From Sphingomonas sp. Ag1 (GTDB taxonomy: Bacteria; Pseudomonadota; Alphaproteobacteria; Sphingomonadales; Sphingomonadaceae): DNA of 64,000 nt. Within the stretch, counting starts at the first letter, position 1; each line of letters starts with the position of its first letter. The stretch spans positions 372,001-436,000 of the forward strand of contig NZ_LAZX01000094.1 in the NCBI RefSeq assembly GCF_000980895.1. Reading direction: 5' to 3'. Below, one piece after another: positions 1 through 64,000 of the stretch. The position numbers and the translations under genes are program-made. Below the pieces are notes generated by a model. The model did not search any database. It was not told the DNA's origin and was given only the letters and a program-made list of their open reading frames with translations.

Positions 1-1
1 T

Positions 2-1177
2 GGCAAGTCGGGCGCAGGCCCGATCACGCGATTTGATGCCTCGGACCAGAAGTGCCGCATCGCCTGCGAGGTGAAGCCGGCCGATCACCCCTACGGCTTC
101 GACGCCGGCAAGCGGGTCGATCACAAGATCCAGCGCCAGGTCGATCCGTTCATCGTCTACGGCATCGATGCGGCTGGCCAGGCGCTCGAGGACGCCGGCC
201 TCACCGAGATGTCGGAGCAGGAGCGTTATCGTGCCGGCTGTTCGATCGGCGCAGGGATCGGCGGGCTGCCGGGGATCGAAAGCGAATCGATCGTTCGCCA
301 TGAAAAAGGTCCCAGCCGCGTCAGCCCGCACTTTGTTCACGGTCGTCTGATCAACCTGATCTCGGGTCAGGTCAGCATCAAATACGGCCTGATGGGCCCG
401 AACCATGCGGTCGTGACCGCCTGTTCGACCGGCGCGCATTCGATCGGCGACGCCGCGCGGATGATCGCGATGGACGATGCGGACGTGATGCTCGCGGGTG
501 GTTCGGAGGGCGCGATCTGCCCGCTCGGCATCGCCGGCTTCGCCCAGGCGCGCGCGCTCAGCACCAACTTCAACGACGATCCTGGAAAGGCCAGCCGCCC
601 TTACGACAAGGACCGCGATGGCTTCGTGATGGGCGAGGGTGCCGGCGTCGTCGTGCTCGAGGAATATGAGCGCGCCAAGGCACGCGGTGCCAAGATCTAT
701 GCCGAAGTGATCGGCTATGGCCTTTCGGGCGACGCCTATCACGTCACCGCGCCGCATCCGGAAGGGTCGGGCGCGTTCCGCTCGATGGAGATGGCGATGC
801 GCAAGTCGGGGCTCCGGCTTGAGGACATCGATTATATCAACGCTCACGGCACCTCGACCCCGCTCGGCGATGAGCTGGAGCTTGGCGCGGTTCGCCGGCT
901 GTTCGGCGACCATATCGGCTCGCTGTCCATGTCCTCGACCAAGTCGGCGATCGGCCACCTGCTCGGCGGTGCCGGCGCGGTGGAGAGCATCTTCTGCATC
1001 CTCGCCATGCGCGACCAGATCGTGCCGCCGACGCTCAACCTCGACAACCCGAGCGACAATTGCGCGGGCGTGGACCTCGTGCCGCATGTCGCGAAGAAGC
1101 GTCAGGTTCGTGCCGTGCTCAACAACAGCTTCGGCTTTGGCGGCACCAACGCATCGCTGGTGATGAAGGCGATCTGA
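2..1177 (+). CDS. fabF: 3-oxoacyl-[acyl-carrier-protein] synthase II (KAS II), 5' end missing
   Basis: This is the C-terminal 391 residues of a condensing enzyme that elongates acyl-ACP with malonyl-ACP in type II fatty acid synthesis, in the cytoplasm. The frame is open from base 2, so the gene begins left of the window; about 20-25 residues are missing compared with the usual 410-420. The nucleophilic Cys lies in TACSTGAHS (codon 422-424). The two active-site histidines lie in NAHGTST (codon 845-847) and in IGHLLGGAG (codon 956-958). The C-terminal FGFGGTNAS motif is intact. mltG follows 77 bp downstream on the same strand, an arrangement common in proteobacteria. Confidence in FabF rather than FabB is high because of the STPLGD context and the fabF-mltG linkage. 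Confidence 0.97.
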   Translation, partial: GKSGAGPITRFDASDQKCRIACEVKPADHPYGFDAGKRVDHKIQRQVDPFIVYGIDAAGQALEDAGLTEMSEQERYRAGCSIGAGIGGLPGIESESIVRHEKGPSRVSPHFVHGRLINLISGQVSIKYGLMGPNHAVVTACSTGAHSIGDAARMIAMDDADVMLAGGSEGAICPLGIAGFAQARALSTNFNDDPGKASRPYDKDRDGFVMGEGAGVVVLEEYERAKARGAKIYAEVIGYGLSGDAYHVTAPHPEGSGAFRSMEMAMRKSGLRLEDIDYINAHGTSTPLGDELELGAVRRLFGDHIGSLSMSSTKSAIGHLLGGAGAVESIFCILAMRDQIVPPTLNLDNPSDNCAGVDLVPHVAKKRQVRAVLNNSFGFGGTNASLVMKAI

Positions 1178-1254
1178 CCGACCGCGCGCAGGCGGGGTGA
1201 GCGGACGGCAGAACGCCGCCCGCCTCCGCCGCGCGTCCTCACCAGGGTATAGGC

Positions 1255-2223
1255 ATGCGCAAGACGGGGTGTTTCGGACTGCTGATCGGGCTGGCGTTGA
1301 TCGCCGGCCTGTTCTGGATCGCGCGCGACTGGTCCGGTCCTGGCCCCGCGACCAAGCCGCTGGCGGTCGTCGTACCCGAAGGCGCCAGCCTCGCCCGGGC
1401 CGCCGCGCAGCTGGAGAAGGAGGGCGCACTCCGTTCCGCCTGGCGCTTCCGCGGCTATGCGCGTGTGTTCGGCACGGGCCGTCCGATCAAGGCCGGCGAA
1501 TATGCGATTCCGAAGGGCGCCAGCGCAGCCGACATCCTGACCCTGCTTGAGGAAGGCAAGGTCCGCCAGCGCCTTGTGCCAGTACCCGAAGGCTATCCCT
1601 CGATCCTCGTTCATGAGGCGCTGATGCGTGCCGAAGGGCTGGAGGGAGAGGTGCCGGTCCCCGCCGAAGGGTCGATTCTGCCCGACAGCTACGCCTATCA
1701 GCTGAACGACACCCGTGCCGCGGTCGTCGCCCGCATGCAGAAGGCGATGGCCGATTACCTCGCCGCCGCCTGGAAGGAGCGCAAGCCCGGCATCGCGGTC
1801 TCCACCCCGGAGGAGGCGGTGATCCTCGCCTCGATCGTGGAAAAGGAAACCAGCAAGCCGTCCGAGCGGCGGATGGTCGCCGCGGTCTATACGAACCGGC
1901 TGAAGCGCGGCATGCCGTTGCAGGCGGACCCCACGGTCATCTACCCGATCACCAAGGGCAAGCCGCTCGGCCGCCGCATCCTGCGGTCGGAGCTTCAGGC
2001 GAAGAACGGCTACAACACCTACGCCAGCGCCGGCCTGCCGGTCGGGCCGATCGCCAACCCCGGCCGCGAATCGATCGATGCGGTGCTCGATCCGGAGACG
2101 AGCTCAGCGCTTTATTTCGTGGCGGACGGCACCGGCGGGCATGTGTTCGCCGACACGCTGCAGCAGCACAATGCCAATGTCGCCAAATGGTATGCCATCC
2201 GCCGCGCACGGGGTGAGATGTAA
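1255..2223 (+). CDS. mltG: Endolytic murein transglycosylase MltG (YceG family)
   Basis: The 322-aa inner-membrane protein cleaves nascent glycan strands in the periplasm and so sets glycan chain length. Residues 5-23 form a single N-terminal membrane segment. A LysM-like region follows (about 35-110), then the catalytic YceG domain. The catalytic Glu is in the ASIVEKET stretch (about residues 192-199), followed by the conserved ERR...VYTNRL and LQADPTVIY motifs. The ATG at 1255 is preceded by AGGG about nine bases upstream. Length is typical for alphaproteobacteria. It lies between fabF and the divL operon, with a 63-bp gap to divL that holds an inverted repeat. Confidence 0.96.
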   Translation: MRKTGCFGLLIGLALIAGLFWIARDWSGPGPATKPLAVVVPEGASLARAAAQLEKEGALRSAWRFRGYARVFGTGRPIKAGEYAIPKGASAADILTLLEEGKVRQRLVPVPEGYPSILVHEALMRAEGLEGEVPVPAEGSILPDSYAYQLNDTRAAVVARMQKAMADYLAAAWKERKPGIAVSTPEEAVILASIVEKETSKPSERRMVAAVYTNRLKRGMPLQADPTVIYPITKGKPLGRRILRSELQAKNGYNTYASAGLPVGPIANPGRESIDAVLDPETSSALYFVADGTGGHVFADTLQQHNANVAKWYAIRRARGEM

Positions 2224-2236
2224 GCTGTTCACATTA

Positions 2237-2265
2237 GTCGTTCCGCGCGTAGAAAGAGGAACGAC
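2237..2265. repeat. Inverted repeat between mltG and divL
   Basis: GTCGTTCC (2237-2244) and GGAACGAC (2258-2265) are perfect reverse complements with a 13-nt spacer. No T-tract follows, so it is a poor intrinsic terminator. It could be an operator, a processing hairpin or a REP-like dispersed palindrome; the sequence alone does not decide. Confidence 0.4.
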
Positions 2266-2286
2266 CGAACGGACACGCCGATTTCC

Positions 2287-4620
2287 TTGACCACTCCCAT
2301 GCTGATCGTTGCGGGCCTGATCCTGCTGCTGCTGGTCGCCGGCGCTTCCGCAGCGCTCTACCATGGGCTTCGGCTGAGCGGTGCCGCCTCGCGGGAGCGT
2401 GAACAGTGGCTGGCCGCCCGAGCGCTGCTGGCCCATGCGCCGATGCAGCCGATCCTGGTGCGGTCGGACCTGCGCCTCGACATGCCGCCCCGCGTCGCCG
2501 ACCTGTTCGGCCTCGTCCAGCCGGCGACCGACCTTGACGGGCTGAGCTCCGCTGGCGGTGGCCTTGATCCGCTGGATGTCGAACGGATCATGGCCGATCT
2601 GCTCGCCCTGCAACGCTCGGGGCGCCCCTTCGTGCGTCAGGTTCGCCCCCGCGGCGCCGCCCGCACGCTCACCCTGCATGGCGAACGTTCGCCCACCCAT
2701 GGCCAGGGCACCGACATGGTCCTCTGGGTCCATGACGCAAGCGACGCGCAGGCGGAGGTAGAGCGGCTCGCCAATGAGCAGGCGCAGGTGCGTGAAGCGT
2801 TCGAGGCGCTGACCGGCCTGATCGAGGCCGCGCCCATGCCCATGTGGTATCGTGGGCCCGACCTGCGGCTGGCGATGGTCAACACCGCTTATGTCCAGGG
2901 TGTGGAGGGCAACGCGGCCGCCGACGTGGTCGCGCGCGGCGTGGAATTGATCGAGGGTTCTGGGCATGGCGGCCCGCTCGCCGGCGCGATCGCCGCGCGC
3001 GAGACCGGGCGGCCGGAGGTGCGGGTCCTGCCCGCCACGATCGGCGGCGCGCGCCGGTCGATGCTTCTCCACGACGTGCCCTTGCCCAATGGCGGCGTCG
3101 CAGGCTTTGCGATCGACATCGAGGATCTTGAGCAGGCCCGCGCACGCGAGCGCCGCTTCGCCGATGCGCAGCGCGCGATGCTCGATCGCCTGTCCGCCGG
3201 CGTGGCGCAGTTCGGCCGCGATCGTTCGCTCGTCTTCTGCAACCAGCCGTTCCGCCGCATGTTCGCGATGCGCAGCGAATGGCTGTCCGACCGGCCGGAG
3301 TTCGATCGCGTGATCGAGCGGATGCGCGAGGCGAACAGGCTGCCCGAGGTCCGTGACTTTCCGGGCTGGAAGGCTGAGCGTCGCGAATGGTTCACCCGCA
3401 CCGACGCCGCCGTCGAGGAGACGTGGCACCTGCCCAACGGCGTCTACATCCGCGTCGTGGCGCAGCTGCTGCCCGACGGCGGGCTGTTGCTGATCTTCGA
3501 GGATCGGACCGAGGAGGTGCAGCTCGCCTCCGCGCGTGACACTTTGCTGCGCGTCCGCACCGCCACCTTCGACAATCTCTTCGAGGCGCTGGGTGTCTTC
3601 GCCGCGGATGGCCGGCTGCAATTGTGGAACAATCGTTTTCGCGCCCTGTGGGAGCTGGAAGAGGAATTCCTCAACGGCCATCCCCGCGTGGACGCGGTGG
3701 CGGAAAAGATCGCGCCGAAGCTGCGTACGCCCAACCGCGCCAAGCTCGTCACTGATCTGGTGCGGTCCGCGACCACCGATCGCCAGCAGCGTGGTGGCCG
3801 CGTTGCCCTTGCGGATGGCCGCCATTACGAATTTGCGGCGGTGCCGCTGCCGGATGGCAATGCACTGTTCACCATGCTCGACATCACCGACAGTCGCCGT
3901 GCGGAGCAGGCGCTGCGCGATCGCGCCGCCGCGCTGGAGGCAGCCGACAAGGTGAGAACCGCCTTTGTCGCGAACATGAGCTACGAATTGCGCACCCCGC
4001 TCACCTCTATCAGCGGCTTCGCGGAGATGCTGCATGCGGGCTATGCGGGCGACCTGTCGGAACAGGGCACCCAATATGTCGGCGCGATCCTGGAGTCGGT
4101 CGAGCGGCTCGGCCTGCTGATCGATGATGTGCTGAACCTGACGCAGGCGGAGGGAGAGGCGCCGCTGGTGCGAGAGGCGGTTGACCTTCCCGCGTTGCTG
4201 GCCGGCGCGGCGGAGGCGCGGCGCAGCGATGCCGATCTGCGCGCCATCGAACTCGTCACCGCGCTCGATGCCAGCGTCGGACAGGTGACCGGCGATCCCG
4301 GCCGCCTGCGCGAGGCGATGGATCACCTCCTGCGCCATGCGCTGAACGCCACCACCAGTGGCGGGCGCGTGCTGCTGCATGCGGAGGGCGACCCGAATAC
4401 CGCCCGGATCATCGTGTCAGACGATGGCGCCGGGCTCGATGCCGATGCGGTCAGCCGCGCCTTTGACCGTTTCGCGCAGGCCGCGAACACCGAAAACGGC
4501 CGCACCCCCGACCTCGGCCTTCCCTTGGCCAAGCAGTTCGTCGAGGCACATGGCGGAACGATCACCCTGGTGAGCGAACCCAGCATGGGGTCGCTGGTAA
4601 CGGTGGAGCTTCCACGATGA
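2287..4620 (+). CDS. divL: DivL-like PAS-domain pseudo-histidine kinase (Tyr in the H-box)
   Basis: This 777-aa membrane-anchored protein has one N-terminal membrane helix (about residues 5-26), several PAS-like segments to about residue 545, a HisKA dimerisation domain and a C-terminal HATPase domain. The H-box reads NMSYELRTPL: the phospho-acceptor His is a Tyr (codon 3982-3984, residue 566). This is the hallmark of Caulobacter DivL (769 aa, Tyr550), which binds DivK and tunes CckA in the CtrA pathway. The ATP lid is also unusual, with LRHALNAT at the N-box and DLGLPLAKQF at G2, while DDGAGL (G1) is kept. The start is TTG 2287 or ATG 2299; both keep the membrane helix. It overlaps tsaE by 4 bp. 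The family call is an inference from the Tyr, the length and the architecture. Confidence 0.85.
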   Translation: MTTPMLIVAGLILLLLVAGASAALYHGLRLSGAASREREQWLAARALLAHAPMQPILVRSDLRLDMPPRVADLFGLVQPATDLDGLSSAGGGLDPLDVERIMADLLALQRSGRPFVRQVRPRGAARTLTLHGERSPTHGQGTDMVLWVHDASDAQAEVERLANEQAQVREAFEALTGLIEAAPMPMWYRGPDLRLAMVNTAYVQGVEGNAAADVVARGVELIEGSGHGGPLAGAIAARETGRPEVRVLPATIGGARRSMLLHDVPLPNGGVAGFAIDIEDLEQARARERRFADAQRAMLDRLSAGVAQFGRDRSLVFCNQPFRRMFAMRSEWLSDRPEFDRVIERMREANRLPEVRDFPGWKAERREWFTRTDAAVEETWHLPNGVYIRVVAQLLPDGGLLLIFEDRTEEVQLASARDTLLRVRTATFDNLFEALGVFAADGRLQLWNNRFRALWELEEEFLNGHPRVDAVAEKIAPKLRTPNRAKLVTDLVRSATTDRQQRGGRVALADGRHYEFAAVPLPDGNALFTMLDITDSRRAEQALRDRAAALEAADKVRTAFVANMSYELRTPLTSISGFAEMLHAGYAGDLSEQGTQYVGAILESVERLGLLIDDVLNLTQAEGEAPLVREAVDLPALLAGAAEARRSDADLRAIELVTALDASVGQVTGDPGRLREAMDHLLRHALNATTSGGRVLLHAEGDPNTARIIVSDDGAGLDADAVSRAFDRFAQAANTENGRTPDLGLPLAKQFVEAHGGTITLVSEPSMGSLVTVELPR

Positions 4621-5075
4621 CAAAGGGCGAACGCCGGCTGGCGACTGCCGCCGACAGTGAGGCGGTCGGCGCAGAAATCGCCAGCGTGCTTCGCCCCGGC
4701 GACGTGGTGCTGCTCGACGGGCCGCTCGGTGCGGGCAAGACCAGCATCGCGCGCGGCCTGCTTGCGGCGCTCGGCCTCGTCGGTGAGGCACCAAGCCCCA
4801 GCTTCGCGATCGTTCAGCCCTATGACGTGCCGGAGGTGCGGCTGCCGGTGCTCCATGTCGACCTCTATCGGCTCGACGATGCGTCGGAGCTGCCGGAATT
4901 GGGACTGGACGACGCGCTGTACGACAGTGCGCTGATCGTGGAATGGCCTGATCGCGCTGGCCCATCGGCATGGCCCGACGCGCTTCGCCTCGCGCTTTCC
5001 ATCGAACCGGATGGCGCGCGGCGCTTGACTTGGGAAGCGCCGGCGGCATGGGAGCGGCGATGGCCCTCGATATGA
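4617..5075 (+). CDS. tsaE: tRNA threonylcarbamoyladenosine biosynthesis ATPase TsaE
   Basis: The 152-aa cytoplasmic P-loop ATPase works with TsaB and TsaD to make the t6A modification at position 37 of ANN-decoding tRNAs. The Walker A motif GPLGAGKTS is at residues 35-43. The family motifs APSPSF (58-63), HVDLYRL (80-86) and a late VEWPDRAG segment are all present. Length matches the family. Its ATG overlaps the divL stop (ATGA), and its 3' end overlaps the amgK start by 16 bp, so translational coupling along the run is likely. Confidence 0.96.
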   Translation: MTKGERRLATAADSEAVGAEIASVLRPGDVVLLDGPLGAGKTSIARGLLAALGLVGEAPSPSFAIVQPYDVPEVRLPVLHVDLYRLDDASELPELGLDDALYDSALIVEWPDRAGPSAWPDALRLALSIEPDGARRLTWEAPAAWERRWPSI

Positions 5076-6043
5076 TTCCGCCCCCGCATGCCCGCCCGTT
5101 TCTGACGGCCAATGGATGGGGAGACGCGGAAATTCTCCCGCTTGCCGGCGATGCATCCTTTCGCCGCTATTTCCGCGTGGTGGACGGCACGCGCCGCGCC
5201 GTGCTGATGGACGCGCCGCCGCCGCAGGAGGATCCGCGTCCGTTCCTGGCGGTGGCTAACTGGTTGACCGATCACGGCTTTGGCGCGCCTGCCATCTATG
5301 CCTCCGATGATGATCGCGGCCTCGTCCTGCTCGAGGATTTCGGTGACAATCGCATGCGCGAGGCGATTGATCGCGATCCCGCCGCGACCGAGGGCCTCTA
5401 CCAGAATGCCGTTGACGTGCTCATCGCGCTGCGTGGTTGTCCGGCGGGTGACTGGCGTCCTTATGACCGTGCGGAACTGCATCGTGAGGCCGCGCTGCTG
5501 GTCGAATGGTATTGCCCGGCGCTCGGCCTCGACGTCGATCTGGCGGGCTATACCGCCGCCTGGGACGCGGTGTTCGATCATGCGATCTTCGCCCGGCCGG
5601 TCACGGTGCTGCGCGACTATCATGTCGAAAACCTGATGCTGGTGGGCGATCCGCACCGGCTCGGCCTGCTCGACTTCCAGGACGCGCTGGCCGGTCACCC
5701 TGCCTATGATCTTGTATCGCTGTTGCAGGATGCCCGCCGCGACGTGGCGCCCGAACTCGAAAACGCGATGATCGAGCGCTATTGCAACGTGACCGGTGAG
5801 GGGGAGGCGTTCATGCGCGCCTATCACGTGCTCGGCGCGCAGCGGAATGCGAAGATCATCGGCATCTTCACCCGCCTGTGGAAGCGCGATGGGAAGCCCC
5901 GCTATCCGGGGCTCTGCCCGCGCGTCTGGACCTATCTGGAGCGTGATCTGGCGCAGCCTGCGCTTGCTCCGGTCGCTGCCTGGTTCGATGCCAACATCCC
6001 CGCGTCGCTCCGCGGCGATCCGCTGCAGCTGAGCGCACGATGA
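5060..6043 (+). CDS. amgK: N-acetylmuramate/N-acetylglucosamine anomeric kinase AmgK
   Basis: The 327-aa kinase has the aminoglycoside phosphotransferase fold. It phosphorylates the anomeric hydroxyl of MurNAc and GlcNAc in the peptidoglycan recycling shortcut known from Pseudomonas. The catalytic loop reads VLRDYHVENLML (residues 183-194) and the metal-binding segment LLDFQD (203-208), as in this branch of the family. The frame is open upstream to 4970, but ATG 5060 has GGGAG just upstream (5050-5054) and gives the family length; ATG 5048 and 5072 are alternatives. It overlaps tsaE by 16 bp and murU by 4 bp. Direct linkage to murU supports AmgK over a generic phosphotransferase. Confidence 0.9.
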   Translation: MALDMIPPPHARPFLTANGWGDAEILPLAGDASFRRYFRVVDGTRRAVLMDAPPPQEDPRPFLAVANWLTDHGFGAPAIYASDDDRGLVLLEDFGDNRMREAIDRDPAATEGLYQNAVDVLIALRGCPAGDWRPYDRAELHREAALLVEWYCPALGLDVDLAGYTAAWDAVFDHAIFARPVTVLRDYHVENLMLVGDPHRLGLLDFQDALAGHPAYDLVSLLQDARRDVAPELENAMIERYCNVTGEGEAFMRAYHVLGAQRNAKIIGIFTRLWKRDGKPRYPGLCPRVWTYLERDLAQPALAPVAAWFDANIPASLRGDPLQLSAR

Positions 6044-6792
6044 CCAAGCCGCGCGCCATCCGTCCCCGTCTTCCCGGCAAGGTGCCGACCACCGCGATGG
6101 TCATGGCTGCCGGCCTCGGCAAGCGGATGCGCCCGCTCACGGCCACCCGGCCCAAGCCGCTGATCCATGTTGCGGGCAAGCCGCTGCTCGACCATGCGCT
6201 CGACCATCTGCGCGCCGCCGGGGTCAAGCGCGCTGTCGTCAACGTTCATTATCTGGCCGACACGCTGGAGGCGCATCTCGAGACGATCGCGGGGCTGGAC
6301 ATCGAAGTGTCGGATGAGCGTGGCCAGCTGCTCGAAACCGGCGGCGGGTTGATGAAGGCACGCCCGCTGCTTGGCGATGACCCGATCTTCGTCGTCAACA
6401 GCGACAATTTCTGGCTCGATGGCCCGATCGACGCCTTGTCGCTGATGGCCGATCGCTGGGACCCGGCGATCATGGATGTCCTCTTGCTGCTGGTACCACT
6501 CGCCCGTGCGCATTGCCATGGCGGGCAGGGTGATTTTCATATCGATGCCGCGGGCAAGATCATCTCGCGGCGCAAGCCGGGGCGCGTGGCGCCTTATGTC
6601 TTCATCGGCGTCCAGATCCTGAATCCGGCGATCCTCGTCGACGCGCCTGAGGCGCCGTTCTCCACCATGGTGTTCTGGGAACGCGCAATGGCGGCGGGAC
6701 GCGCCTATGGCGTGGTGCATCAGGGGCTCTGGGTCGACGTGGGGACGCCGAGGGCCGTCGCCCGTGCGGAGGAATTGCTCGAGAATGGCTGA
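6040..6792 (+). CDS. murU: N-acetylmuramate alpha-1-phosphate uridylyltransferase MurU
   Basis: The 250-aa nucleotidyltransferase converts MurNAc-1-phosphate and UTP to UDP-MurNAc. This completes the AmgK-MurU route, which bypasses de novo synthesis through MurA and MurB. The signature AAGLGKRMRPLT spans residues 23-34, followed by RPKPLI with its essential Lys. The metal-binding Asp is in NSDNFW (120-125). The C-terminal LWVDVGTP motif closes the sugar-nucleotidyltransferase fold. It overlaps amgK by ATGA and addB by 8 bp. A glucose-1-phosphate nucleotidyltransferase is the alternative, but the short length and the amgK neighbour favour MurU. Confidence 0.9.
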   Translation: MTKPRAIRPRLPGKVPTTAMVMAAGLGKRMRPLTATRPKPLIHVAGKPLLDHALDHLRAAGVKRAVVNVHYLADTLEAHLETIAGLDIEVSDERGQLLETGGGLMKARPLLGDDPIFVVNSDNFWLDGPIDALSLMADRWDPAIMDVLLLLVPLARAHCHGGQGDFHIDAAGKIISRRKPGRVAPYVFIGVQILNPAILVDAPEAPFSTMVFWERAMAAGRAYGVVHQGLWVDVGTPRAVARAEELLENG

Positions 6793-9712
6793 GCGGCGCC
6801 GGCCGCGGCTCTACACCATCCCCGCGCACCGGGCCTTCGCCGATGCGCTGGTCGCCGGGCTGGTCCGGCGCTTTGGCGATGATCCGCTTGGCCTTGCCCG
6901 CGGCCTGATCCTCCTGCCCAACAACCGCGCGAAGCTCGCGGTCAACAATGCCTTCGTGCGCGCCCGCGGGGGCGCGTTGATCCTGCCGCGGCTGGTCGCG
7001 ATCGGGGCGGACGACATTGGCGAATCGATCGGCGCTGCGCTCGATCCCGCCGATGCCGATCCGCCGCCCCCGGCGATCACTCCGCTGGCGCGCCAGATGA
7101 TCCTGGCGCGGCTGGTGCAAGAGGAGCGCCCGTCGCTGGAGGCCTCCGAAGCGGTCCGCCTCGCCGGAGAACTTGCCCGAGCGCTCGACCAGTTGATCGT
7201 CGAGGAAGTCGATCCGGCCCGGCTCGCCACGCTCGATCTCGGCGAGCTCACCGACCATTGGTGCGCGGCACTCGACCTCTTCCGCATCGTGATCGAACGC
7301 TGGCCGCGCGAGTTGGAACGTCTCGGCCGCATCGACGCGAGTGCGCGCCGCGTGATCCTGTTGCGGCGCCTGGCCGATCGCTGGCGCACCACACCGCCCG
7401 ACGGGTTCGTCTGCGCCGCCGGCATTACCGATGCGGCCCCCTCCGTTGCGGCGATGATGGGGCGCGTCGCGGTGATGGATCGCGGCCTCGTCGTGCTCGC
7501 TGGACTGGATCGGGCCATGCCCGACGACGAATGGGCCGCCTTGGGCCCGCATGAGGCCGATCCGATCACGAAACGTTCCGAACGCGCCATAGAGGTGCAC
7601 CCCCAATTCCATCTGAAGCAGCTGCTCGCCCGCATGGGCATGGCGCGCGACGATGTTGCCCTGTGGGCCGATGGCAGCGATCACGACGCCTCGGCGGCAC
7701 GCGGCCGGACGATCGCGACCGCCCTCGCGCCGGCCGAATATACCGCCCGCTGGACGGAGCTCAGGCCCCAGCAACGCCAGCTCGCCGGCGTCCGCATCGC
7801 CGAACTCGCCACGCCGGCAGAGGAGGCGCAGGCGATCGCGCTCGCCCTGCGTCAGGCGCTTGAGGTTCCGGAACGCACCGCCGCACTCGTCACCCCCGAC
7901 CGCGCCCTCGCGCGCCGGGTGTCGGCACACTGCGCCCGCTGGAATATCGCGGTCGACGACAGCGCCGGTCGCCCCCTGTCGATCCTCCCGCCCGGCACCT
8001 TGCTGATCGCCATCGTGGAGGCCGCCGCCGAAGGGTTCGCGCCACTCGCCCTGCTGACCCTGCTGAAGCACCCGCTGGTCCGTGCGGGTGAGCAGCGTGG
8101 CCGTTGGCTGGAGAGCGTGCGCCGGCTCGACCGCCGCTTGCGCGGACCGCGGCCCGCGCCAGGGCTCGCCGGCATGGAGGGGCACCTCGGCGACACTGCC
8201 GATGCATGGTGGCACGAGCTACGCGGCCTGCTCGGGCCGCTCGCCGAGGCGTTCGATAACGAGCGGCATTCGCTTGGCACGCTGATCGCGGCGCTGCGCG
8301 ATGCGGCAACAGCACTCGCTGGTGATGAAGCGTGGCGTGGTCCCGCCGGGCGCGCCGCCGCCGATCTTCTGGCGGAACTTGAGGCGGAAGCGGATCGCGG
8401 CCCATCCAACGTGGCGGCATCCGGTCTCGGGCCCTTGCTGCGCCTGCTCATGGACAAGGTCGCCGTGCGGCCGCAGGGGGGGCATGCCCGCGTTGCGATT
8501 TACGGCCTCATCGAGGCGCGACTGCAATCGGCCGACCTCATGATCCTCGGCGGCCTTAATGAGGGCGTCTGGCCGGGGGCAGCGGCACCCGATCCCTGGC
8601 TGGCGCCCCGCATCCGCGCGATGCTTGGGCTCCCCGGTCTGGAACGGGCGATCGGCGTGGCGGCGCATGATTTCGGGCAGGCGCTGGGCGCACGCGAGGT
8701 GCTAATCACCCGCGCCCGCCGCGACGCGCGTTCTCCTGCGATCCCCTCGCGCTTGTGGCTTCGCCTCGCCGCAATGGCGGGCGACGAATTTGACCGAGCG
8801 CGTGATGTCGCGCTGGAACAATGGACCCGGGCGATCGATGACGGCGGCACGCCGCAGCCGGCGGAGCGGCCTGCGCCTTGCCCGCCGCGGCGGCTTCGGC
8901 CCACCGCCATGTCCGTCACGCAAGTGGACCGTCTGAAGGCCGATCCTTTCGCCTTCTACGCCCAGCAGATCCTTCGCCTGCGCATGCTGGACCCGGTCGA
9001 TGCCGATCCCACCGCCGCCTGGCGCGGGACTGCGGTTCACGCCATTTTGGAGGCGTGGGCGCGTGACGACGCCTGCCGCGTCGACCTTCTGGCGCCGCGC
9101 GCGATCGAAATGCTGGCGGATCCCACGACGCACCCGTTGCTACGCGCCTTGTGGCAGCCGCGCCTCCTCGCTGCGGTCGAATGGATCGCGCAGCGCATGG
9201 CGGCCGAGCAGGCCGGCGGTCGGACAGTGCTGGCCGCGGAGGGGAAGGGTGGGACCACCATCGCCGGGATCGAGCTTTCCGGCCGCTTCGATCGTATCGA
9301 CCGCCTCGGTGACGGCACGCTCGCGATCGTCGACTACAAGACAGGCAAGGCGCCCTCGGCCTCCGCGGTTCGCGCGGGGTTTTCGATGCAACTCGGATTG
9401 CTCGGCGCGATCGCCGAGGACGGCGGCTTCGCGGGGATCAGCGGCACGGCGGGCGCCTTCGAATATTGGTCGCTGGCCCGCTACCGCGACAGCTTCGGCA
9501 GCGTGACGAGCCCGGTCGATCCCGTCGGAAAGGGCGATCGTGTCGTCACATCGGAATTCGTCGGCCGCGCGCGGCACGAATTCACCGAGGCGGCGAAACT
9601 CTGGCTGTTGGGCGACGAGCCGTTCAAGGCCAAGCTCCACCCCGAATATGCGCCCTATACGGAATATGATCAGCTGATGCGTCGCGACGAATGGTACGGC
9701 CGTGACCAGTAG
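6785..9712 (+). CDS. addB: Double-strand break repair protein AddB (alphaproteobacterial type)
   Basis: AddB is the second subunit of the AddAB helicase-nuclease, the functional counterpart of RecBCD. AddAB resects DNA double-strand ends for RecA. The protein has about 975 residues: an inactive helicase-like core followed by a C-terminal PD-(D/E)XK nuclease whose VDYKTGK motif lies near residue 850. No C-terminal cysteine cluster is seen, so the Fe-S staple of the Bacillus enzyme is absent, as usual in this class. The frame is open from 6707, but ATG 6785 at the murU end starts just before the conserved IPAHRAFADAL segment. It overlaps addA by 11 bp. Confidence 0.95.
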   Translation: MAERRRPRLYTIPAHRAFADALVAGLVRRFGDDPLGLARGLILLPNNRAKLAVNNAFVRARGGALILPRLVAIGADDIGESIGAALDPADADPPPPAITPLARQMILARLVQEERPSLEASEAVRLAGELARALDQLIVEEVDPARLATLDLGELTDHWCAALDLFRIVIERWPRELERLGRIDASARRVILLRRLADRWRTTPPDGFVCAAGITDAAPSVAAMMGRVAVMDRGLVVLAGLDRAMPDDEWAALGPHEADPITKRSERAIEVHPQFHLKQLLARMGMARDDVALWADGSDHDASAARGRTIATALAPAEYTARWTELRPQQRQLAGVRIAELATPAEEAQAIALALRQALEVPERTAALVTPDRALARRVSAHCARWNIAVDDSAGRPLSILPPGTLLIAIVEAAAEGFAPLALLTLLKHPLVRAGEQRGRWLESVRRLDRRLRGPRPAPGLAGMEGHLGDTADAWWHELRGLLGPLAEAFDNERHSLGTLIAALRDAATALAGDEAWRGPAGRAAADLLAELEAEADRGPSNVAASGLGPLLRLLMDKVAVRPQGGHARVAIYGLIEARLQSADLMILGGLNEGVWPGAAAPDPWLAPRIRAMLGLPGLERAIGVAAHDFGQALGAREVLITRARRDARSPAIPSRLWLRLAAMAGDEFDRARDVALEQWTRAIDDGGTPQPAERPAPCPPRRLRPTAMSVTQVDRLKADPFAFYAQQILRLRMLDPVDADPTAAWRGTAVHAILEAWARDDACRVDLLAPRAIEMLADPTTHPLLRALWQPRLLAAVEWIAQRMAAEQAGGRTVLAAEGKGGTTIAGIELSGRFDRIDRLGDGTLAIVDYKTGKAPSASAVRAGFSMQLGLLGAIAEDGGFAGISGTAGAFEYWSLARYRDSFGSVTSPVDPVGKGDRVVTSEFVGRARHEFTEAAKLWLLGDEPFKAKLHPEYAPYTEYDQLMRRDEWYGRDQ

Positions 9713-12700
9713 CGCCTCGGGCATCCGTCCGCTCCCGCCGTTGCGCGGTGAGCAGCGCCGGGCGAGCGCACCCGATGCGCACGTGTGGCTGTCGGCCTCC
9801 GCCGGCACGGGCAAGACGCAGGTGTTGTCCGCCCGCGTCTTCCGGCTGCTGCTCCGGGGCGTTGATCCTGCCGCCATCCTGTGCCTCACCTTTACCAAGG
9901 CCGGCGCGGCCGAGATGGCAGCGCGCGTCAGCCAGCGATTGGCCGCTTGGGTCCGGATGAAGGACCGTGACCTGTTCGCCGATCTCCAGGCGCTTGGCGA
10001 GGCAGCCGATCCGGTCCAGCGCGACCGCGCCCGCACGTTGTTCGCCAAGGTGCTCGATGCGCCGGGCGGTGGACTGCGTATCCAGACGATCCACGGTTTC
10101 TGCCAGAGCCTGCTTGCGGCCTTCCCGACCGAGGCGGGACTGGTGCCCGGCTTTCGCCCGATGGAGGCGCGCGAAGAAGGCGTGCTTGCCCGCGCCACCC
10201 TTGCCGAACTGCTGGTGCAGGCGGAGCGGGAAGGGCGCGCTGGCCCGGTAGAGGCGATCGGAAAGCTCAGCCTTCGGCTGGGCGAGGCGGGTGCCGAACA
10301 ATTCCTGAATGATTGCGCGCGGGCGGCAAGCGCGCTGGAGCAGCTCCCCAGCGGCATTCAACCGTGGCTCCGCCGCGAGCTGGACCTGCCGGCTGGCGAT
10401 ATAGAAGAGCACATCCGCTCTGCCTGCGGGGACGATGCGATCGATCGCGCGGCGATCGAGGCGGTCGGTCGGCTGAACGCGGCCTGGGGAACGAAGAGTG
10501 GGCTGGCCCGCGCAGAGGCAATCGCTCTTTGGCTCGCCGCGGGCAGTGAACAACGGGCGCAAACGCTCGATCAGCTTCACCTCACATGGGCCAAGGTCGA
10601 CGGGGACCCTCGATCGTTCGGCAAGGGGCAGGCGCCGCCTGATCCCGCCTATGCCGATCTCGCATCCCGCCTGCACGGGCAATGTTCGGAGCTGCTCAGC
10701 CTCAGGGTTCGCGCCGCTTATGCCGATCTGCTCGCCGAGGGGCTGACGGTCGGGCGGGACTATGCGCGCGCGTATACGGCGGCAAAGCGTCGCGGCGGGC
10801 TCGTCGATTTTGATGATCTGATCGCTGCCACGATCGGCCTTCTTGATCAGCCTGGCATCGGTGAATGGGTTCGCTTCAAGCTCGATCAGACGACGGAGCA
10901 CGTGCTGATCGACGAGGCTCAGGATACCAACGTCGCGCAATGGCGCATCGTGCGTGCGCTGGTCGACGAATATTTCGTCGGCCGCGGAGTCTATGCGCCC
11001 TCGGTCCGCACGCTGTTCACGGTGGGCGACCACAAGCAGGCGATCTTCGGCTTCCAGGGCACTGACCCAATCAACTTCCGCGCGGCCGAAATGCATTTTT
11101 CGCGCAAGGCTGCCGAGGTGCGCGGCGACGATCGCATGCCGGATGATGAGCGCGGCCTCCCGTTCGAGCGCCTGTCGCTCGTTTCCTCCTTCCGCTCGAC
11201 CCGTCCCATCCTGCAGTTCGTCGACGCGGCCATCGCCGCGCTTGAGCCTGATGCGCTCGGGCCAGGCGTCGAACTTCGCGAACATGCCAGTGAGGTGCCG
11301 GGGCCCGGCATCGTGGAGCTTTGGCCGCCGATCGTGTCGGGCGAGGTGGAAGATGATGGGCCGGAGGACTGGATCGACGATGCGGTCCGCCGCAACGCCG
11401 CCCGGATCGCGCGGCAGATCCGCGACTGGATCGACCGGGGCGTGATGCTGGAAAGCAAGGGGCGTCCGATCCGGCCAGAGGACATCATGGTGCTGGTCAA
11501 ACGGCGCGGAGAGATCGCCCAGCTGATCGTGGCGCGCCTATATGCCGAAGGGGTGCCCGTCGCCGGTGTCGATCGGCTGCGATTGAACGCGCCGCTCGCG
11601 GTGCAGGACCTGCTTGCCGCCGTCCGTTTCGTTCTGCAGCCGGACGATGACCTCAGCCTCGCCAGCCTGCTCGTGTCACCGCTGATCGGATGGACGCAGG
11701 AGGAGCTGCTCGCGCGCGCGGTGCCGCGATCGGGCAGTCTGTGGCGCCACCTGTCGGAACATCATCGCGAATTGCTGGCACCACTCGACGCGATGCTGGC
11801 CCGAGCCGACTTCACGACACCTTATCGTTTCCTGGAGGAACTGCTCTCCGGCCCGCTCGGCGGACGGCAGCGGCTGCTTGCCCGCCTCGGCGAAGAAGCG
11901 CGCGACCCGATCGAGGAATTGCTGAGCGCGGCGCTGGAATTCGAAACAACCGCCACCCCATCGCTTCAGCGTTTCCTCGACTGGTTCGATCGCGGCGAGG
12001 TGGAAGTGAAGCGCGAGGCGGAAGGGGTCCTCAACGCGGTGCGGGTAATGACCGCGCATGGTGCCAAGGGGCTGCAGGCGCCTGTCGTGATCATGGCCGA
12101 CGCCGCTGCTGATCCCGATTCCACGCGCGGCGGCAACCTGATGTGGACCCCGGATGGCGCTGACGGCGCGATCCCCGTGCTCCCGCCGCGCCTAACGGAG
12201 CGGGCGGGGCCGATCGCGGAGCTCGCGGCCGCGGCGGCGCTGCGCGAACGGCAGGAGCATTGGCGCCTGTTCTATGTCGCCGCGACCCGCGCCGAGGAAC
12301 GGCTGGTCATCACCGGCTCGCTGGGCCCCAAGTACCGCAACAGCGGCGCACCTGAGCAGAGCTGGCATCGCGCCGCCGCCCGCGCGCTCGACGCGCTCGG
12401 CGTGGCAGCCGACGACGCAGGCGAACGCGCTACACGCATATTCCGTGGCGATCCGCCCGCGGCGCCCGTTGCGTCCAAGGCCAGCACCATAGGAAAAATG
12501 GCCGAACCGACTCCGCTACCAGGCTGGGCACGGGAGGTAGCACCGCCAGAGGCGAGGCCCCCGCGGCCGCTTGCACCCTCCTCGATCGGTGAAGACGAGG
12601 TCGCGGATCCACCGCCCACGCCGGCAATGCGTGCCGCCGCCGAACGCGGCCGGCTGATCCATGGCCTGTTCGAACGCCTGCCCGGCGTGGCGGAGGCGGA

Positions 12701-13169
12701 GCGAGAAGACGCCGCCAATCGCTGGCTGCGGCAGGTGGGCGGGATAGAGGATCCCGCAGAGCGCCAGCACCTCACCCAGCTGGTCTGCGGTATCCTGTCA
12801 GATGATCGCTTCGCCGCGCTGTTTGGCCCGGGTTCACTCGGTGAGGCGCCGATCAGTGCGGTGATTCATGGCGGCCTGGTGATCGCGGGAACCGTCGACC
12901 GGCTGCTGATCACCCCTGATCGCGTGCATGTCGTCGACTTCAAGACGGGGCGAGTGGCGCCCGAGCGTATCGAAGATGTCCCGATCTATCACATCCGACA
13001 AATGGCGGCCTATGCCGCGGCACTCGCCGTCATCTTCCCCGGGCGCTCGATCGAGGCCGGGCTGCTCTATACCGCAGGCCCGCGGATCATCACCTTGCCG
13101 CCAGAGCTGCTGGCCCGACACAAGCCGGGCTATTCGGGAGCGGAGCAAAGCTTCATCACGGGTCGTTGA
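9702..13169 (+). CDS. addA: Double-strand break repair helicase AddA
   Basis: This 1155-aa UvrD-family helicase-nuclease is the motor subunit of AddAB. Helicase motifs appear in order: Walker A ASAGTGKT (32-39), TFTKAGAAEMAAR, TIHGFCQSLL, LIDEAQDTN (around 404), VGDHKQAIFGFQG, SSFRST, TAHGAKGLQAPVV and VAATRAEERL. The C-terminal nuclease has VVDFKTGR (around residue 1079). The start is GTG 9702, inside the end of addB, so the subunits are translationally coupled. trxA follows 47 bp downstream. Length is normal for alphaproteobacteria. Confidence 0.97.
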   Translation: MTSSASGIRPLPPLRGEQRRASAPDAHVWLSASAGTGKTQVLSARVFRLLLRGVDPAAILCLTFTKAGAAEMAARVSQRLAAWVRMKDRDLFADLQALGEAADPVQRDRARTLFAKVLDAPGGGLRIQTIHGFCQSLLAAFPTEAGLVPGFRPMEAREEGVLARATLAELLVQAEREGRAGPVEAIGKLSLRLGEAGAEQFLNDCARAASALEQLPSGIQPWLRRELDLPAGDIEEHIRSACGDDAIDRAAIEAVGRLNAAWGTKSGLARAEAIALWLAAGSEQRAQTLDQLHLTWAKVDGDPRSFGKGQAPPDPAYADLASRLHGQCSELLSLRVRAAYADLLAEGLTVGRDYARAYTAAKRRGGLVDFDDLIAATIGLLDQPGIGEWVRFKLDQTTEHVLIDEAQDTNVAQWRIVRALVDEYFVGRGVYAPSVRTLFTVGDHKQAIFGFQGTDPINFRAAEMHFSRKAAEVRGDDRMPDDERGLPFERLSLVSSFRSTRPILQFVDAAIAALEPDALGPGVELREHASEVPGPGIVELWPPIVSGEVEDDGPEDWIDDAVRRNAARIARQIRDWIDRGVMLESKGRPIRPEDIMVLVKRRGEIAQLIVARLYAEGVPVAGVDRLRLNAPLAVQDLLAAVRFVLQPDDDLSLASLLVSPLIGWTQEELLARAVPRSGSLWRHLSEHHRELLAPLDAMLARADFTTPYRFLEELLSGPLGGRQRLLARLGEEARDPIEELLSAALEFETTATPSLQRFLDWFDRGEVEVKREAEGVLNAVRVMTAHGAKGLQAPVVIMADAAADPDSTRGGNLMWTPDGADGAIPVLPPRLTERAGPIAELAAAAALRERQEHWRLFYVAATRAEERLVITGSLGPKYRNSGAPEQSWHRAAARALDALGVAADDAGERATRIFRGDPPAAPVASKASTIGKMAEPTPLPGWAREVAPPEARPPRPLAPSSIGEDEVADPPPTPAMRAAAERGRLIHGLFERLPGVAEAEREDAANRWLRQVGGIEDPAERQHLTQLVCGILSDDRFAALFGPGSLGEAPISAVIHGGLVIAGTVDRLLITPDRVHVVDFKTGRVAPERIEDVPIYHIRQMAAYAAALAVIFPGRSIEAGLLYTAGPRIITLPPELLARHKPGYSGAEQSFITGR

Positions 13170-13216
13170 GTGTCCGGCTGCGCACCCCTAAATGGAGCGC
13201 AAAGGAGATTTGAAGC

Positions 13217-13540
13217 ATGGCCACGAAGAAGATCACGGACGACAGCTTCCACGCCGATGTCATCCAGTCGGACAAGCCGGTGCTGGTCGATTTCTGGGCG
13301 GAGTGGTGCGGCCCGTGCAAGATGATCGGCCCGAGCCTGGAGGAGATTTCCGAGGAGCTTGGCGAGCAGGTCACGATCGCGAAGATCAACATCGACGAAA
13401 ACCCAGACGCACCGGGCCGCTACGGCGTGCGCGGTATTCCCACGATGATCCTGTTCAAGGGCGGCAACCCTGCGGCCACCAAGGTCGGTGCGGAGCCGAA
13501 GGGCCGGATCAAGGCCTGGCTCGAGGGTGAGCTCGCCTGA
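13217..13540 (+). CDS. trxA: Thioredoxin 1
   Basis: The 107-aa cytoplasmic disulfide reductant has the complete active site WCGPC (Cys31 and Cys34), the preceding VDFWAEW strand and the cis-Pro loop RGIPTMILF. An AAGGAG ribosome-binding site sits about ten bases before the ATG. It is the last gene of the divL-addA run and faces argJ tail to tail across a GC-rich hairpin. Confidence 0.98.
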   Translation: MATKKITDDSFHADVIQSDKPVLVDFWAEWCGPCKMIGPSLEEISEELGEQVTIAKINIDENPDAPGRYGVRGIPTMILFKGGNPAATKVGAEPKGRIKAWLEGELA

Positions 13541-13549
13541 TACTCAACT

Positions 13550-13584
13550 GGCGGCGACGATCCTTAGATGGGGCCGTCGCCGCC
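13550..13584. terminator. Bidirectional hairpin between trxA and argJ
   Basis: GGCGGCGACG (13550-13559) and CGTCGCCGCC (13575-13584) form a perfect 10-bp stem with a 15-nt loop. It lies in the 52-bp space between two convergent genes. The T-tract is weak on both sides (TTGATC on the + strand), so the terminator call rests mainly on position and stem strength. Confidence 0.5.
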
Positions 13585-13592
13585 TTGATCTC

Positions 13593-14819
13593 CTAGCTGC
13601 GATAGTCAGCGTTGATGGAGATGTATCCGTGGGTCAGATCACACGTCCAGACGGTCGCGCGGCCCTCGCCCAGACCTAGTTCGACGCCGACAGTGACTTC
13701 ACGGCCCTTCAGGTGAGCCGCCACTGGGGTTTCGTCGTAACCCTCGACCGCCAGACCGTCCTTTGCGACCTGCGTCGCGCCGAAGCGGATCGACAGACGG
13801 TCGCGTTCCGCTGGCTCGCCAGCCTTGCCAACGGCCATCACCACACGCCCCCAATTGGCGTCCTCCCCAGCGATGGCGGTCTTAACCAGCGGAGAGTTGG
13901 CGATCGACATGGCGATGCGGTAGGCTGAGCGGTCACTCTCCGCTCCCTCTACGGTTATCTCGATCAGCTTGGTTGCGCCCTCGCCATCGCGCACGACCAG
14001 ATGCGCCAGTTGGTGGCACAGGTCCGCCAGCGCCGCGCGGAATGCGTCGGCGCCGGCACTCTCATCACCCGTCAAAGGCGCGTTCTTCGCGCGACCGGTC
14101 GCAAAAGCCAGCACGGTGTCGCTGGTGGACGTGTCGCCATCGACGGTGATGCAGGAAAAGGTACGGGCATTTGCGTCGGAAAGCGCGGCCTGCAGGAACG
14201 CGGCATCGACCGCTGCGTCGGTAAAGATGAACCCCAGCATGGTCGCCATGTCCGGCGCGATCATCCCCGATCCCTTGATCACGCCGACCAGTGTTACCGT
14301 CTTGCCGTCGACGATCGCCGTCGTCGTCGCTCCCTTCGTGAAGGTGTCTGTCGTCCCGATCGCTTCCGCGACGTCACGCCAACTGCACGGCTGGCTTGCA
14401 AAGGCAGCGTCGAGCCCAGCCTCAGCCTTGTCGATTGGCAGGGGAACGCCGATGACGCCCGTCGAGGCGACGAAAACGTCGGACGGTTTGCAATTCAGAT
14501 GCGCGGCCGTGCGCGCGGCAATTGCCTCGACAGCCGCGCGCCCGCGCCCGCCGGTGAAGGCGTTGGAATTGCCGGCGTTCACCACCAGCGCCCGCGCTTC
14601 ACCGAGGACAAGGGCGCTGCGACACCATTCCACCTCCGGCGACGGACATCTCGACTGGGTCACTACCCCGGCGACCGCCGTTCCTGGCTCCAGCGCGACA
14701 AAGGTGAGGTCGCAGCGATCCCATGTCTTGTATTGGGCGCGCGCAACATGCGGGATCGCACCTGCGATCACGGGCAACTCAGGGAAGGGCAGGGCGAGCG
14801 GAGAGACGGCGTAAGACAT
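13593..14819 (-). CDS. argJ: Bifunctional glutamate N-acetyltransferase / amino-acid acetyltransferase ArgJ
   Basis: The 408-aa enzyme transfers acetyl from N-acetylornithine to glutamate (cyclic arginine synthesis) and may also use acetyl-CoA. It self-cleaves into two chains. The cleavage site is in APDMATMLGF, where Thr becomes the catalytic N-terminus of the beta chain. KGSGMIAP precedes it, and the oxyanion motif STGVIG is near residue 115. The longer frame to 14891 is rejected because ATG 14819 gives the family N-terminus (MSYAVSPLALP). It is divergent from the small secreted gene upstream of secA. Confidence 0.96.
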   Translation of the reverse strand: MSYAVSPLALPFPELPVIAGAIPHVARAQYKTWDRCDLTFVALEPGTAVAGVVTQSRCPSPEVEWCRSALVLGEARALVVNAGNSNAFTGGRGRAAVEAIAARTAAHLNCKPSDVFVASTGVIGVPLPIDKAEAGLDAAFASQPCSWRDVAEAIGTTDTFTKGATTTAIVDGKTVTLVGVIKGSGMIAPDMATMLGFIFTDAAVDAAFLQAALSDANARTFSCITVDGDTSTSDTVLAFATGRAKNAPLTGDESAGADAFRAALADLCHQLAHLVVRDGEGATKLIEITVEGAESDRSAYRIAMSIANSPLVKTAIAGEDANWGRVVMAVGKAGEPAERDRLSIRFGATQVAKDGLAVEGYDETPVAAHLKGREVTVGVELGLGEGRATVWTCDLTHGYISINADYRS

Positions 14820-15017
14820 TCCTGCGCCATGCCGCGATCGGGGAAAAGAGTCATCACGGATGTTCCCGATCTCGCGCGATCGGCGCTGCAACGGCGGCAG
14901 TCGCGACCGCTAACGAACGCCGTGCACCGCCCGTGTTCGCCTGCCCTCTACGAAATCGCCGCCGGTCTCGGACGGCGCAGCGCGAATTTTGGGTTGGCCA
15001 CATCGTTATGCCACCCT

Positions 15018-15287
15018 ATGTCCCGGCGCGTGAACATCCTGCTGCTTCTCTCTGCGTTGCTGTCTGCGCTCACCGGCGTAAGCAACAGTGCGCGTGCGCA
15101 GGAGCAAGCACGTGCGGTGGCTGAGGGCTCGATTGCGGTTGCACGCACCGCCACCGCAACGCGCGTCGCCACTTGGCGTCCGCTCGCGGCATCGATCACG
15201 CTTGCCGAGGCGGCGAGGCTGACGGGCCGAGAGCCCCTTGTTCTTGCCCCGGGCGAGCCGGTCTTTGCGGGCCGCCGGCGCGAATAA
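15018..15287 (+). CDS. Small secreted protein of unknown function
   Basis: The 89-aa frame starts at ATG 15018 (GTG 15030 is a possible alternative). It encodes a clear Sec signal peptide: two arginines, a Leu/Ala-rich core and an SARAQ cleavage region near residue 28. The mature part is about 60 residues, basic and Ala/Arg/Thr-rich, ending in Arg-Arg-Arg-Glu. No family was recognised. It lies 93 bp upstream of secA on the same strand and divergent from argJ. No strong ribosome-binding site is visible, which lowers confidence, but the signal peptide is too orderly to be a chance frame. Confidence 0.6.
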   Translation: MSRRVNILLLLSALLSALTGVSNSARAQEQARAVAEGSIAVARTATATRVATWRPLAASITLAEAARLTGREPLVLAPGEPVFAGRRRE

Positions 15288-15380
15288 GCCAGCGCGTCGT
15301 CCGGTCAGCCGGACCGCAATCGCTTTTCTCTGCGCGCGCCTTCGTGGCCGTCGCGCCGCTATGATATCAGGAACAGACCC

Positions 15381-18116
15381 ATGTTCGGCAGCATCGCCAA
15401 ATCGCTCTTCGGTTCGTCCAACGATCGCTACGTGCGCTCACTCAATCCCATTCTCGCCAAGATTGCGTCGTTCGAACCGACGCTGCAGGCGATGGATGAT
15501 GCGACGCTCGCCAACCAGACGGCGCTCTTTCGCGAGCGCCTGGCGAACGGCGAAACGCTCGACAGTCTGCTGCCCGAGGCCTTTGCGACCGTCCGAGAAG
15601 CTGCGAGGCGCGTTCTTGGTCAGCGCCACTATGATGTGCAGATGATCGGCGGCATCGTGCTTCATCGCGGCGAGATCGCCGAAATGCGCACGGGTGAGGG
15701 CAAGACGCTGGTGGCGACGCTCGCGACCTATCTGAATGCGCTGCCAGGAAAGGGCGTTCACGTCATCACCGTCAACGACTATCTCGCCGCGCGTGACGCG
15801 GACTGGATGGGACGTGTCTATCGCTTCCTTGGCCTCACGGTGGGCGTGATCGTTCCGAACCTTTCGGATGATGAACGCCGTGCCGCCTATGCTGCCGATA
15901 TCACCTACGGCACGAACAATGAGTTCGGCTTCGATTACCTGCGCGACAACATGAAATATGATCGCGCGTCGATGGTGCAGCGGCCGTTCGCCATGGCCAT
16001 CGTCGACGAGGTCGACTCGGTGCTGATCGACGAAGCCCGCACGCCGCTGATCATCTCGGGCCCGACGGACGACAAAAGCGAACTGTACATCGCGGTTGAT
16101 GCCGTGGTGAAGCAGATCACGCCGGACGATTACGAAAAGGACGAGAAGCAAAAGACGATCGTTCTGACGGAAGAAGGCACCGAGCGGGTCGAGCGATTGC
16201 TGGAGGCGGCCGGTCTTCTAGAGGGCGCGAACCTCTACGACTTCGAAAATACGCAGGTGGTGCACCACCTGAACCAGTCGCTTCGTGCGAACGTCATGTT
16301 CAAGCGGGACATCGACTATATCGTCAAGGACGGGAAGGTGATCATCATCGATGAATTCACCGGCCGCATGATGGACGGGCGCCGCTGGTCCGATGGCCTG
16401 CACCAAGCGGTCGAGGCGAAGGAGGGGGTTCAGATCGAGCCTGAGAACCAGACCATGGCCTCGATCACCTTCCAGAACTATTTCCGCATGTACCCGAAGC
16501 TTGCCGGCATGACCGGCACGGCGGCCACCGAAGCTGCCGAGTTCTTCGACATCTACAAGATGAACGTCGTCACCATCCCGACGAACAATCCCATTCGCCG
16601 CGTCGACGAAGAAGATGAGTTCTACAAGGACACGCACGACAAGTTCCGCGCCATCGCCAAGCGGATCCGCCAGCATGCAGAGAAGGGGCAGCCGGTTCTC
16701 GTCGGCACCGTGTCGATCGAGAAGTCGGAGATGCTCAGCGAGTTCCTGAAGCAGGAAGGCGTTGACCATTCCGTCCTGAATGCCCGGTACCACGAACAGG
16801 AAGCGCACATCGTCGCGCAGGCGGGCCGACTGGGCGCGGTGACGATCGCGACCAACATGGCCGGCCGCGGTACCGACATTCAGCTCGGCGGTAACCTGGA
16901 ATTCCGCGTGGAGGACGAACTCGCTGGCATGCCGGAGGGGCCGGACCGTGACGCCGCAATAGAACAGATCCGGGCGGAAATCGCGGCTGAAAAGGCGAAG
17001 GTGCTGGAAGCGGGCGGCCTCTTCGTGCTAGGTACAGAGCGTCACGAAAGTCGGCGTATCGACAATCAGCTGCGCGGTCGTTCGGGCCGGCAGGGCGATC
17101 CCGGCCTCAGCCGCTTCTATCTCAGCCTGGACGACGATCTGCTGCGTATCTTCGGACCCGACACGCTATTCGCGCGCATGATGCGCAGCAATATCGAGGA
17201 CGGCGAGGCGATCGGCAGCAAGTGGCTGACGAAGGCAATCGAGACAGCGCAGAAGAAGGTCGAGGCGCGCAACTACGACATCCGCAAGCAGGTCGTCGAA
17301 TATGACGACGTGATGAACGACCAGCGCAAGGTCATTTACGAGCAGCGTGCTGACATCATGGATGCCGAGACCGTCGGTGACGTCGTAACCGACATGCGCG
17401 CGGAAACGGTCAATGCGATCGTGGGCGATGCGTGCCCGGTTGGCTCCTATCCGGAGCAGTGGGATGTTGAGGGGATGAAGGACAGGCTTGCCGAGATCCT
17501 GAACCTCACGCCGCGCATCGACGATTGGCTCGGCGAGGACGCGGTCGATCCGGAAATGATCACGGAGCGTGTGCAGGCTGAGGCGGACGCGATGGTGGCG
17601 GCCAAGGCGGCAGAGCTTGAGCCGGAAACCTGGACTCAGGTCGAGAAGTCGATCCTGCTCCAGAACCTCGATCATCATTGGAAGGAGCATCTCGCGACGC
17701 TGGACGCGTTGCGTCAGGTGGTTCACCTGCGTGCCTATGCGCAGAAGACGCCGATCAACGAGTACAAGCAGGAAGCCTTCGCGCTGTTCCAGCGGATGCT
17801 GGATGCCATTCGCGAGGACGTGACGAAGACGATCGCGCATGCCCAGTTCCAGCTGCAGGCGCCGCCGCCGCTGCCGGATCTTCCGGACTTCATTACGACC
17901 CACTTCGACCCGTTCTCCGGTGAGGACAATTCGGCGGACGTGGATGCGGGCACGCTGGGCCTAATTCAGACGCAGGTGCCGCCGATGCAGATCCCGCAGC
18001 CTACCGGCGTCGAGGTTGGCGAGGACCCGGAGAGCTGGAAGGGCGTGGTCAGCCGCAATTCGCCGTGCCCGTGCGGCTCCGGGCGCAAGTACAAGCACTG
18101 CCACGGCGCGGTTTGA
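15381..18116 (+). CDS. secA: Preprotein translocase ATPase SecA
   Basis: The 911-aa motor drives Sec-dependent export through SecYEG at the inner membrane. Walker A MRTGEGKT is at about residues 102-109. The DEAD-box region [14 protein letters not shown], the [16 protein letters not shown] segment, [10 protein letters not shown] and the [10 protein letters not shown] motif of NBD2 are all intact. The extreme C-terminus carries the zinc- and SecB-binding module [14 protein letters not shown] perfect hairpin terminator follows 66 bp after the stop. Confidence 0.99.
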
Positions 18117-18182
18117 GCCTGGCTCGCGGGCGGACCGTTCCAGATCTCGCCCGCACCTCGCTATTTCTGCCGGCAGGTACGA

Positions 18183-18216
18183 AAGGGGCTTCGTCACCTT
18201 AGTGACGAAGCCCCTT
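18183..18216. terminator. Perfect bidirectional terminator between secA and the lipoprotein gene
   Basis: A 15-bp stem without mismatch (18183-18197 paired with 18202-18216) encloses the tetraloop CTTA. CTGTTTTG follows on the + strand and TTTCG on the - strand. It lies between the convergent ends of secA and the downstream lipoprotein gene, and so probably serves both. Confidence 0.88.
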
Positions 18217-18237
18217 CTGTTTTGTGTGGATCTCAGG

Positions 18238-18840
18238 TCAGCGGCGGCGCTGCTCGGGCAAACGGATCGTTGGCCCCAGCCGTTCGACGACATCCCGTGC
18301 GTTGAAAGCTCGCACCTCGCCACTTGGCGGTGCGCCCTTGCCCATCACGATCTCGGCCGATGCCTCGTAGCGGTCAACTGTCCGTACATCGAAGTCATTG
18401 AAGCCGCCGCCCCACGGGCCCCAGCCGCCCCAGCCGCCCCAGGGACGACCGTAGAAGCGCCATGAGGGGCCCCAATAGCCACCCCAGCCGCCATAGCCCC
18501 AACCCGGGCCGAAGCCAGCGCCCGGCGTCGCATAGGTACGTGCCTGGCGATCGGTCTGGCGATCAACCGTGATGAAATAGTCATAGCCGTTCTGCAGCGT
18601 CAGCTCGGCAGCACGATAAAGGAGATAGCGCTCCACCGTGTCACGATCGGTGACCGTGTTCCCGGCAAAGGTGACGAGAAAGCGATTGGCCTCGATCCGC
18701 TGATCGCTGAAGCCGGTACGATTGAAACCCTGACCGGTGGCAGGGCGATACGGCGTCTCGGTCGCGCAACCTGCCACCAGCAACGCGCCGGAAGCGGCCG
18801 CCGCCAGGAAAAGGCTACGACCGGTACGGTTCATGCTCAT
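18238..18840 (-). CDS. CC0125/CC1285-type outer lipoprotein, Gly/Trp-rich
   Basis: The 200-aa lipoprotein has a signal sequence ending in the lipobox LLVAGC (Cys about residue 25). The conserved part includes FSDQRIEANRFLVTFAGN, a YLLYRAAEL segment and the QNGYDYFITVDR motif seen in this alphaproteobacterial lipoprotein family. The middle contains a low-complexity run of GWG, GYW and PWGG units (about residues 108-150). The C-terminal part (YEASAEIVMGKG) is again family-like. Function is unknown; an envelope location is inferred. The start may be ATG 18840 or the second Met two codons later. It ends just before the bidirectional terminator. Confidence 0.85.
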   Translation of the reverse strand: MSMNRTGRSLFLAAAASGALLVAGCATETPYRPATGQGFNRTGFSDQRIEANRFLVTFAGNTVTDRDTVERYLLYRAAELTLQNGYDYFITVDRQTDRQARTYATPGAGFGPGWGYGGWGGYWGPSWRFYGRPWGGWGGWGPWGGGFNDFDVRTVDRYEASAEIVMGKGAPPSGEVRAFNARDVVERLGPTIRLPEQRRR

Positions 18841-18970
18841 TGTGTCATCTCCGATACCCGCCAGATCGGCGGAAGCTGACCTCAGCCTAAATAATAAACC
18901 CGGAACGAGCGATGAACGGATTGGCTCCGATAAGCCTCGTTTCGTCGCACGGCAGTCACATCTGTCCGTC

Positions 18971-20125
18971 TCAGGGGCGGCTTCGTTCCTCCAGCACCTG
19001 AAGGTAGGCCGACAGCACCGCTTCGTTGATCATTTCCCAACGATATCCGGCGGCCTTGGTGGTTCCGTTGCGTCCCATCCGCAACCGCGCATCGCGGGAC
19101 GCGACAAGCTCGGCAATCGCGTCCGCATAGCCGGGTACGTCGCGCGGCTCGACTAACCGACCGGTCTCGCCTTCGTCCACCAGCCCAACCGCGCCTGATG
19201 CACGCGCCGCAACAACAGGAACCCCGGCAGCCATCGCCTCCAGCGTGACGTTGCCAAAGGTCTCGGTAACGCTTGGGTTGAAGAAGACGTCCATCGACGC
19301 AACTGCGCGGCCCAGATCATCGCCGGACTGAAAGCCGGCAAATGCCGCGTCCGGAACCTGCTCCGCAAACCAATCACGCGCCGGGCCTTCTCCGATCACC
19401 AGCACGCGATGGCGCACATTGCGTTGCCGTAACTCGCCGACGACATTGGCGAAGATGTCGAGACCCTTTTCCTTGACCAGTCGCCCGAGGAACCCGACCG
19501 CCACCTCGTCATCGCCGATGCCAAGGTGCCGGCGCCAGGCGAGATCACGGCGGGCAGGGGAGAAGCGATCGTGATTAACACCGCGCGACCAAACGGCAGT
19601 CGGCGTACGCACCCCCCAGGTTTGCAGGATTTCGCCCAGCAGAAGCCCCGGCACCAGCACGCGTTCCGCCCGATTGTAGAAGCGCGTGAGGAGCCGCTCG
19701 ACCATCGGCTCAAGGAAGCCAAGACCATAGTAGCGCGGGTACGTTTCGAAACGAGTGTGGAGCGATGCCACGCGTGCTATTCCGTTCCGCCGCGCGTAGC
19801 TGATCGCGCGATGCCCCAGGATATCAGGCGCAGATACGTGGATCAGATTGGGCGCGAACGCCTTCAGGTCACGTCGCACCTGGGCCGGAAGGCCGCGTGC
19901 AAGCCGATACTCACCGCGTTCACCCGGCAGTGGCAATGCCGGCACATCGACGAGATCGCCGGTGGGAGGGAAGGCCGGTTGGTCCACGGTTGGCGAATAG
20001 ACGCGCACCTGAGCGCCCCGCGAGAGCAGGTGGCCAACCAGAAGATTGAGCGCCTGGTTGGCGCCATCACGGGTGTAGTTGTAATTGCCGCTGAAGAGCG
20101 CGACACGAAGGTCCGACGGCTGCAT
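18971..20125 (-). CDS. GT4-family glycosyltransferase
   Basis: The 384-aa GT-B enzyme probably transfers a sugar from a nucleotide donor to a lipid or glycan acceptor at the cytoplasmic face of the membrane. The N-terminal half begins FSGNYNYTRDGANQAL, as in the mannosyltransferase-like branch. The donor-binding half has GFLGRLVKEKGLD, a VIGEGP motif and the ETFGNVTLEAMAAGVPVVA signature with the E-x7-E pair. Donor and acceptor cannot be told from sequence. In this lpx-free lineage a role in glycosphingolipid or mannosyl-lipid synthesis is possible, but that is only inference. It follows the antiporter gene by 50 bp on the same strand. Confidence 0.9.
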   Translation of the reverse strand: MQPSDLRVALFSGNYNYTRDGANQALNLLVGHLLSRGAQVRVYSPTVDQPAFPPTGDLVDVPALPLPGERGEYRLARGLPAQVRRDLKAFAPNLIHVSAPDILGHRAISYARRNGIARVASLHTRFETYPRYYGLGFLEPMVERLLTRFYNRAERVLVPGLLLGEILQTWGVRTPTAVWSRGVNHDRFSPARRDLAWRRHLGIGDDEVAVGFLGRLVKEKGLDIFANVVGELRQRNVRHRVLVIGEGPARDWFAEQVPDAAFAGFQSGDDLGRAVASMDVFFNPSVTETFGNVTLEAMAAGVPVVAARASGAVGLVDEGETGRLVEPRDVPGYADAIAELVASRDARLRMGRNGTTKAAGYRWEMINEAVLSAYLQVLEERSRP

Positions 20126-20175
20126 GATGGCGCGCCGCTACCGCTCGATTGCGGCGATCACGGGGCAAAGGTTTA

Positions 20176-21957
20176 TTATCCGCTGAGGCTCCGTAGATCC
20201 GACAAGCGGGGAAGGCGGCGAATGCGCGGCTCCCGGCTGAGCTCCGCCTGTTCTCGGATCGATTGCCGCAGCTCATCCCGCTTCTCATGGATCGATGCGA
20301 TCACGGGTCCCATGGCGACACCAAGGTCGACGAGGACAGCCTCCGACAATTGGAGCGAGCTTTCGAGCGTCTCCGGCACCGCATCGGTTACGCCAGCACG
20401 ATAGAGCTCGGCGGCATGCGCTGCGTCACGGGCCCGGGCGATGATGGGAAGGTCGGGTGCCAGCGCACGAATCCTGCGCGCCAGTCGAACAGATAAGGGC
20501 GGATCATCCATGGTTAGGATGAGCGCGCGTACATTGGGCAGGTCCAGCCGGTCGACGAACTGCGAGCGAACAACGTCGCCGAATATTATGGGATGGCCGG
20601 CCGCGCGCCCGGCCTTCACCGCATCGATGTTGGCCTCTACGGCCAAGTACGGTTGATCGTGGACCGCCAGGAGCTCTGCGACGAGCTGCCCGACGCGACC
20701 AAAGCCGATGATTATCGCCCGTTTGCCATCCTGGGGCGGCTCGTCGAGCGTCTCTCCCCGGCCTTCGATACGACGTGAAATGACGCGTCCGGCAAAGGCG
20801 AGAAGGGGTGTGATGGTCAAGCCAATCGCCGTCACCGTTTGCCAGAACGCCGCCGTGGAAAGCTGGATAAGCTGGGCCTGCGCTGCCGTCGCAAGTACGA
20901 TCAGCGTCGTTTCGGAAGGACTGCCCATCAGGAGCCCAGTCTCTGCAGCGACACCACGACCCACGTTGGCCACGCGAAGGAGCAAATAGGTGACGATCGC
21001 CTTGATCGTGACCACCGCTGCCACCGCAAGCAGAAGCTCATCCCAATTCTGGGTGATCAATCGCAGGTCTAGACTCATTCCTACCGTGATCAGAAAAACG
21101 CCCAGAGCCAGCCCCTTGAACGGCGCCGTTATGACTTCGACTTCAGTATGATATTCGGTCTCGGCGATCAGCAAGCCGGCGAGAAGCGCCCCAACGATGG
21201 GCGAGAGGCCGGCCGCAGTGGTCGCGACACTGGCGACGATCACCACCAACAGGGATGCCGCGAGGAAGAGCTCAGGGCTTTTTGTTCGGGCGGCCTGACC
21301 GAACAATCGCGGCAGGATCAGGCGCCCGGCAACGTACATCGCCACCACGGTCAGCCCGCCCCTCAGGGCAACCATCCCGATGTTCACCCACCCGCCTTCA
21401 CCCGCCGAGGGCGCCAGTGCACCGAGCGCGAAGATGATGGGAACGAGCGCCAAATCCTCGAACAAAAGCATGGCGAAGGCGCCCCGTCCGACCGCGCTGA
21501 CAGATCCGACTAGTGGCAAGACGAGCGCGGTGGAGGAAAGCGCTAGTGCGAGACCCAGCCCGATTGCACCAGGCCAGCTTTGCCCGACATAATGAAGCGT
21601 AATGCCGACGATGAGCGCAGAGCCCAGCAATTCGGCCGGGCCGATTCCAAAGACAAGCCGCCGCATAGCCCATAAGCGCCGGAACGACAGCTCCAACCCG
21701 ATCGAGAACAGCAGCAGAATAATTCCGAATTCAGCAAAGGGCCTGACGAACTCGGGGTCGGAAATCGTCACATAATAAAGCCAGGGTGCGCGATCAATCT
21801 GGGTCCCAAGACCGGCTGGTCCGACCAACAGCCCGACCAGGATGAAGCCGATAACCGGGCTGATCTTGAATCTGGCGAAGGCCGGGATCACCAATCCCGC
21901 CGCCCCTAGAACTACCAGCGCGTCAGAGAAGCCGGGATTGTCGAGACCTATTGCCAT
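20176..21957 (-). CDS. CPA2-family K+/H+ antiporter with TrkA-N domain (YbaL/KefB type)
   Basis: The 593-aa integral membrane protein has about twelve membrane segments in residues 1-390 (Na+/H+ exchanger domain), with GFILVGLLVGP and GLELSFRRLW motifs. A cytosolic TrkA-N regulatory domain follows at about 405-530 with the nucleotide-binding motif GFGRVG. It probably exports K+ or protons under control of NAD(H) or a related ligand. Length and order match YbaL (558 aa) and KefB (601 aa) of E. coli, and neither can be chosen with certainty. opgC lies 30 bp upstream on the same strand. Confidence 0.92.
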   Translation of the reverse strand: MAIGLDNPGFSDALVVLGAAGLVIPAFARFKISPVIGFILVGLLVGPAGLGTQIDRAPWLYYVTISDPEFVRPFAEFGIILLLFSIGLELSFRRLWAMRRLVFGIGPAELLGSALIVGITLHYVGQSWPGAIGLGLALALSSTALVLPLVGSVSAVGRGAFAMLLFEDLALVPIIFALGALAPSAGEGGWVNIGMVALRGGLTVVAMYVAGRLILPRLFGQAARTKSPELFLAASLLVVIVASVATTAAGLSPIVGALLAGLLIAETEYHTEVEVITAPFKGLALGVFLITVGMSLDLRLITQNWDELLLAVAAVVTIKAIVTYLLLRVANVGRGVAAETGLLMGSPSETTLIVLATAAQAQLIQLSTAAFWQTVTAIGLTITPLLAFAGRVISRRIEGRGETLDEPPQDGKRAIIIGFGRVGQLVAELLAVHDQPYLAVEANIDAVKAGRAAGHPIIFGDVVRSQFVDRLDLPNVRALILTMDDPPLSVRLARRIRALAPDLPIIARARDAAHAAELYRAGVTDAVPETLESSLQLSEAVLVDLGVAMGPVIASIHEKRDELRQSIREQAELSREPRIRRLPRLSDLRSLSG

Positions 21958-21987
21958 GACGCATTGTGCAGACTGCGTCCCGGCTTG

Positions 21988-23061
21988 TCAGCAGCCGTGT
22001 TTCACCGCCTTCTTTCGCGACTCACGCATGTTCGCCACGGCAAGCGTTATCGCCAATCCCCCCAGGACGGCGGCATAGTACAGGATAAGACCCCCGCCTA
22101 AGCGCTCCCACAACAGTCCCAGCACATAGGTGGCGAGCAGGCCTGCGGCAAAACAATCCAGGCTGTGGCGGCCGATCAGCGCCATTGATCGCAAAGGAGC
22201 CGACTGGAGAAAGCGGCGGGCAACCGAAAGCAGGCTGGCATATAGCAGCAGCATGAGGATCGTGTGGCTCAGGCGCAGGAGGTTGAGACCATAGCGGCCG
22301 GTGAACCACTCTGGCCGGGCCACATCGTCGGCCCTCGCGACCGCGCCGACCGCGAACACCCCCAACAGCAGCGCCAAGATCCGCCAGTTGCCATCGAGCC
22401 ATCTGAACAAGGGCATGTGAACGCGCCACGCACCGAGCACCATCGCCCCGAAGAACAGGAGCTGCCAACTCATCAGCTTCAGAATGCCGTCATCATTATG
22501 GCTCGGATCGGCAGACACGTGCCGGATCGTCAGCACCTGCGCCACCAGGTAAATGGCGATCGAAGCCATCAGGAGCAGCCGCGGCGAGCGACGATGAAGC
22601 GCGATTGCGAACGGCGCGATGAGCATCAGCGTGACATATAGCAGCAGAATGTCGAGTAGCCGCGGCGCCTTCTGCAAGGTCATGAATTGCAGCGTCGCCT
22701 GCAGCGGATCAGCGAGGAACGGCCCCAGCCGCCAGAAGCGCAGTTCCGCTGGAGACATGAATAGGGCCAGCGGGAGAACGAGCCCGAGGAGTGCGAGGTT
22801 GTACAGCCACAGCGTTCCTGCGCGCCGGATGACTGCCCGCGCGGCACTGGCACGCGCGAGATAGACCAGGCCCACCATATAGCCGGACATCACCACGAAC
22901 AGCTCGGCTGCGGTGGAATAGCCGTATCGGGTCGGTGTAGGGATCAACCACGCGGTGAGGCCGTCGGCTTCGACAACCTGGCTCAGGTGATTAATCAGTA
23001 TGGTGATGAGCGCCCATCCACGAAGGATATCGATCCGCTCTTCACGGAGGATAGGCTGCAA
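21988..23061 (-). CDS. opgC: OpgC-domain membrane acyltransferase
   Basis: The protein has about 357 residues and around ten membrane helices. It matches the OpgC family, which adds succinyl groups to osmoregulated periplasmic glucans. The family N-terminus RIDILRGWALITILINH starts at about residue 8, followed by a Tyr/Ser-rich loop and the SGYMVGLVY segment. The frame is open to GTG 23097, but that start lies inside the icd terminator hairpin. TTG 23061, just past the hairpin, gives a normal family N-terminus and is preferred with moderate confidence. The acyl acceptor in this organism is unknown. Confidence 0.82.
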   Translation of the reverse strand: MQPILREERIDILRGWALITILINHLSQVVEADGLTAWLIPTPTRYGYSTAAELFVVMSGYMVGLVYLARASAARAVIRRAGTLWLYNLALLGLVLPLALFMSPAELRFWRLGPFLADPLQATLQFMTLQKAPRLLDILLLYVTLMLIAPFAIALHRRSPRLLLMASIAIYLVAQVLTIRHVSADPSHNDDGILKLMSWQLLFFGAMVLGAWRVHMPLFRWLDGNWRILALLLGVFAVGAVARADDVARPEWFTGRYGLNLLRLSHTILMLLLYASLLSVARRFLQSAPLRSMALIGRHSLDCFAAGLLATYVLGLLWERLGGGLILYYAAVLGGLAITLAVANMRESRKKAVKHGC

Positions 23062-23066
23062 CGATG

Positions 23067-23093
23067 AAGGCCCCGGCAACGTGCCGGGGCCTT
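23067..23093. terminator. Terminator hairpin of icd, at the opgC start
   Basis: AAGGCCCCGGCA (23067-23078) and TGCCGGGGCCTT (23082-23093) pair perfectly over 12 bp around a 3-nt loop. On the - strand the stem is followed by CATCGTTG, so the U-tract is short. The hairpin lies 24 bp after the icd stop and directly before the likely TTG start of opgC. It may attenuate rather than stop transcription into opgC. Confidence 0.7.
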
Positions 23094-23117
23094 TCACTGT
23101 CGATGACTTATGCAGGC

Positions 23118-24338
23118 TTATGCCCAGGTCGCCATCTTGTTCTCGAGGTTGACGCGAACAGCTTCAAAGAACTGCTCGGTGGTCATCCACTTCTGATCCG
23201 GGCCGATCAGGATCGCGAGATCCTTGGTCATGTCGCCGTTCTCGACCGTCTCGATGCAGACCTGCTCGAGCGTCTCGGCAAAGCGGGTGACATCAGGCGT
23301 TCCGTCGAACTTGCCGCGGAACTTGAGACCGCCCGTCCAGGCGAAGATCGACGCGATGGGATTGGTCGACGTCGCCTTGCCCTGCTGGTGTTGGCGGTAG
23401 TGGCGCGTGACGGTGCCGTGCGCGGCCTCCGCCTCGATCGTCTTGCCATCGGGCGTCATCAGCACAGAGGTCATCAGGCCCAGCGAGCCAAAGCCCTGCG
23501 CGACCTGGTCGGACTGCACGTCGCCGTCGTAGTTCTTGCAGGCCCAGACGAACTCGCCGTTCCACTTCAGTGCCGACGCGACCATGTCGTCAATCAGGCG
23601 GTGCTCGTAGGTGATGCCCAGTTCCTTGAACTTCTCAACAAACTCGGCCTCATAGATCTCGGCAAAGATGTCCTTGAAGCGGCCGTCATAAGCCTTGAGG
23701 ATGGTGTTCTTGGTCGACAGGTACACCGGCCAGTTGCGGTTGATGCCGTAGTTCAGCGACGCGCGAGCGAAATCACGGATCGACTCGTCAAGGTTGTACA
23801 TGCCCATCGCGACGCCGGCGCCCGGGAAGTCGAACACTTCATGCTCGATCTCCTGGCCGTCCTCGCCAGTCCACTTCATCGTGAGTTTGCCCGCGCCCGG
23901 CACCTTGAAGTCGGTCGCGCGATACTGGTCGCCGAATGCGTGACGACCCACCACGATCGGGTGCGTCCAGCCCGGGATCAGGCGGGGAACGTTCTTGATC
24001 ACGATCGGCTCACGGAAAACAACGCCGCCCAGAATGTTGCGGATCGTGCCGTTCGGCGACTTCCACATCTTCTTCAGGCCGAACTCCTCGACGCGCGCCT
24101 CGTCGGGGGTGATGGTGGCGCATTTAACGCCAACGCCGTACTTCTGGATTGCCTTGGCGCTGTCGACCGTCACCTTGTCGTCGGTGGCGTCCCGATGCTC
24201 CATCCCAAGGTCGTAATAATCGAGCTCGATGTCGAGGTACGGCTTGATCAGGCGTTCGCGGATCCATTCCCAGATAATTCGCGTCATTTCGTCGCCGTCG
24301 ATCTCCACGACGGGCGTTTTTACCTTGATCTTCGCCAT
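23118..24338 (-). CDS. icd: NADP-dependent isocitrate dehydrogenase (homodimeric, eukaryote-like type)
   Basis: The 406-aa enzyme oxidises isocitrate to 2-oxoglutarate in the TCA cycle. The N-terminus [14 protein letters not shown], the substrate segment [36 protein letters not shown]-like residues and the metal-binding [19 protein letters not shown] region are all as in the NADP-type family found in mitochondria and most alphaproteobacteria. An AAGGAT box precedes the ATG by eight bases. It is divergent from psd and is followed by a strong hairpin. Confidence 0.97.
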
Positions 24339-24478
24339 TGTCCGTATCCTTTGAAGGGGAGGGTTTGGCGCGGTCGATAAGGGTAAGGAGGCGGGGGATC
24401 AACCGCCAGGGTTGTCAACCGCGCGACCTGCCCGCCGAGTGCGTTGTGCCCTGCGGCCGCCAGGGCTACACGGATGAT

Positions 24479-25213
24479 ATGCCGTCCTTACCAAAGCCCG
24501 AAGAGCAGGGTCTGCCTGTCACCACCACCGTCAGATGGCGCTTCCCCGCCATCCATCCCGAAGGTCAGAAGTTCACCGCGATCGCGTTCGGCATCACGCT
24601 GTTGATGACGATCGTCCACAACATCTTCTTCTGGCCGCTGTTCGGCCTTACCGTGTGGGTAGCGGCCTTCTTTCGCGATCCCATCCGCACCACGCCGCGC
24701 GGGGAAGACCTGATCGTGTCACCGGCGGATGGCCTGGTGACGATGATTGCCGAGGTGCCGGTACCGCGTGAATTGATCGGTGAGTTGGGCGCTGAGCGCC
24801 TCACGCGCGTTTCGGTGTTCATGAGTGTATTCGACGTTCACATCAATCGCGCACCGATTGCGGGTACGATCCGGCAAGTGGTTTATATTTCGGGCAAGTT
24901 CCTGAACGCCGACTTGGACAAGGCTTCGGAAGACAATGAGCGCCAGCATTTCGTCGTAGAAGGGCATGATGGCCGCAAGGTCGCCTTCACCCAGATCGCC
25001 GGGCTGGTGGCGCGCCGGATCATGGGCTTCGTCAAAGTAGGCGACATGGTGGCAGCCGGTCAGCGCATTGGGCTGATCCGCTTCGGCAGCCGCGTCGACG
25101 TCTACCTGCCTGCGGGTTATTCACCCCAGGTCGCCCTTGGGCAGCGTGCGATTGCAGGCGAGACTGTGCTAGCGCGTGCGGGCGCAATTCCTGTTTCGGG
25201 TGTGACGCAATGA
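24479..25213 (+). CDS. psd: Phosphatidylserine decarboxylase proenzyme (short form)
   Basis: The 244-aa membrane-associated enzyme makes phosphatidylethanolamine from phosphatidylserine. It is a proenzyme that cleaves itself at the Gly-Ser of [11 protein letters not shown] near the C-terminus, forming the pyruvoyl group on the new small chain. A hydrophobic stretch (about residues 31-56) anchors it. The [15 protein letters not shown] motif holds the conserved histidine region. The frame is open to 24338, but ATG 24479 starts just before the conserved [11 protein letters not shown] and avoids overlap with icd. It overlaps pssA by 4 bp (ATGA), so the two steps of the pathway are coupled. Confidence 0.94.
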
Positions 25214-26076
25214 GGCGGCCGGTTCGCCCCCGTCGGGGAATTCCGCTTCGCGCGGTGGCGCCGAACGCGATCACTGCCCTGGCGCTGTGCTCCGGGCTCA
25301 GCGGGGTGCAGTTCGCGATCAAGGCGCGGATGATGGAGAATGATCTGCTGCTCCAGCGCGGCGCGGAATACGCCGCCCTGCACGATCGCATCGGCACTCA
25401 CTGGCAGCTTGCGGTCATGTTCGTCCTGATCGCAGGTCTCCTCGATGGCATCGATGGGCGGATTGCGCGGCTTCTTCATGGACAGAGCCGCTTCGGAGCA
25501 GAACTGGATTCGCTGGCTGATGCCATCTCCTTTGGCGTCTCGCCCGCGCTGATCCTCTATCTCTGGTCGCTGTCGTCCCTGCCGCGCTTCGGCTGGATCG
25601 CCGCGCTGATGCTGGCGGTGTTTGCCGCATTGCGGCTCGCCCGATTCAATGCGGCGATCGACTCTGACGAGCAGCCGCACAAATCCGCAGGCTTTCTGAC
25701 AGGTGTTCCTGCGCCCGCTGGAGCTGGCCTTGCCCTATTGCCCATGTTCCTGTGGTTCTGGACCGATGAGCCGCTTCTACGCTCATCCTATGTTGTCGCA
25801 CCCTGGACCGCATTCGCCGCGATCCTGATGGTGTCCAGCATCGCAACCTGGTCATGGGGATCGCTCCGGCTTCGTCGCAACATCCGGTTCGAGGCATTGG
25901 CGGTGGTGGTAATCATCGCCGCGGCGGCCGTTACGGCGCCTTGGCACACCGTCAGTGCGATCAGCATTGCCTATCTACTGGCGATCCCATTCAGCATCGC
26001 AGCTTATGGCAAGGTCAAGCGGCTGCGCGCGAAGACGAGGGTGACGAGCGTACAGGGGTTGCCGCCCATCGCCTGA
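25210..26076 (+). CDS. pssA: CDP-diacylglycerol-serine O-phosphatidyltransferase
   Basis: The 288-aa polytopic membrane enzyme condenses CDP-diacylglycerol with serine to phosphatidylserine, the substrate of the overlapping psd product. The CDP-alcohol phosphotransferase signature is complete: DGIDGRIAR, then GAELDSLAD with both metal-binding aspartates (about residues 78-105). About seven or eight membrane helices are visible. The 3' end overlaps a small convergent gene on the - strand by 62 bp. Confidence 0.95.
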
Positions 26077-26248
26077 CGGCAATCCGCTGCTCCGCGCGCA
26101 CCAGCGTAGCAAGTGGATGGCGATGGGCCGGCTGACCACGCAAGGCTCCAATGATACGGTCCATTCGCGGCGCAATCGTCACTACAAGCGCGTAGATCGA
26201 CACTCCCAACGTTCCGGCAAAGACAGCGAAACTCAGTACCGTTACCAT
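26015..26248 (-). CDS. Small single-pass membrane protein, unknown function
   Basis: The 77-aa frame starts at ATG 26248 with an excellent GGAGG box eight bases upstream. The first 25 residues form one hydrophobic helix (VLSFAVFAGTLGVSIYALVV). The remaining 50 residues are basic, with many Arg, and probably stay in the cytoplasm. The C-terminal 20 residues are encoded opposite the end of pssA. No family was recognised. The ribosome-binding site and the orderly helix make it more credible than a chance frame; the Ser/Ala-rich C-terminus is weaker. Confidence 0.6.
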   Translation of the reverse strand: MVTVLSFAVFAGTLGVSIYALVVTIAPRMDRIIGALRGQPAHRHPLATLVRAEQRIAVRRWAATPVRSSPSSSRAAA

Positions 26249-26574
26249 TGCTCGCCTCCAACTCGACTTGCGAACCGTGGGCCATAAACCGCTGGAAACA
26301 CGCCTCGTTCCGATCCTAGTCCGCCACGGGACAACAATTGGACCAACGAAGCGCTCGTTTCATCTCGGGCCGCCGTTGCGTTCACTCTATGTTCAACACG
26401 CTTGTTCCACTCCTGTTCTACTTCGTCAAGTGGACATTGCCCTTGCATCTTCCGGCCTTTGGCGCTAACCGCGCGGCCTCAACTCCGCATGGGAAGCATC
26501 AAACCACCGGTGTGCCGGCCTTTCAGGCTCGCACCAGCCGCTTCCCAGAGGCCTAACCGGAAGGAAGAATGATC
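26249..26574. other. Intergenic region upstream of rpsB
   Basis: About 326 bases separate the small - strand gene from rpsB. They should hold the rpsB promoter and leader and the divergent promoter of the small gene. No clear sigma-70 pair, riboswitch or convincing hairpin could be recognised by eye. A 68-codon frame on the - strand (26242-26448) is open here, but it has no recognisable ribosome-binding site or domain and is not called. Ribosomal-protein autoregulation in the rpsB leader is possible but not shown. Confidence 0.5.
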
Positions 26575-27381
26575 ATGGCGGCACCTGTCGTCTCGATGCA
26601 GCAACTCATTGAAACCGGCGCGCACTTCGGCCACCAGACTCACCGCTGGAACCCGAAGATGAAGCCGTATCTGTTCGGCGATCGCAACGGCGTTCACATC
26701 ATCGACCTGTCGCAGACGGTGCCGCTTTTCGCACGCGCGCTGGAGTTCATCAGCTCGACCGTCGCGTCGGGTGGCAAGGTTCTGTTCGTCGGCACCAAGC
26801 GCCAGGCGCAGGAGCCGGTCGCAGAAGCAGCGCGCCGCTCGGGTCAGCATTTCGTCAACCATCGCTGGCTGGGGGGCATGCTCACCAACTGGAAGACGAT
26901 TTCTAACTCGATCAAGCGCTTGAAGGCGCTCGAAGAGCAGCTGTCGGGCGACACGCATGGCCTGACCAAGAAGGAAGTGCTGCAACTCACCCGTGAGCGC
27001 GACAAGCTCGAAATGAGCCTGGGTGGCATTCGCGACATGGGCGGCATTCCCGACATCATGTTCGTGATCGACGCGAACAAGGAAGAGCTGGCGATCAAGG
27101 AAGCCAACACGCTGGGTATCCCGGTGGTGGCGATCCTCGACTCGAACGTCTCGCCTGACGGCATTGCCTTCCCGGTTCCCGCCAATGACGACGCTGCGCG
27201 CGCCATCCGTCTGTATTGCGAGGCAGTGGCGATCGCCGCGACCCGCGGCAACGCGGAGCAGCAGCGCCGTGGTGGTGCGGACCTGGGCGCCATGGCTGAG
27301 CCGCCGGCCGAGGAATCGCTGGGCAGCGATCCGGTCGTGCCTGCCGCTGCCACCGAAGAGTCGCGCCAGATCGACGCATAA
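26575..27381 (+). CDS. rpsB: 30S ribosomal protein S2
   Basis: The 268-aa ribosomal protein has the family N-terminus [22 protein letters not shown], the [13 protein letters not shown] segment and the late [12 protein letters not shown] motif. ATG 26575 is preferred over ATG 26569 because AAGGAAG (26561-26567) is seven bases before it. The C-terminus extends about 35 residues beyond the conserved core as an acidic, Ala/Pro-rich tail, common in alphaproteobacteria. tsf follows 162 bp downstream, the usual partner. Confidence 0.98.
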
Positions 27382-27543
27382 GCGTCAGCTTCGGCAAGCT
27401 TTTCACCGTTCGTGCCGGGCTTGTCGGGGCACCATCCTTCCTTCGCTGTGCGGCGCAGATAGATGGCACTTCGACAGGTCCGGACGAACGGGTTTTCATA
27501 TGAGCTGATCCTGCCGACGGGATCGATAAAGAGGACTAGGACG

Positions 27544-28497
27544 ATGGCCGATATCACGGCAGCAATGGTCAAGGAGCTGCGCGAAAAGAGCGGCGCCGGC
27601 ATGATGGACTGCAAGAAGGCGCTCAACGAGACCGGCGGCGACATGGACGCGGCGATGGACTGGCTGCGCACCAAGGGCCTCGCCGCAGCGGCGAAGAAGT
27701 CCAGCCGGACGGCAGCCGAAGGTCTGGTCGGAATCGCGGTTCGTGGCACCAAGGGCGCTGCGGTCGAGGTGAACTCGGAGACGGACTTCGTCGCCAAGAA
27801 CGACCAGTTCCAGCAGTTCGTCCGCGAAGTGACGGAAATCGCGCTAGCGACCGGCGGCGACGTCGAGGCGCTCAAGGGCGAGAAGATGCCGAGCGGCAAG
27901 ACGGTCGACGAGGTTCTGACGAACAACGTCGCGACCATCGGCGAGAATCAGTCGCTTCGTCGCGCAAAGACGCTCGAAGTGTCGAAGGGCGCTGTCGTCG
28001 GCTACGTCCACAATCAGCAGGCACCTGGCCTGGGCAAGATCGGCGTGCTCGTCGCGCTGGAGAGCGAAGCGGCCCATGACGTCCTTCAGGCTCTCGGCAA
28101 GCAGCTGGCGATGCACGTCGCCGCCGCTTTCCCGAAGGCGCTGAACGAAGAGGATCTCGACGAGGCGGAAATCGAACGCGAGCGCGCCATCGCGGCCGAG
28201 AAGGCAGGCGAGAGCGGCAAGCCGGCCGACATCATCGCCAAGATGGTGGAAGGCTCGATCGCCAAGTACCGCAAGGAGCACGCGCTGGTCAGCCAGCTGT
28301 TCGTGATGGACGGCAAGACCAAGATCAGCGACGTCGTGGCAAAGGCTGGAAAGGACGCCGGCACCCCGATCGTGCTGAAGGACTATGTCCGCTTCCAGCT
28401 TGGTGAAGGCATCGAGAAGGAAGCATCTGACTTCGCTGCCGAAGTCGCTGCAGCCTCGGGTGTGCCGCAGAGCAAGCAGGCCGAACCGGCCGCCTGA
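27544..28497 (+). CDS. tsf: Translation elongation factor Ts
   Basis: The 317-aa guanine nucleotide exchange factor for EF-Tu has the N-terminal UBA-like domain ([19 protein letters not shown]) and the core motif [11 protein letters not shown] near residue 80. Length is slightly above the E. coli protein (283 aa), typical of alphaproteobacteria. The frame is open from 27463, but ATG 27544 gives the family start and has GAGGA upstream. A pair of hairpins lies between tsf and pyrH. Confidence 0.98.
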
Positions 28498-28511
28498 TAG
28501 CGCGATCTGAC

Positions 28512-28542
28512 GGCCGTTCCGCTGAAAAGCGAGTGAACGGCC
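28512..28542. other. GAAA-tetraloop hairpin downstream of tsf
   Basis: GGCCGTTC (28512-28519) pairs with GAACGGCC (28535-28542). Inside it CGCT (28520-28523) pairs with AGCG (28528-28531) around a GAAA tetraloop, leaving a 3-nt bulge. There is no T-tract. It could protect the tsf 3' end or mark an RNA-processing site. Confidence 0.4.
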
Positions 28543-28555
28543 ATCATTCGGGTTC

Positions 28556-28608
28556 GCCCGCCGCTGGCTTGCTCTCATGGAGCAGGCGGCGGCGGGCGGC
28601 CCGATTTT
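28556..28608 (+). terminator. Candidate terminator between tsf and pyrH
   Basis: GCCCGCCGC (28556-28564) pairs with GCGGCGGGC (28589-28597). The inner arms TGCTC (28570-28574) and GAGCA (28580-28584) extend the stem. GGCCCGATTTTC follows. It suggests that pyrH-frr and later genes have their own promoter, at least in part. Confidence 0.45.
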
Positions 28609-28708
28609 CGTTTCCGCCGTCACCACTCTCGCCAGCGACACAGTGGTTGCGAGCCTGCAATCGCATCCCTAAGGTCCGCTCCGCTCTTCCCAAGTCACAT
28701 CGGAACCC

Positions 28709-29452
28709 ATGACCAGTCCCACGTACAAGCGTATCCTCCTGAAACTCTCGGGTGAGGTGTTGATGGGGCCGGACGGGGTGTCCATCGATCCGACGGTGAC
28801 GGCCCGGGTTGCCGAGGAAATCGCTGACGTGAAGGCGGAAGGGTATGAGCTGTGCGTCGTCGTTGGCGGCGGCAACATCTTCCGGGGGCTTGCCGCGGCA
28901 GCGCAAGGGTTCGAGCGCGCAACGGCTGATTATATGGGCATGCTTGCTACGGTCATGAATGCCCTCGCGGTGCAGAACGCCCTTGAGCAGATCGGTGTCG
29001 ACACCCGCGTGCAATCGGCGATCCCGATGCAGTCAGTGTGCGAGCCCTTCATCCGGCGACGCGCCGTTCGCCACCTGGAGAAGAACCGGGTTGTGATCTT
29101 CGCCGCCGGTGTTGGGTCGCCCTTCTTCACTACCGACAGCGGCGCCGCCCTGCGCGCTGCCGAGATGAACTGCGATGCTCTCTTCAAGGGTACCAGCGTC
29201 GACGGCATTTACGATGCGGATCCCAAGAAGGTCGCCGGCGCATCGCGGTACGAGACGATCTCGTACAACAATGTCTTGTCCAAGAACCTGAAGGTGATGG
29301 ACGCTAGCGCGGTCGCCTTGTGCCGCGATTCCAACATTCCGATCGTCGTGTTCAATATCCGGGAGCATGGCAATTTCGCTGCCGTGCTGCGAGGTGAGGG
29401 CGTATCGACGATCGTCACCAACGAACAGGAGATGATCGATGCCCGCGTATAA
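28709..29452 (+). CDS. pyrH: UMP kinase
   Basis: The 247-aa cytoplasmic enzyme of the amino acid kinase family makes UDP from UMP and [22 protein letters not shown], the [14 protein letters not shown] segment and [12 protein letters not shown] mark the hexameric bacterial UMP kinase. Length is as usual (about 240). The 3' end overlaps frr by 14 bp, so coupled translation is likely. Confidence 0.98.
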
Positions 29453-29996
29453 CAAGGCGGACCTCGAGCGCCGCATGGCCGGTGCCGTTGAAGCCCTGAA
29501 GAGCGATCTGGCAGGTCTTCGCACTGGGCGTGCGTCCACCGCTTTGCTCGACCCTGTGACGGTCGAGGTCTACGGTTCGCACATGCCGCTGAACCAGGTG
29601 GCCACCGTGTCGGTGCCCGAACCCCGGATGCTCAGCGTGCAGGTGTGGGACAAGAGCAACGTCGGTCCCGTTGAAAAGGCGATCCGTTCGGCTGGCCTTG
29701 GCCTCAACCCGATCAACGATGGCACCACGCTGCGCCTGCCGATCCCCGACCTTACCGAAGAACGCCGCAAGGAACTCGCCAAGCTGGCCGGCTCTTACTC
29801 GGAGAAGGCCAAGGTTGCCGTGCGCAACGTCCGCCGCGACGGCATGGACAACCTGAAGACGGACGAGAAGAAGGGCGTCTTCGGGGAGGACGAGCGCAAG
29901 CGACACGAGACTGAGGTGCAGAAGCTGACAGACGCGACGATCGCCGAGATCGATGTGGCGGCGAGCGCGAAGGAAAAGGAAATCCTCGGAAAGTGA
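29439..29996 (+). CDS. frr: Ribosome recycling factor
   Basis: The 185-aa factor splits post-termination ribosomes with EF-G. The conserved segments [20 protein letters not shown], the [21 protein letters not shown] core and the late [10 protein letters not shown] helix are all present. The start lies inside the pyrH end. The three-helix bundle is complete at the usual length. Confidence 0.98.
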
Positions 29997-30069
29997 CGGG
30001 CCTGCAGCGTCTGCTGTTGGGGGCGTGCAGGGGGCATGCCTCTGCCGCCCGAGCGTCGGGGACGTCGCG

Positions 30070-30789
30070 GTGAGCGTCGCGCCTGTCCTCGCGAGCGGAA
30101 GGACGGCTCCGTTGCCGCGCCACGTTGCCATCATCATGGATGGCAATGGCCGTTGGGCGAAGAAGCGGCTTCTGCCGCGTGCTGCCGGCCACAAGGCAGG
30201 GGTCGAGGCCGTGCGCCGTGTGACTCGCCATGCTCGTGCGATCGGCATCGAGGCGCTGACCATCTACGCCTTCTCGTCGGAGAACTGGCGACGGCCGGCT
30301 GAAGAGGTGGGCGACCTCATGGGTCTGCTCAGGCTGTTCATCCGCAGTGATCTCGCCGAGCTGATCCGCGAGAATGTGCGGCTGAAAATCCTGGGTGATT
30401 ACCGCAAATTTCCCAGCGACGTGGTTGCATTGATCGACGACGCCGTCGCGCGCTGCAAGGCGAACACTGGCCCCGTGCTAGCGATTGCGCTCAATTATGG
30501 TGCGCAGGCAGAACTGGTGCGCGCCGCACGCCGCCTGGCGGAACACAAGGCTCCTGAAGAGATTGACGCAGCCGCGATCGAGGCGGAGTTGGAAACCCGC
30601 GACCTTCCACCACTCGACCTGCTGATCCGGACGTCCGGCGAGCATCGGCTGTCCAATTTCCTGCTGTGGCAGGCGGCCTATGCCGAGCTGCTGTTCGTGG
30701 ACACGCTCTGGCCCGATTTCGGCCCGGCCGATCTGGACGCGGCCGTCGCCGCCTTCGGCAATCGGCAGCGGCGGTTTGGCGGGTTGTGA
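30070..30789 (+). CDS. uppS: Undecaprenyl diphosphate synthase
   Basis: The 239-aa cis-prenyltransferase makes the C55 lipid carrier for peptidoglycan and other envelope glycans. The catalytic start HVAIIMDGNGRWAKKR, the YAFSSENWRRP segment and LLIRTSGEHRLSNFLLWQ are all present. The frame is open to 29953 within frr, but GTG 30070 with GGGGAC eight bases upstream gives the family length. The gene overlaps cdsA by 4 bp (GTGA). Confidence 0.95.
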   Translation: MSVAPVLASGRTAPLPRHVAIIMDGNGRWAKKRLLPRAAGHKAGVEAVRRVTRHARAIGIEALTIYAFSSENWRRPAEEVGDLMGLLRLFIRSDLAELIRENVRLKILGDYRKFPSDVVALIDDAVARCKANTGPVLAIALNYGAQAELVRAARRLAEHKAPEEIDAAAIEAELETRDLPPLDLLIRTSGEHRLSNFLLWQAAYAELLFVDTLWPDFGPADLDAAVAAFGNRQRRFGGL

Positions 30790-31592
30790 CGACCCCCGAC
30801 GCGAAGCTGCGAACGCCGTCCAATCTGCGGATGCGGATGATCGCGAGCGTGGTCATGATTGCGGTGGCCAGCATGGCATTGCTGTTCGGCGACATTGCAT
30901 TTTGGCTGCTGGCGGTGGTCATCTCGTTGTTCATGATGGCGGAGTGGTCGGATCTGCAGAAAGCGACCGCGCGCGAGAAGCGCCTGGCGCAATATAGCCT
31001 GTCTGTCCCACTGGCGGTGATGGCGCCTGCCACCCTGGTGTTGGAAGTGCACGACTTCTTCGCCTTGGGGCTTCTGGTCGGGGCGGCGTTCTTCGTCGCC
31101 ATCGTGACCCGCCGACGGTCGCTGGCGCAGGGGGTGATCTACTGCGGGTTGCCGGTGCTGGCCCTCATCTTTCTGCGACGCCAGGATGAGGGGTTGCTAT
31201 GGGCATTCTGGGCATTGTCGCTCGTCTGGGCGACGGATATCGGCGCGTTCTTCGCCGGTCGCTCGATCGGCGGACCGAAGCTTGCGCCGAAGCTCTCGCC
31301 GAACAAGACATGGGCCGGGCTGATCGGTGGCATTGTCGCGGCGAGCCTGCTGGCCATTGTGCTTCACGTCCAATATGGTCTGCCATGGCGGATGACGCTT
31401 GCTACGCCGTTCCTGGCGGTTCTTGCGCAGGGAGGCGATCTATATGAAAGTTGGCTCAAAAGGCGTGCGGGCGTGAAGGATTCCGGAAACATCCTGCCTG
31501 GCCACGGCGGGCTGCTGGATCGGCTCGATGGTGTCGTGCCGGTCGCGCCTGTCGCAGCTCTCCTCGTCGTGGCGCCGTACCTTTACCGATGA
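30786..31592 (+). CDS. cdsA: Phosphatidate cytidylyltransferase
   Basis: The 268-aa polytopic inner-membrane enzyme makes CDP-diacylglycerol from phosphatidate and CTP, supplying pssA and other phospholipid pathways. The family signature is clear: SPNKTWAGLIGG in the middle and the GDLYESWLKR...KDSGNILPGHGGLLDRLD region at the C-terminus. The start is GTG 30786, overlapping the uppS stop, and the end overlaps dxr by 4 bp. Confidence 0.95.
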   Translation: MTTPDAKLRTPSNLRMRMIASVVMIAVASMALLFGDIAFWLLAVVISLFMMAEWSDLQKATAREKRLAQYSLSVPLAVMAPATLVLEVHDFFALGLLVGAAFFVAIVTRRRSLAQGVIYCGLPVLALIFLRRQDEGLLWAFWALSLVWATDIGAFFAGRSIGGPKLAPKLSPNKTWAGLIGGIVAASLLAIVLHVQYGLPWRMTLATPFLAVLAQGGDLYESWLKRRAGVKDSGNILPGHGGLLDRLDGVVPVAPVAALLVVAPYLYR

Positions 31593-32746
31593 AGACCGTC
31601 ACGATCCTGGGCGCCACCGGCTCGATCGGCACATCGACGCTCGACCTGCTCGAACGCTCTCCCGAGATGTTCGAAGTGGTCGCGCTCACCGCCAATTGCG
31701 ATGTCGAACGGCTGGCCGCCGCGGCTATTCGGACCAATGCCAAGCGTGCGGTCGTCGCGGACGAAAGATGCCTGACGGCCCTCAGCGATGCCTTGTCAGG
31801 GACTGGCGTCGAGGCTGCCGGCGGCGCTGCTGCCGTTGAGGAAGCAGCGTCGATGGACGCGGACATCACAGTAGCGGCAATTGTGGGCTGCGCGGGTTTG
31901 AAACCTGTCATGGCGGCGGTGGAGCAGGGCCGGACGCTGGCCCTCGCCAACAAGGAAGCGCTGGTCTCGGCCGGTGACGTGATGAACCGCGCCGTTCGAC
32001 AGAGCGGGGCAACGTTGCTGCCGGTCGACAGCGAGCATAGCGCAATTTTCCAGTGCCTCGATGCACGGATGGCGGAGCGGGTCAGCCGCATCATCCTGAC
32101 CGCCAGCGGTGGTCCGTTTCGCGATCGCTCGCTCGCGGCGATGCAGGACATCTCACCCGCGCAGGCGGTTGCGCATCCGAACTGGTCGATGGGCGCTAAG
32201 ATCTCGGTTGATTCCGCAACCATGATGAACAAGGGCCTCGAGCTGATCGAGGCGTTTCACCTGTTTCCGGTGACATCCGAACAGATCGAGATTGTCGTCC
32301 ACCGGCAGTCGGTGATCCATTCCATGGTGGAATATGTCGATGGGTCGGTGCTGGCCCAACTCGGCACGCCGGACATGCGCACGCCGATCGCCTGTGCGTT
32401 GGCGTGGCCGGACCGGATGCCGACACCTGGTGAGCGGCTCGACCTTATCAAGGTCGGGCGGCTCGATTTCGAAGCACCTGACGAGGAACGCTTTCCCGCT
32501 CTGCGCCTAGCGCGCGCCGCGCTTAATGAGGGCGGCGGGTCACCGGCCATCCTCAACGCTGCCAATGAAATTGCCGTCGCAGCGTTTCTTGGCGGCCGGA
32601 TCAGCTACCTCGAAATTGCCGCAATCGTTTCCGATACGCTTGATCGCTTCTCCCCGGCAGCGCCCGACACGCTTGAAGCGGTCCTTGAAGTCGACCGTGA
32701 GGCGAGGGTTATTGCGGAGAAGCGTGTGAAGGGACGCGCCGCTTGA
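31589..32746 (+). CDS. dxr: 1-deoxy-D-xylulose 5-phosphate reductoisomerase
   Basis: The 385-aa enzyme carries out the first committed step of the MEP isoprenoid pathway, feeding uppS and ultimately ubiquinone and carotenoids. The NADPH-binding GATGSIGTSTLDLL begins near residue 6. ANKEALVSAG, the metal-site PVDSEHSAIFQ and NWSMGAKISVDSATMMNKGLE are intact. ATG 31589 overlaps the cdsA stop (ATGA). Its end overlaps rseP through TTGA. ispDF of the same pathway lies near 59.4 kb. Confidence 0.97.
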   Translation: MKTVTILGATGSIGTSTLDLLERSPEMFEVVALTANCDVERLAAAAIRTNAKRAVVADERCLTALSDALSGTGVEAAGGAAAVEEAASMDADITVAAIVGCAGLKPVMAAVEQGRTLALANKEALVSAGDVMNRAVRQSGATLLPVDSEHSAIFQCLDARMAERVSRIILTASGGPFRDRSLAAMQDISPAQAVAHPNWSMGAKISVDSATMMNKGLELIEAFHLFPVTSEQIEIVVHRQSVIHSMVEYVDGSVLAQLGTPDMRTPIACALAWPDRMPTPGERLDLIKVGRLDFEAPDEERFPALRLARAALNEGGGSPAILNAANEIAVAAFLGGRISYLEIAAIVSDTLDRFSPAAPDTLEAVLEVDREARVIAEKRVKGRAA

Positions 32747-33876
32747 TCGAATCTCCTGGCCTGCTGCTTACGCTGCTTGCCTTCGTCCTGGTCATTGGCC
32801 CGCTCGTGTTTGTGCACGAGATGGGGCACTACCTTGCCGCGCGCTGGTTCGGTGTGAAAGCCGATGCATTCTCTATCGGTTTCGGCCGCGAAATCGCCGG
32901 CTGGACCGATCGACGCGGGACGCGATGGAAGTTCGGCTGGATGCCGCTCGGTGGGTACGTCCGCTTCGCCGGGGACATGAACGCGGTGAGCCAGCCTTCC
33001 GCCGAATGGCTCGCGCTCCCCGAAGAGGAGCGAAACCAGACGTTCCAGGCAAAGCCGGTATGGCAGCGCGCGATCATCGTAGCAGCTGGGCCAGTCGTGA
33101 ATTTCCTCTTGGCCATGCTGATCCTTGGCGGTTTTGCCATGGCCTATGGCGACACGCGGACACCGCCGGTTGTCGGCACGGTGCTGGAAAACAGCGCAGC
33201 CGCGCGGGCAGGGTTGCAACCCGGTGATCGCATTGTTCGGCTCGGCGATCGTGACATCCACGTCTTCGAGGACATGCTGTCGTACACCCGCATTCATCCG
33301 GCAGAGAAGACGACGGTCGCCTTCGAACGGAATGGTCAGGTTCAGACGCTCCCGGTCACGATCGGGGTGGACCAGCAGACCGACCGGTTCGGCAACAACT
33401 ACCGGATCGGCATGCTCGGGATCGCACGCGGCGACCGCGTCACCGTTCCCGTGAGCTTGTTCGAGGCACCGGTGGTGGCGGTTCGACGCACCGGGGAGAT
33501 CGTGTCCATGATGGTGGAAACGATCGGCCAGATCATCACCGGTCGGCGATCGGTGAAGGAATTGGGTGGGCCGCTATCGATCGCCAAGGTCTCTGGCGAA
33601 CAGATCACCCTGGGCGCGGACGCCTTCGTGTTCCTGATCGCCTTGGTGTCCATCAACCTTGGGTTCATCAACCTGCTGCCAGTTCCGATGCTGGATGGCG
33701 GACACCTGCTGTTCTATGCCATTGAGGCGGTCCGTCGTAAGCCGGTCGGGCCCGAGGTGCAGGAATGGGCATTTCGCGGAGGGCTGGCGGCAATTCTCGG
33801 CCTGATGTTGCTGGTGACCTTCAATGATCTGGGAAATTTCGGACTGTGGCAAAGTCTCGCAAGCTTGATCGGCTAA
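32743..33876 (+). CDS. rseP: Site-2 intramembrane metalloprotease RseP
   Basis: The 377-aa membrane protease cleaves anti-sigma factors or signal-peptide remnants within the membrane. The zinc site HEMGH is at residues 25-29 and the third ligand lies in the C-terminal NLLPVPMLDGGHLL. One PDZ domain (about 140-215, VLENSAAARAGLQPGDRIVR) lies between, fewer than the two of E. coli. The start is TTG 32743, overlapping the dxr stop as TTGA. bamA follows after 19 bp. Confidence 0.95.
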   Translation: MIESPGLLLTLLAFVLVIGPLVFVHEMGHYLAARWFGVKADAFSIGFGREIAGWTDRRGTRWKFGWMPLGGYVRFAGDMNAVSQPSAEWLALPEEERNQTFQAKPVWQRAIIVAAGPVVNFLLAMLILGGFAMAYGDTRTPPVVGTVLENSAAARAGLQPGDRIVRLGDRDIHVFEDMLSYTRIHPAEKTTVAFERNGQVQTLPVTIGVDQQTDRFGNNYRIGMLGIARGDRVTVPVSLFEAPVVAVRRTGEIVSMMVETIGQIITGRRSVKELGGPLSIAKVSGEQITLGADAFVFLIALVSINLGFINLLPVPMLDGGHLLFYAIEAVRRKPVGPEVQEWAFRGGLAAILGLMLLVTFNDLGNFGLWQSLASLIG

Positions 33877-33895
33877 CGATTCGAGGGCAGGGCGC

Positions 33896-36658
33896 GTGCA
33901 GGGGCTTGTTTGGGCTTACCGGGGTGGAATGGTGACTATTTTGAACACTTCGTTTGCTCGACCGCGCGCTGCGGCCATGCTGCTCGGCTGCACGATGCTG
34001 ACCGGCATTCCGTCGGTCGCGCTTGCGCAAGGTGCGCCCGCTACGGCCCAGCCTGGTGCGGCGGCTCAGCAGCAGGTCGCGCCGGCACCTAGCGCTACGC
34101 CGGTGGAGCGGACGATTCGCTCGCTCCGAGTCGAAGGCTCGCAGCGTATCGAGCCCGATACGGCGCTCAGCTACACGAAGCTGCGGATCGGACAGCCGTA
34201 CACCAACGAGTCGCTCGATCAGGCGATCAAGGATCTGTACGCCAGCGACCTGTTCGCCGATGTGACCGTCGCAGGGGCGGAGACCGGCGACATCGTGCTT
34301 CGGGTGCGTGAGAACCCGATCATCAACCGCGTGATCCTTGAGGGCAACAAGCGCCTCAAGGACGACAAGATCACGAAGGAAATCAAGCTTAAGCCGCGGC
34401 AGGTCTTCACCCGCAGTGCCGTGCGTCAGGACGTCGCGCGTATTGTCGAGCTTTATCGCCGCCAGGGCCGGTTCGGCGCGAGTGTCGAGCCCAAGATGGT
34501 GTCGCTTGATCAGAACCGCGTCGACGTGGTGTTCGAGATCAGCGAAGGGCCCAAGTCCAAGGTTCGTCAGATCAACATCATCGGCAACGAGGTGTTCGAC
34601 GACGACAAGCTGCGCGAGCAGATGGCAACGAAACAGGCGCGCTTTTTCCGCCTGCTGTCGTCCAACACGACCTATGATCAGGACCGACTGGCTTATGACC
34701 AGCAGAAGCTGCGCCAGTTCTATCTGACCGAAGGCTATGCCGACTTCCGCGTCACGAGCGCAGTAGCCGAGCTGACGCCGGACAAGGAAGACTTCATCAT
34801 CACCTATGTGGTGGAGGAGGGGCCCCGCTATAAATTCGGCGACATCACGGTCGACAGCGACATCCGCGACTTCGACGACAAGGCGCTGGCGAAGACGCTG
34901 CCGCTGAAGAAGGGTGATTGGTACAACGCCAAGCTGGTCGAGGACACGGTCGACAGCCTCAGCCAGACCACGGGTCTGTTCGGCTACGCCTTCACCGAGA
35001 TCAGCCCTGAATTTCAGCGCGATCGCGACTCGCTGACCATGTCGATCAACTTCCACATCGGCGAGGCGAAGCGCACCTACGTCGAGCGAATCGACATCAC
35101 CGGCAATACGCAGACTCAGGACAAGGTGATCCGCCGCGAGATCCGTCTTGCGGAAGGTGACGCGTTCAACAGCTTCCAGGTGCGGCGTTCGCAGGACCGC
35201 ATCAACAGCCTGGGATTCTTCCAGGACAAGTTCGAGATCAAGCAGACGCCGGGTTCAGCGCCGGATCGCGTCATCCTGGGCGCCAACGTCGAAGAGCGCG
35301 CCACGGGCGAACTGCAGCTCTCCGCGGGCTTCTCCAGCCTCGAGCGCTTCATCCTTCAGTTCAACCTGACGCAGCGCAACTTCCGCGGCAAGGGCCAGGA
35401 ACTGCGCTTCGGCGTCAACTATTCTAGTTATTCGAAGTCGGTCGAGCTCGGCTTCACCGAGCCTTATCTGTTCGACAAGAACATCGCCGTCGGCGTCGAC
35501 GTGTTCCGGCGCGACTTCAACGCATTCAACTTCGTCAACAACCGCCGCGAAACCACGTATAGCCAGGTGTCCACCGGCTTCCAGGTTCGTGCCGGCGTGC
35601 CGCTGACCGAATATTGGTCGCTCTCGGCACGTTACGGGCTGTCGTATGACGAAGTGACGCTGGATCGTACCGCGTTCTTCCGCGATGGTCAGTGCGATCC
35701 GCTGCTCGCGGGTCGCTATCTCTGCGACGCTCTGGGCAATCGTCTGACGTCGTCGGTCGGTTATTCGCTGATCTACGACAGCCTGAACAGCCGCCTGCGG
35801 CCGTCGGCGGGGCAGCGCTTTACCTTCAGCCAGGACTTCGCCGGGCTGGGCGGTGACGTGAAGTACCTGCGGACGCGCGCTGACGCGGCGAAATATTGGG
35901 GCATCGGCGGCGGGTTCATTCTCTCGGCGCTCGCTGAAGGCGGCTACATTCACGCGCTTGAAAGCAGCCCGCGTCCCGGCGTAGATCCGATCCGGATTAC
36001 CGACCGCTTCTATCTGGGTGAGCCGCAGTTCCGCGGCTTCGACATCCGCGGCGTCGGCCCGCGCGTGCTGCGCCAGTATTTCACGACCGACGCCAACGGC
36101 GCGCAGGTCCTGATCACCGATCGCGACCAGATCATCGACGACGCGCTGGGCGGCAAAGCCTATTATCTTGGCCGCATCGAACTCGAGATCCCGTTGGGTT
36201 CGGGCGCGCGCGAGCTGGGCTTGCGTCCGTCCGTTTATGTGCAGGCCGGCAGTCTGTTCAATATCACACGACCGGAACCGACCGCGGTATTCCCGACCAC
36301 CACGGATGCGAACGGCAACACCGTCGTCTTGCCGCTTCCGCTCAAGGACGCCGCGGGCAACCCGCTCTACTTCTACTCGACGCCGGCCGGCGCGAACGTC
36401 TCGACCACCTGCGCCGCCGGTATTCCGGATGGCAGCGGCGGTTGTAACGGCATCATCCCGAACTCGCCGCAGATCGCGTCTCAGCCCTTTGTCGAGACCT
36501 TCCTCGGCAATTCCGCAAAGCCGCGTCTGTCGATCGGTTTTGGTGTGAACTGGACGTCGCCGTTCGGTCCGCTTCGCATCGACGTCGCCCGCGCTCTCAT
36601 CAAGCAGCGCGGCGATGACCCCAAGCTTATCACTTTCAACGTAGGGACTCAGTTCTGA
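33896..36658 (+). CDS. bamA: Outer membrane protein assembly factor BamA
   Basis: The protein of up to 920 residues is the core of the beta-barrel assembly machine. It has a signal peptide ending ALAQ, five POTRA repeats (about residues 75-425) and a C-terminal 16-strand barrel whose last residue is Phe (NVGTQF). GTG 33896 has GAGGG eight bases upstream; ATG 33929 would give a shorter and more usual signal peptide, so the start is open. The barrel carries two unusual Cys-containing loops, one near codons 35690-35730 and one near 36400-36450. skp follows with a 1-bp overlap. Confidence 0.97.
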   Translation: MQGLVWAYRGGMVTILNTSFARPRAAAMLLGCTMLTGIPSVALAQGAPATAQPGAAAQQQVAPAPSATPVERTIRSLRVEGSQRIEPDTALSYTKLRIGQPYTNESLDQAIKDLYASDLFADVTVAGAETGDIVLRVRENPIINRVILEGNKRLKDDKITKEIKLKPRQVFTRSAVRQDVARIVELYRRQGRFGASVEPKMVSLDQNRVDVVFEISEGPKSKVRQINIIGNEVFDDDKLREQMATKQARFFRLLSSNTTYDQDRLAYDQQKLRQFYLTEGYADFRVTSAVAELTPDKEDFIITYVVEEGPRYKFGDITVDSDIRDFDDKALAKTLPLKKGDWYNAKLVEDTVDSLSQTTGLFGYAFTEISPEFQRDRDSLTMSINFHIGEAKRTYVERIDITGNTQTQDKVIRREIRLAEGDAFNSFQVRRSQDRINSLGFFQDKFEIKQTPGSAPDRVILGANVEERATGELQLSAGFSSLERFILQFNLTQRNFRGKGQELRFGVNYSSYSKSVELGFTEPYLFDKNIAVGVDVFRRDFNAFNFVNNRRETTYSQVSTGFQVRAGVPLTEYWSLSARYGLSYDEVTLDRTAFFRDGQCDPLLAGRYLCDALGNRLTSSVGYSLIYDSLNSRLRPSAGQRFTFSQDFAGLGGDVKYLRTRADAAKYWGIGGGFILSALAEGGYIHALESSPRPGVDPIRITDRFYLGEPQFRGFDIRGVGPRVLRQYFTTDANGAQVLITDRDQIIDDALGGKAYYLGRIELEIPLGSGARELGLRPSVYVQAGSLFNITRPEPTAVFPTTTDANGNTVVLPLPLKDAAGNPLYFYSTPAGANVSTTCAAGIPDGSGGCNGIIPNSPQIASQPFVETFLGNSAKPRLSIGFGVNWTSPFGPLRIDVARALIKQRGDDPKLITFNVGTQF

Positions 36659-37293
36659 TGACCAAGTTCAAGCTCATGCTGATGGCTGCCGCGATCGCAG
36701 TCCCCGGTACGTTTGCTGCCGGCGGCGCCGCTGCGCAGGTGTCCGGCATCGCTGTCGCGAACCCGGAACAGGCCGTCGCCAATTCGAAGGCGTGGACTGC
36801 GGCTCGCGCACAGATCCAATCGACGTACAAGACTCAGCTGGATCAGGCGAACACGCGCCGCAACGCGATTCAGGCCGAATTGCAGCCGCTCGTGACCGCA
36901 TATCAGACGGCAGCGCGCGCGCCCGGCGCGACCGAAGCATCGCTGCGTCCGCAGGCGCAGGCGATCCAGACCAAGCAGCAGGCAGCGCAGCAGGAACTCA
37001 CCCGCCTGACGCAGCCGGCGCAGCGCGCAGAGGCCTATGCCATCGAGCAGATCAGCGCGAAGCTGAACGACGCCGTTCAGGCCGCCGTGCGCGCCCGCAA
37101 CGTGTCGTTGCTGCTGCGTCCCGAAGCTGCGCTCTTCGCCCAGCCGGCCGCTGACATCACCTCGTCGATCACCGCTGAGCTCGACAAGGCAGTGCCGAGC
37201 GTCGGGATCACCCCGCCGGCGAATTGGCATCCGGGCGGCCAGGGCCAGCAGGGCGCCGCACCGGCTCCTGCTGCGCAGACGCAGGGCCGCTGA
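36658..37293 (+). CDS. skp: Skp/OmpH-family periplasmic chaperone
   Basis: The 211-aa secreted protein has a signal peptide (AAGGAAAQ, cleavage near residue 27), then [19 protein letters not shown], an Ala/Gln-rich coiled coil (about 45-140) and a conserved end (about 145-180). The tail after about residue 185 is Pro/Gln/Gly-rich. Skp holds unfolded outer membrane proteins for BamA. In most LPS-making proteobacteria lpxD follows here; in this window fabZ comes next directly. Confidence 0.9.
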
Positions 37294-37304
37294 GCCAGCT
37301 CGGG

Positions 37305-37781
37305 ATGACCGACGTGCAGACCAAGGCCGCCATCGGCCCGCTAGATGTGACGCGGGTGATGGCGGCGCTGCCGCATCGCTATCCGATGCTGCTCGTCGAC
37401 CGGGTCGAAACGCTCGTGCCTGATCAGTCGATCGTCGCCATCAAGGCGGTGACGATCAACGAGGGATTCTTCCAGGGGCATTTCCCCGGTCGGCCGATCA
37501 TGCCCGGCGTGTTGATCGTCGAGGCGCTCGCACAGGCGGCGGGCGTGCTTGCGGTCGAAAGCCTTGGCCTCGCCGGCACGGGTAAGCTGGTCTATTTCAT
37601 GTCGATCGACGGCGTGAAGTTCCGGAAGCCGGTCGAACCCGGTGTCTTGCTTCGGCTGGAAGTCAGCTTCGTTCAAAAGCGTGCGCGGGTGTGCAAGTTC
37701 GCGGGACGTGCCTTGATCGAAGGCGAGCTGGCGGCCGAGTGTGAGTTCACCGCCATGATCGCGGATCCACCTGCGGCCTGA
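37305..37781 (+). CDS. fabZ: 3-hydroxyacyl-[acyl-carrier-protein] dehydratase FabZ
   Basis: The 158-aa hot-dog enzyme dehydrates 3-hydroxyacyl-ACP in fatty acid elongation. The catalytic His is in [12 protein letters not shown] and the catalytic Glu in [13 protein letters not shown], with the [17 protein letters not shown] segment between them. The frame is open to 37224 inside skp, but ATG 37305 with GGG just before it matches the family start. No lpxD lies upstream and no lpxA downstream. Confidence 0.97.
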
Positions 37782-37882
37782 TCGGCAGCGACCATAGCAA
37801 TGATTGCGTGGGCCGCGCTCCTCTGTTAAGCGCGCCGCTTCCTTTCGGCTGGTCGGTAACCAGCCACGTCGGAGATTGAGTT

Positions 37883-38113
37883 GTGAAGAAAGATATCCAC
37901 CCCGATTACCACATGATCAAGGTCCAGATGACGGACGGCACGGTGTACGAAACCCGCTCCACCTGGGGCAAGGAAGGCGACACCATGACGCTCGAAATCG
38001 ATCCGCTGGCGCATCCGGCATGGACCGGTGGCAAGGGCCAGATGCTCGACACCGGCGGTCAGGTGGCGCGCTTCAACAAGCGCTTCGGTGGCGGACTTAC
38101 GCTTCGCAAGTAA
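37883..38113 (+). CDS. rpmE: 50S ribosomal protein L31, zinc-free form
   Basis: The 76-aa protein starts [10 protein letters not shown] and contains [14 protein letters not shown] and a late RFNKRFGG segment. The zinc-binding Cys residues of the C+ form are absent, so it is the C- type that needs no metal. The start is GTG 37883. It lies about 100 bp after fabZ and is closed by a strong terminator. Confidence 0.95.
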
Positions 38114-38164
38114 CCTCCACCTGCTGATCGCAGGAGCCGCGACTTTTCGTCTCGGCTGACATAT

Positions 38165-38195
38165 GGGCCGGCACCTTTGATGGGCCGGCCCTTTT
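38165..38195 (+). terminator. Intrinsic terminator after rpmE
   Basis: GGGCCGGC (38165-38172) pairs with GCCGGCCC (38184-38191), and TTTTATTTT follows at once. It closes the operon that ends with rpmE, about 50 bp after the stop. Confidence 0.9.
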
Positions 38196-38272
38196 ATTTT
38201 GTGCACAATCGCTTGTCGGAGATGACAACGCAGTGGCGCTTGTCTTGATCGCAGGATAGGAGAGCCGTCCCC

Positions 38273-38362
38273 GGACGGGTGGCCGAGTGGTTTAAGGCAG
38301 CGGTCTTGAAAACCGCCGTAGGTTTACGCTTACCGTGGGTTCGAATCCCACCCCGTCCGCCA
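38273..38362 (+). tRNA. tRNA-Ser (anticodon UGA)
   Basis: The acceptor arms GGACGGG (38273-38279) and CCCGTCC (38352-38358) pair fully, followed by the discriminator G and an encoded CCA (38360-38362). The anticodon stem GCGGT/ACCGC encloses CTTGAAA, giving anticodon TGA. The T-arm is GTGGG-TTCGAAT-CCCAC. The long variable arm marks a class II tRNA, as expected for serine. Confidence 0.97.
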
Positions 38363-38400
38363 TCACGTTGCGTCGCCGAGGTCGACGCGCCTGCAGCCCG

Positions 38401-39189
38401 CTACGACCAGCTTGTCGCGCGGCGGATCGCTTGGTCGACCGGCACGTCGTGCAGCCTGCGATAGCGCGCTTCGACAAGGGTGAATAACCCAAATGCGAGC
38501 AGGCCTGCGCTGATGATCACGTCAAAGGGGCTGCTGAGCCATGCGAGGACACGCGCCATGCCGCCGGCCTCGTCTGCCTGGCCTTCCATTCCGGCGCGAA
38601 CAAGGAAGTAGCCGCTGATCAAGAACACCAAACCACGCGCGGCGTAGCCGGCACGACCGCACCATTGCACCCAGGGACGGCGGGCAATCGATGGGTCAAT
38701 GTAGCGCAGGAATGATCCCTTTACCGCTTTCATGAGCTGTACTGCGGCGACCGCGAGCAGGATGATGCCGCCCACGATGACGAGTGCCCATCCACCCGGC
38801 ATCTGCAGGGCAGTCTGTGTGCCTTCCTGCGTACCGTCACCCGACAGCGCCACGCCGCGCATCAGACGGACCGATTGCCAGCTGAAGAAAAGGTGCACGA
38901 CACCGCTGGCTCCGGCCCCCAGCCGCTCGAAAACGCCTCTACGGTCTGATCCGTGGCGTTCGAGGTCAAAGGCGGCATCGGTCAGCCTCCATATGCCGTA
39001 GGCGGCGAGTCCCGCCGCCATCGCGCCCAGCAGGAATTGGCCGCCGCCTTCGCGAAGATATTCCAGCGCGCCGCTCTGGTCTTCTGCCCGCCCGGTACGC
39101 AGGACCAGCACCGCGATGACGATGTATAGCAGTCCCCGCGCCGCGAAGCCGATCCGGGTCAGGGTAGTCAGGCGCGCATTGGCGTTCAT
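38401..39189 (-). CDS. DUF1206 membrane protein
   Basis: The 262-aa protein has about six membrane helices in three pairs, each beginning with an Arg-x-Gly-(Y/F)-(A/V)-A-(R/S)-G-like turn (RIGFAARGLLYI near residue 12, ERLGAGASGVVHL mid-protein, RAGYAARGLVFL later). This is the DUF1206 pattern. Function is unknown. ATG 39189 has GAGGAG just upstream; the frame open to 39621 is rejected. A GGAAC-N17-GTT element, the binding pattern of the EcfG general stress sigma factor, lies directly before it, so stress induction is likely. It is divergent from the exported reductase gene. Confidence 0.85.
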   Translation of the reverse strand: MNANARLTTLTRIGFAARGLLYIVIAVLVLRTGRAEDQSGALEYLREGGGQFLLGAMAAGLAAYGIWRLTDAAFDLERHGSDRRGVFERLGAGASGVVHLFFSWQSVRLMRGVALSGDGTQEGTQTALQMPGGWALVIVGGIILLAVAAVQLMKAVKGSFLRYIDPSIARRPWVQWCGRAGYAARGLVFLISGYFLVRAGMEGQADEAGGMARVLAWLSSPFDVIISAGLLAFGLFTLVEARYRRLHDVPVDQAIRRATSWS

Positions 39190-39210
39190 GTGAAGCTCCT
39201 CACGGTGCCA

Positions 39211-39235
39211 AACAGCAGTGAAGTGTGAACGTTCC
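39211..39235 (-). promoter_or_regulatory. EcfG-type (general stress response) promoter candidate
   Basis: On the - strand GGAAC (39235-39231) is followed after 17 bases by GTT (39213-39211). This matches the GGAAC-N16/17-(c)GTT consensus of the alphaproteobacterial sigma factor EcfG. The -10 element lies 21 bases before the start codon of the DUF1206 gene, leaving a leader of about 14 nt that just contains the GAGGAG box. The call is by eye; the spacing and position are right, but GTT is a weak -10 on its own. Confidence 0.5.
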
Positions 39236-39443
39236 TGCGTTGGATCATGGCCCTTCGAAAATGATGCTGGTGCCAAGTTACAGCGCCCTTGCGTCAAAGG
39301 TGTTGAGCTTCGTCTGGAGCAGGTGGCAAAGCTGGGGACACCTCTCCTTTGCCGCACCAGCAAAACGCCAAGTATTTGCGGTATCAAGGGAACTACTGTG
39401 ATCGCGCGAGCGCTGTGGAGGCACGTTTTGCTGGAGCTTCCCC

Positions 39444-40427
39444 ATGCCCGATACCGACCGTCGCTCCTTTGTTGCCGGTGTTGCCGCACTGTCGGCCGCG
39501 TCCGCGACGTCGGCAGCAGCGCAGGAGAGCAAGTCGCGGCCAGCTGCGATGACCCCGGCAGCCGCGGCCTATCCCAAGCCGCCGTTCCCGGTTCAGCGGC
39601 AACCTTGGCCCGGCCTGGCATCGAAGATGACGCCCCGGCCGGACCACGGCGAGCAGAGCTACAAGGGCTCGGGCAAATTGGCGGGCAAGAAGGCGCTGAT
39701 CACCGGAGGCGACAGCGGCATCGGTCGTGCGGCCGCGATCGCCTACGCGCGCGAGGGCGCCGACGTGGCGATCAACTATCTGCCGGCCGAGGAGCCGGAC
39801 GCTCGTGAAGTCGTAGCGCTGATCGCGGCGGAAGGTCGGAAAGCCGTTGCGATCCCTGGCGATTTGCGTGACGAACGGTTTTGCCGCCGCCTGGTCGAAC
39901 AAGCGGCCGCGCAACTCGGCGGGCTCGATATCCTCGTCAACAATGCCGCCCGACAGCAAACGCGTCCTACGATCGCCGACATATCCAGCCAGGATTTCGA
40001 CGATACGATGAAGACCAACGTCTACGCGCCATTCTGGCTGACCAAGGCAGCACTGGAGAAGATGGGTCCCGGCGCTGTCATCGTGAATACGTCATCTGAA
40101 CAGGCGGGCGATCCGTCCAAAGATATTGTTGACTATGCGATGACCCGGGCGGCGGTCCTGAACTTCACCAAGGGAATGGCAAAGCAGCTGGCGTCACGCG
40201 GTATCCGCGTCAACGCGGTTGCCCCGGGGCCTTTCTGGACACCGCTCCAGGTGAGCGGCGGCGCCACTCCGGAGAAGCAACGCACCTTTGGCGCGAGCGC
40301 GCCGCTCGGCCGACCGGGGCAACCGGCGGAAATCGCGGCACTTTACGTAGCTGCCGCCGATCCAGCACTCAGTTTCTCCACCGGTCAGATATTCGGGGCG
40401 AGCGGCGGCAATGGACAGCCGGCCTGA
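39444..40427 (+). CDS. GSP39/YghA-type short-chain dehydrogenase with Tat-like signal
   Basis: This 327-aa oxidoreductase resembles the stress-linked GSP39/YghA branch of the SDR family, including the PGLASKMTPRPDHGEQSYKG lead-in before the Rossmann fold. It has TGGDSGIGR (NAD(P) binding, about residue 88), NNAA and VNTSSE. The first 30 residues carry RRSFVAG, an Ala-rich core and an AAAQ end, which looks like a Tat signal. The active-site motif is YAMTR, with Arg replacing the usual Lys of YxxxK. ATG 39444 has GGAG eight bases upstream. The substrate is unknown. Export is inferred from the signal only. Confidence 0.9.
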   Translation: MPDTDRRSFVAGVAALSAASATSAAAQESKSRPAAMTPAAAAYPKPPFPVQRQPWPGLASKMTPRPDHGEQSYKGSGKLAGKKALITGGDSGIGRAAAIAYAREGADVAINYLPAEEPDAREVVALIAAEGRKAVAIPGDLRDERFCRRLVEQAAAQLGGLDILVNNAARQQTRPTIADISSQDFDDTMKTNVYAPFWLTKAALEKMGPGAVIVNTSSEQAGDPSKDIVDYAMTRAAVLNFTKGMAKQLASRGIRVNAVAPGPFWTPLQVSGGATPEKQRTFGASAPLGRPGQPAEIAALYVAAADPALSFSTGQIFGASGGNGQPA

Positions 40428-40436
40428 GGCACAGTC

Positions 40437-40613
40437 ATGATTGAGGTGGAGACACTACAGGCGGCTATCGCCCATCTTCAGCGATTTCGTGCCAACCTGT
40501 ACGATGAGGACGAGGTGGATGTGGAGAGCGGCTTGCGTGCGGCCGATCTGGATATCGTCCTGGCCGCGGCCGAGCGTCAGCTGGAGTCAGATCGGCTCAC
40601 TGCGGCGGGGTAG
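40437..40613 (+). CDS. Small acidic protein of unknown function
   Basis: The 58-aa frame starts nine bases after the reductase stop. It encodes an Ala/Leu-rich helical protein with an acidic patch (DEDEVDVES, about residues 24-32), starting MIEVETLQAAIAHLQRF. No membrane segment or known motif is visible. The close spacing suggests it is read with the reductase. No strong ribosome-binding site is seen before ATG 40437, so translation is uncertain. Confidence 0.5.
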   Translation: MIEVETLQAAIAHLQRFRANLYDEDEVDVESGLRAADLDIVLAAAERQLESDRLTAAG

Positions 40614-40661
40614 CGGCCAGCAGTTACTATCATCCAAGCTTTCTCTATAAGTAAGCCGCTG

Positions 40662-41297
40662 ATGGTCGAGCACATCCTCTACAGCTTTCGACGTTGCCCC
40701 TATGCCATGCGTGCGCGGCTTGCGCTGTCGGCCAGCGGCATTCGCTACGAAGTGCGCGAGGTTCGGCTGTCCAAGAAGCCGGAAGAGCTGATTGCGGCTT
40801 CGTCCAAGGGAACGGTGCCCGTACTGAAGCGGTCCGATGGCGTGGTGATCGATGAAAGCCTCGCGATCATGCGCTGGGCGTTGGCCGAGAATGATCCGCA
40901 AGGGTGGCTTGAGCGGGATGGCCCTGCGCTGATCGACGCGAATGACACGGCCTTCAAACATGATCTCGATCGGTACAAATATCCCGATCGCCACGGGTCT
41001 GATCCGACCGCTCACCGCGACAATGGCCTGGGCTTTCTCCGTCAGCTTGAGGCGCGTCTCGCCAGGCACGAGCAGCTTTGCGGGAATGCGCCGGGGTTGG
41101 CGGATGCGGCGATCATGCCGTTCGTCCGACAGTTTGCGGCCGTCGACCTAAGTTGGTTCGCTACGCTCCCGCTGTCCAAGGTGAAGGCGTGGCTGGCGCA
41201 GCATCTCGCCTCCGAGACGTTCGAGCGGATCATGTTCCGTCTTCCGCCCTGGTCGCCCGGTGACGTGCCGGTCATCGTGAATGGCGCCGGATCGTAG
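40662..41297 (+). CDS. Glutathione S-transferase-like protein
   Basis: The 211-aa protein has an N-terminal thioredoxin-fold domain with FRRCPYAMRARLAL (Cys12 in the CPxxxR motif), the cis-Pro segment GTVPVLKR and the glutathione-contacting DES (about residue 66). An all-helical C-terminal domain follows. This pattern is close to the omega/glutaredoxin-2-like branch, which reduces disulfides or dehydroascorbate rather than conjugating. The substrate is not predictable. Confidence 0.85.
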   Translation: MVEHILYSFRRCPYAMRARLALSASGIRYEVREVRLSKKPEELIAASSKGTVPVLKRSDGVVIDESLAIMRWALAENDPQGWLERDGPALIDANDTAFKHDLDRYKYPDRHGSDPTAHRDNGLGFLRQLEARLARHEQLCGNAPGLADAAIMPFVRQFAAVDLSWFATLPLSKVKAWLAQHLASETFERIMFRLPPWSPGDVPVIVNGAGS

Positions 41298-41412
41298 CGA
41301 TCCAGATGGCACAAGGGCACAGATCCGCGGCGAGGGAAGGGTGCGGTGACTTGTGCCGCAGCAACGACAATTGCCGGTTCCGCCGAACTGGTGGCTGTGC
41401 CACACAGAGGTG

Positions 41413-42453
41413 GTGCACGTTTCCAACTTCATCGTTCGTCTCTCGACCCTGGCAGCTTGTGCAGGCGCGCTTGCCGTAGCGGCACCCGCCGTCGCCCAGG
41501 ACGAGGCAGGCTTTCAGGCCTATCTGCCGCAGCTTCGGGCGCAGGCGATCCGCGAGGGCGTTCGCCCGGCGACGGTGGACTCCGTCCTTCCCACGCTGAC
41601 GTACAATGCGCGCGTCGTAGAGCTCGATCGTGGACAGCCGGGAAACCCGCAATCCACCCGCATCCCCCCGTTCGCGCCGTACAAGGCGCGGCATGTCGAT
41701 GCCGCGCGCATCGGACGCGGGCAGAAGGCCTATGCGGCCAATCGGGCAAAGCTGTCGCGGGTCGAGGCCACCACCGGCGTCCCCGAATCGATCATGGTGG
41801 CGATCTGGGGCCACGAGACGAATTACGGTAGTTATACCGGCAACTTCGACCTGCTCCGCAGCCTCGCGACGCTCGCCTATGAAGGGCGCCGGCGGCAGCT
41901 GTTCGCGGGCGAGTTCGTCGCGACGCTCAAGATCATGGATCGAGGGATCCCGCGCGAGACGTTGAAGGGAAGCTGGGCAGGGGCCACCGGCAATCCACAG
42001 TTCCTGCCCTCCATGTACCTGCGCCTCGCCGTCGACGGGGACGGCGACGGACGGGTCGACATCTGGAACAGCCAGGCCGACACGCTGGCATCGATCGGCA
42101 ATTACCTGCTGAACGCCGGCTGGCGGGCGGGGCAGCCCTGGGGCTTTGCCGTATCCGTCCCGGCGAGCTTCGATCGCGCCACGCTGACCAACCGCTTGGT
42201 GTCCCCGCGGTGTCCGCGCGTATTTGAGCGTCACAGCAACTGGCGCACGATGGCGGAATGGCGCGCGGCCGGAATCATGCCGCAGGGCCGAAGCTGGCCA
42301 GCGGACGATGTGCTGGCGACCCTGATGGAGCCTGATGGCCCGGGACAGACGGCCTATCTGCTGACCAGCAACTATCGTGTCATCCTGGACTATAATTGCT
42401 CCAATTTCTACGCGCTGTCCGTGGGGCTGCTGGCCGATGCGGTCGAGCGCTAG
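41413..42453 (+). CDS. MltB-family lytic murein transglycosylase
   Basis: The 346-aa periplasmic enzyme cleaves peptidoglycan glycan strands with anhydro-muropeptide formation. A signal peptide ends APAVAQ (about residue 29). The catalytic Glu is in IWGHETNYGSYTG, and the SWAGATGNPQFLPSMY segment is the second family hallmark. The start is uncertain: GTG 41413 gives a normal signal peptide, while the frame is open to GTG 41353. The end overlaps the SPOR-domain gene by 17 bp. Products released here could feed AmgK-MurU recycling. Confidence 0.9.
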   Translation: MHVSNFIVRLSTLAACAGALAVAAPAVAQDEAGFQAYLPQLRAQAIREGVRPATVDSVLPTLTYNARVVELDRGQPGNPQSTRIPPFAPYKARHVDAARIGRGQKAYAANRAKLSRVEATTGVPESIMVAIWGHETNYGSYTGNFDLLRSLATLAYEGRRRQLFAGEFVATLKIMDRGIPRETLKGSWAGATGNPQFLPSMYLRLAVDGDGDGRVDIWNSQADTLASIGNYLLNAGWRAGQPWGFAVSVPASFDRATLTNRLVSPRCPRVFERHSNWRTMAEWRAAGIMPQGRSWPADDVLATLMEPDGPGQTAYLLTSNYRVILDYNCSNFYALSVGLLADAVER

Positions 42454-43294
42454 GACCCTTGCCGGGTCGTTGATGCTCGGGCTGGCGTATCCCGTAACGG
42501 CGATGGGCCTGCAGGATACGCCCAGCAACCAGGAAACGGGGGCACCGCGTCCTCCTCTGCCGCCCGAAGCCGGGCAGGTGGAAGGGCCAGTCGGCACCTC
42601 AGGCGCAGGACCGGCACGCTACGATCGCGTCGGCTACGCCCGCACGGCCGGGGGAGTGGGCGGCACCGATGCCGCGTCGAAGGCGGGGGCAGGCGTGACG
42701 GCACACGCGATATTGGCCCCGGGCAGCGCGGTGGAGATCACGTCGCTGGATACTGGCCGCACCATCGTCACCCGGGTCGCTGAGCGGTCCACCTTGCCGG
42801 CAGGTGTCGAGATCATCCTCTCCCCAGAAGCGGCCCGGATGCTCGCGCTGTCGCAAGAAGGGACGTCGGCGGTTCGGGTGCGCGGCGTCACGCCTCAGGG
42901 AAGCCTCGCCGGCGGCGGATCAGCAGCGCAGCTGGATGCGCCGCCAGCATTATTGGCGGCGCTCCGGCGGCAATTGCCCGCTGCTCAGGCGCGTCCTGCA
43001 ACCGTTCCTCCGGTCAGCCGTCCCGAACCCATTGCGGCCCGAGCGCTGCCAGTTGCGGCAGCTGCGCCGCCCCCCTCACCAAATGGTCGGTCCTACGCCG
43101 TGCAGGTGGCCGCGCTGAGCAACCAGGCGCGCGCCGAGGCGATCGCCAAGCAGTTGGGCGGTACTGCCCAGCGCGGCGGCGCGCTGTTCCGGATCCGTCT
43201 TGGCCCATTTTCGTCGCGCATCGACGCCGAACGGGCGCGTGACGCCGCCGTTCGCCGCGGCTATGGCGATGCTGCCATCATCGTTCAGCCCTGA
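42437..43294 (+). CDS. SPOR-domain protein with a degenerate RlpA-like barrel
   Basis: The 285-aa secreted protein has a signal peptide (about residues 1-25), a low-complexity linker, an RlpA-like double-psi barrel (about 65-145) and a C-terminal SPOR domain (about 213-285, SYAVQVAALSNQARAEA and FRIRLGPFSS). SPOR domains bind denuded glycan strands at the septum. In the barrel the usual HG-x-T-A-N-G-E region and the NDRGP segment of active RlpA are not recognisable; VTAHAILAPGS and VAERS stand in their place. The protein may therefore be a binding factor rather than an enzyme. ATG 42437 is inside the transglycosylase gene. Confidence 0.8.
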   Translation: MRSSARTLAGSLMLGLAYPVTAMGLQDTPSNQETGAPRPPLPPEAGQVEGPVGTSGAGPARYDRVGYARTAGGVGGTDAASKAGAGVTAHAILAPGSAVEITSLDTGRTIVTRVAERSTLPAGVEIILSPEAARMLALSQEGTSAVRVRGVTPQGSLAGGGSAAQLDAPPALLAALRRQLPAAQARPATVPPVSRPEPIAARALPVAAAAPPPSPNGRSYAVQVAALSNQARAEAIAKQLGGTAQRGGALFRIRLGPFSSRIDAERARDAAVRRGYGDAAIIVQP

Positions 43295-43314
43295 TATCAC
43301 CGAGTAGAGCGTCC

Positions 43315-44490
43315 ATGACCAAGCTAATGTCCTACCTGGCCGTGCCCGCAATCGCGCTGTCGGTCGCCTATCCCTCCGTGGCCGCTGCGCCGCAGTTCCA
43401 GACCGTCGCGCCCGTCGCCTTCATGAAGGATCTGTCGTCGGGCGCCGTGCTCTTCGCCAAGGACGCCGATCGCCGGATGCCACCCGCCTCGATGGCGAAG
43501 ATGATGACGGCCTATGTCATCTTCGACATGATCAAGCGCGGCGACCTGAAGCTGGATCAGGAGTTCGAGGTTCGCCCGGAAACCTGGCGCAAGTGGCATG
43601 GCCCGTCTGCGGGCTCGACCATGTTCCTGTCGCCGGGCGAGAAGGTTTCGGTCGAGAACCTGCTGTACGGCGTGGTGGTCCTGTCGGGCAACGATGCGTG
43701 TGTCGTCCTGGCCGAGGGTGTTTCGGGCACCGAGGAAGCGTTCGTCCAGCGGATGAACGAGGCGGCGCAGAAGCTCGGCCTCAGCAATAGCCATTTTGGC
43801 AACTCGAACGGCTGGCCTGACAATGGCGTCACCTATGTCACGGCGCGCGACCTCGCGAAGCTAGCAGGTGCGACGATCGAGGAGCATCCCAAGCTCTACA
43901 AGCAATTCTATTCGCGGCGTGAATTCACCTGGGGCAAGACGTTGGGCTCGGGGAACGCGATCACGCAGGCCAATCGCGATCCGCTGCTCGGCCGCGTTGC
44001 CGGCGCCGATGGCCTGAAGACCGGTCATACCGAGGAAGCGGGCTATGGCTTCACCGGATCGGCGGAACAGAACGGTCGACGTCTGGTGATGGTCCTGGCC
44101 GGGCTCAATACCTTTAATCAGCGTGCGAGCGAGTCAGTCCGCTTCATGGATTGGGGCTTCCGCGCCTGGCAGGCAAAACCGGTCGTGAAGCAGGGGCGCA
44201 AGGTGGCAGACGCTGCCGTGCAACTGGGCGATTCCTCCACTGTAGGGCTGGTCGCCCCGCGTGACCTGAAGGTTGCGCTTCCGGCGGGTGCGGTGCCGGC
44301 GATGAATGCGAAGGTGGTGTATCAGGGCCCGATCAAGGCGCCGATCAAGGCGGGGACGCATGTCGCCGACCTGGTCGTGACCTCGCCCGGATTGCCCGAG
44401 CAGGTTCTGCCCTTGGTCGCCGAGACCGATGTCGAGGAAGCCGGCTTCTTCGGTCGCGCCTGGGCCGGGCTCACTGGACTGTTCAGTTGA
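43315..44490 (+). CDS. dacC: D-alanyl-D-alanine carboxypeptidase (PBP5/6 family)
   Basis: The 391-aa periplasmic enzyme trims pentapeptides in peptidoglycan. A signal peptide ends near residue 25. The serine peptidase motifs are SMAK (59-62), SGN (about 125) and KTG in DGLKTGHT (about 235). A C-terminal beta domain and an amphipathic Trp/Phe-rich end follow for membrane association. The symbol (dacA or dacC) cannot be settled from sequence. It is 20 bp downstream of the SPOR gene and overlaps tmk by TTGA. Confidence 0.93.
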   Translation: MTKLMSYLAVPAIALSVAYPSVAAAPQFQTVAPVAFMKDLSSGAVLFAKDADRRMPPASMAKMMTAYVIFDMIKRGDLKLDQEFEVRPETWRKWHGPSAGSTMFLSPGEKVSVENLLYGVVVLSGNDACVVLAEGVSGTEEAFVQRMNEAAQKLGLSNSHFGNSNGWPDNGVTYVTARDLAKLAGATIEEHPKLYKQFYSRREFTWGKTLGSGNAITQANRDPLLGRVAGADGLKTGHTEEAGYGFTGSAEQNGRRLVMVLAGLNTFNQRASESVRFMDWGFRAWQAKPVVKQGRKVADAAVQLGDSSTVGLVAPRDLKVALPAGAVPAMNAKVVYQGPIKAPIKAGTHVADLVVTSPGLPEQVLPLVAETDVEEAGFFGRAWAGLTGLFS

Positions 44491-45113
44491 GCGGGCGCTT
44501 CCTCTCGCTTGAGGGCGGAGAGGGGGCGGGGAAGTCGACGCAGGTACGGGCGCTCGCCTCCGCGCTGAAGGCGCGTGGTCTTTCGGTGCTTGTGACGAGG
44601 GAACCCGGCGGCAGCGAAGGTGCGGAGGCCATCCGCGCGCTGCTGATGCAGGGCGATGTGGCCCGCTGGAGCGCGCATGCCGAAACCCTGCTGTTCGCCG
44701 CTGCCCGCGCCGATCACGTCGAAAAGGTCATCCGCCCTGCTCTGGAAGCGGGGACGTGGGTGATCACCGATCGATTCATCGATTCGACGCGCGCCTATCA
44801 GGGCGTCGCCGGGGGCATTGATGACGCCGCGATCCTCGCGCTACACGGCTTCGGGACGCGAGGGCTGTTGCCGGACCGGACCTTCGTGCTCGACGTGCCG
44901 GTTGCGGAGGGTGCGCGTCGCGCCGCCATGCGCGACGGCGAGATGGCGGACCGCTTCGCCATGCGCGGGGAGCACTTCCACGCCAATGTGGCACGCGCCT
45001 TCCGCAGCTTTGCGTCGCGGGAACCCGGACGGTTCCGCATCGTGGATGCCAACCGGGCGACGGGCGACGTGACCGCCATGCTGCTGGCGGAGCTGAGCGA
45101 CCTGCTGCCGTGA
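44487..45113 (+). CDS. tmk: Thymidylate kinase
   Basis: The 208-aa cytoplasmic kinase makes dTDP from dTMP. Walker A EGGEGAGKST starts at residue 9, TREPGGS is the conserved DR/E-type loop, and DRFIDSTRAYQG is the family's second hallmark. TTG 44487 overlaps the dacC stop as TTGA; the conserved FLSLEGGEGAGKS begins at residue 5, so no later start is likely. It overlaps holB by GTGA, a pair often found together. Confidence 0.95.
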   Translation: MSGRFLSLEGGEGAGKSTQVRALASALKARGLSVLVTREPGGSEGAEAIRALLMQGDVARWSAHAETLLFAAARADHVEKVIRPALEAGTWVITDRFIDSTRAYQGVAGGIDDAAILALHGFGTRGLLPDRTFVLDVPVAEGARRAAMRDGEMADRFAMRGEHFHANVARAFRSFASREPGRFRIVDANRATGDVTAMLLAELSDLLP

Positions 45114-46060
45114 GCCGGGTGCGCGGCAATGCGGCGGCGCAAGCGCTTTTCCGGTCCGCGATGGATGGCGGAACGCTGCACCACGCCTGGCTGCTCACCG
45201 GCCCGCAGGGGGTTGGCAAGTCGACCTTCGCGCGCGAGGCTGCGACCAGCCTGTTGAGCGAAGCCGCACGGGACCTGGGTGGCGCGCGAACCCGTGCCCT
45301 CATCGAGGCGGGGTCGCACCCTGATTTCCGCGTGCTGGAGCGGTTGCCAAAGGACGGCAAGCCCGACGCCGAATTAGCGCGCAGCATCACGATTTCTCAG
45401 GTGCGCAGCCTCAATCCCCTGTTCGCGACCACGCCATCGTTGAGCTCACGGCGGGTCATCCTGATCGATGCGGTCGACGATCTCGAGCGGTCGGGCGCGA
45501 ACGCATTGCTGAAAAATTTGGAGGAGCCGCCCGCCGGCACGATCTTCCTGCTGATCAGCCACGCGCCGGGGCGGCTTCTGCCGACGATTCGGTCGCGGTG
45601 CCGGCTGCTCCGGTTCGAGCCGCTGGATCGGGAAGACATGGCCGCAGCCCTCGAGGCCCTTCTGCCAGAAGCGACATCGGACGAGCGTGACACCTTGATC
45701 CGTGTCGGGATGGGCTCGCCGGGGCGGGCGCTTCGCTTCGCCGGGCTAGGGCTCGAGAAGATCGACGAGGCGCTGCAACGCATCGCGCGAGACGGGGATC
45801 GCGACAATGCAGAACGGGTTCGCTTGATGCGCGCGCTTTCGCTGAAGGCCGCGCAGTCACGCTACGAAGCATTCCTTGATCGTGTTCCCACCTTCCTCGC
45901 GGAGCAGGCGCCGTATCGTAGCGGTCAGGCGCTGCGTACTGCACTGGACGCCTATGATGATGCCCGGCAGATCGCCTCTAGTGCGCGCGCCTTGTCGCTC
46001 GACGCGGGCGGGACGGTGTTTGAACTGGCAGGGGTGGTCGCGCGGCTCGCGCGAGGGTAG
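45110..46060 (+). CDS. holB: DNA polymerase III delta-prime subunit
   Basis: The 316-aa AAA+ protein is part of the clamp loader that places the sliding clamp on primed DNA. Walker A GPQGVGKST is at residues 31-39, followed by ILIDAVDDL (Walker B-like), NALLKNLEEPPAGT and RSRCRLLRF. The zinc-binding cysteines of the E. coli subunit are not seen. The start is GTG 45110 inside tmk. metG follows after 12 bp. Confidence 0.94.
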   Translation: MSRVRGNAAAQALFRSAMDGGTLHHAWLLTGPQGVGKSTFAREAATSLLSEAARDLGGARTRALIEAGSHPDFRVLERLPKDGKPDAELARSITISQVRSLNPLFATTPSLSSRRVILIDAVDDLERSGANALLKNLEEPPAGTIFLLISHAPGRLLPTIRSRCRLLRFEPLDREDMAAALEALLPEATSDERDTLIRVGMGSPGRALRFAGLGLEKIDEALQRIARDGDRDNAERVRLMRALSLKAAQSRYEAFLDRVPTFLAEQAPYRSGQALRTALDAYDDARQIASSARALSLDAGGTVFELAGVVARLARG

Positions 46061-46072
46061 AGGCGGGGGTCT

Positions 46073-47620
46073 ATGGGCGACCCGTTCTATATCACCACCG
46101 CAATCAGCTACCCTAACGGGCGGCCACATATCGGCCACGCATATGAGGCGATCGCCGCCGATGCGATTGCTCGCTTTCAACGGCAGGCAGGGCGCGACGT
46201 GCGTTTCCAGACCGGCACCGACGAACATGGGCTGAAGATGGTCCAGACAGCGCGCGATCGCGGCGTACCGGTTGCTGATCTAGCCACCGAGATGTCATCA
46301 CATTTCAAGGCGATGTGCGACAGCCTTAACATTTCCTATGACCGCTTCATCCGTACCACCGATGCGGATCATTATGCCGCCAGCCAGGCCATCTGGCGGG
46401 CGATGGAAGCGGCCGGCGACCTGTATCTCGATCGTTATGAAGGCTGGTATTCGGTCCGCGACGAGGCGTTCTACGACGAGAAGGAGCTGACCGAGGGGGA
46501 AGGGGGCGAGAAGTTGTCCCCGCAGGGCACGCCGGTGACCTGGACCGCGGAGGAGACATGGTTCTTCCGCCTCTCCAAGTATCAGCAGCCGTTGCTGGAC
46601 TTTTACACCAGCAATCCGGACTTCATCCGTCCGGAATCGCGCCGCAATGAAGTGATGCGCTTCGTTGAGGGTGGCCTGTCGGATCTGTCGATCTCGCGCA
46701 CCAGCTTTGACTGGGGGGTGCCGGTGCCGGACAGTCCGGGGCACGTCATGTATGTCTGGGTCGACGCGCTGACGAACTATCTGACGGGGGTCGGCTACCC
46801 CGATGGCGATATGAAGCACTGGCCGGCCGATCTTCACCTGATCGGCAAGGACATCGTTCGCTTTCATGCGGTCTATTGGCCCGCCTTCCTGATGTCGGCC
46901 GACATCGCCTTGCCCAAGACGGTGTTCGGCCACGGCTTCGTCCTCCATCGCGGCGAGAAGATGTCGAAGAGCCTCGGCAACGTCATTGATCCGGGCGACC
47001 TGGCGAAAGCATTCGGGGTCGATGCGCTGCGCTATTTCCTGCTGCGCGAGGTGAGCTTCGGACAGGACGGGAGCTATTCGGCCGAGGCGATTGTGGCGCG
47101 GGTCAATGCGGAACTGGCCAATTCGTTCGGCAATCTGGCGCAACGCACCTTGTCGTTCATCGCCAAGAACCTGGGCTCACTGCCTGCGGACGGACGCGCA
47201 GAAGAGGCCGACGGCATCCTGATCGAGGAAGTCATCGTGGCGGCCGCCGGGCTGAAGGCGGCGTTCGGCGACCTGATGCTGAGCCACGGGATTGAGGCAT
47301 GGATGCGCGGCGTTTTTGTCTGCAACCAGTATATCGACGCTCAGGCCCCGTGGGCGCTGCGCAAGACCGACCCCGAGCGGATGAATGCCGTCCTGCGGAC
47401 GCTGGTGCGGGCCATCCGCATCCTTGCCATCGCAATCATGCCGGTCATCCCCGCCGGTGCGAGCGCGATCCTCGACCAGCTCGGCGTCGCCGCTGATGAT
47501 CGTGATCATGCCGCGATCGATGACGACGGCTGGTATGCGCGTCGTGTGGCCGAGGGCGCCCCGGTTGCCGCACCATCGCCCGTGTTCCCGCGGCTCGAGA
47601 TCCCGGCGGAGGCGGCCTGA
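46073..47620 (+). CDS. metG: Methionyl-tRNA synthetase (zinc-knuckle-free type)
   Basis: The 515-aa class I synthetase charges tRNA-Met. HIGH is at residues 19-22 (PHIGHAYE) and KMSKS at about residue 295 (GEKMSKSLGN). The connective-peptide region around residues 125-165 has no paired cysteines, so the zinc knuckle of the E. coli type is missing, and there is no C-terminal tRNA-binding extension. It is followed by tatD with a 1-bp overlap. Confidence 0.97.
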   Translation: MGDPFYITTAISYPNGRPHIGHAYEAIAADAIARFQRQAGRDVRFQTGTDEHGLKMVQTARDRGVPVADLATEMSSHFKAMCDSLNISYDRFIRTTDADHYAASQAIWRAMEAAGDLYLDRYEGWYSVRDEAFYDEKELTEGEGGEKLSPQGTPVTWTAEETWFFRLSKYQQPLLDFYTSNPDFIRPESRRNEVMRFVEGGLSDLSISRTSFDWGVPVPDSPGHVMYVWVDALTNYLTGVGYPDGDMKHWPADLHLIGKDIVRFHAVYWPAFLMSADIALPKTVFGHGFVLHRGEKMSKSLGNVIDPGDLAKAFGVDALRYFLLREVSFGQDGSYSAEAIVARVNAELANSFGNLAQRTLSFIAKNLGSLPADGRAEEADGILIEEVIVAAAGLKAAFGDLMLSHGIEAWMRGVFVCNQYIDAQAPWALRKTDPERMNAVLRTLVRAIRILAIAIMPVIPAGASAILDQLGVAADDRDHAAIDDDGWYARRVAEGAPVAAPSPVFPRLEIPAEAA

Positions 47621-48396
47621 TGCTCGCCGACAGCCATTGCCATTTGAACTACAAGGGGTTGGTGGAGGAACAGCAAGCCATCCTCGAGCGCGCCCGCGCG
47701 CGCGGCGTGACGGCGATGCTTAACATCGCGACCCGCGAGAGCGAATGGGCGGATGTTCTCGCGACCGCCGAGCGCGAGCCGGATGTCTGGGCCACCGTTG
47801 GCATCCATCCGCATGAGGCGGACCAGCACCCGCACATCGACTCCCAGCGGCTGGCAGAACGCGCGCAGCATCCGCGGGTTGTCGGCATTGGCGAATGTGG
47901 CCTCGACTATCACTACGACCACTCGGATCGTCAGCAGCAGCAGCGCAGCTTCCGTGCCCATATCGCGGCCGCGCGAGAGGCTGGCGTGCCCATCGTCGTG
48001 CACACGCGCGATGCGGAGGATGATACCGCTGCGATTCTTCGTGACGAACTGGAGAAGGGAGCCTTCACCGGCGTCATTCATTGCTTCACGGGAACCGGTG
48101 ATTTCGCGGACATCGCGGTGGATCTGGGATTTTACATTTCGATCTCCGGGATCGTCACCTTCAAGAGCGCTGCCGCGCTTCAGGAGATTGCCGCCCGGCT
48201 CCCCGCGGACCGCCTGCTGATCGAGACCGACGCGCCCTTCCTTGCTCCCGTTCCCCATCGTGGAAAGACCGGCGAACCGGCATTCGTTGCCGACACGGCT
48301 GCCTTCCTGGCGAAACTACGGGGAGACGATGTCGCCGAACTACAAGAGGTTACCGCGCGTAACTTCCACAAACTCTTCAATAAAACACTGGCATGA
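47620..48396 (+). CDS. TatD-family metal-dependent hydrolase (YcfH type)
   Basis: The 258-aa metal-dependent hydrolase has the metal site HCHLN at the N-terminus (SHCHLNYKG), the TVGIHPHEA segment, GECGLDYHYD, HTRDAEDDT and the late ETDAPFLAP motif, all as in YcfH/TatD DNases. The metG-tatD order is very common in proteobacteria. It probably acts as a 3'-5' DNase or deacylase; the natural substrate is not known. Confidence 0.93.
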   Translation: MLADSHCHLNYKGLVEEQQAILERARARGVTAMLNIATRESEWADVLATAEREPDVWATVGIHPHEADQHPHIDSQRLAERAQHPRVVGIGECGLDYHYDHSDRQQQQRSFRAHIAAAREAGVPIVVHTRDAEDDTAAILRDELEKGAFTGVIHCFTGTGDFADIAVDLGFYISISGIVTFKSAAALQEIAARLPADRLLIETDAPFLAPVPHRGKTGEPAFVADTAAFLAKLRGDDVAELQEVTARNFHKLFNKTLA

Positions 48397-49157
48397 AGGT
48401 CCGCATTCTCGGTAGCGGCACCTCCACCGGGGTGCCGAGGATCGGGAACGACTGGGGCGAATGCGACCCCAACGTACCGCGCAACCGTCGCACCCGCGTT
48501 TCGTTGCTGGTGGAAGCCGAGGGGACGCGCGTTCTCGTTGATACGGGGCCGGACATGCGACAGCAGTTGCTGGCGGCCGATGTCGGGATCGTGGACGCAG
48601 TCATCTGGACGCACGAACATGCCGATCATGTATTCGGCATCGATGACCTGCGACAGATTTTCCACCAGCGTGGTGAACCAGTACCGGCTTACGCCCGTTC
48701 ACCGACGCGCGAGCGCCTCGACGACATGTTCAGCTACGTCTTTCATGGACGTGGCGGTTATCCGCCGACCGTTTCCCTGAGCGCTCTGCCCGACCGGATC
48801 AACATTGGCCCGCTCACCATCAGTTCGGCGGATCAACCGCATGGAAGGATCGCCTCGGCGGGGCTGCGGTTCGAGCACGGTGGAAAGTCTGTCGGTTACG
48901 CGACAGACCTCAGCGGGATGACGCGAGAGATGCGCGCGCTTTACGGAAACCTCGATCTCTGGATCGTGGATGCGCTGCGTCGCAAACCACACCCGAGCCA
49001 TCCGCATCTCGGCAAGGCGTTGCAATGGATCGAGGAGCTAGCGCCCGGCCACGCGGTTCTCACGCACATGGATCAGTCGATGGACTATGCGACGCTTCGA
49101 GCGGAACTGCCGCCGCACGTTGAGCCGGGATATGACGGCCTGGAGTTCGACTTGTGA
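48393..49157 (+). CDS. PhnP-like metallo-beta-lactamase-fold hydrolase
   Basis: The 254-aa MBL-fold protein has the zinc motif THEHADHVFG (about residues 73-82) and the GSGTSTGVPRIG N-terminus of the PhnP branch, which hydrolyses cyclic phosphodiesters. ATG 48393 overlaps the tatD stop (ATGA), and the end overlaps the 57-aa membrane gene (GTGA). There is no phosphonate operon nearby, so a role in phosphonate breakdown is not supported; a general cyclic phosphodiesterase is more likely. Confidence 0.9.
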   Translation: MKVRILGSGTSTGVPRIGNDWGECDPNVPRNRRTRVSLLVEAEGTRVLVDTGPDMRQQLLAADVGIVDAVIWTHEHADHVFGIDDLRQIFHQRGEPVPAYARSPTRERLDDMFSYVFHGRGGYPPTVSLSALPDRINIGPLTISSADQPHGRIASAGLRFEHGGKSVGYATDLSGMTREMRALYGNLDLWIVDALRRKPHPSHPHLGKALQWIEELAPGHAVLTHMDQSMDYATLRAELPPHVEPGYDGLEFDL

Positions 49158-49327
49158 CCGGCGGCGCGCAGGTGTGGCTGCTTGCATTGATGCTGATCCT
49201 GCCGATTTCGGCGCTCGTTGCGCGGCGGTTGCCCATGCGTCGGTCAATAAAGCTCGCGCTTATCTGGATTGTGCTGTTCGCGGTCGTGACGCTGGTGTTC
49301 ACGCAGCTCGAGCAGTTTGCCCGGTAA
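49154..49327 (+). CDS. Small two-helix membrane protein
   Basis: The 57-aa frame begins at GTG 49154 inside the stop of the hydrolase gene (GTGA), the same junction as seen between several real genes here. It encodes two membrane helices (about residues 7-22 and 32-51) separated by a basic turn (RRLPMRRS), the typical form of a small inner-membrane protein with the loop in the cytoplasm. No family was recognised. The orderly helices and the coupled start support it. Confidence 0.68.
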   Translation: MTGGAQVWLLALMLILPISALVARRLPMRRSIKLALIWIVLFAVVTLVFTQLEQFAR

Positions 49328-49381
49328 CGCAGTGCGTGCGCCACGTAAGAGGGCCGCAACGCTCGATATCCGTGATTTAAC

Positions 49382-49395
49382 ATAATATATATTAT
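49382..49395. promoter_or_regulatory. AT-only 14-bp palindrome upstream of mazG
   Basis: ATAATATATATTAT is a perfect palindrome made only of A and T in a very GC-rich region, 67 bp before the mazG start. It is preceded by TTTAAC. A second repeat, TAGGC/GCCTA (49410-49424), lies 14 bp further on. The pair may be a promoter core with an operator. No known binding site was matched. Confidence 0.4.
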
Positions 49396-49462
49396 CGCAT
49401 TACTCGACTTAGGCTCTGGGCCTACGTTTGCGGAAGTGGTGCGGCCGGTTTATCGCCCGCCT

Positions 49463-50236
49463 ATGTCAGATGCACCCTCCGCTCTCGTGCGACTTCAGGC
49501 AATCATGGCCCGACTGCGGGATCCTGTTGCGGGCTGTGAATGGGACAAGGTGCAGACCTTTCAATCGATCGCGCCCTACACCATTGAGGAAGCCTATGAG
49601 GTTGCCGACGCGTGCGACCGCGGCGATATGCATGAGCTGAAGGATGAACTCGGCGACCTGTTGCTACAGGTCGTGTTCCACAGCCGAATGGCTGAGGAAG
49701 CGGGCCATTTCGACCTGAAGGACGTTGCTGCGGCGATCGCGGACAAGATGGAGCGGCGCCATCCCCACATCTTCGGGGACGCCCCCGATGGCGGGCATCA
49801 CCTGTGGGAAACGATCAAGGCTGAAGAACGCGCCGCGAAGGACGACGGCAGTGCGCTTGCTGGGGTTGCGCTTGGTCTGCCGGCGCTGCTGCGGGCCGAG
49901 AAACTGCAAAAGCGCGCCGGCCGCGTCGGCTTCGACTGGCCCGACGCGACCGGTCCGCTTCAAAAGATCCATGAGGAAATAGAGGAAGTTATCGAAGCGA
50001 GCGATCAGGACCGCAAGGAAGAGATCGGTGATCTTTTATTCGCGGTAGTGAATTGGGCCAGGCATCTAGGCGTGGATGCCGAGGCCGCGCTTCGATCCGC
50101 CAATGCCAAGTTCGAAACGCGCTTCCGGGCCATGGAAACAGCCGCTGGCGGTTCGATCGCGGCACTTGACCTCGACGGTCAGGAATCGCTCTGGTCCGAA
50201 GTGAAGCAGGCTGAAAAGGCGGCCGTGAAAGACTAG
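49463..50236 (+). CDS. mazG: Nucleoside triphosphate pyrophosphohydrolase MazG
   Basis: The 257-aa cytoplasmic enzyme hydrolyses NTPs and (d)NTPs to NMP and pyrophosphate and cleans up non-canonical nucleotides. It has two MazG domains. The first carries the EExxE...ExxD metal site (EEAYEVADA, then ELGDLLLQVV). The second has EIEEVIEAS and EEIGDLLFAVVN. ATG 49463 is preferred to GTG 49436 because it gives the family start. It converges on hflX, with a hairpin between them. Confidence 0.95.
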   Translation: MSDAPSALVRLQAIMARLRDPVAGCEWDKVQTFQSIAPYTIEEAYEVADACDRGDMHELKDELGDLLLQVVFHSRMAEEAGHFDLKDVAAAIADKMERRHPHIFGDAPDGGHHLWETIKAEERAAKDDGSALAGVALGLPALLRAEKLQKRAGRVGFDWPDATGPLQKIHEEIEEVIEASDQDRKEEIGDLLFAVVNWARHLGVDAEAALRSANAKFETRFRAMETAAGGSIAALDLDGQESLWSEVKQAEKAAVKD

Positions 50237-50237
50237 A

Positions 50238-50260
50238 GGGCGGAGCATCGTGCCCCGCCC
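50238..50260. terminator. Hairpin between mazG and hflX
   Basis: GGGCGGAGCA (50238-50247) pairs with TGCCCCGCCC (50251-50260) with one A-C mismatch and a 3-nt loop, followed by CCCTTTC on the + strand. It is the only hairpin in the 29-bp space between two convergent genes. Confidence 0.45.
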
Positions 50261-50265
50261 CCCTT

Positions 50266-51573
50266 TCAGGTCTCTGCCGCTCCTGCGGAACGCTCGTTGA
50301 AGCGGGCGAAGTCACCGGGCGCCATGCGCACTTCATAGATGGCTGTATCACCCTCGATCACCTGATCGATGACCTCGCCATGTTGGTGCAGCCACGCCGC
50401 ACCGGCGCCGTCGCTGGTGGCGAGACGGATCGAGTATCGCTGATGCCCCTGCGTCAACCGGTCGGATAACAGCCGGACAAGTTCATCGACCCCTTCCCCC
50501 TTGATCGCGGACAGGGGAACCACATCATCGCGACGCGCCGCCTCGGCGAGCAGATGATCCCGATCGGGTCCATCAAGCAGGTCGATCTTGTTCCAAGCCT
50601 CGATCCGCGGCGTCGCCTCCGACACCCCGATCTCTGCCAGCACCGCCTCCACATCCGCCTTCTGCGCAGTCGTATCGGGATGTGCCACGTCGCGGACATG
50701 GACCAGCAAGTCAGCGGAGATCACCTCTTCCAGCGTTGCCTTGAACGCCGCGACAAGTTGAGTCGGCAGTTCCGACACAAAGCCGACGGTGTCCGACAAG
50801 ATCGCCTTGTCGATGCCCGGAAGGCTGATCTGACGAAGCGTCGGATCGAGCGTCGCGAAGAGGAGGTCTTCGGCCATTACATGCGCGCCGGTGAGGCGGT
50901 TGAAGAGCGTCGATTTACCCGCGTTGGTATATCCGACAAGCGCGATGACCGGCCAAGGCGCGCGTTGACGGCGTTCCCGGTGAAGGCCGCGCGTACGCGT
51001 CACCTGATCGAGCTCGCGCCGCAACCGTGCCATGCGATCCCGGATCAGTCGCCGATCGGCCTCGATCTGCGTTTCGCCGGGGCCACCGAGAAAGCCGAAG
51101 CCGCCGCGCTGACGCTCAAGGTGAGTCCAGCTGCGTACCAGCCGGCCCGCCTGATAATCGAGGTGTGCCAGCTCCACCTGCAGCCGACCTTCGGCAGTCG
51201 CAGCGCGCTCGCCAAAGATCTCCAGGATGAGACCGGTCCGGTCGATGACCTTTGCCTCTAGCTGAGTCTCCAGGTTGCGCTGCTGGATTGGGGAGAGCGC
51301 CGCATCGAACACGAACAAGGTGGCCTCTTCCTGCCGCCCGAGTGTCGCCAGCTGTTCAACCTGCCCCGATCCGATCAGCGTGGCAGCACGCGGCGTGCGC
51401 ACGCGAACGGCGTGCCGTTCGACGACATCGACGCCGATGGCGGCAGCAAGGCCGGCGGTTTCTTCAAGCCGCGCATCGGCATCGCGCGAGGAGCCACCAA
51501 GATCGGGGTACACGACGATAGCGCGCGCGCCCCGGGCGAATTCCTCGCGATCGCGGTCAAAACCGGTGCTCAA
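50266..51573 (-). CDS. hflX: GTPase HflX
   Basis: The 435-aa ribosome-associated GTPase splits stalled ribosomes under stress. The N-terminal domain holds the GSGQVEQL and [14 protein letters not shown] segments, and a coiled linker has [16 protein letters not shown]. The G domain has GYTNAGKST (G1), [11 protein letters not shown] (G3) and NKIDLLD (G4). The start is TTG 51573, overlapping the hfq stop as TTGA, so hfq-hflX are coupled as in many proteobacteria. Confidence 0.96.
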
Positions 51574-52061
51574 TCCTCGTCAGACCCGCTGTTCTCGTCC
51601 GCCAGGTTCAGCGCGCGAGCCGGCTGGATGGTGGACACCGCATGTTTGTAGACCAGCTGCGACGTGCCATCGCGCTGAAGCAGCATGCAGAACAAGTCAA
51701 AGGCGGCGATCTGGCCTTGCAGCATCACGCCGTTGACCAGGAACATCGTTACCGAATCCTCGGAGCGACGCACCGCGTTGAGGAAAATCTCCTGCAGCAG
51801 CGGCTGCTTCTTGGTCGATTCGCCCAGCTGATCGACGATTGCGGCCACATCGATCTGCGCGCCCGGCATGATCGTGGAAATCGCGTGCTTGTAGATGAGC
51901 TGGCTCTGTCCGTCGCGGCGCAGGAGGACCGAGAAATTGTCGAACCAGGTGACAATGCCCTGAAGCTTGACGCCCTTCACGAGGAAAAGCGTGACCGGGG
52001 TCTTCGACTTGCGCAGGGCGTTGAGGAAGAGATCTTGAAGAGAGCTTTGCTTATCGGCCAT
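51570..52061 (-). CDS. hfq: Tandem-domain RNA chaperone Hfq
   Basis: The 163-aa protein contains two complete Hfq (Sm) domains in one chain: residues about 5-66 and 86-147. The Sm2 motif YKH occurs twice (57-59 and 138-140), as do [18 protein letters not shown] and [16 protein letters not shown]. Domain 2 differs at the distal face (VNGVMLQG against VKGVKLQG in domain 1) and at the rim (RRSEDS against RKSKTP). The C-terminus is short and acidic. A single-domain Hfq is 65-100 aa, so this is a true fusion. The start is ATG 52061; the longer frame is rejected. Three chains could form a pseudo-hexamer. Confidence 0.97.
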
Positions 52062-52187
52062 CGTTCGATGCCCTTTCGTTTTTTTGGCGAGGTTTTCCCC
52101 GCGATGCGCCGGTGCCCGGCGTCGGATGCGGCCCAAACGGCACGCTTCGCCCTATGTAGGGAGCCGCCCGATACTGGTCCAGATCGA

Positions 52188-53555
52188 TCAATCCTCGCGC
52201 GTGTCCGTAATCCCCAGCAGCTTCAGCTTGCGGTGCAATGCGGAGCGCTCCATTCCGATGAAGGTCGCCGTCCGCGAAATGTTGCCCGAGAACCGGCGGA
52301 TCTGCACCTTCAGATATTCCCGCTCGAACGTCTCACGTGCTTCGCGCAACGGCGCGCCCATGATCGTGTTCGCACCGCCGCCCCCCTGATCGCCGAGCAC
52401 CTCCCCAGGTAACAGGTCGACATCGATCCGCGCGATGCGATCGCCCGGGGCAAGGATGATGGTCCGCTCGACGACGTTGCGCAGCTGCCGCACGTTGCCC
52501 GGCCAATCATAGGATTGCAGCGCCACCATCGCGTCGGTTGCGACTTCCGGCGTCGTAACCCGGCGCTGTGCCGCATAATGCGCGACGAAATGCTCCACCA
52601 GCGCGGGGATGTCCTCGCGCCGCTCCGCCAGCGACGGGATGACGACCGGCACCACGTTCAGCCGGTAATAGAGATCCTCGCGGAAGCGCCCATCGGCGAT
52701 CTCCTGCGTCAGATCCCGGCCGGTCGCCGACACCACCCGCACGTCGACCTTCACCACGCGCGTCCCGCCGACCCGCGTGAAGCTCTGATCCGTCAGCACC
52801 CGCAGGATCCGCCCTTGCGTCGTGATCGGCATGTCAGCGATCTCGTCGAGGAACAGCGTGCCGCCATGGGCCTGCTCCAAGAGACCGGGTCGAACGAGAT
52901 CGCCCCCCTCCTCCACGCCGAACAATTCCTCCTCGACACGTTCGGGCGTCATGTTGGCGGCACTGACCACAACGAAGGGCGCTGCGGCTCGCTGGCTCCA
53001 GCCGTGGAGGAGCCGCGCTGCCACTTCCTTGCCGACACCCGCGGGGCCGACGATCATCACTCGGCTCCCGGTCGCCGCCACGCGCTTCAACGTGGCGCGG
53101 ACGGCATTGATCGCGCTGGAGCTGCCCGTCAGGTCGGTATCGCTGCCGGCGGAGGCGCGAAGATTTGCCACTTCGCGGCGCAGACGCTCGGTTTCGGTTG
53201 CCCGCTCCACCATCAGCAGCAGGCGTTCGGCCTGAAACGGCTTTTCGATGAAGTCGGCCGCACCCTGCCGGATCGCTGCCACGGCCGTGTCGAGATTGCC
53301 ATGGCCCGAGATGACGAGGACCGGGATCGAGGAGTCCCGCCGCTTGATCTCGGCGAGTAGTTCCAGGCCGTCGAGACGCGAGCCTTGAAGCCACACGTCA
53401 AGCAGGACCAGGCTGGGGCGGCGCGCAGAGATCGCTTCCAGCGCGGCATCGCTGTCCGCCGCGGTGCGGGTGTCATACCCCTCGTCCTCGAGCACACCGG
53501 ATACGAGTTCGCGGATATCGAGTTCATCGTCGACGACAAGGATGTCTAACGCCAT
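52188..53555 (-). CDS. ntrX: Response regulator NtrX
   Basis: The 455-aa protein has a receiver domain (residues 1-120, phospho-acceptor Asp53 in LLDVWLQG), an AAA+ domain (Walker A GPAGVGKE near 168) and a C-terminal Fis-type helix-turn-helix (ISRTATFIGMERSALHRKL). The sigma-54 contact motif GAFTGA is absent: ELFGVEEGGDLVRPGLLE stands in its place. This fits NtrX proteins that regulate without sigma-54. NtrY, its sensor kinase, is encoded 3 bp upstream. The targets are probably nitrogen, redox and envelope genes. Confidence 0.95.
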   Translation of the reverse strand: MALDILVVDDELDIRELVSGVLEDEGYDTRTAADSDAALEAISARRPSLVLLDVWLQGSRLDGLELLAEIKRRDSSIPVLVISGHGNLDTAVAAIRQGAADFIEKPFQAERLLLMVERATETERLRREVANLRASAGSDTDLTGSSSAINAVRATLKRVAATGSRVMIVGPAGVGKEVAARLLHGWSQRAAAPFVVVSAANMTPERVEEELFGVEEGGDLVRPGLLEQAHGGTLFLDEIADMPITTQGRILRVLTDQSFTRVGGTRVVKVDVRVVSATGRDLTQEIADGRFREDLYYRLNVVPVVIPSLAERREDIPALVEHFVAHYAAQRRVTTPEVATDAMVALQSYDWPGNVRQLRNVVERTIILAPGDRIARIDVDLLPGEVLGDQGGGGANTIMGAPLREARETFEREYLKVQIRRFSGNISRTATFIGMERSALHRKLKLLGITDTRED

Positions 53556-53558
53556 GGC

Positions 53559-55799
53559 TTATGCGGTCCGATTGCGAGTCAGGGCGGCGAAACTGCCGCC
53601 TTCGGTCTCAGATTGATCGTCTTCTCGTCCGGCGACGCCGGCCAGCATGACCACGTCAAAGGTCATGGTCACCAGCGTGCCGCCCTCGGGACGGTCGGTG
53701 AAGGTGATGGTTCCGAAATGTTCCTCCACGATTTTCTTCACGATGGCGAGGCCGAGGCCAGTGCCGCGCGCGCGGGTGGTCATATACGGCTCGACGATAC
53801 GATCGCGCTCAGGGGGCAGCCCAATGCCGTCGTCAGCGACGGTGATCACTGCACGGCCATCCTCTTGCGTCAGGGTCATCAGGATCGTGCCCTCCCCTCG
53901 CCCGGTCGCTTCGATCGCCTCTACCGCGTTCTTCACGATATTGGTCAGCGCCTGTCCGACCTGGCGGCGATCACAGACGAGGACCGGTCCCGGTTCGTCA
54001 TGTCGCATCTCGAAGCGGATGCCCGCATGCGCGACCTCGTGCAGGAACATCGTTTGACGCGCGACGTCGACCAGCGACTCTTCACGAAACACCGGCTTGG
54101 GCATCCGCGCGAAGGACGAGAATTCGTCGACCATGCGGCGCAGATCGCCGACCTGCCGCACGATCGTCTCGGTCAGCCGGCTGAATGTCGTGTCCCCTTC
54201 CTCCACCTTGGCGCCATAACGGCGCTGCAGGCGCTCGGCAGCCAATTGGATCGGGGTCAGCGGGTTCTTGATCTCGTGCGCAATACGCCGCGCGACATCC
54301 GACCACGCCGCGCGGCGCTGGTCCAGCAACTGCTGAGTGATGTCGTCGAAGGTCAGGATCGGGCCGGTTGGAACACGGGCGATCCGTACAGCCAGCGTGC
54401 GCGCCTCGCCGGCCGCTGCCAGCTGAATGATCGCCTCCCGCGCTGTCCCGTCGAGCAACGCTGCCAGTTCCGGCGCGACGACGGACAGCGGCATGCCGAT
54501 CGGTGGATCGCTGAGACCCAGCAGCATCTGCGCCGAATTGTTGATCAGCCGGATCGTCCGATCAGGCGCGATCGAAATGACGCCAGCGGAGACCCCCGAC
54601 ATAACGGCCTCGATCAGCGAGCGACGGCTGTCGAGTTGGGCGTTCGCGGTAACCAGCGCCGTATTCTGCTCCTCGATGCGCTCTGTCATGCGGTTGAACG
54701 CGTTCGACAAAGTGCCAACCTCGTCCCGCTCTTGCGTTTCGGGCACACGCGCAGTCAGGTCGCCGCCTTCCACCCGCCGCGCCGCGTTGACGAGTTCCGC
54801 GACCGGGCGGACCAGCCGGTCCGCGACGGCCAGCGCGATCCATACCGCGACCCCGACGATCAACAGCGACAGCAGGAGCAGCGCAGCGTTGAAGCGCAGT
54901 TGCAGCGTGCGGGCGCGCACCAGAAGCTGGCGATAATTGGCCAGTGCGGCCTCGGCCCGCTCGGTCTGGGTGGTCATTTCCTTCGGGTTGGTCACGCGTG
55001 CTGCGTAGAGATACACGCGGCTCGACCCCGGCAGCCGCGTCACCGTCTGTATCCGGTCGCCCGTCACTGTCACTACACTGCGCTGACCGCGCGCCAACTT
55101 TCGTACCGCCTCTGCCGACACCTGACGTGCCAGATCCAGGTCATAGGGGTTGACGAAAGCGAGCGTCTGCAACTCGCCATTCGGTGCCACCTGGAACAGC
55201 AACGCCTCGGACAGGCTGCGGAAATAGGTTTGCTGGAACAGGAACGCGCGGAATTGGGGGTCCTCGATCGGCCGCTCGTTCAGTTCGGTCGAGATATCGC
55301 TCGCCATCGTGACGGTGGCTTCTTCCCACCGCTGGAGGATCTGGTTGTAGGAGGTGCGGGTCAGCGTCGTCGCGTTCTCGAACACCGCACGCGCGCGGTC
55401 CGAATACCAGAATTGCACGCCATATTGGAACAACAGGGAGGCCGCGATGGTGACGAGTACCATCGGCACAGCGGCAACGATCGAGAAGAGCGCGACGAGG
55501 CGGACGTGAAGCCGCCCCTCGCCGCCAACCGGCGAGCGCGCCGCGCGGCGGCGTGCGATCCGGCGCCCCAGCAGCATCATCAACGCCACGCCGGGGACAA
55601 GATTGGCGACCAGCAACAGTGCCACAACCGCAGGCGCGATCAGCCCCTCCGGACGGCCCGTGTGGGCCACGACGACATACGTCGCGAACGCTATGCCGAT
55701 GGCAATCGCAAGAACGCCGATCTCGACCGCAGGCGTTACGCTCCAGCGGCGCGGCAGGGCGACCAGGTCGGTTGTTCGAGGTGCCGTGCCGGCAGTCAT
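53559..55799 (-). CDS. ntrY: Sensor histidine kinase NtrY
   Basis: The membrane-bound kinase of about 746 residues has N-terminal hydrophobic helices, a periplasmic region, a further membrane segment, a HAMP domain (RPVAELVNAARRVEGGDL), a PAS domain and the catalytic core. The H-box is RRIAHEIKNPLTPIQ, and N-, G1- and G2-boxes (NIVKNAVEAIEA, DDGIGLPPE, GTGLGLAIVKK) are intact. GTG 55838 would add 13 residues; ATG 55799 is preferred. It probably phosphorylates NtrX, encoded next to it, and may cross-talk with NtrC. Confidence 0.95.
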   Translation of the reverse strand: MTAGTAPRTTDLVALPRRWSVTPAVEIGVLAIAIGIAFATYVVVAHTGRPEGLIAPAVVALLLVANLVPGVALMMLLGRRIARRRAARSPVGGEGRLHVRLVALFSIVAAVPMVLVTIAASLLFQYGVQFWYSDRARAVFENATTLTRTSYNQILQRWEEATVTMASDISTELNERPIEDPQFRAFLFQQTYFRSLSEALLFQVAPNGELQTLAFVNPYDLDLARQVSAEAVRKLARGQRSVVTVTGDRIQTVTRLPGSSRVYLYAARVTNPKEMTTQTERAEAALANYRQLLVRARTLQLRFNAALLLLSLLIVGVAVWIALAVADRLVRPVAELVNAARRVEGGDLTARVPETQERDEVGTLSNAFNRMTERIEEQNTALVTANAQLDSRRSLIEAVMSGVSAGVISIAPDRTIRLINNSAQMLLGLSDPPIGMPLSVVAPELAALLDGTAREAIIQLAAAGEARTLAVRIARVPTGPILTFDDITQQLLDQRRAAWSDVARRIAHEIKNPLTPIQLAAERLQRRYGAKVEEGDTTFSRLTETIVRQVGDLRRMVDEFSSFARMPKPVFREESLVDVARQTMFLHEVAHAGIRFEMRHDEPGPVLVCDRRQVGQALTNIVKNAVEAIEATGRGEGTILMTLTQEDGRAVITVADDGIGLPPERDRIVEPYMTTRARGTGLGLAIVKKIVEEHFGTITFTDRPEGGTLVTMTFDVVMLAGVAGREDDQSETEGGSFAALTRNRTA

Positions 55800-55851
55800 C
55801 CCGGTAACGCTACAACAAGAGTGTTGCAGAGAAAACACATAATACGTGCGT

Positions 55852-57300
55852 TCACCGCGCCTCTGGTGCGGGTGGGCGGGCGGCGGGATCTATCCCAAGC
55901 GTATCCAGCCGTTTTCTCAGGGTGTTCCGGTTCAATCCGATCGCCCGAGCGGCGCGGAGTTGATTGCCACCGTGGCGAGCCAGCATCACCTCGATCAAGG
56001 GACGCTCCACCTCGGCCAGCAGCCGGTCATAGAGCGTCCCATCGTCCAGCGCCCTCGGATCACAGCGGGCCAGCCGTTCGATGAAGGCGCGGACCGCAGC
56101 CTCCAGCCCGAGATCGGCAGGCAGCGAGACTGCCTGCCCCCCGCCCTGCCCCAGCATGGCCGCGATTTCGCCCGCCGAAATCCTCTCGTCCCGTGACAGC
56201 GCCGCCAGGCGTCGCATCAGGTTTTCGAGCTGGCGGACATTGCCCGGCCAGTCATGCTCAGCCAGCGATGTCACCGCGTCATCATCGAGGACCTTGCGCG
56301 GCAAGCCTGCGTCCGCTGCGCGCTCGAGAAAATGGCGGGCCAGGATCGCAATGTCCTCGCGCCGCTCGCGTAGCGCGGGAAGATCGATCGGAACGACGTT
56401 CAGGCGGTAATAGAGGTCTTCGCGAAACTGCCCGTTGGCAACGGCCTGCTGGAGCGCGCGATTGGTGGCCGCGACGATCCGGACGTCGGCGCGCATGATC
56501 CGCGCACCGCCCACCGTCGTGAACTCGCCGGACTGAAGCACGCGCAGCAATCGCGTCTGCGCCTCGATCGGCATGTCGCCAATCTCATCAAGGAACAATG
56601 TGCCCCCCGCGGCCTGTTCGAACCGCCCCGCCGTGCGCTGCGCCGCGCCTGTGAACGCGCCGCGTTCATACCCGAACAGCTCCGCCTCGATCAGGTCCCG
56701 CGGGATTGCAGCCATGTTGATCGCCACGAAGGGCGCGGAACGGCGCGGTCCCAAGTCGTGGATGGCGCGCGCAACCAACTCCTTGCCCGTCCCCGACTCA
56801 CCGGAAATGAGAACCGTCAGGTCATTCGAGACGACTCGGGCAATGACGCGGTAAACCTCCTGCATCGCCGGCGAACGGCCGATCAGCGGCAGGCTGGCGT
56901 CCTCCCCGTCCTCGCTGCGCGGTGCAAGCTCGCGACGACGAGCCAGAGCGGCTGCGACGGTGCGAGTCAGCGTTTCGAGATCGAAGGGCTTCGGCAGGTA
57001 ATCATAGGCGCCAGCCTCGTTCGCGCGGACAGCGGTGGTCAGCGTGTTGCGGGCGGAGAGAACGATGACGGGAAGGTTCGGCAACTCGCGGGACAGGCGC
57101 TCGGTCACGTCGATGCCATCGCCATCGGGCAGCACCACGTCGGTCAGCAGAACATCCGGCCGGCCGGCGGCGAGTTCGCGGTCCAGGTCGGCGATGTTCG
57201 ACGCGGTGCGCACATTATGACCAGCACGTCGCAGCGCCTGGGCCACGACCACCCGGATCGCGTCATCATCATCAACCAGCAGGATCGCGCCGCCCGCCAT
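55852..57300 (-). CDS. ntrC: Nitrogen regulation protein NR(I), NtrC
   Basis: The 482-aa sigma-54 activator has a receiver domain (phospho-acceptor Asp54), a complete AAA+ domain with GESGTGKE (167-174), GAFTGA (214-219) and the GTLFLDEIGDMP Walker B region, and a Fis-type helix-turn-helix at the end (RAARAIGLNRNTLRKRL). Unlike the neighbouring NtrX it keeps all sigma-54 contact residues. It activates glnA and other nitrogen genes when phosphorylated by NtrB, whose gene overlaps by 1 bp. Confidence 0.97.
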   Translation of the reverse strand: MAGGAILLVDDDDAIRVVVAQALRRAGHNVRTASNIADLDRELAAGRPDVLLTDVVLPDGDGIDVTERLSRELPNLPVIVLSARNTLTTAVRANEAGAYDYLPKPFDLETLTRTVAAALARRRELAPRSEDGEDASLPLIGRSPAMQEVYRVIARVVSNDLTVLISGESGTGKELVARAIHDLGPRRSAPFVAINMAAIPRDLIEAELFGYERGAFTGAAQRTAGRFEQAAGGTLFLDEIGDMPIEAQTRLLRVLQSGEFTTVGGARIMRADVRIVAATNRALQQAVANGQFREDLYYRLNVVPIDLPALRERREDIAILARHFLERAADAGLPRKVLDDDAVTSLAEHDWPGNVRQLENLMRRLAALSRDERISAGEIAAMLGQGGGQAVSLPADLGLEAAVRAFIERLARCDPRALDDGTLYDRLLAEVERPLIEVMLARHGGNQLRAARAIGLNRNTLRKRLDTLGIDPAARPPAPEAR

Positions 57301-58361
57301 CAGTCGGGGGCCCGCTGCAGCAGGATCCGGAACACCGTCTCGTTCGGTATGCCTTCACGCGAATATTGGACGATCCCGCCCATATCCCGGACCAGCTTGT
57401 CGACCAGCGCGAGGCCCAAGCCCTTCCCCTCCGGACGGCTGGACACGAACGGATCGAACAAATGCTCGGCAATATCCTCGGGCGCCCCCGGACCGCTATC
57501 GATCACGCAGATCTCGATGGGCAATGGCGTGCGCGGGCGGCCCGGCGCAGGGGCAACCGACATGCCGAGCCGGAACGAGGTGGTCAGCGTGATCCGCCGC
57601 TCGCCGATCGGGCCAAGGGCGGTGGCCGCATTCTTCATCAGGTTGAGCAGGACCTGCAACAAGGCATCGCGATTTGCGAGCGCCGGGGGGAGCGACGGAT
57701 CGAAGCGCTCCTCGATCGTGATCCCCCGGGCAAACCCGGCACTTGCCGCATCGCGCGCGTGCGCCAGCAACGGATAGATGTTGAGCGGCTCCACGGCGAG
57801 CGGACGCGTGTCGGTGAAATCCTCCATCCGGTCGATCAGCGCCGTCACCCGATCGACCTCATCGATCACCAGGCGGGTCAGTTCAGCCGGCTCCGCACCA
57901 TCCGCGATCAGCTGCGCTGCGCCGCGGATGCTCGACAAGGGGTTCTTGATCTCATGCGCCAGCATGGCCGCCGCCCCGACCGCTGAGCGCGCGGCCGCGG
58001 CGCGATCGGCGGATACGCCCAGGCGCCGGGATGTCGCGGCATTATGGAGCGTGATGACCCGCCAGCCGGGCTGGTCCAGCAATTCCGTCGCCGCCAGATC
58101 AACGCGCAGCCGCTGGCCGCGTGCCGTCGTCAACGCGAGGTCAAAGGCCGCGAATGCCCTTCCCTCCTGCCCGTCCACCTCATCCGGCAATGGCAGTACG
58201 TCGCCGAGCGCCCGCCCCCTCATCGCCCGTTCGGAAAGGTTGAGGAGCAACTCGCACTCGGCATTAGCCTGTGCGATCCTGGTCTCCGGGTCCACGACCA
58301 TCACGGCGACTGGCAAGGCTGCCAACAGATCGGCCGGATCGGGACCGCGCCGCGCCTGCAT
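57300..58361 (-). CDS. ntrB: Nitrogen regulation sensor kinase NR(II), NtrB
   Basis: The 353-aa cytoplasmic kinase/phosphatase has a PAS domain (about 10-110) and the kinase core. The phospho-acceptor is His136 in LAHEIKNPLSSIRGAA. N-box (NLMKNAATAL), G1 (DSGPGAPE) and G2 (GKGLGLAL) are intact. It controls NtrC in response to PII proteins. ATG 58361 shares one base with the dusB stop; the upstream frame to 58490 is within dusB and is rejected. Confidence 0.96.
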   Translation of the reverse strand: MQARRGPDPADLLAALPVAVMVVDPETRIAQANAECELLLNLSERAMRGRALGDVLPLPDEVDGQEGRAFAAFDLALTTARGQRLRVDLAATELLDQPGWRVITLHNAATSRRLGVSADRAAAARSAVGAAAMLAHEIKNPLSSIRGAAQLIADGAEPAELTRLVIDEVDRVTALIDRMEDFTDTRPLAVEPLNIYPLLAHARDAASAGFARGITIEERFDPSLPPALANRDALLQVLLNLMKNAATALGPIGERRITLTTSFRLGMSVAPAPGRPRTPLPIEICVIDSGPGAPEDIAEHLFDPFVSSRPEGKGLGLALVDKLVRDMGGIVQYSREGIPNETVFRILLQRAPD

Positions 58362-59359
58362 CAGGCAGCGGCGTTCAGGCGATATGGCGCGTAGAATTCT
58401 GCCAGCATGGCGAGCACGCGCTGCGCATCGGCCTGCTGGTTCACCGCGTTGCGGAACTCGGCAGAACCGTGGATTCCCTTGGTGTACCAACCGATATGCT
58501 TGCGCGCCATGTTGACGCCAGTCACCGTGCCATAGTGACTCAGCATTGCCTCATAATGCTCTACGATCACGCGATATTGTTCGTCGAGCGACGGGTCCGC
58601 ACGCGGCGTTCTGCCCGCCAGCGCATCCATCACCTGCCCGAGCAGCCAGGGACGACCATAAGCACCACGCCCGATCATCACACCATCGGCACCGGACTGG
58701 TCCAGCGCCGCCTCTGCATCGGCGATTGAGCAGATGTCGCCATTGACGATCACGGGCAGTTCGATCGCGTCCTTCACCTGCCGGACGAAGCTCCAGTCGG
58801 CGGAGCCCTTGTACATCTGGTTCCGGGTACGGCCGTGAACCGTGATCATCTTCGCGCCGAGATCCTGCGCAATGCGGGCAAGCTCTGGCGCGTTCAGACT
58901 GTCGTGGCACCAACCCATGCGCATCTTCACCGTCACCGGCGCCGACACGGCCTTCACCACCGCGTCGATGATCGCGCCCGCGTTCTTCAGATCACGCATC
59001 AGCGCAGATCCCGCATCCCCGCTGGTGACCTTGCGCACGGGGCAGCCCATGTTGATGTCGATGATCGCGGCGCCCTTTTCCTCCGCGAGCTTGGCCGCCT
59101 CCGCCATTTCATAGGGCGTGCAACCGACCAGCTGCATCGAGACTGGCTCTTCGGACAGATGCCACGCCGCCTTCTGAATCGACTGCCGCGTCTCGCGGAT
59201 CGCCGCCTGGCTGGCGATCATCTCGGTCACGTTCAGGCCCGACCCATAGCGCCGCACCAGCGTCCGGAACGGCTGATCAGTGACGCCAGTCATCGGCGCG
59301 AGCACGACCGGCTCGTCGATCCGCACGGGTCCGATCTGGATAGGGGCGAGCTTACGCAT
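58361..59359 (-). CDS. dusB: tRNA-dihydrouridine synthase DusB
   Basis: The 332-aa flavoenzyme reduces uridine in the D-loop of tRNA. It has the FMN-binding TIM barrel with [25 protein letters not shown] (catalytic Cys in NMGCP), [11 protein letters not shown] and VNGDI...[12 protein letters not shown]. It is the classical nifR3 gene upstream of ntrBC, and overlaps ntrB by one base. The start is ATG 59359; the frame to 59599 runs across the ispDF start and is rejected. Confidence 0.96.
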
Positions 59360-59441
59360 CAACAGTCTGCCTGAAAAACGGGCAGGTAGGCGATCAACGT
59401 GGCGCTGGCAAGGCGTCGCGCTTCTCGCTAGGCGCCCGCGC

Positions 59442-60566
59442 ATGAAAACCGTCGCCCTGATTGTTGCCGCTGGCAAGGGAGAACGCACTGGTGGCACGCT
59501 GCCCAAGCAATTCGCGCACCTTGCCGGCCGCCCAATGCTCCTGTGGAGCCATGAAGCCTTAGCGGCCCATCCCGCTGTCGACGAGATCGTGCTGGTCATC
59601 GGCGCCGGTCAGGAACAATTGCTAGCCGACTGCCTGCCGAACGCACGCTTTGTACTTGGCGGAGCAACACGGCGCGAGTCGGTGGCGCGCGGACTCGCGG
59701 CAGTGTCGGACGCGGATCGCATCCTTGTGCACGATGCGGCGCGGCCGTTCCTTGCCGCGGATGTCATCGACCGCCTGCTGCGGGCGCTTGAGACAGCAGA
59801 TTGCGCCATCCCCACCCTTCCGGTCACCGACACGATCATATCGATCGACGGTGCGACGCTGCCTCGGGAGCAATTGTCCCGCGTGCAGACGCCGCAAGCC
59901 TTTCGTCGCGCCATCCTCACCCGCGCCCACACCCAATGGGAGGGTGGTGAACCAACCGATGATGCTCAGATGGTCCGGGCGCTTGGCGGATCCGTCGCCA
60001 TGGTGCAGGGCGACGCCATGCTTGAGAAGGTAACCTGGCCCGGTGACCTGGCCTCCGCCGAGGCGCGGATCGGTTGGGAAACGCGGATGGCGACCGGCTT
60101 CGATGTCCATCGCCTGGTCGATGATGCCGACCTGTGGCTTGGCGGCGTCAAGATTCCGTATCATCAGGGGCTTAGCGGCCACAGTGACGCGGACGTCGCA
60201 CTTCACGCGCTGACCGACGCTCTGTTGGGCACCATCGCTGCGGGCGATATCGGGCTTCATTTCCCGCCTAGCGATCCGCAGTGGCGCGGTGCCGAATCCG
60301 GGCAGTTCCTGCGTCATGCGGCCGATCTCATCGCGGCGCGCGGCGGGCAGATCATATTCGTCGATCTGACCATCATGTGCGAAGCGCCTAAAATCGGCCC
60401 GCATCGTTCGGCCATCCAGCATCGTGTCGCGGAACTTCTTGGCCTGCCAACCGATCGCGTGAGTGTGAAAGCGACAACGACCGAGCGGCTGGGCTTCACT
60501 GGTAGAGGCGAAGGCATTGCGGCACAGGCAGCGGCAACCATTCGGCTGCCGGGAGTCGCGCAATGA
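59442..60566 (+). CDS. ispDF: Bifunctional IspD/IspF isoprenoid enzyme
   Basis: The 374-aa fusion carries out steps 3 and 5 of the MEP pathway. Residues 1-215 are IspD (cytidylyltransferase; [23 protein letters not shown]). Residues about 217-374 are IspF (2-C-methyl-erythritol 2,4-cyclodiphosphate synthase; [42 protein letters not shown]). The fusion is typical of alphaproteobacteria. ATG 59442 is the start; the frame to 59280 overlaps dusB and is rejected. Confidence 0.97.
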
Positions 60567-61102
60567 GGCGTTTCAGCTACCTGTGCGCCGCCACCCTGGC
60601 GGCGGTTGCCGTACCGACCACCGCGCTGGCGCAGACGCCGTGCCTGAATGCAGCCGAAGCAGAGGCGGTTGCAGCGGTCACGTTTCCGGACATCATCCTG
60701 GAAACCGGGCGTGTCTGTACCGCGCTTCCTGCCACAAGCATCGTACGACGTACCTCCGGCCCGTTCCTTGCGCGCTATCAGGCCGAGGCGGATCGCGCCT
60801 GGCCGACGGCGCGTCAGGCGATTGCGAAGCTGAGCGATCCGCGTGTCTCCATGTTGCTCCTTCAGTCGGACTACGCGCGCCCGCTGATCACCTCCCTGAT
60901 CGCACCGATGGTCGTCGGGCAGATCCAGCAGAGCGATTGCGGCACGATCGACCGGATCGTCACGCTGCTGGAGCCCCTTCCCGCGCGCAACACCGCTGGC
61001 ATCGTTGTCGCAACGATTCAGCATCTGAAGGCGGAAAAGGCGCGGGGCACAGCCTCTGTGGCCAACGTTCCCGATCTGCCGGTCTGCACGGCGAAACGAT
61101 GA
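60563..61102 (+). CDS. Secreted cysteine-containing protein of unknown function
   Basis: The 179-aa protein starts inside the ispDF stop (ATGA). It has a signal peptide ending TTALAQ (about residue 24). The mature part is mainly alpha-helical and has four cysteines (in TPCLN, GRVCTAL, QSDCGTI and LPVCTAKR), suggesting two disulfides in the periplasm. No family was recognised. It overlaps pncC by ATGA, so it is read between an isoprenoid gene and an NMN amidase gene, but that gives no clue to its role. Confidence 0.8.
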
Positions 61103-61623
61103 GCGACAGCCTGCTCCCCCAGAACCTCGTCGACGCTGCGCAGCGCGTGATCGAGGCCAATCGCGCAAAAGGCCGCCGTATCGCCGTGGCAGAGAGCTGC
61201 ACCGGCGGGCTGGTGGCGGCGGCCCTAACCGAAGTGCCGGGATCCTCCGACGTGCTCGAAGGCTCGATCGTCAGCTACTCCAATGAGGCCAAACAGCGGC
61301 TGCTTCACGTCTCGACCGATGTGCTGGAGACATTTGGCGCGGTGTCGATCGCCACCGCCTGGAGCATGGCACAGGGCGCGCTTGAGGCGACCGGTGCCGA
61401 TGTTGCGGTGGCAATCACCGGCATCGCCGGCCCCGGCGGCGGCTCAGAAAAGAAGCCCGTCGGCACCGTGGTGTTTGCGCGCGCCGAACGCGGCGGCGAT
61501 CCCGCCGACGTGGTCGCCGACAAGCGCGCCTTTGGCGATCTCGGCCGCTCCGGCGTGCGCCTTCAGGCGGCGCTGTGCGCGCTCGACCTGTTGATGCCGC
61601 CGTCGGACGAGCCCTCACCGTAG
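61099..61623 (+). CDS. pncC: Nicotinamide-nucleotide amidohydrolase (short CinA, PncC)
   Basis: The 174-aa protein has only the C-terminal CinA domain, which deamidates NMN in the pyridine nucleotide cycle. The motif [11 protein letters not shown] holds the catalytic Ser (about residue 33). [15 protein letters not shown] and [21 protein letters not shown] follow. The N-terminal COG1058 domain is lacking, as usual in alphaproteobacteria. Its 3' end overlaps ratA on the opposite strand by 61 bp. Confidence 0.93.
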
Positions 61624-62042
61624 AGCGCGCGGGCCCGATCCTCAAAGGCGCCGATCATCTTGCGCAGGGCCAGGCCGAATACCTGCCCTGCCAGCATCTC
61701 GAACATCCGGTTCTTGAACTGGAAGTCGACGCTGAAATCCACGAGGCAGCCATCGCCGTCCGGGCGGAACCGCCACTCGTTGTGCAGATACTTCATCGGG
61801 CCGTCGACGTAATCGACGTACACCCGATCGGGCCGATGCTTCTCGACCCGCGACGTGAACGTCTCGCGCAGGCCCTTGAACCCGACGATCATGTCGGCCA
61901 GCGTTTCCTCCGCGCTGTCCTGCCGAACGCGCATCGCGACGACCCACGGCAAGAAATCCTGATAGGCTTTCACGTCCGCGACCAGATCGAACATCTGCTC
62001 GGGCGTGTATGGCATGGCCCGCGTTTCGCTATGCTTTGGCAA
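61563..62042 (-). CDS. Coq10/RatA-family START-like protein
   Basis: The 159-aa protein has the polyketide-cyclase/START fold of the ubiquinone-binding Coq10 and the RatA toxin. It begins [32 protein letters not shown], the family N-terminus, and contains [13 protein letters not shown] and a late [21 protein letters not shown] 62042 with GAGG six bases upstream is preferred. No ratB-like gene lies beside it. In alphaproteobacteria it is usually found next to lipA and more likely helps ubiquinone function than acts as a toxin. Confidence 0.88.
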
Positions 62043-62949
62043 GCTGGACCTCACGCGCCGCGCGCAGCTTCTCGAAGTCGTCGCCGGCGTGGTAGCTCGA
62101 ACGGGTGAGCGGCGACGACGCTACCAGCAGGAACCCCTTCGCACGCGCGATGGCGGCGTAGGCGTCGAACGTCTTGGGCGTCACGAAATCGGCGACCTTG
62201 GCGTGCCGCGGCGTCGGCTGCAGATACTGCCCCATGGTCAAGAAATCGATGTCGGCGGAACGCATGTCGTCCATCACCTGGTGAACCTCCAACCGCTCTT
62301 CGCCGAGGCCCAGCATCACGCCCGACTTGGTGAAGATCGACGGATCGTGCCGCTTAACGCTCTCCAGCAACCGCAGAGAGGCATAATAGCGCGCGCCCGG
62401 GCGGATGGTCGGGTACAGCCGCGGCACCGTCTCCAGATTGTGGTTGTACACGTCCGGCCGGGCCGCAACGATCGATTCAACTGCCGCCTGCGTCTTGTTG
62501 CGGAAGTCCGGCGTCAGGATCTCGATCGTGGTGCTCGGCGTGTTGCGGCGGAGCGCCTCAATCACCTTCACGAACTGCGCCGCGCCGCCATCAGGCAGGT
62601 CGTCACGATCAACCGACGTGATGACGATATGCTGCAGACCCATTTCGGCGGCCGCGACCGCCACATGCTCCGGCTCCAGCGGATCAACCGGGCGCGGCAT
62701 GCCCGTCTTCACGTTGCAGAAGGCGCAGGCCCGGGTGCACGTGTCCCCCAAGATCATCACTGTCGCGTGCTTCTTGGTCCAGCATTCGCCGATGTTCGGA
62801 CAGGCCGCCTCCTCGCACACGGTGGCAAGGTTCAGCCGACGCATCAGCTGCTTGGTTTCGGCGAAACCGACGGAGGTCGGCGCCTTGACCCTGATCCAGT
62901 CAGGCTTGCGGGCGCGCTCGGGCCGGGCGAGAGGCAGTGTTTCGGTCAT
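62029..62949 (-). CDS. lipA: Lipoyl synthase
   Basis: The 306-aa radical SAM enzyme inserts two sulfurs into octanoyl groups of lipoyl domains. Both Fe-S clusters are visible: the auxiliary cluster at Cys45, Cys50 and Cys56 ([12 protein letters not shown]), and the radical-SAM cluster at Cys71, Cys75 and Cys78 (CTRACAFC). The C-terminal [11 protein letters not shown] is intact. ATG 62949 is preferred to the open frame up to 63318, which runs over can. It overlaps ratA by 14 bp. Confidence 0.97.
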
Positions 62950-63004
62950 GTCGGGCGCGAGATAGCGACTGACGCGGGACGAAACAACGCGGTAAGGAGG
63001 ATGC

Positions 63005-63637
63005 ATGACCGTCTTCACTGATCTGATCGCCGGATACCGCCGTTTCCGCCAGCAGGGCTGGGCAACCCAGCGGGATCGCTGGGCGACCCTCGCTGAGGGG
63101 CAGTCACCCCGGGTGATGGTGATCGCCTGCTCCGACAGCCGCACCGATCCGACCACCGTGTTCGACACGTCGCCCGGCGAGATCTTCGTGGTGCGCAACG
63201 TCGCCAATCTGGTCCCCCCGTTCGAGGTGGGCGGCGGCCGCCACGGCGTGTCCGCCGCACTGGAATTTGCGGTGACCCAGCTGAAGGTCCAGGAAATCGT
63301 CGTCATGGGCCACGGCATGTGCGGCGGCGTTTATGCGGCAATGACGAAGCGCTTTGCCGAGGCCACGCCTGGCGAGGGCGGCTTCATCGCCAATTGGATC
63401 GGCCTGCTGGATGAGGCACGCGACCGGATCACCACCGATCACGGCACTGGAGAGGACGCGATCCGTGCGCTGGAACTCGAAACGGTGAAGGTCAGCATCG
63501 CCAACCTGCGCACCTTCACGTTCGTGCGGGCTGCGGAAGATGCCGGGCAGCTATCGCTCCACGGTGCCTGGTTCTCGATCAAGGAAGGCGTCTTGTGGGT
63601 GATGGGGGAGGACGGCGCCTTCGCGCCGGCGAGCTGA
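63005..63637 (+). CDS. can: Beta-class carbonic anhydrase
   Basis: The 210-aa cytoplasmic enzyme interconverts CO2 and bicarbonate. The zinc ligands are Cys42 in ACSDSR (with Asp44), His103 and Cys106 in [16 protein letters not shown] and the [13 protein letters not shown]-terminal segment also match. Its start is 55 bp from the lipA start, so the two are divergent. Confidence 0.95.
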
Positions 63638-63647
63638 CGCCTCTGCC

Positions 63648-64000
63648 TCAAATCACCGGTATGTGACCGCCGATCGTTCCCAGGAGACGCGCCAGCCGCA
63701 TCTCTACCGCGCGGTCCTCGGCATGATTGGCGGTGAGCGCCGGCATCATCGCCGGCGCCTCGCTCGCCGCCAGCGCCATTGCGGTTTCGATCGAAACGAT
63801 TTCCGCGGCCTTCGCCTTGCGCAACGCGCCGATCAGCGCCGTGTCGAGCAAGGGCCCGCGCTGATGCGACTGCGCATCGCGATCCGCATCGTTCAGGATC
63901 CCGGTCATCCACAGGTTTTCCGGCGCGCCATCCAGCGTCGCCATCTCATCAAATCGGGCGGCGTGGCGCTTCGCATTGAAGCGGTCCCGCTCAATCACTT
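63648..64000 (-). CDS. Unidentified protein, cut by the right edge
   Basis: At least 116 residues are visible; the frame is open to the end of the window, so the true start is probably outside (GTG 63998 is possible but arbitrary). The sequence is helical and charged, with several Glu, Asp and Arg, and no membrane segment, signal peptide or catalytic motif was recognised. It ends 10 bp from the can stop, so the two genes converge. Confidence 0.55.
   Translation of the reverse strand, partial: VIERDRFNAKRHAARFDEMATLDGAPENLWMTGILNDADRDAQSHQRGPLLDTALIGALRKAKAAEIVSIETAMALAASEAPAMMPALTANHAEDRAVEMRLARLLGTIGGHIPVI

Follow-up and report, generated by a model that had tools for sequence, protein, structure and literature searches.

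Small RNAs are paired with mRNAs by the RNA chaperone Hfq, whose proximal site holds the U-rich ends of RNAs. Work on the protein has treated it as a homohexameric ring, in which any mutation alters all six subunits together. A survey from 2002 reportedly covered the distribution of Hfq. In the Sphingomonadales, the passages of Yang et al. (2010, PMC2877685) considered here report two Sm-like domains in the Hfq of Zymomonas and of six other members of the order, raise the question of whether three chains suffice for a ring, and state that disruption of hfq lowers the stress tolerance of Zymomonas. In Sphingopyxis, Hfq together with the small RNA SuhB represses thn expression, according to a passage of PMC6563040. 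These phenotypes indicate that the doubled type of Hfq works in cells. A passage of PMC3474761 names Novosphingobium as one of the bacteria in which hfq-like genes occur in two copies, and the excerpts of PMC10725011, PMC9797736 and PMC7546472 hold no passage on two Hfq domains. The two-domain architecture is thus already known: the literature has it for Zymomonas and six further Sphingomonadales, together with the notion of a three-chain ring, and NCBIfam provides a model of it. A reciprocal split of the distal charge, a one-sided erosion of the rim and a single origin, all described below, were not found in the literature searched.

We analyzed a 64,000-nucleotide stretch of Sphingomonas sp. 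Ag1 DNA (the window) that contains hfq and its neighbors. A preliminary description of this DNA had reported two complete Hfq domains in one polypeptide. Performing a profile search with PF17209, we recovered both of them (E 5.6e-30 and 3.2e-25; curated cut-off 27 bits) at the scores given in Table 1. The gene coordinates in that description were correct, while its domain ranges (residues 5-66 and 86-147) were a few residues off. The motif YKH occurs twice as described, at residues 57-59 and 138-140, and the quoted differences between the copies (16 protein letters, and RKSKTP against RRSEDS) are present in the sequence. The proximal YKH is accompanied by Q8 and F42 in each domain. The window protein also passed NF010691, the NCBIfam model for two-domain Hfq, over residues 1-161 (290.4 bits; cut-off 270 bits). 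The downstream gene is presumably hflX, and ntrX is named in part by similarity. The stop codon of hfq and the TTG start of hflX overlap at window positions 51570-51573, which suggests translational coupling. A promoter scan at hfq found none, with 0.2 expected.

Table 1. Coordinates of hfq, its parts and its neighbors in the window
Feature	Position	Strand	Basis or remark
hfq CDS, 163 aa, two Hfq domains	51570..52061	-	ATG at 52061, TGA ending at 51570
Hfq domain 1, residues 8-70	51852..52040	-	PF17209, 105 bits
Inter-domain linker, residues 71-88	51798..51851	-	Model: short helix at 72-79
Hfq domain 2, residues 89-151	51609..51797	-	PF17209, 89.8 bits
Acidic C-terminal tail, residues 152-163	51573..51608	-	Tail charges across doubled Hfqs
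Domain 1 distal turn, K29-G-V-K32 (E. coli 28-31), K and K	51966..51977	-	Column alignment
Domain 2 distal turn, N110-G-V-M113 (E. coli 28-31), N and M	51723..51734	-	Column alignment
Domain 1 rim patch, RKSK (E. coli 16-19)	52002..52013	-	Sequence and column alignment
Domain 2 rim, RRSE (E. coli 16-19)	51759..51770	-	Sequence and column alignment
GAAAGGG, Shine-Dalgarno-like, 9 nt upstream of hfq ATG	52071..52077	-	
ntrX, upstream neighbor of hfq	52188..53555	-	Named by synteny and similarity
hflX, downstream neighbor of hfq, TTG start	50266..51573	-	Putative name

We surveyed 199 genomes of the window's family with PF17209 and found a match in 194, with two matches in 168 genomes and one match in 26. 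The five genomes with no match are 66-87% complete. This agrees with the remark in the preliminary description, and with the passages of PMC2877685, that other sphingomonads carry a duplicated Hfq. One of the 168 genomes (G007) has its two matches far apart, in 119-aa frames. These are equal-scoring single-domain matches near opposite contig ends (L030), 7% contamination is listed for the genome, and the pair is perhaps due to an untrimmed circular assembly. For the detailed comparison, we took 84 doubled genes, roughly one per genus (79 from the family search and five from the order search), and 57 single-domain controls (26 of the family and 31 from other families). Two PF17209 hits per chain, the search that had been proposed as a check, were found in one open frame in all 84 doubled genes. 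Outside the family, the order search matched 77 of 83 genomes, and only G199 showed two matches. Its listed match sits in a 91-aa frame, and its locus (L142) contains one domain, not a doubled one in a single frame. The phylum search outside the family matched 186 of 286 genomes, with two matches in G704, G875, G901 and G906; the best match of each lies in a frame of 85-101 aa, insufficient for two domains. Searching the class with NF010691, we found five of 385 genomes above the cut-off, all five from the window's family.

We then compared the two halves residue by residue, numbering the columns by what we take to be the E. coli Hfq sequence. Position 28 is K in domain 1 and N in domain 2 of all 84 doubled chains, and it is N in every single-domain protein (26/26 of the family, 31/31 of other families). 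At position 31, domain 1 carries K (83/84) or R (1/84), domain 2 carries M (84/84), and the singles carry K (57/57). The net charge at 28 and 31 is therefore +2 in domain 1, 0 in domain 2 and +1 in the singles, with no exceptions. The KK and NM pairs recur in domains 1 and 2, respectively, of all 80 named relatives (the best 80 of at least 576). Thus, the two distal differences that the preliminary description had quoted are fixed in both sets. Position 63 is Q in domain 2 (84/84) and M in domain 1 (80/84) and the singles (57/57). At rim positions 16, 17 and 19, the charge is +3 in every domain 1 (84) and every single (57); in domain 2 it ranges from -2 to +3 with a mean of +0.44, and 10 of 84 are still at +3. 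The proposed difference at the rim was thereby also borne out.

Both halves retain most of the proximal face. Q8, K56 and H57 are present in 84 of 84 chains in both domains, F42 in 83 of 84 in both, and Y55 in 84 of 84 first and 83 of 84 second domains. This face is not entirely unchanged, however: 32 of 84 second domains have E at position 9, and at position 41 N (82/84 first domains) gives way to L (78/84 second domains). The asymmetry of RNA binding that had been suggested for each ring face would therefore concern chiefly the distal face and the rim. Judged from these residues, the signature makes the idea of asymmetric RNA binding credible. The E. coli literature bears on the same positions. 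In excerpts of a preprint (PMC12262471), R16A nearly abolished the captured RNA chimeras, and K31A, mild in earlier assays, lowered them almost 4-fold. The acidic tail of E. coli Hfq binds rim residues R16, R17, R19 and K47, as stated in a passage of PMC5606850. In the simulations described in part of PMC8121710, distal RNA touches N28 and K31 through backbone atoms, and replacing their side chains may therefore have a smaller effect than the charge count implies.

Domain 2 is the more variable half. The mean identity is 0.87 among domain 1 copies and 0.74 among domain 2 copies, and the between-species difference of domain 2 is 2.0 times that of domain 1. Domain 2 is variable, yet its N28, M31 and Q63 are invariant, which points to constraint rather than decay. 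This fixed divergence of the halves probably means that each half handles RNA differently. The linker is 18-23 residues long in 83 of 84 chains, with a net charge of -3 to +4, and 83 of the 84 tails have a charge of -2 or below. Covariation between domain 1 and domain 2 was uninformative, with an effective number of sequences of about 27. The most divergent doubled Hfq (L123, from G077) is encoded in a 145-aa frame with a 14-aa linker, a weak domain 2 and a short, non-acidic tail; the 28/31 signature is nevertheless kept. We also observed a TLSARP-like motif in an N-terminal extension, 20-41 residues upstream of domain 1, in 36 of 84 doubled Hfqs (L071, L073, L119 and others). The 23 carriers present in the tree all fall in one clade of 24, whose 24th member (L188, from the same genome as L076) has the close variant KLTARPRP. 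The window protein lacks this extension.

Checking about 9 kb around hfq in 100 single and doubled loci, we found hflX immediately 3′ of hfq in 99 and ntrX immediately 5′ in 93, among the five genes sought. The doubled hfq thus occupies the ntrX-hfq-hflX locus, as the single-domain hfq of relatives does. Trees were built from joined HflX, NtrX, NtrY and MazG of 92 loci (60 doubled, 25 family single-domain and seven outgroups). Eight loci with 900 or fewer aligned positions (L169, L170, L175, L177, L195, L197, L237 and L238) were left out; four of them are doubled, and all four fall inside the doubled clade in a 100-locus tree. L169 offers HflX only and is misplaced there. L162 was considered as a doubled locus and rejected, its second match being weak and spurious, and was counted as single.

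The 60 doubled genomes formed one clade, with the 25 single-domain family genomes outside it, in both FastTree and IQ-TREE. The doubled-only node received an SH-aLRT of 100 from IQ-TREE in fast mode versus 0.117 from FastTree, and the node uniting the doubled genomes with the single-domain L152 received 1.0 (FastTree) and 100 (IQ-TREE fast, SH-aLRT). The tails of most single-domain Hfqs contain an LFE/LFD motif (29/31 in the outgroups, 24/26 in the family), which occurs in none of the linkers or tails of the 84 doubled chains. L012, the Hfq from the genome of L152 (G017), is single and has N28, carries no LFE motif and ends in a PINLAEI tail like the doubled proteins. Owing to the FastTree value of 0.117 and the lack of LFE in L012, sister versus nested placement is not settled beyond doubt. 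This protein, the single-domain Hfq nearest the doubled clade, is a candidate for the pre-fusion state. We rejected secondary loss as the main account of the family's single-domain Hfqs, since all 26 have N28 like the outgroups, 24 of 26 keep LFE/LFD, and the 25 placed in the trees fall outside the doubled clade. The data are most simply explained by a single in-frame tandem duplication at the original locus, with the old tail lost afterwards. Domain 1 is as similar to its own domain 2 (identity 0.597) as to the domain 2 of other species (0.594), and there is therefore no sign of gene conversion. As the doubled chains have a single origin, the signature represents one set of events that was kept, not many independent ones.

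Using AlphaFold2, we modeled one chain of the window protein from the alignment of 84 sequences (mean pLDDT 91.1, pTM 0.86). Each half of the model has the Hfq fold, an N-terminal helix and five strands, with a short helix in the linker. In fold searches, half 1 matched 6gwk (Z 10.2, rmsd 1.1 over 71 residues) and half 2 matched 7ogw (Z 8.9, rmsd 1.7 over 68 residues). The fold searches listed no solved doubled structure, which does not show that none exists, and in a PDB sequence search each of 35 sequences was matched in one stretch. The pTM of 0.86 fits two domains held side by side in a fixed arrangement, as we infer from that value.

Taken together, we favor, with a probability of roughly 0.7, the reading that the sole Hfq of the cell is a tandem fusion that would form a three-chain ring with three-fold distal and rim surfaces. 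Three chains would build a ring of six domains, with domains 1 and 2 alternating. The proximal core is kept in both domains, and going by established Hfq function, six sites for U-rich ends would remain. On the distal face, only domain 1 would carry lysines at 28 and 31 (+2, against 0 on domain 2), with no change in the ring total. The full basic annealing patch of the rim would always be on domain 1, being mostly lost from domain 2. Domain 2 alone would be followed by a free acidic tail, an element that restrains the rim patch in E. coli, so that strong patches and tails would each number three per ring. We would expect ordinary small-RNA work from it, with mRNA registers and annealing patches that are fewer and more widely spaced than in a six-fold ring. 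We give even odds to the fuller version, in which a single fusion gave rise to a three-fold Hfq, its RNA surfaces were divided between the halves, and the division then became fixed: domain 1 gained K28 and domain 2 lost K31, the unchanged distal charge being concentrated on alternate positions, and full rim patches and tails were cut to about three each.

The fusion might instead be neutral: the chains would form an ordinary pseudo-hexamer, one good copy per pair would be enough, and domain 2 would drift through changes with no positive role. The two-fold greater variation of domain 2 and its widely varying rim residues are in keeping with this, as is the support that the Hfq of such bacteria still gives to small-RNA regulation (in the passages of PMC6563040). 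However, M31 and Q63 are new and invariant in all 84 second domains and K28 is new and invariant in all 84 first domains; new residues that are subsequently kept run contrary to the prediction of drift, and we regard this explanation as unlikely, although it is the strongest of the rivals.

Slightly less plausible still is a stacked double ring, in which six chains would place six first domains in one strongly basic RNA ring and six second domains in another, weakly binding ring, tied by the linkers. Linkers of 18-23 residues (83/84) would in principle be long enough for this and would allow other assemblies too, each domain resembles a complete Hfq subunit, and the domain surfaces are distinct. 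Against stacking, the pTM of the model is in keeping with two domains in fixed positions relative to each other, and the distal charge shifts between the domains with no net change (+2 and 0 versus +1), as would best be understood if they contribute to the same face. We rejected, as barely conceivable, both an artefact of sequencing or assembly and a doubled gene that accompanies a normal hfq; nothing was found in favor of either. The preliminary description had named a stop or error between the domains and a separate single-domain hfq as possible objections. The frame of the window gene is free of stops there, no further PF17209 match besides the doubled hfq was found in the genome (G000), and the 84 examined genes share the architecture. 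Among the best 80 of at least 576 related stretches, all 80 align over residues 1-153 or more and hold both domains in a single open frame; the nearest named relatives among the matches listed are Sphingomonas (most) and Hephaestia.

If the fuller version, with its divided and fixed RNA surfaces, is right, Hfq function does not need six-fold distal and rim symmetry, and the RNAs bound by sphingomonad Hfq should have distal-face motifs with a matching, wider spacing. A natural fusion of two fixed, unlike halves would let alternate positions be altered separately, and the doubled Hfq would thus allow the number of distal, rim and tail elements required by an Hfq ring to be tested.

Among described systems, ZMO0347 of Zymomonas mobilis and the proteins of six Sphingomonadales have two Sm-like domains per chain, like the window protein. 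Compared by its description in the passages of PMC2877685, where the domain-specific signature, the tree and the surface asymmetry are absent, ZMO0347 is of the same type. The window protein fits NF010691/PRK14091.1 (RNA chaperone Hfq, 176 positions), and no difference from it was found. The best solved relative is the Hfq of Caulobacter crescentus (PDB 6gwk), with 69% identity to half 1 over 71 residues; it has one domain per chain, unlike the window protein. E. coli Hfq, by the sequence used for the numbering, shares the proximal Q8, F42, Y55, K56 and H57, but it is a single-domain protein of six equal subunits and is one residue shorter after position 46.
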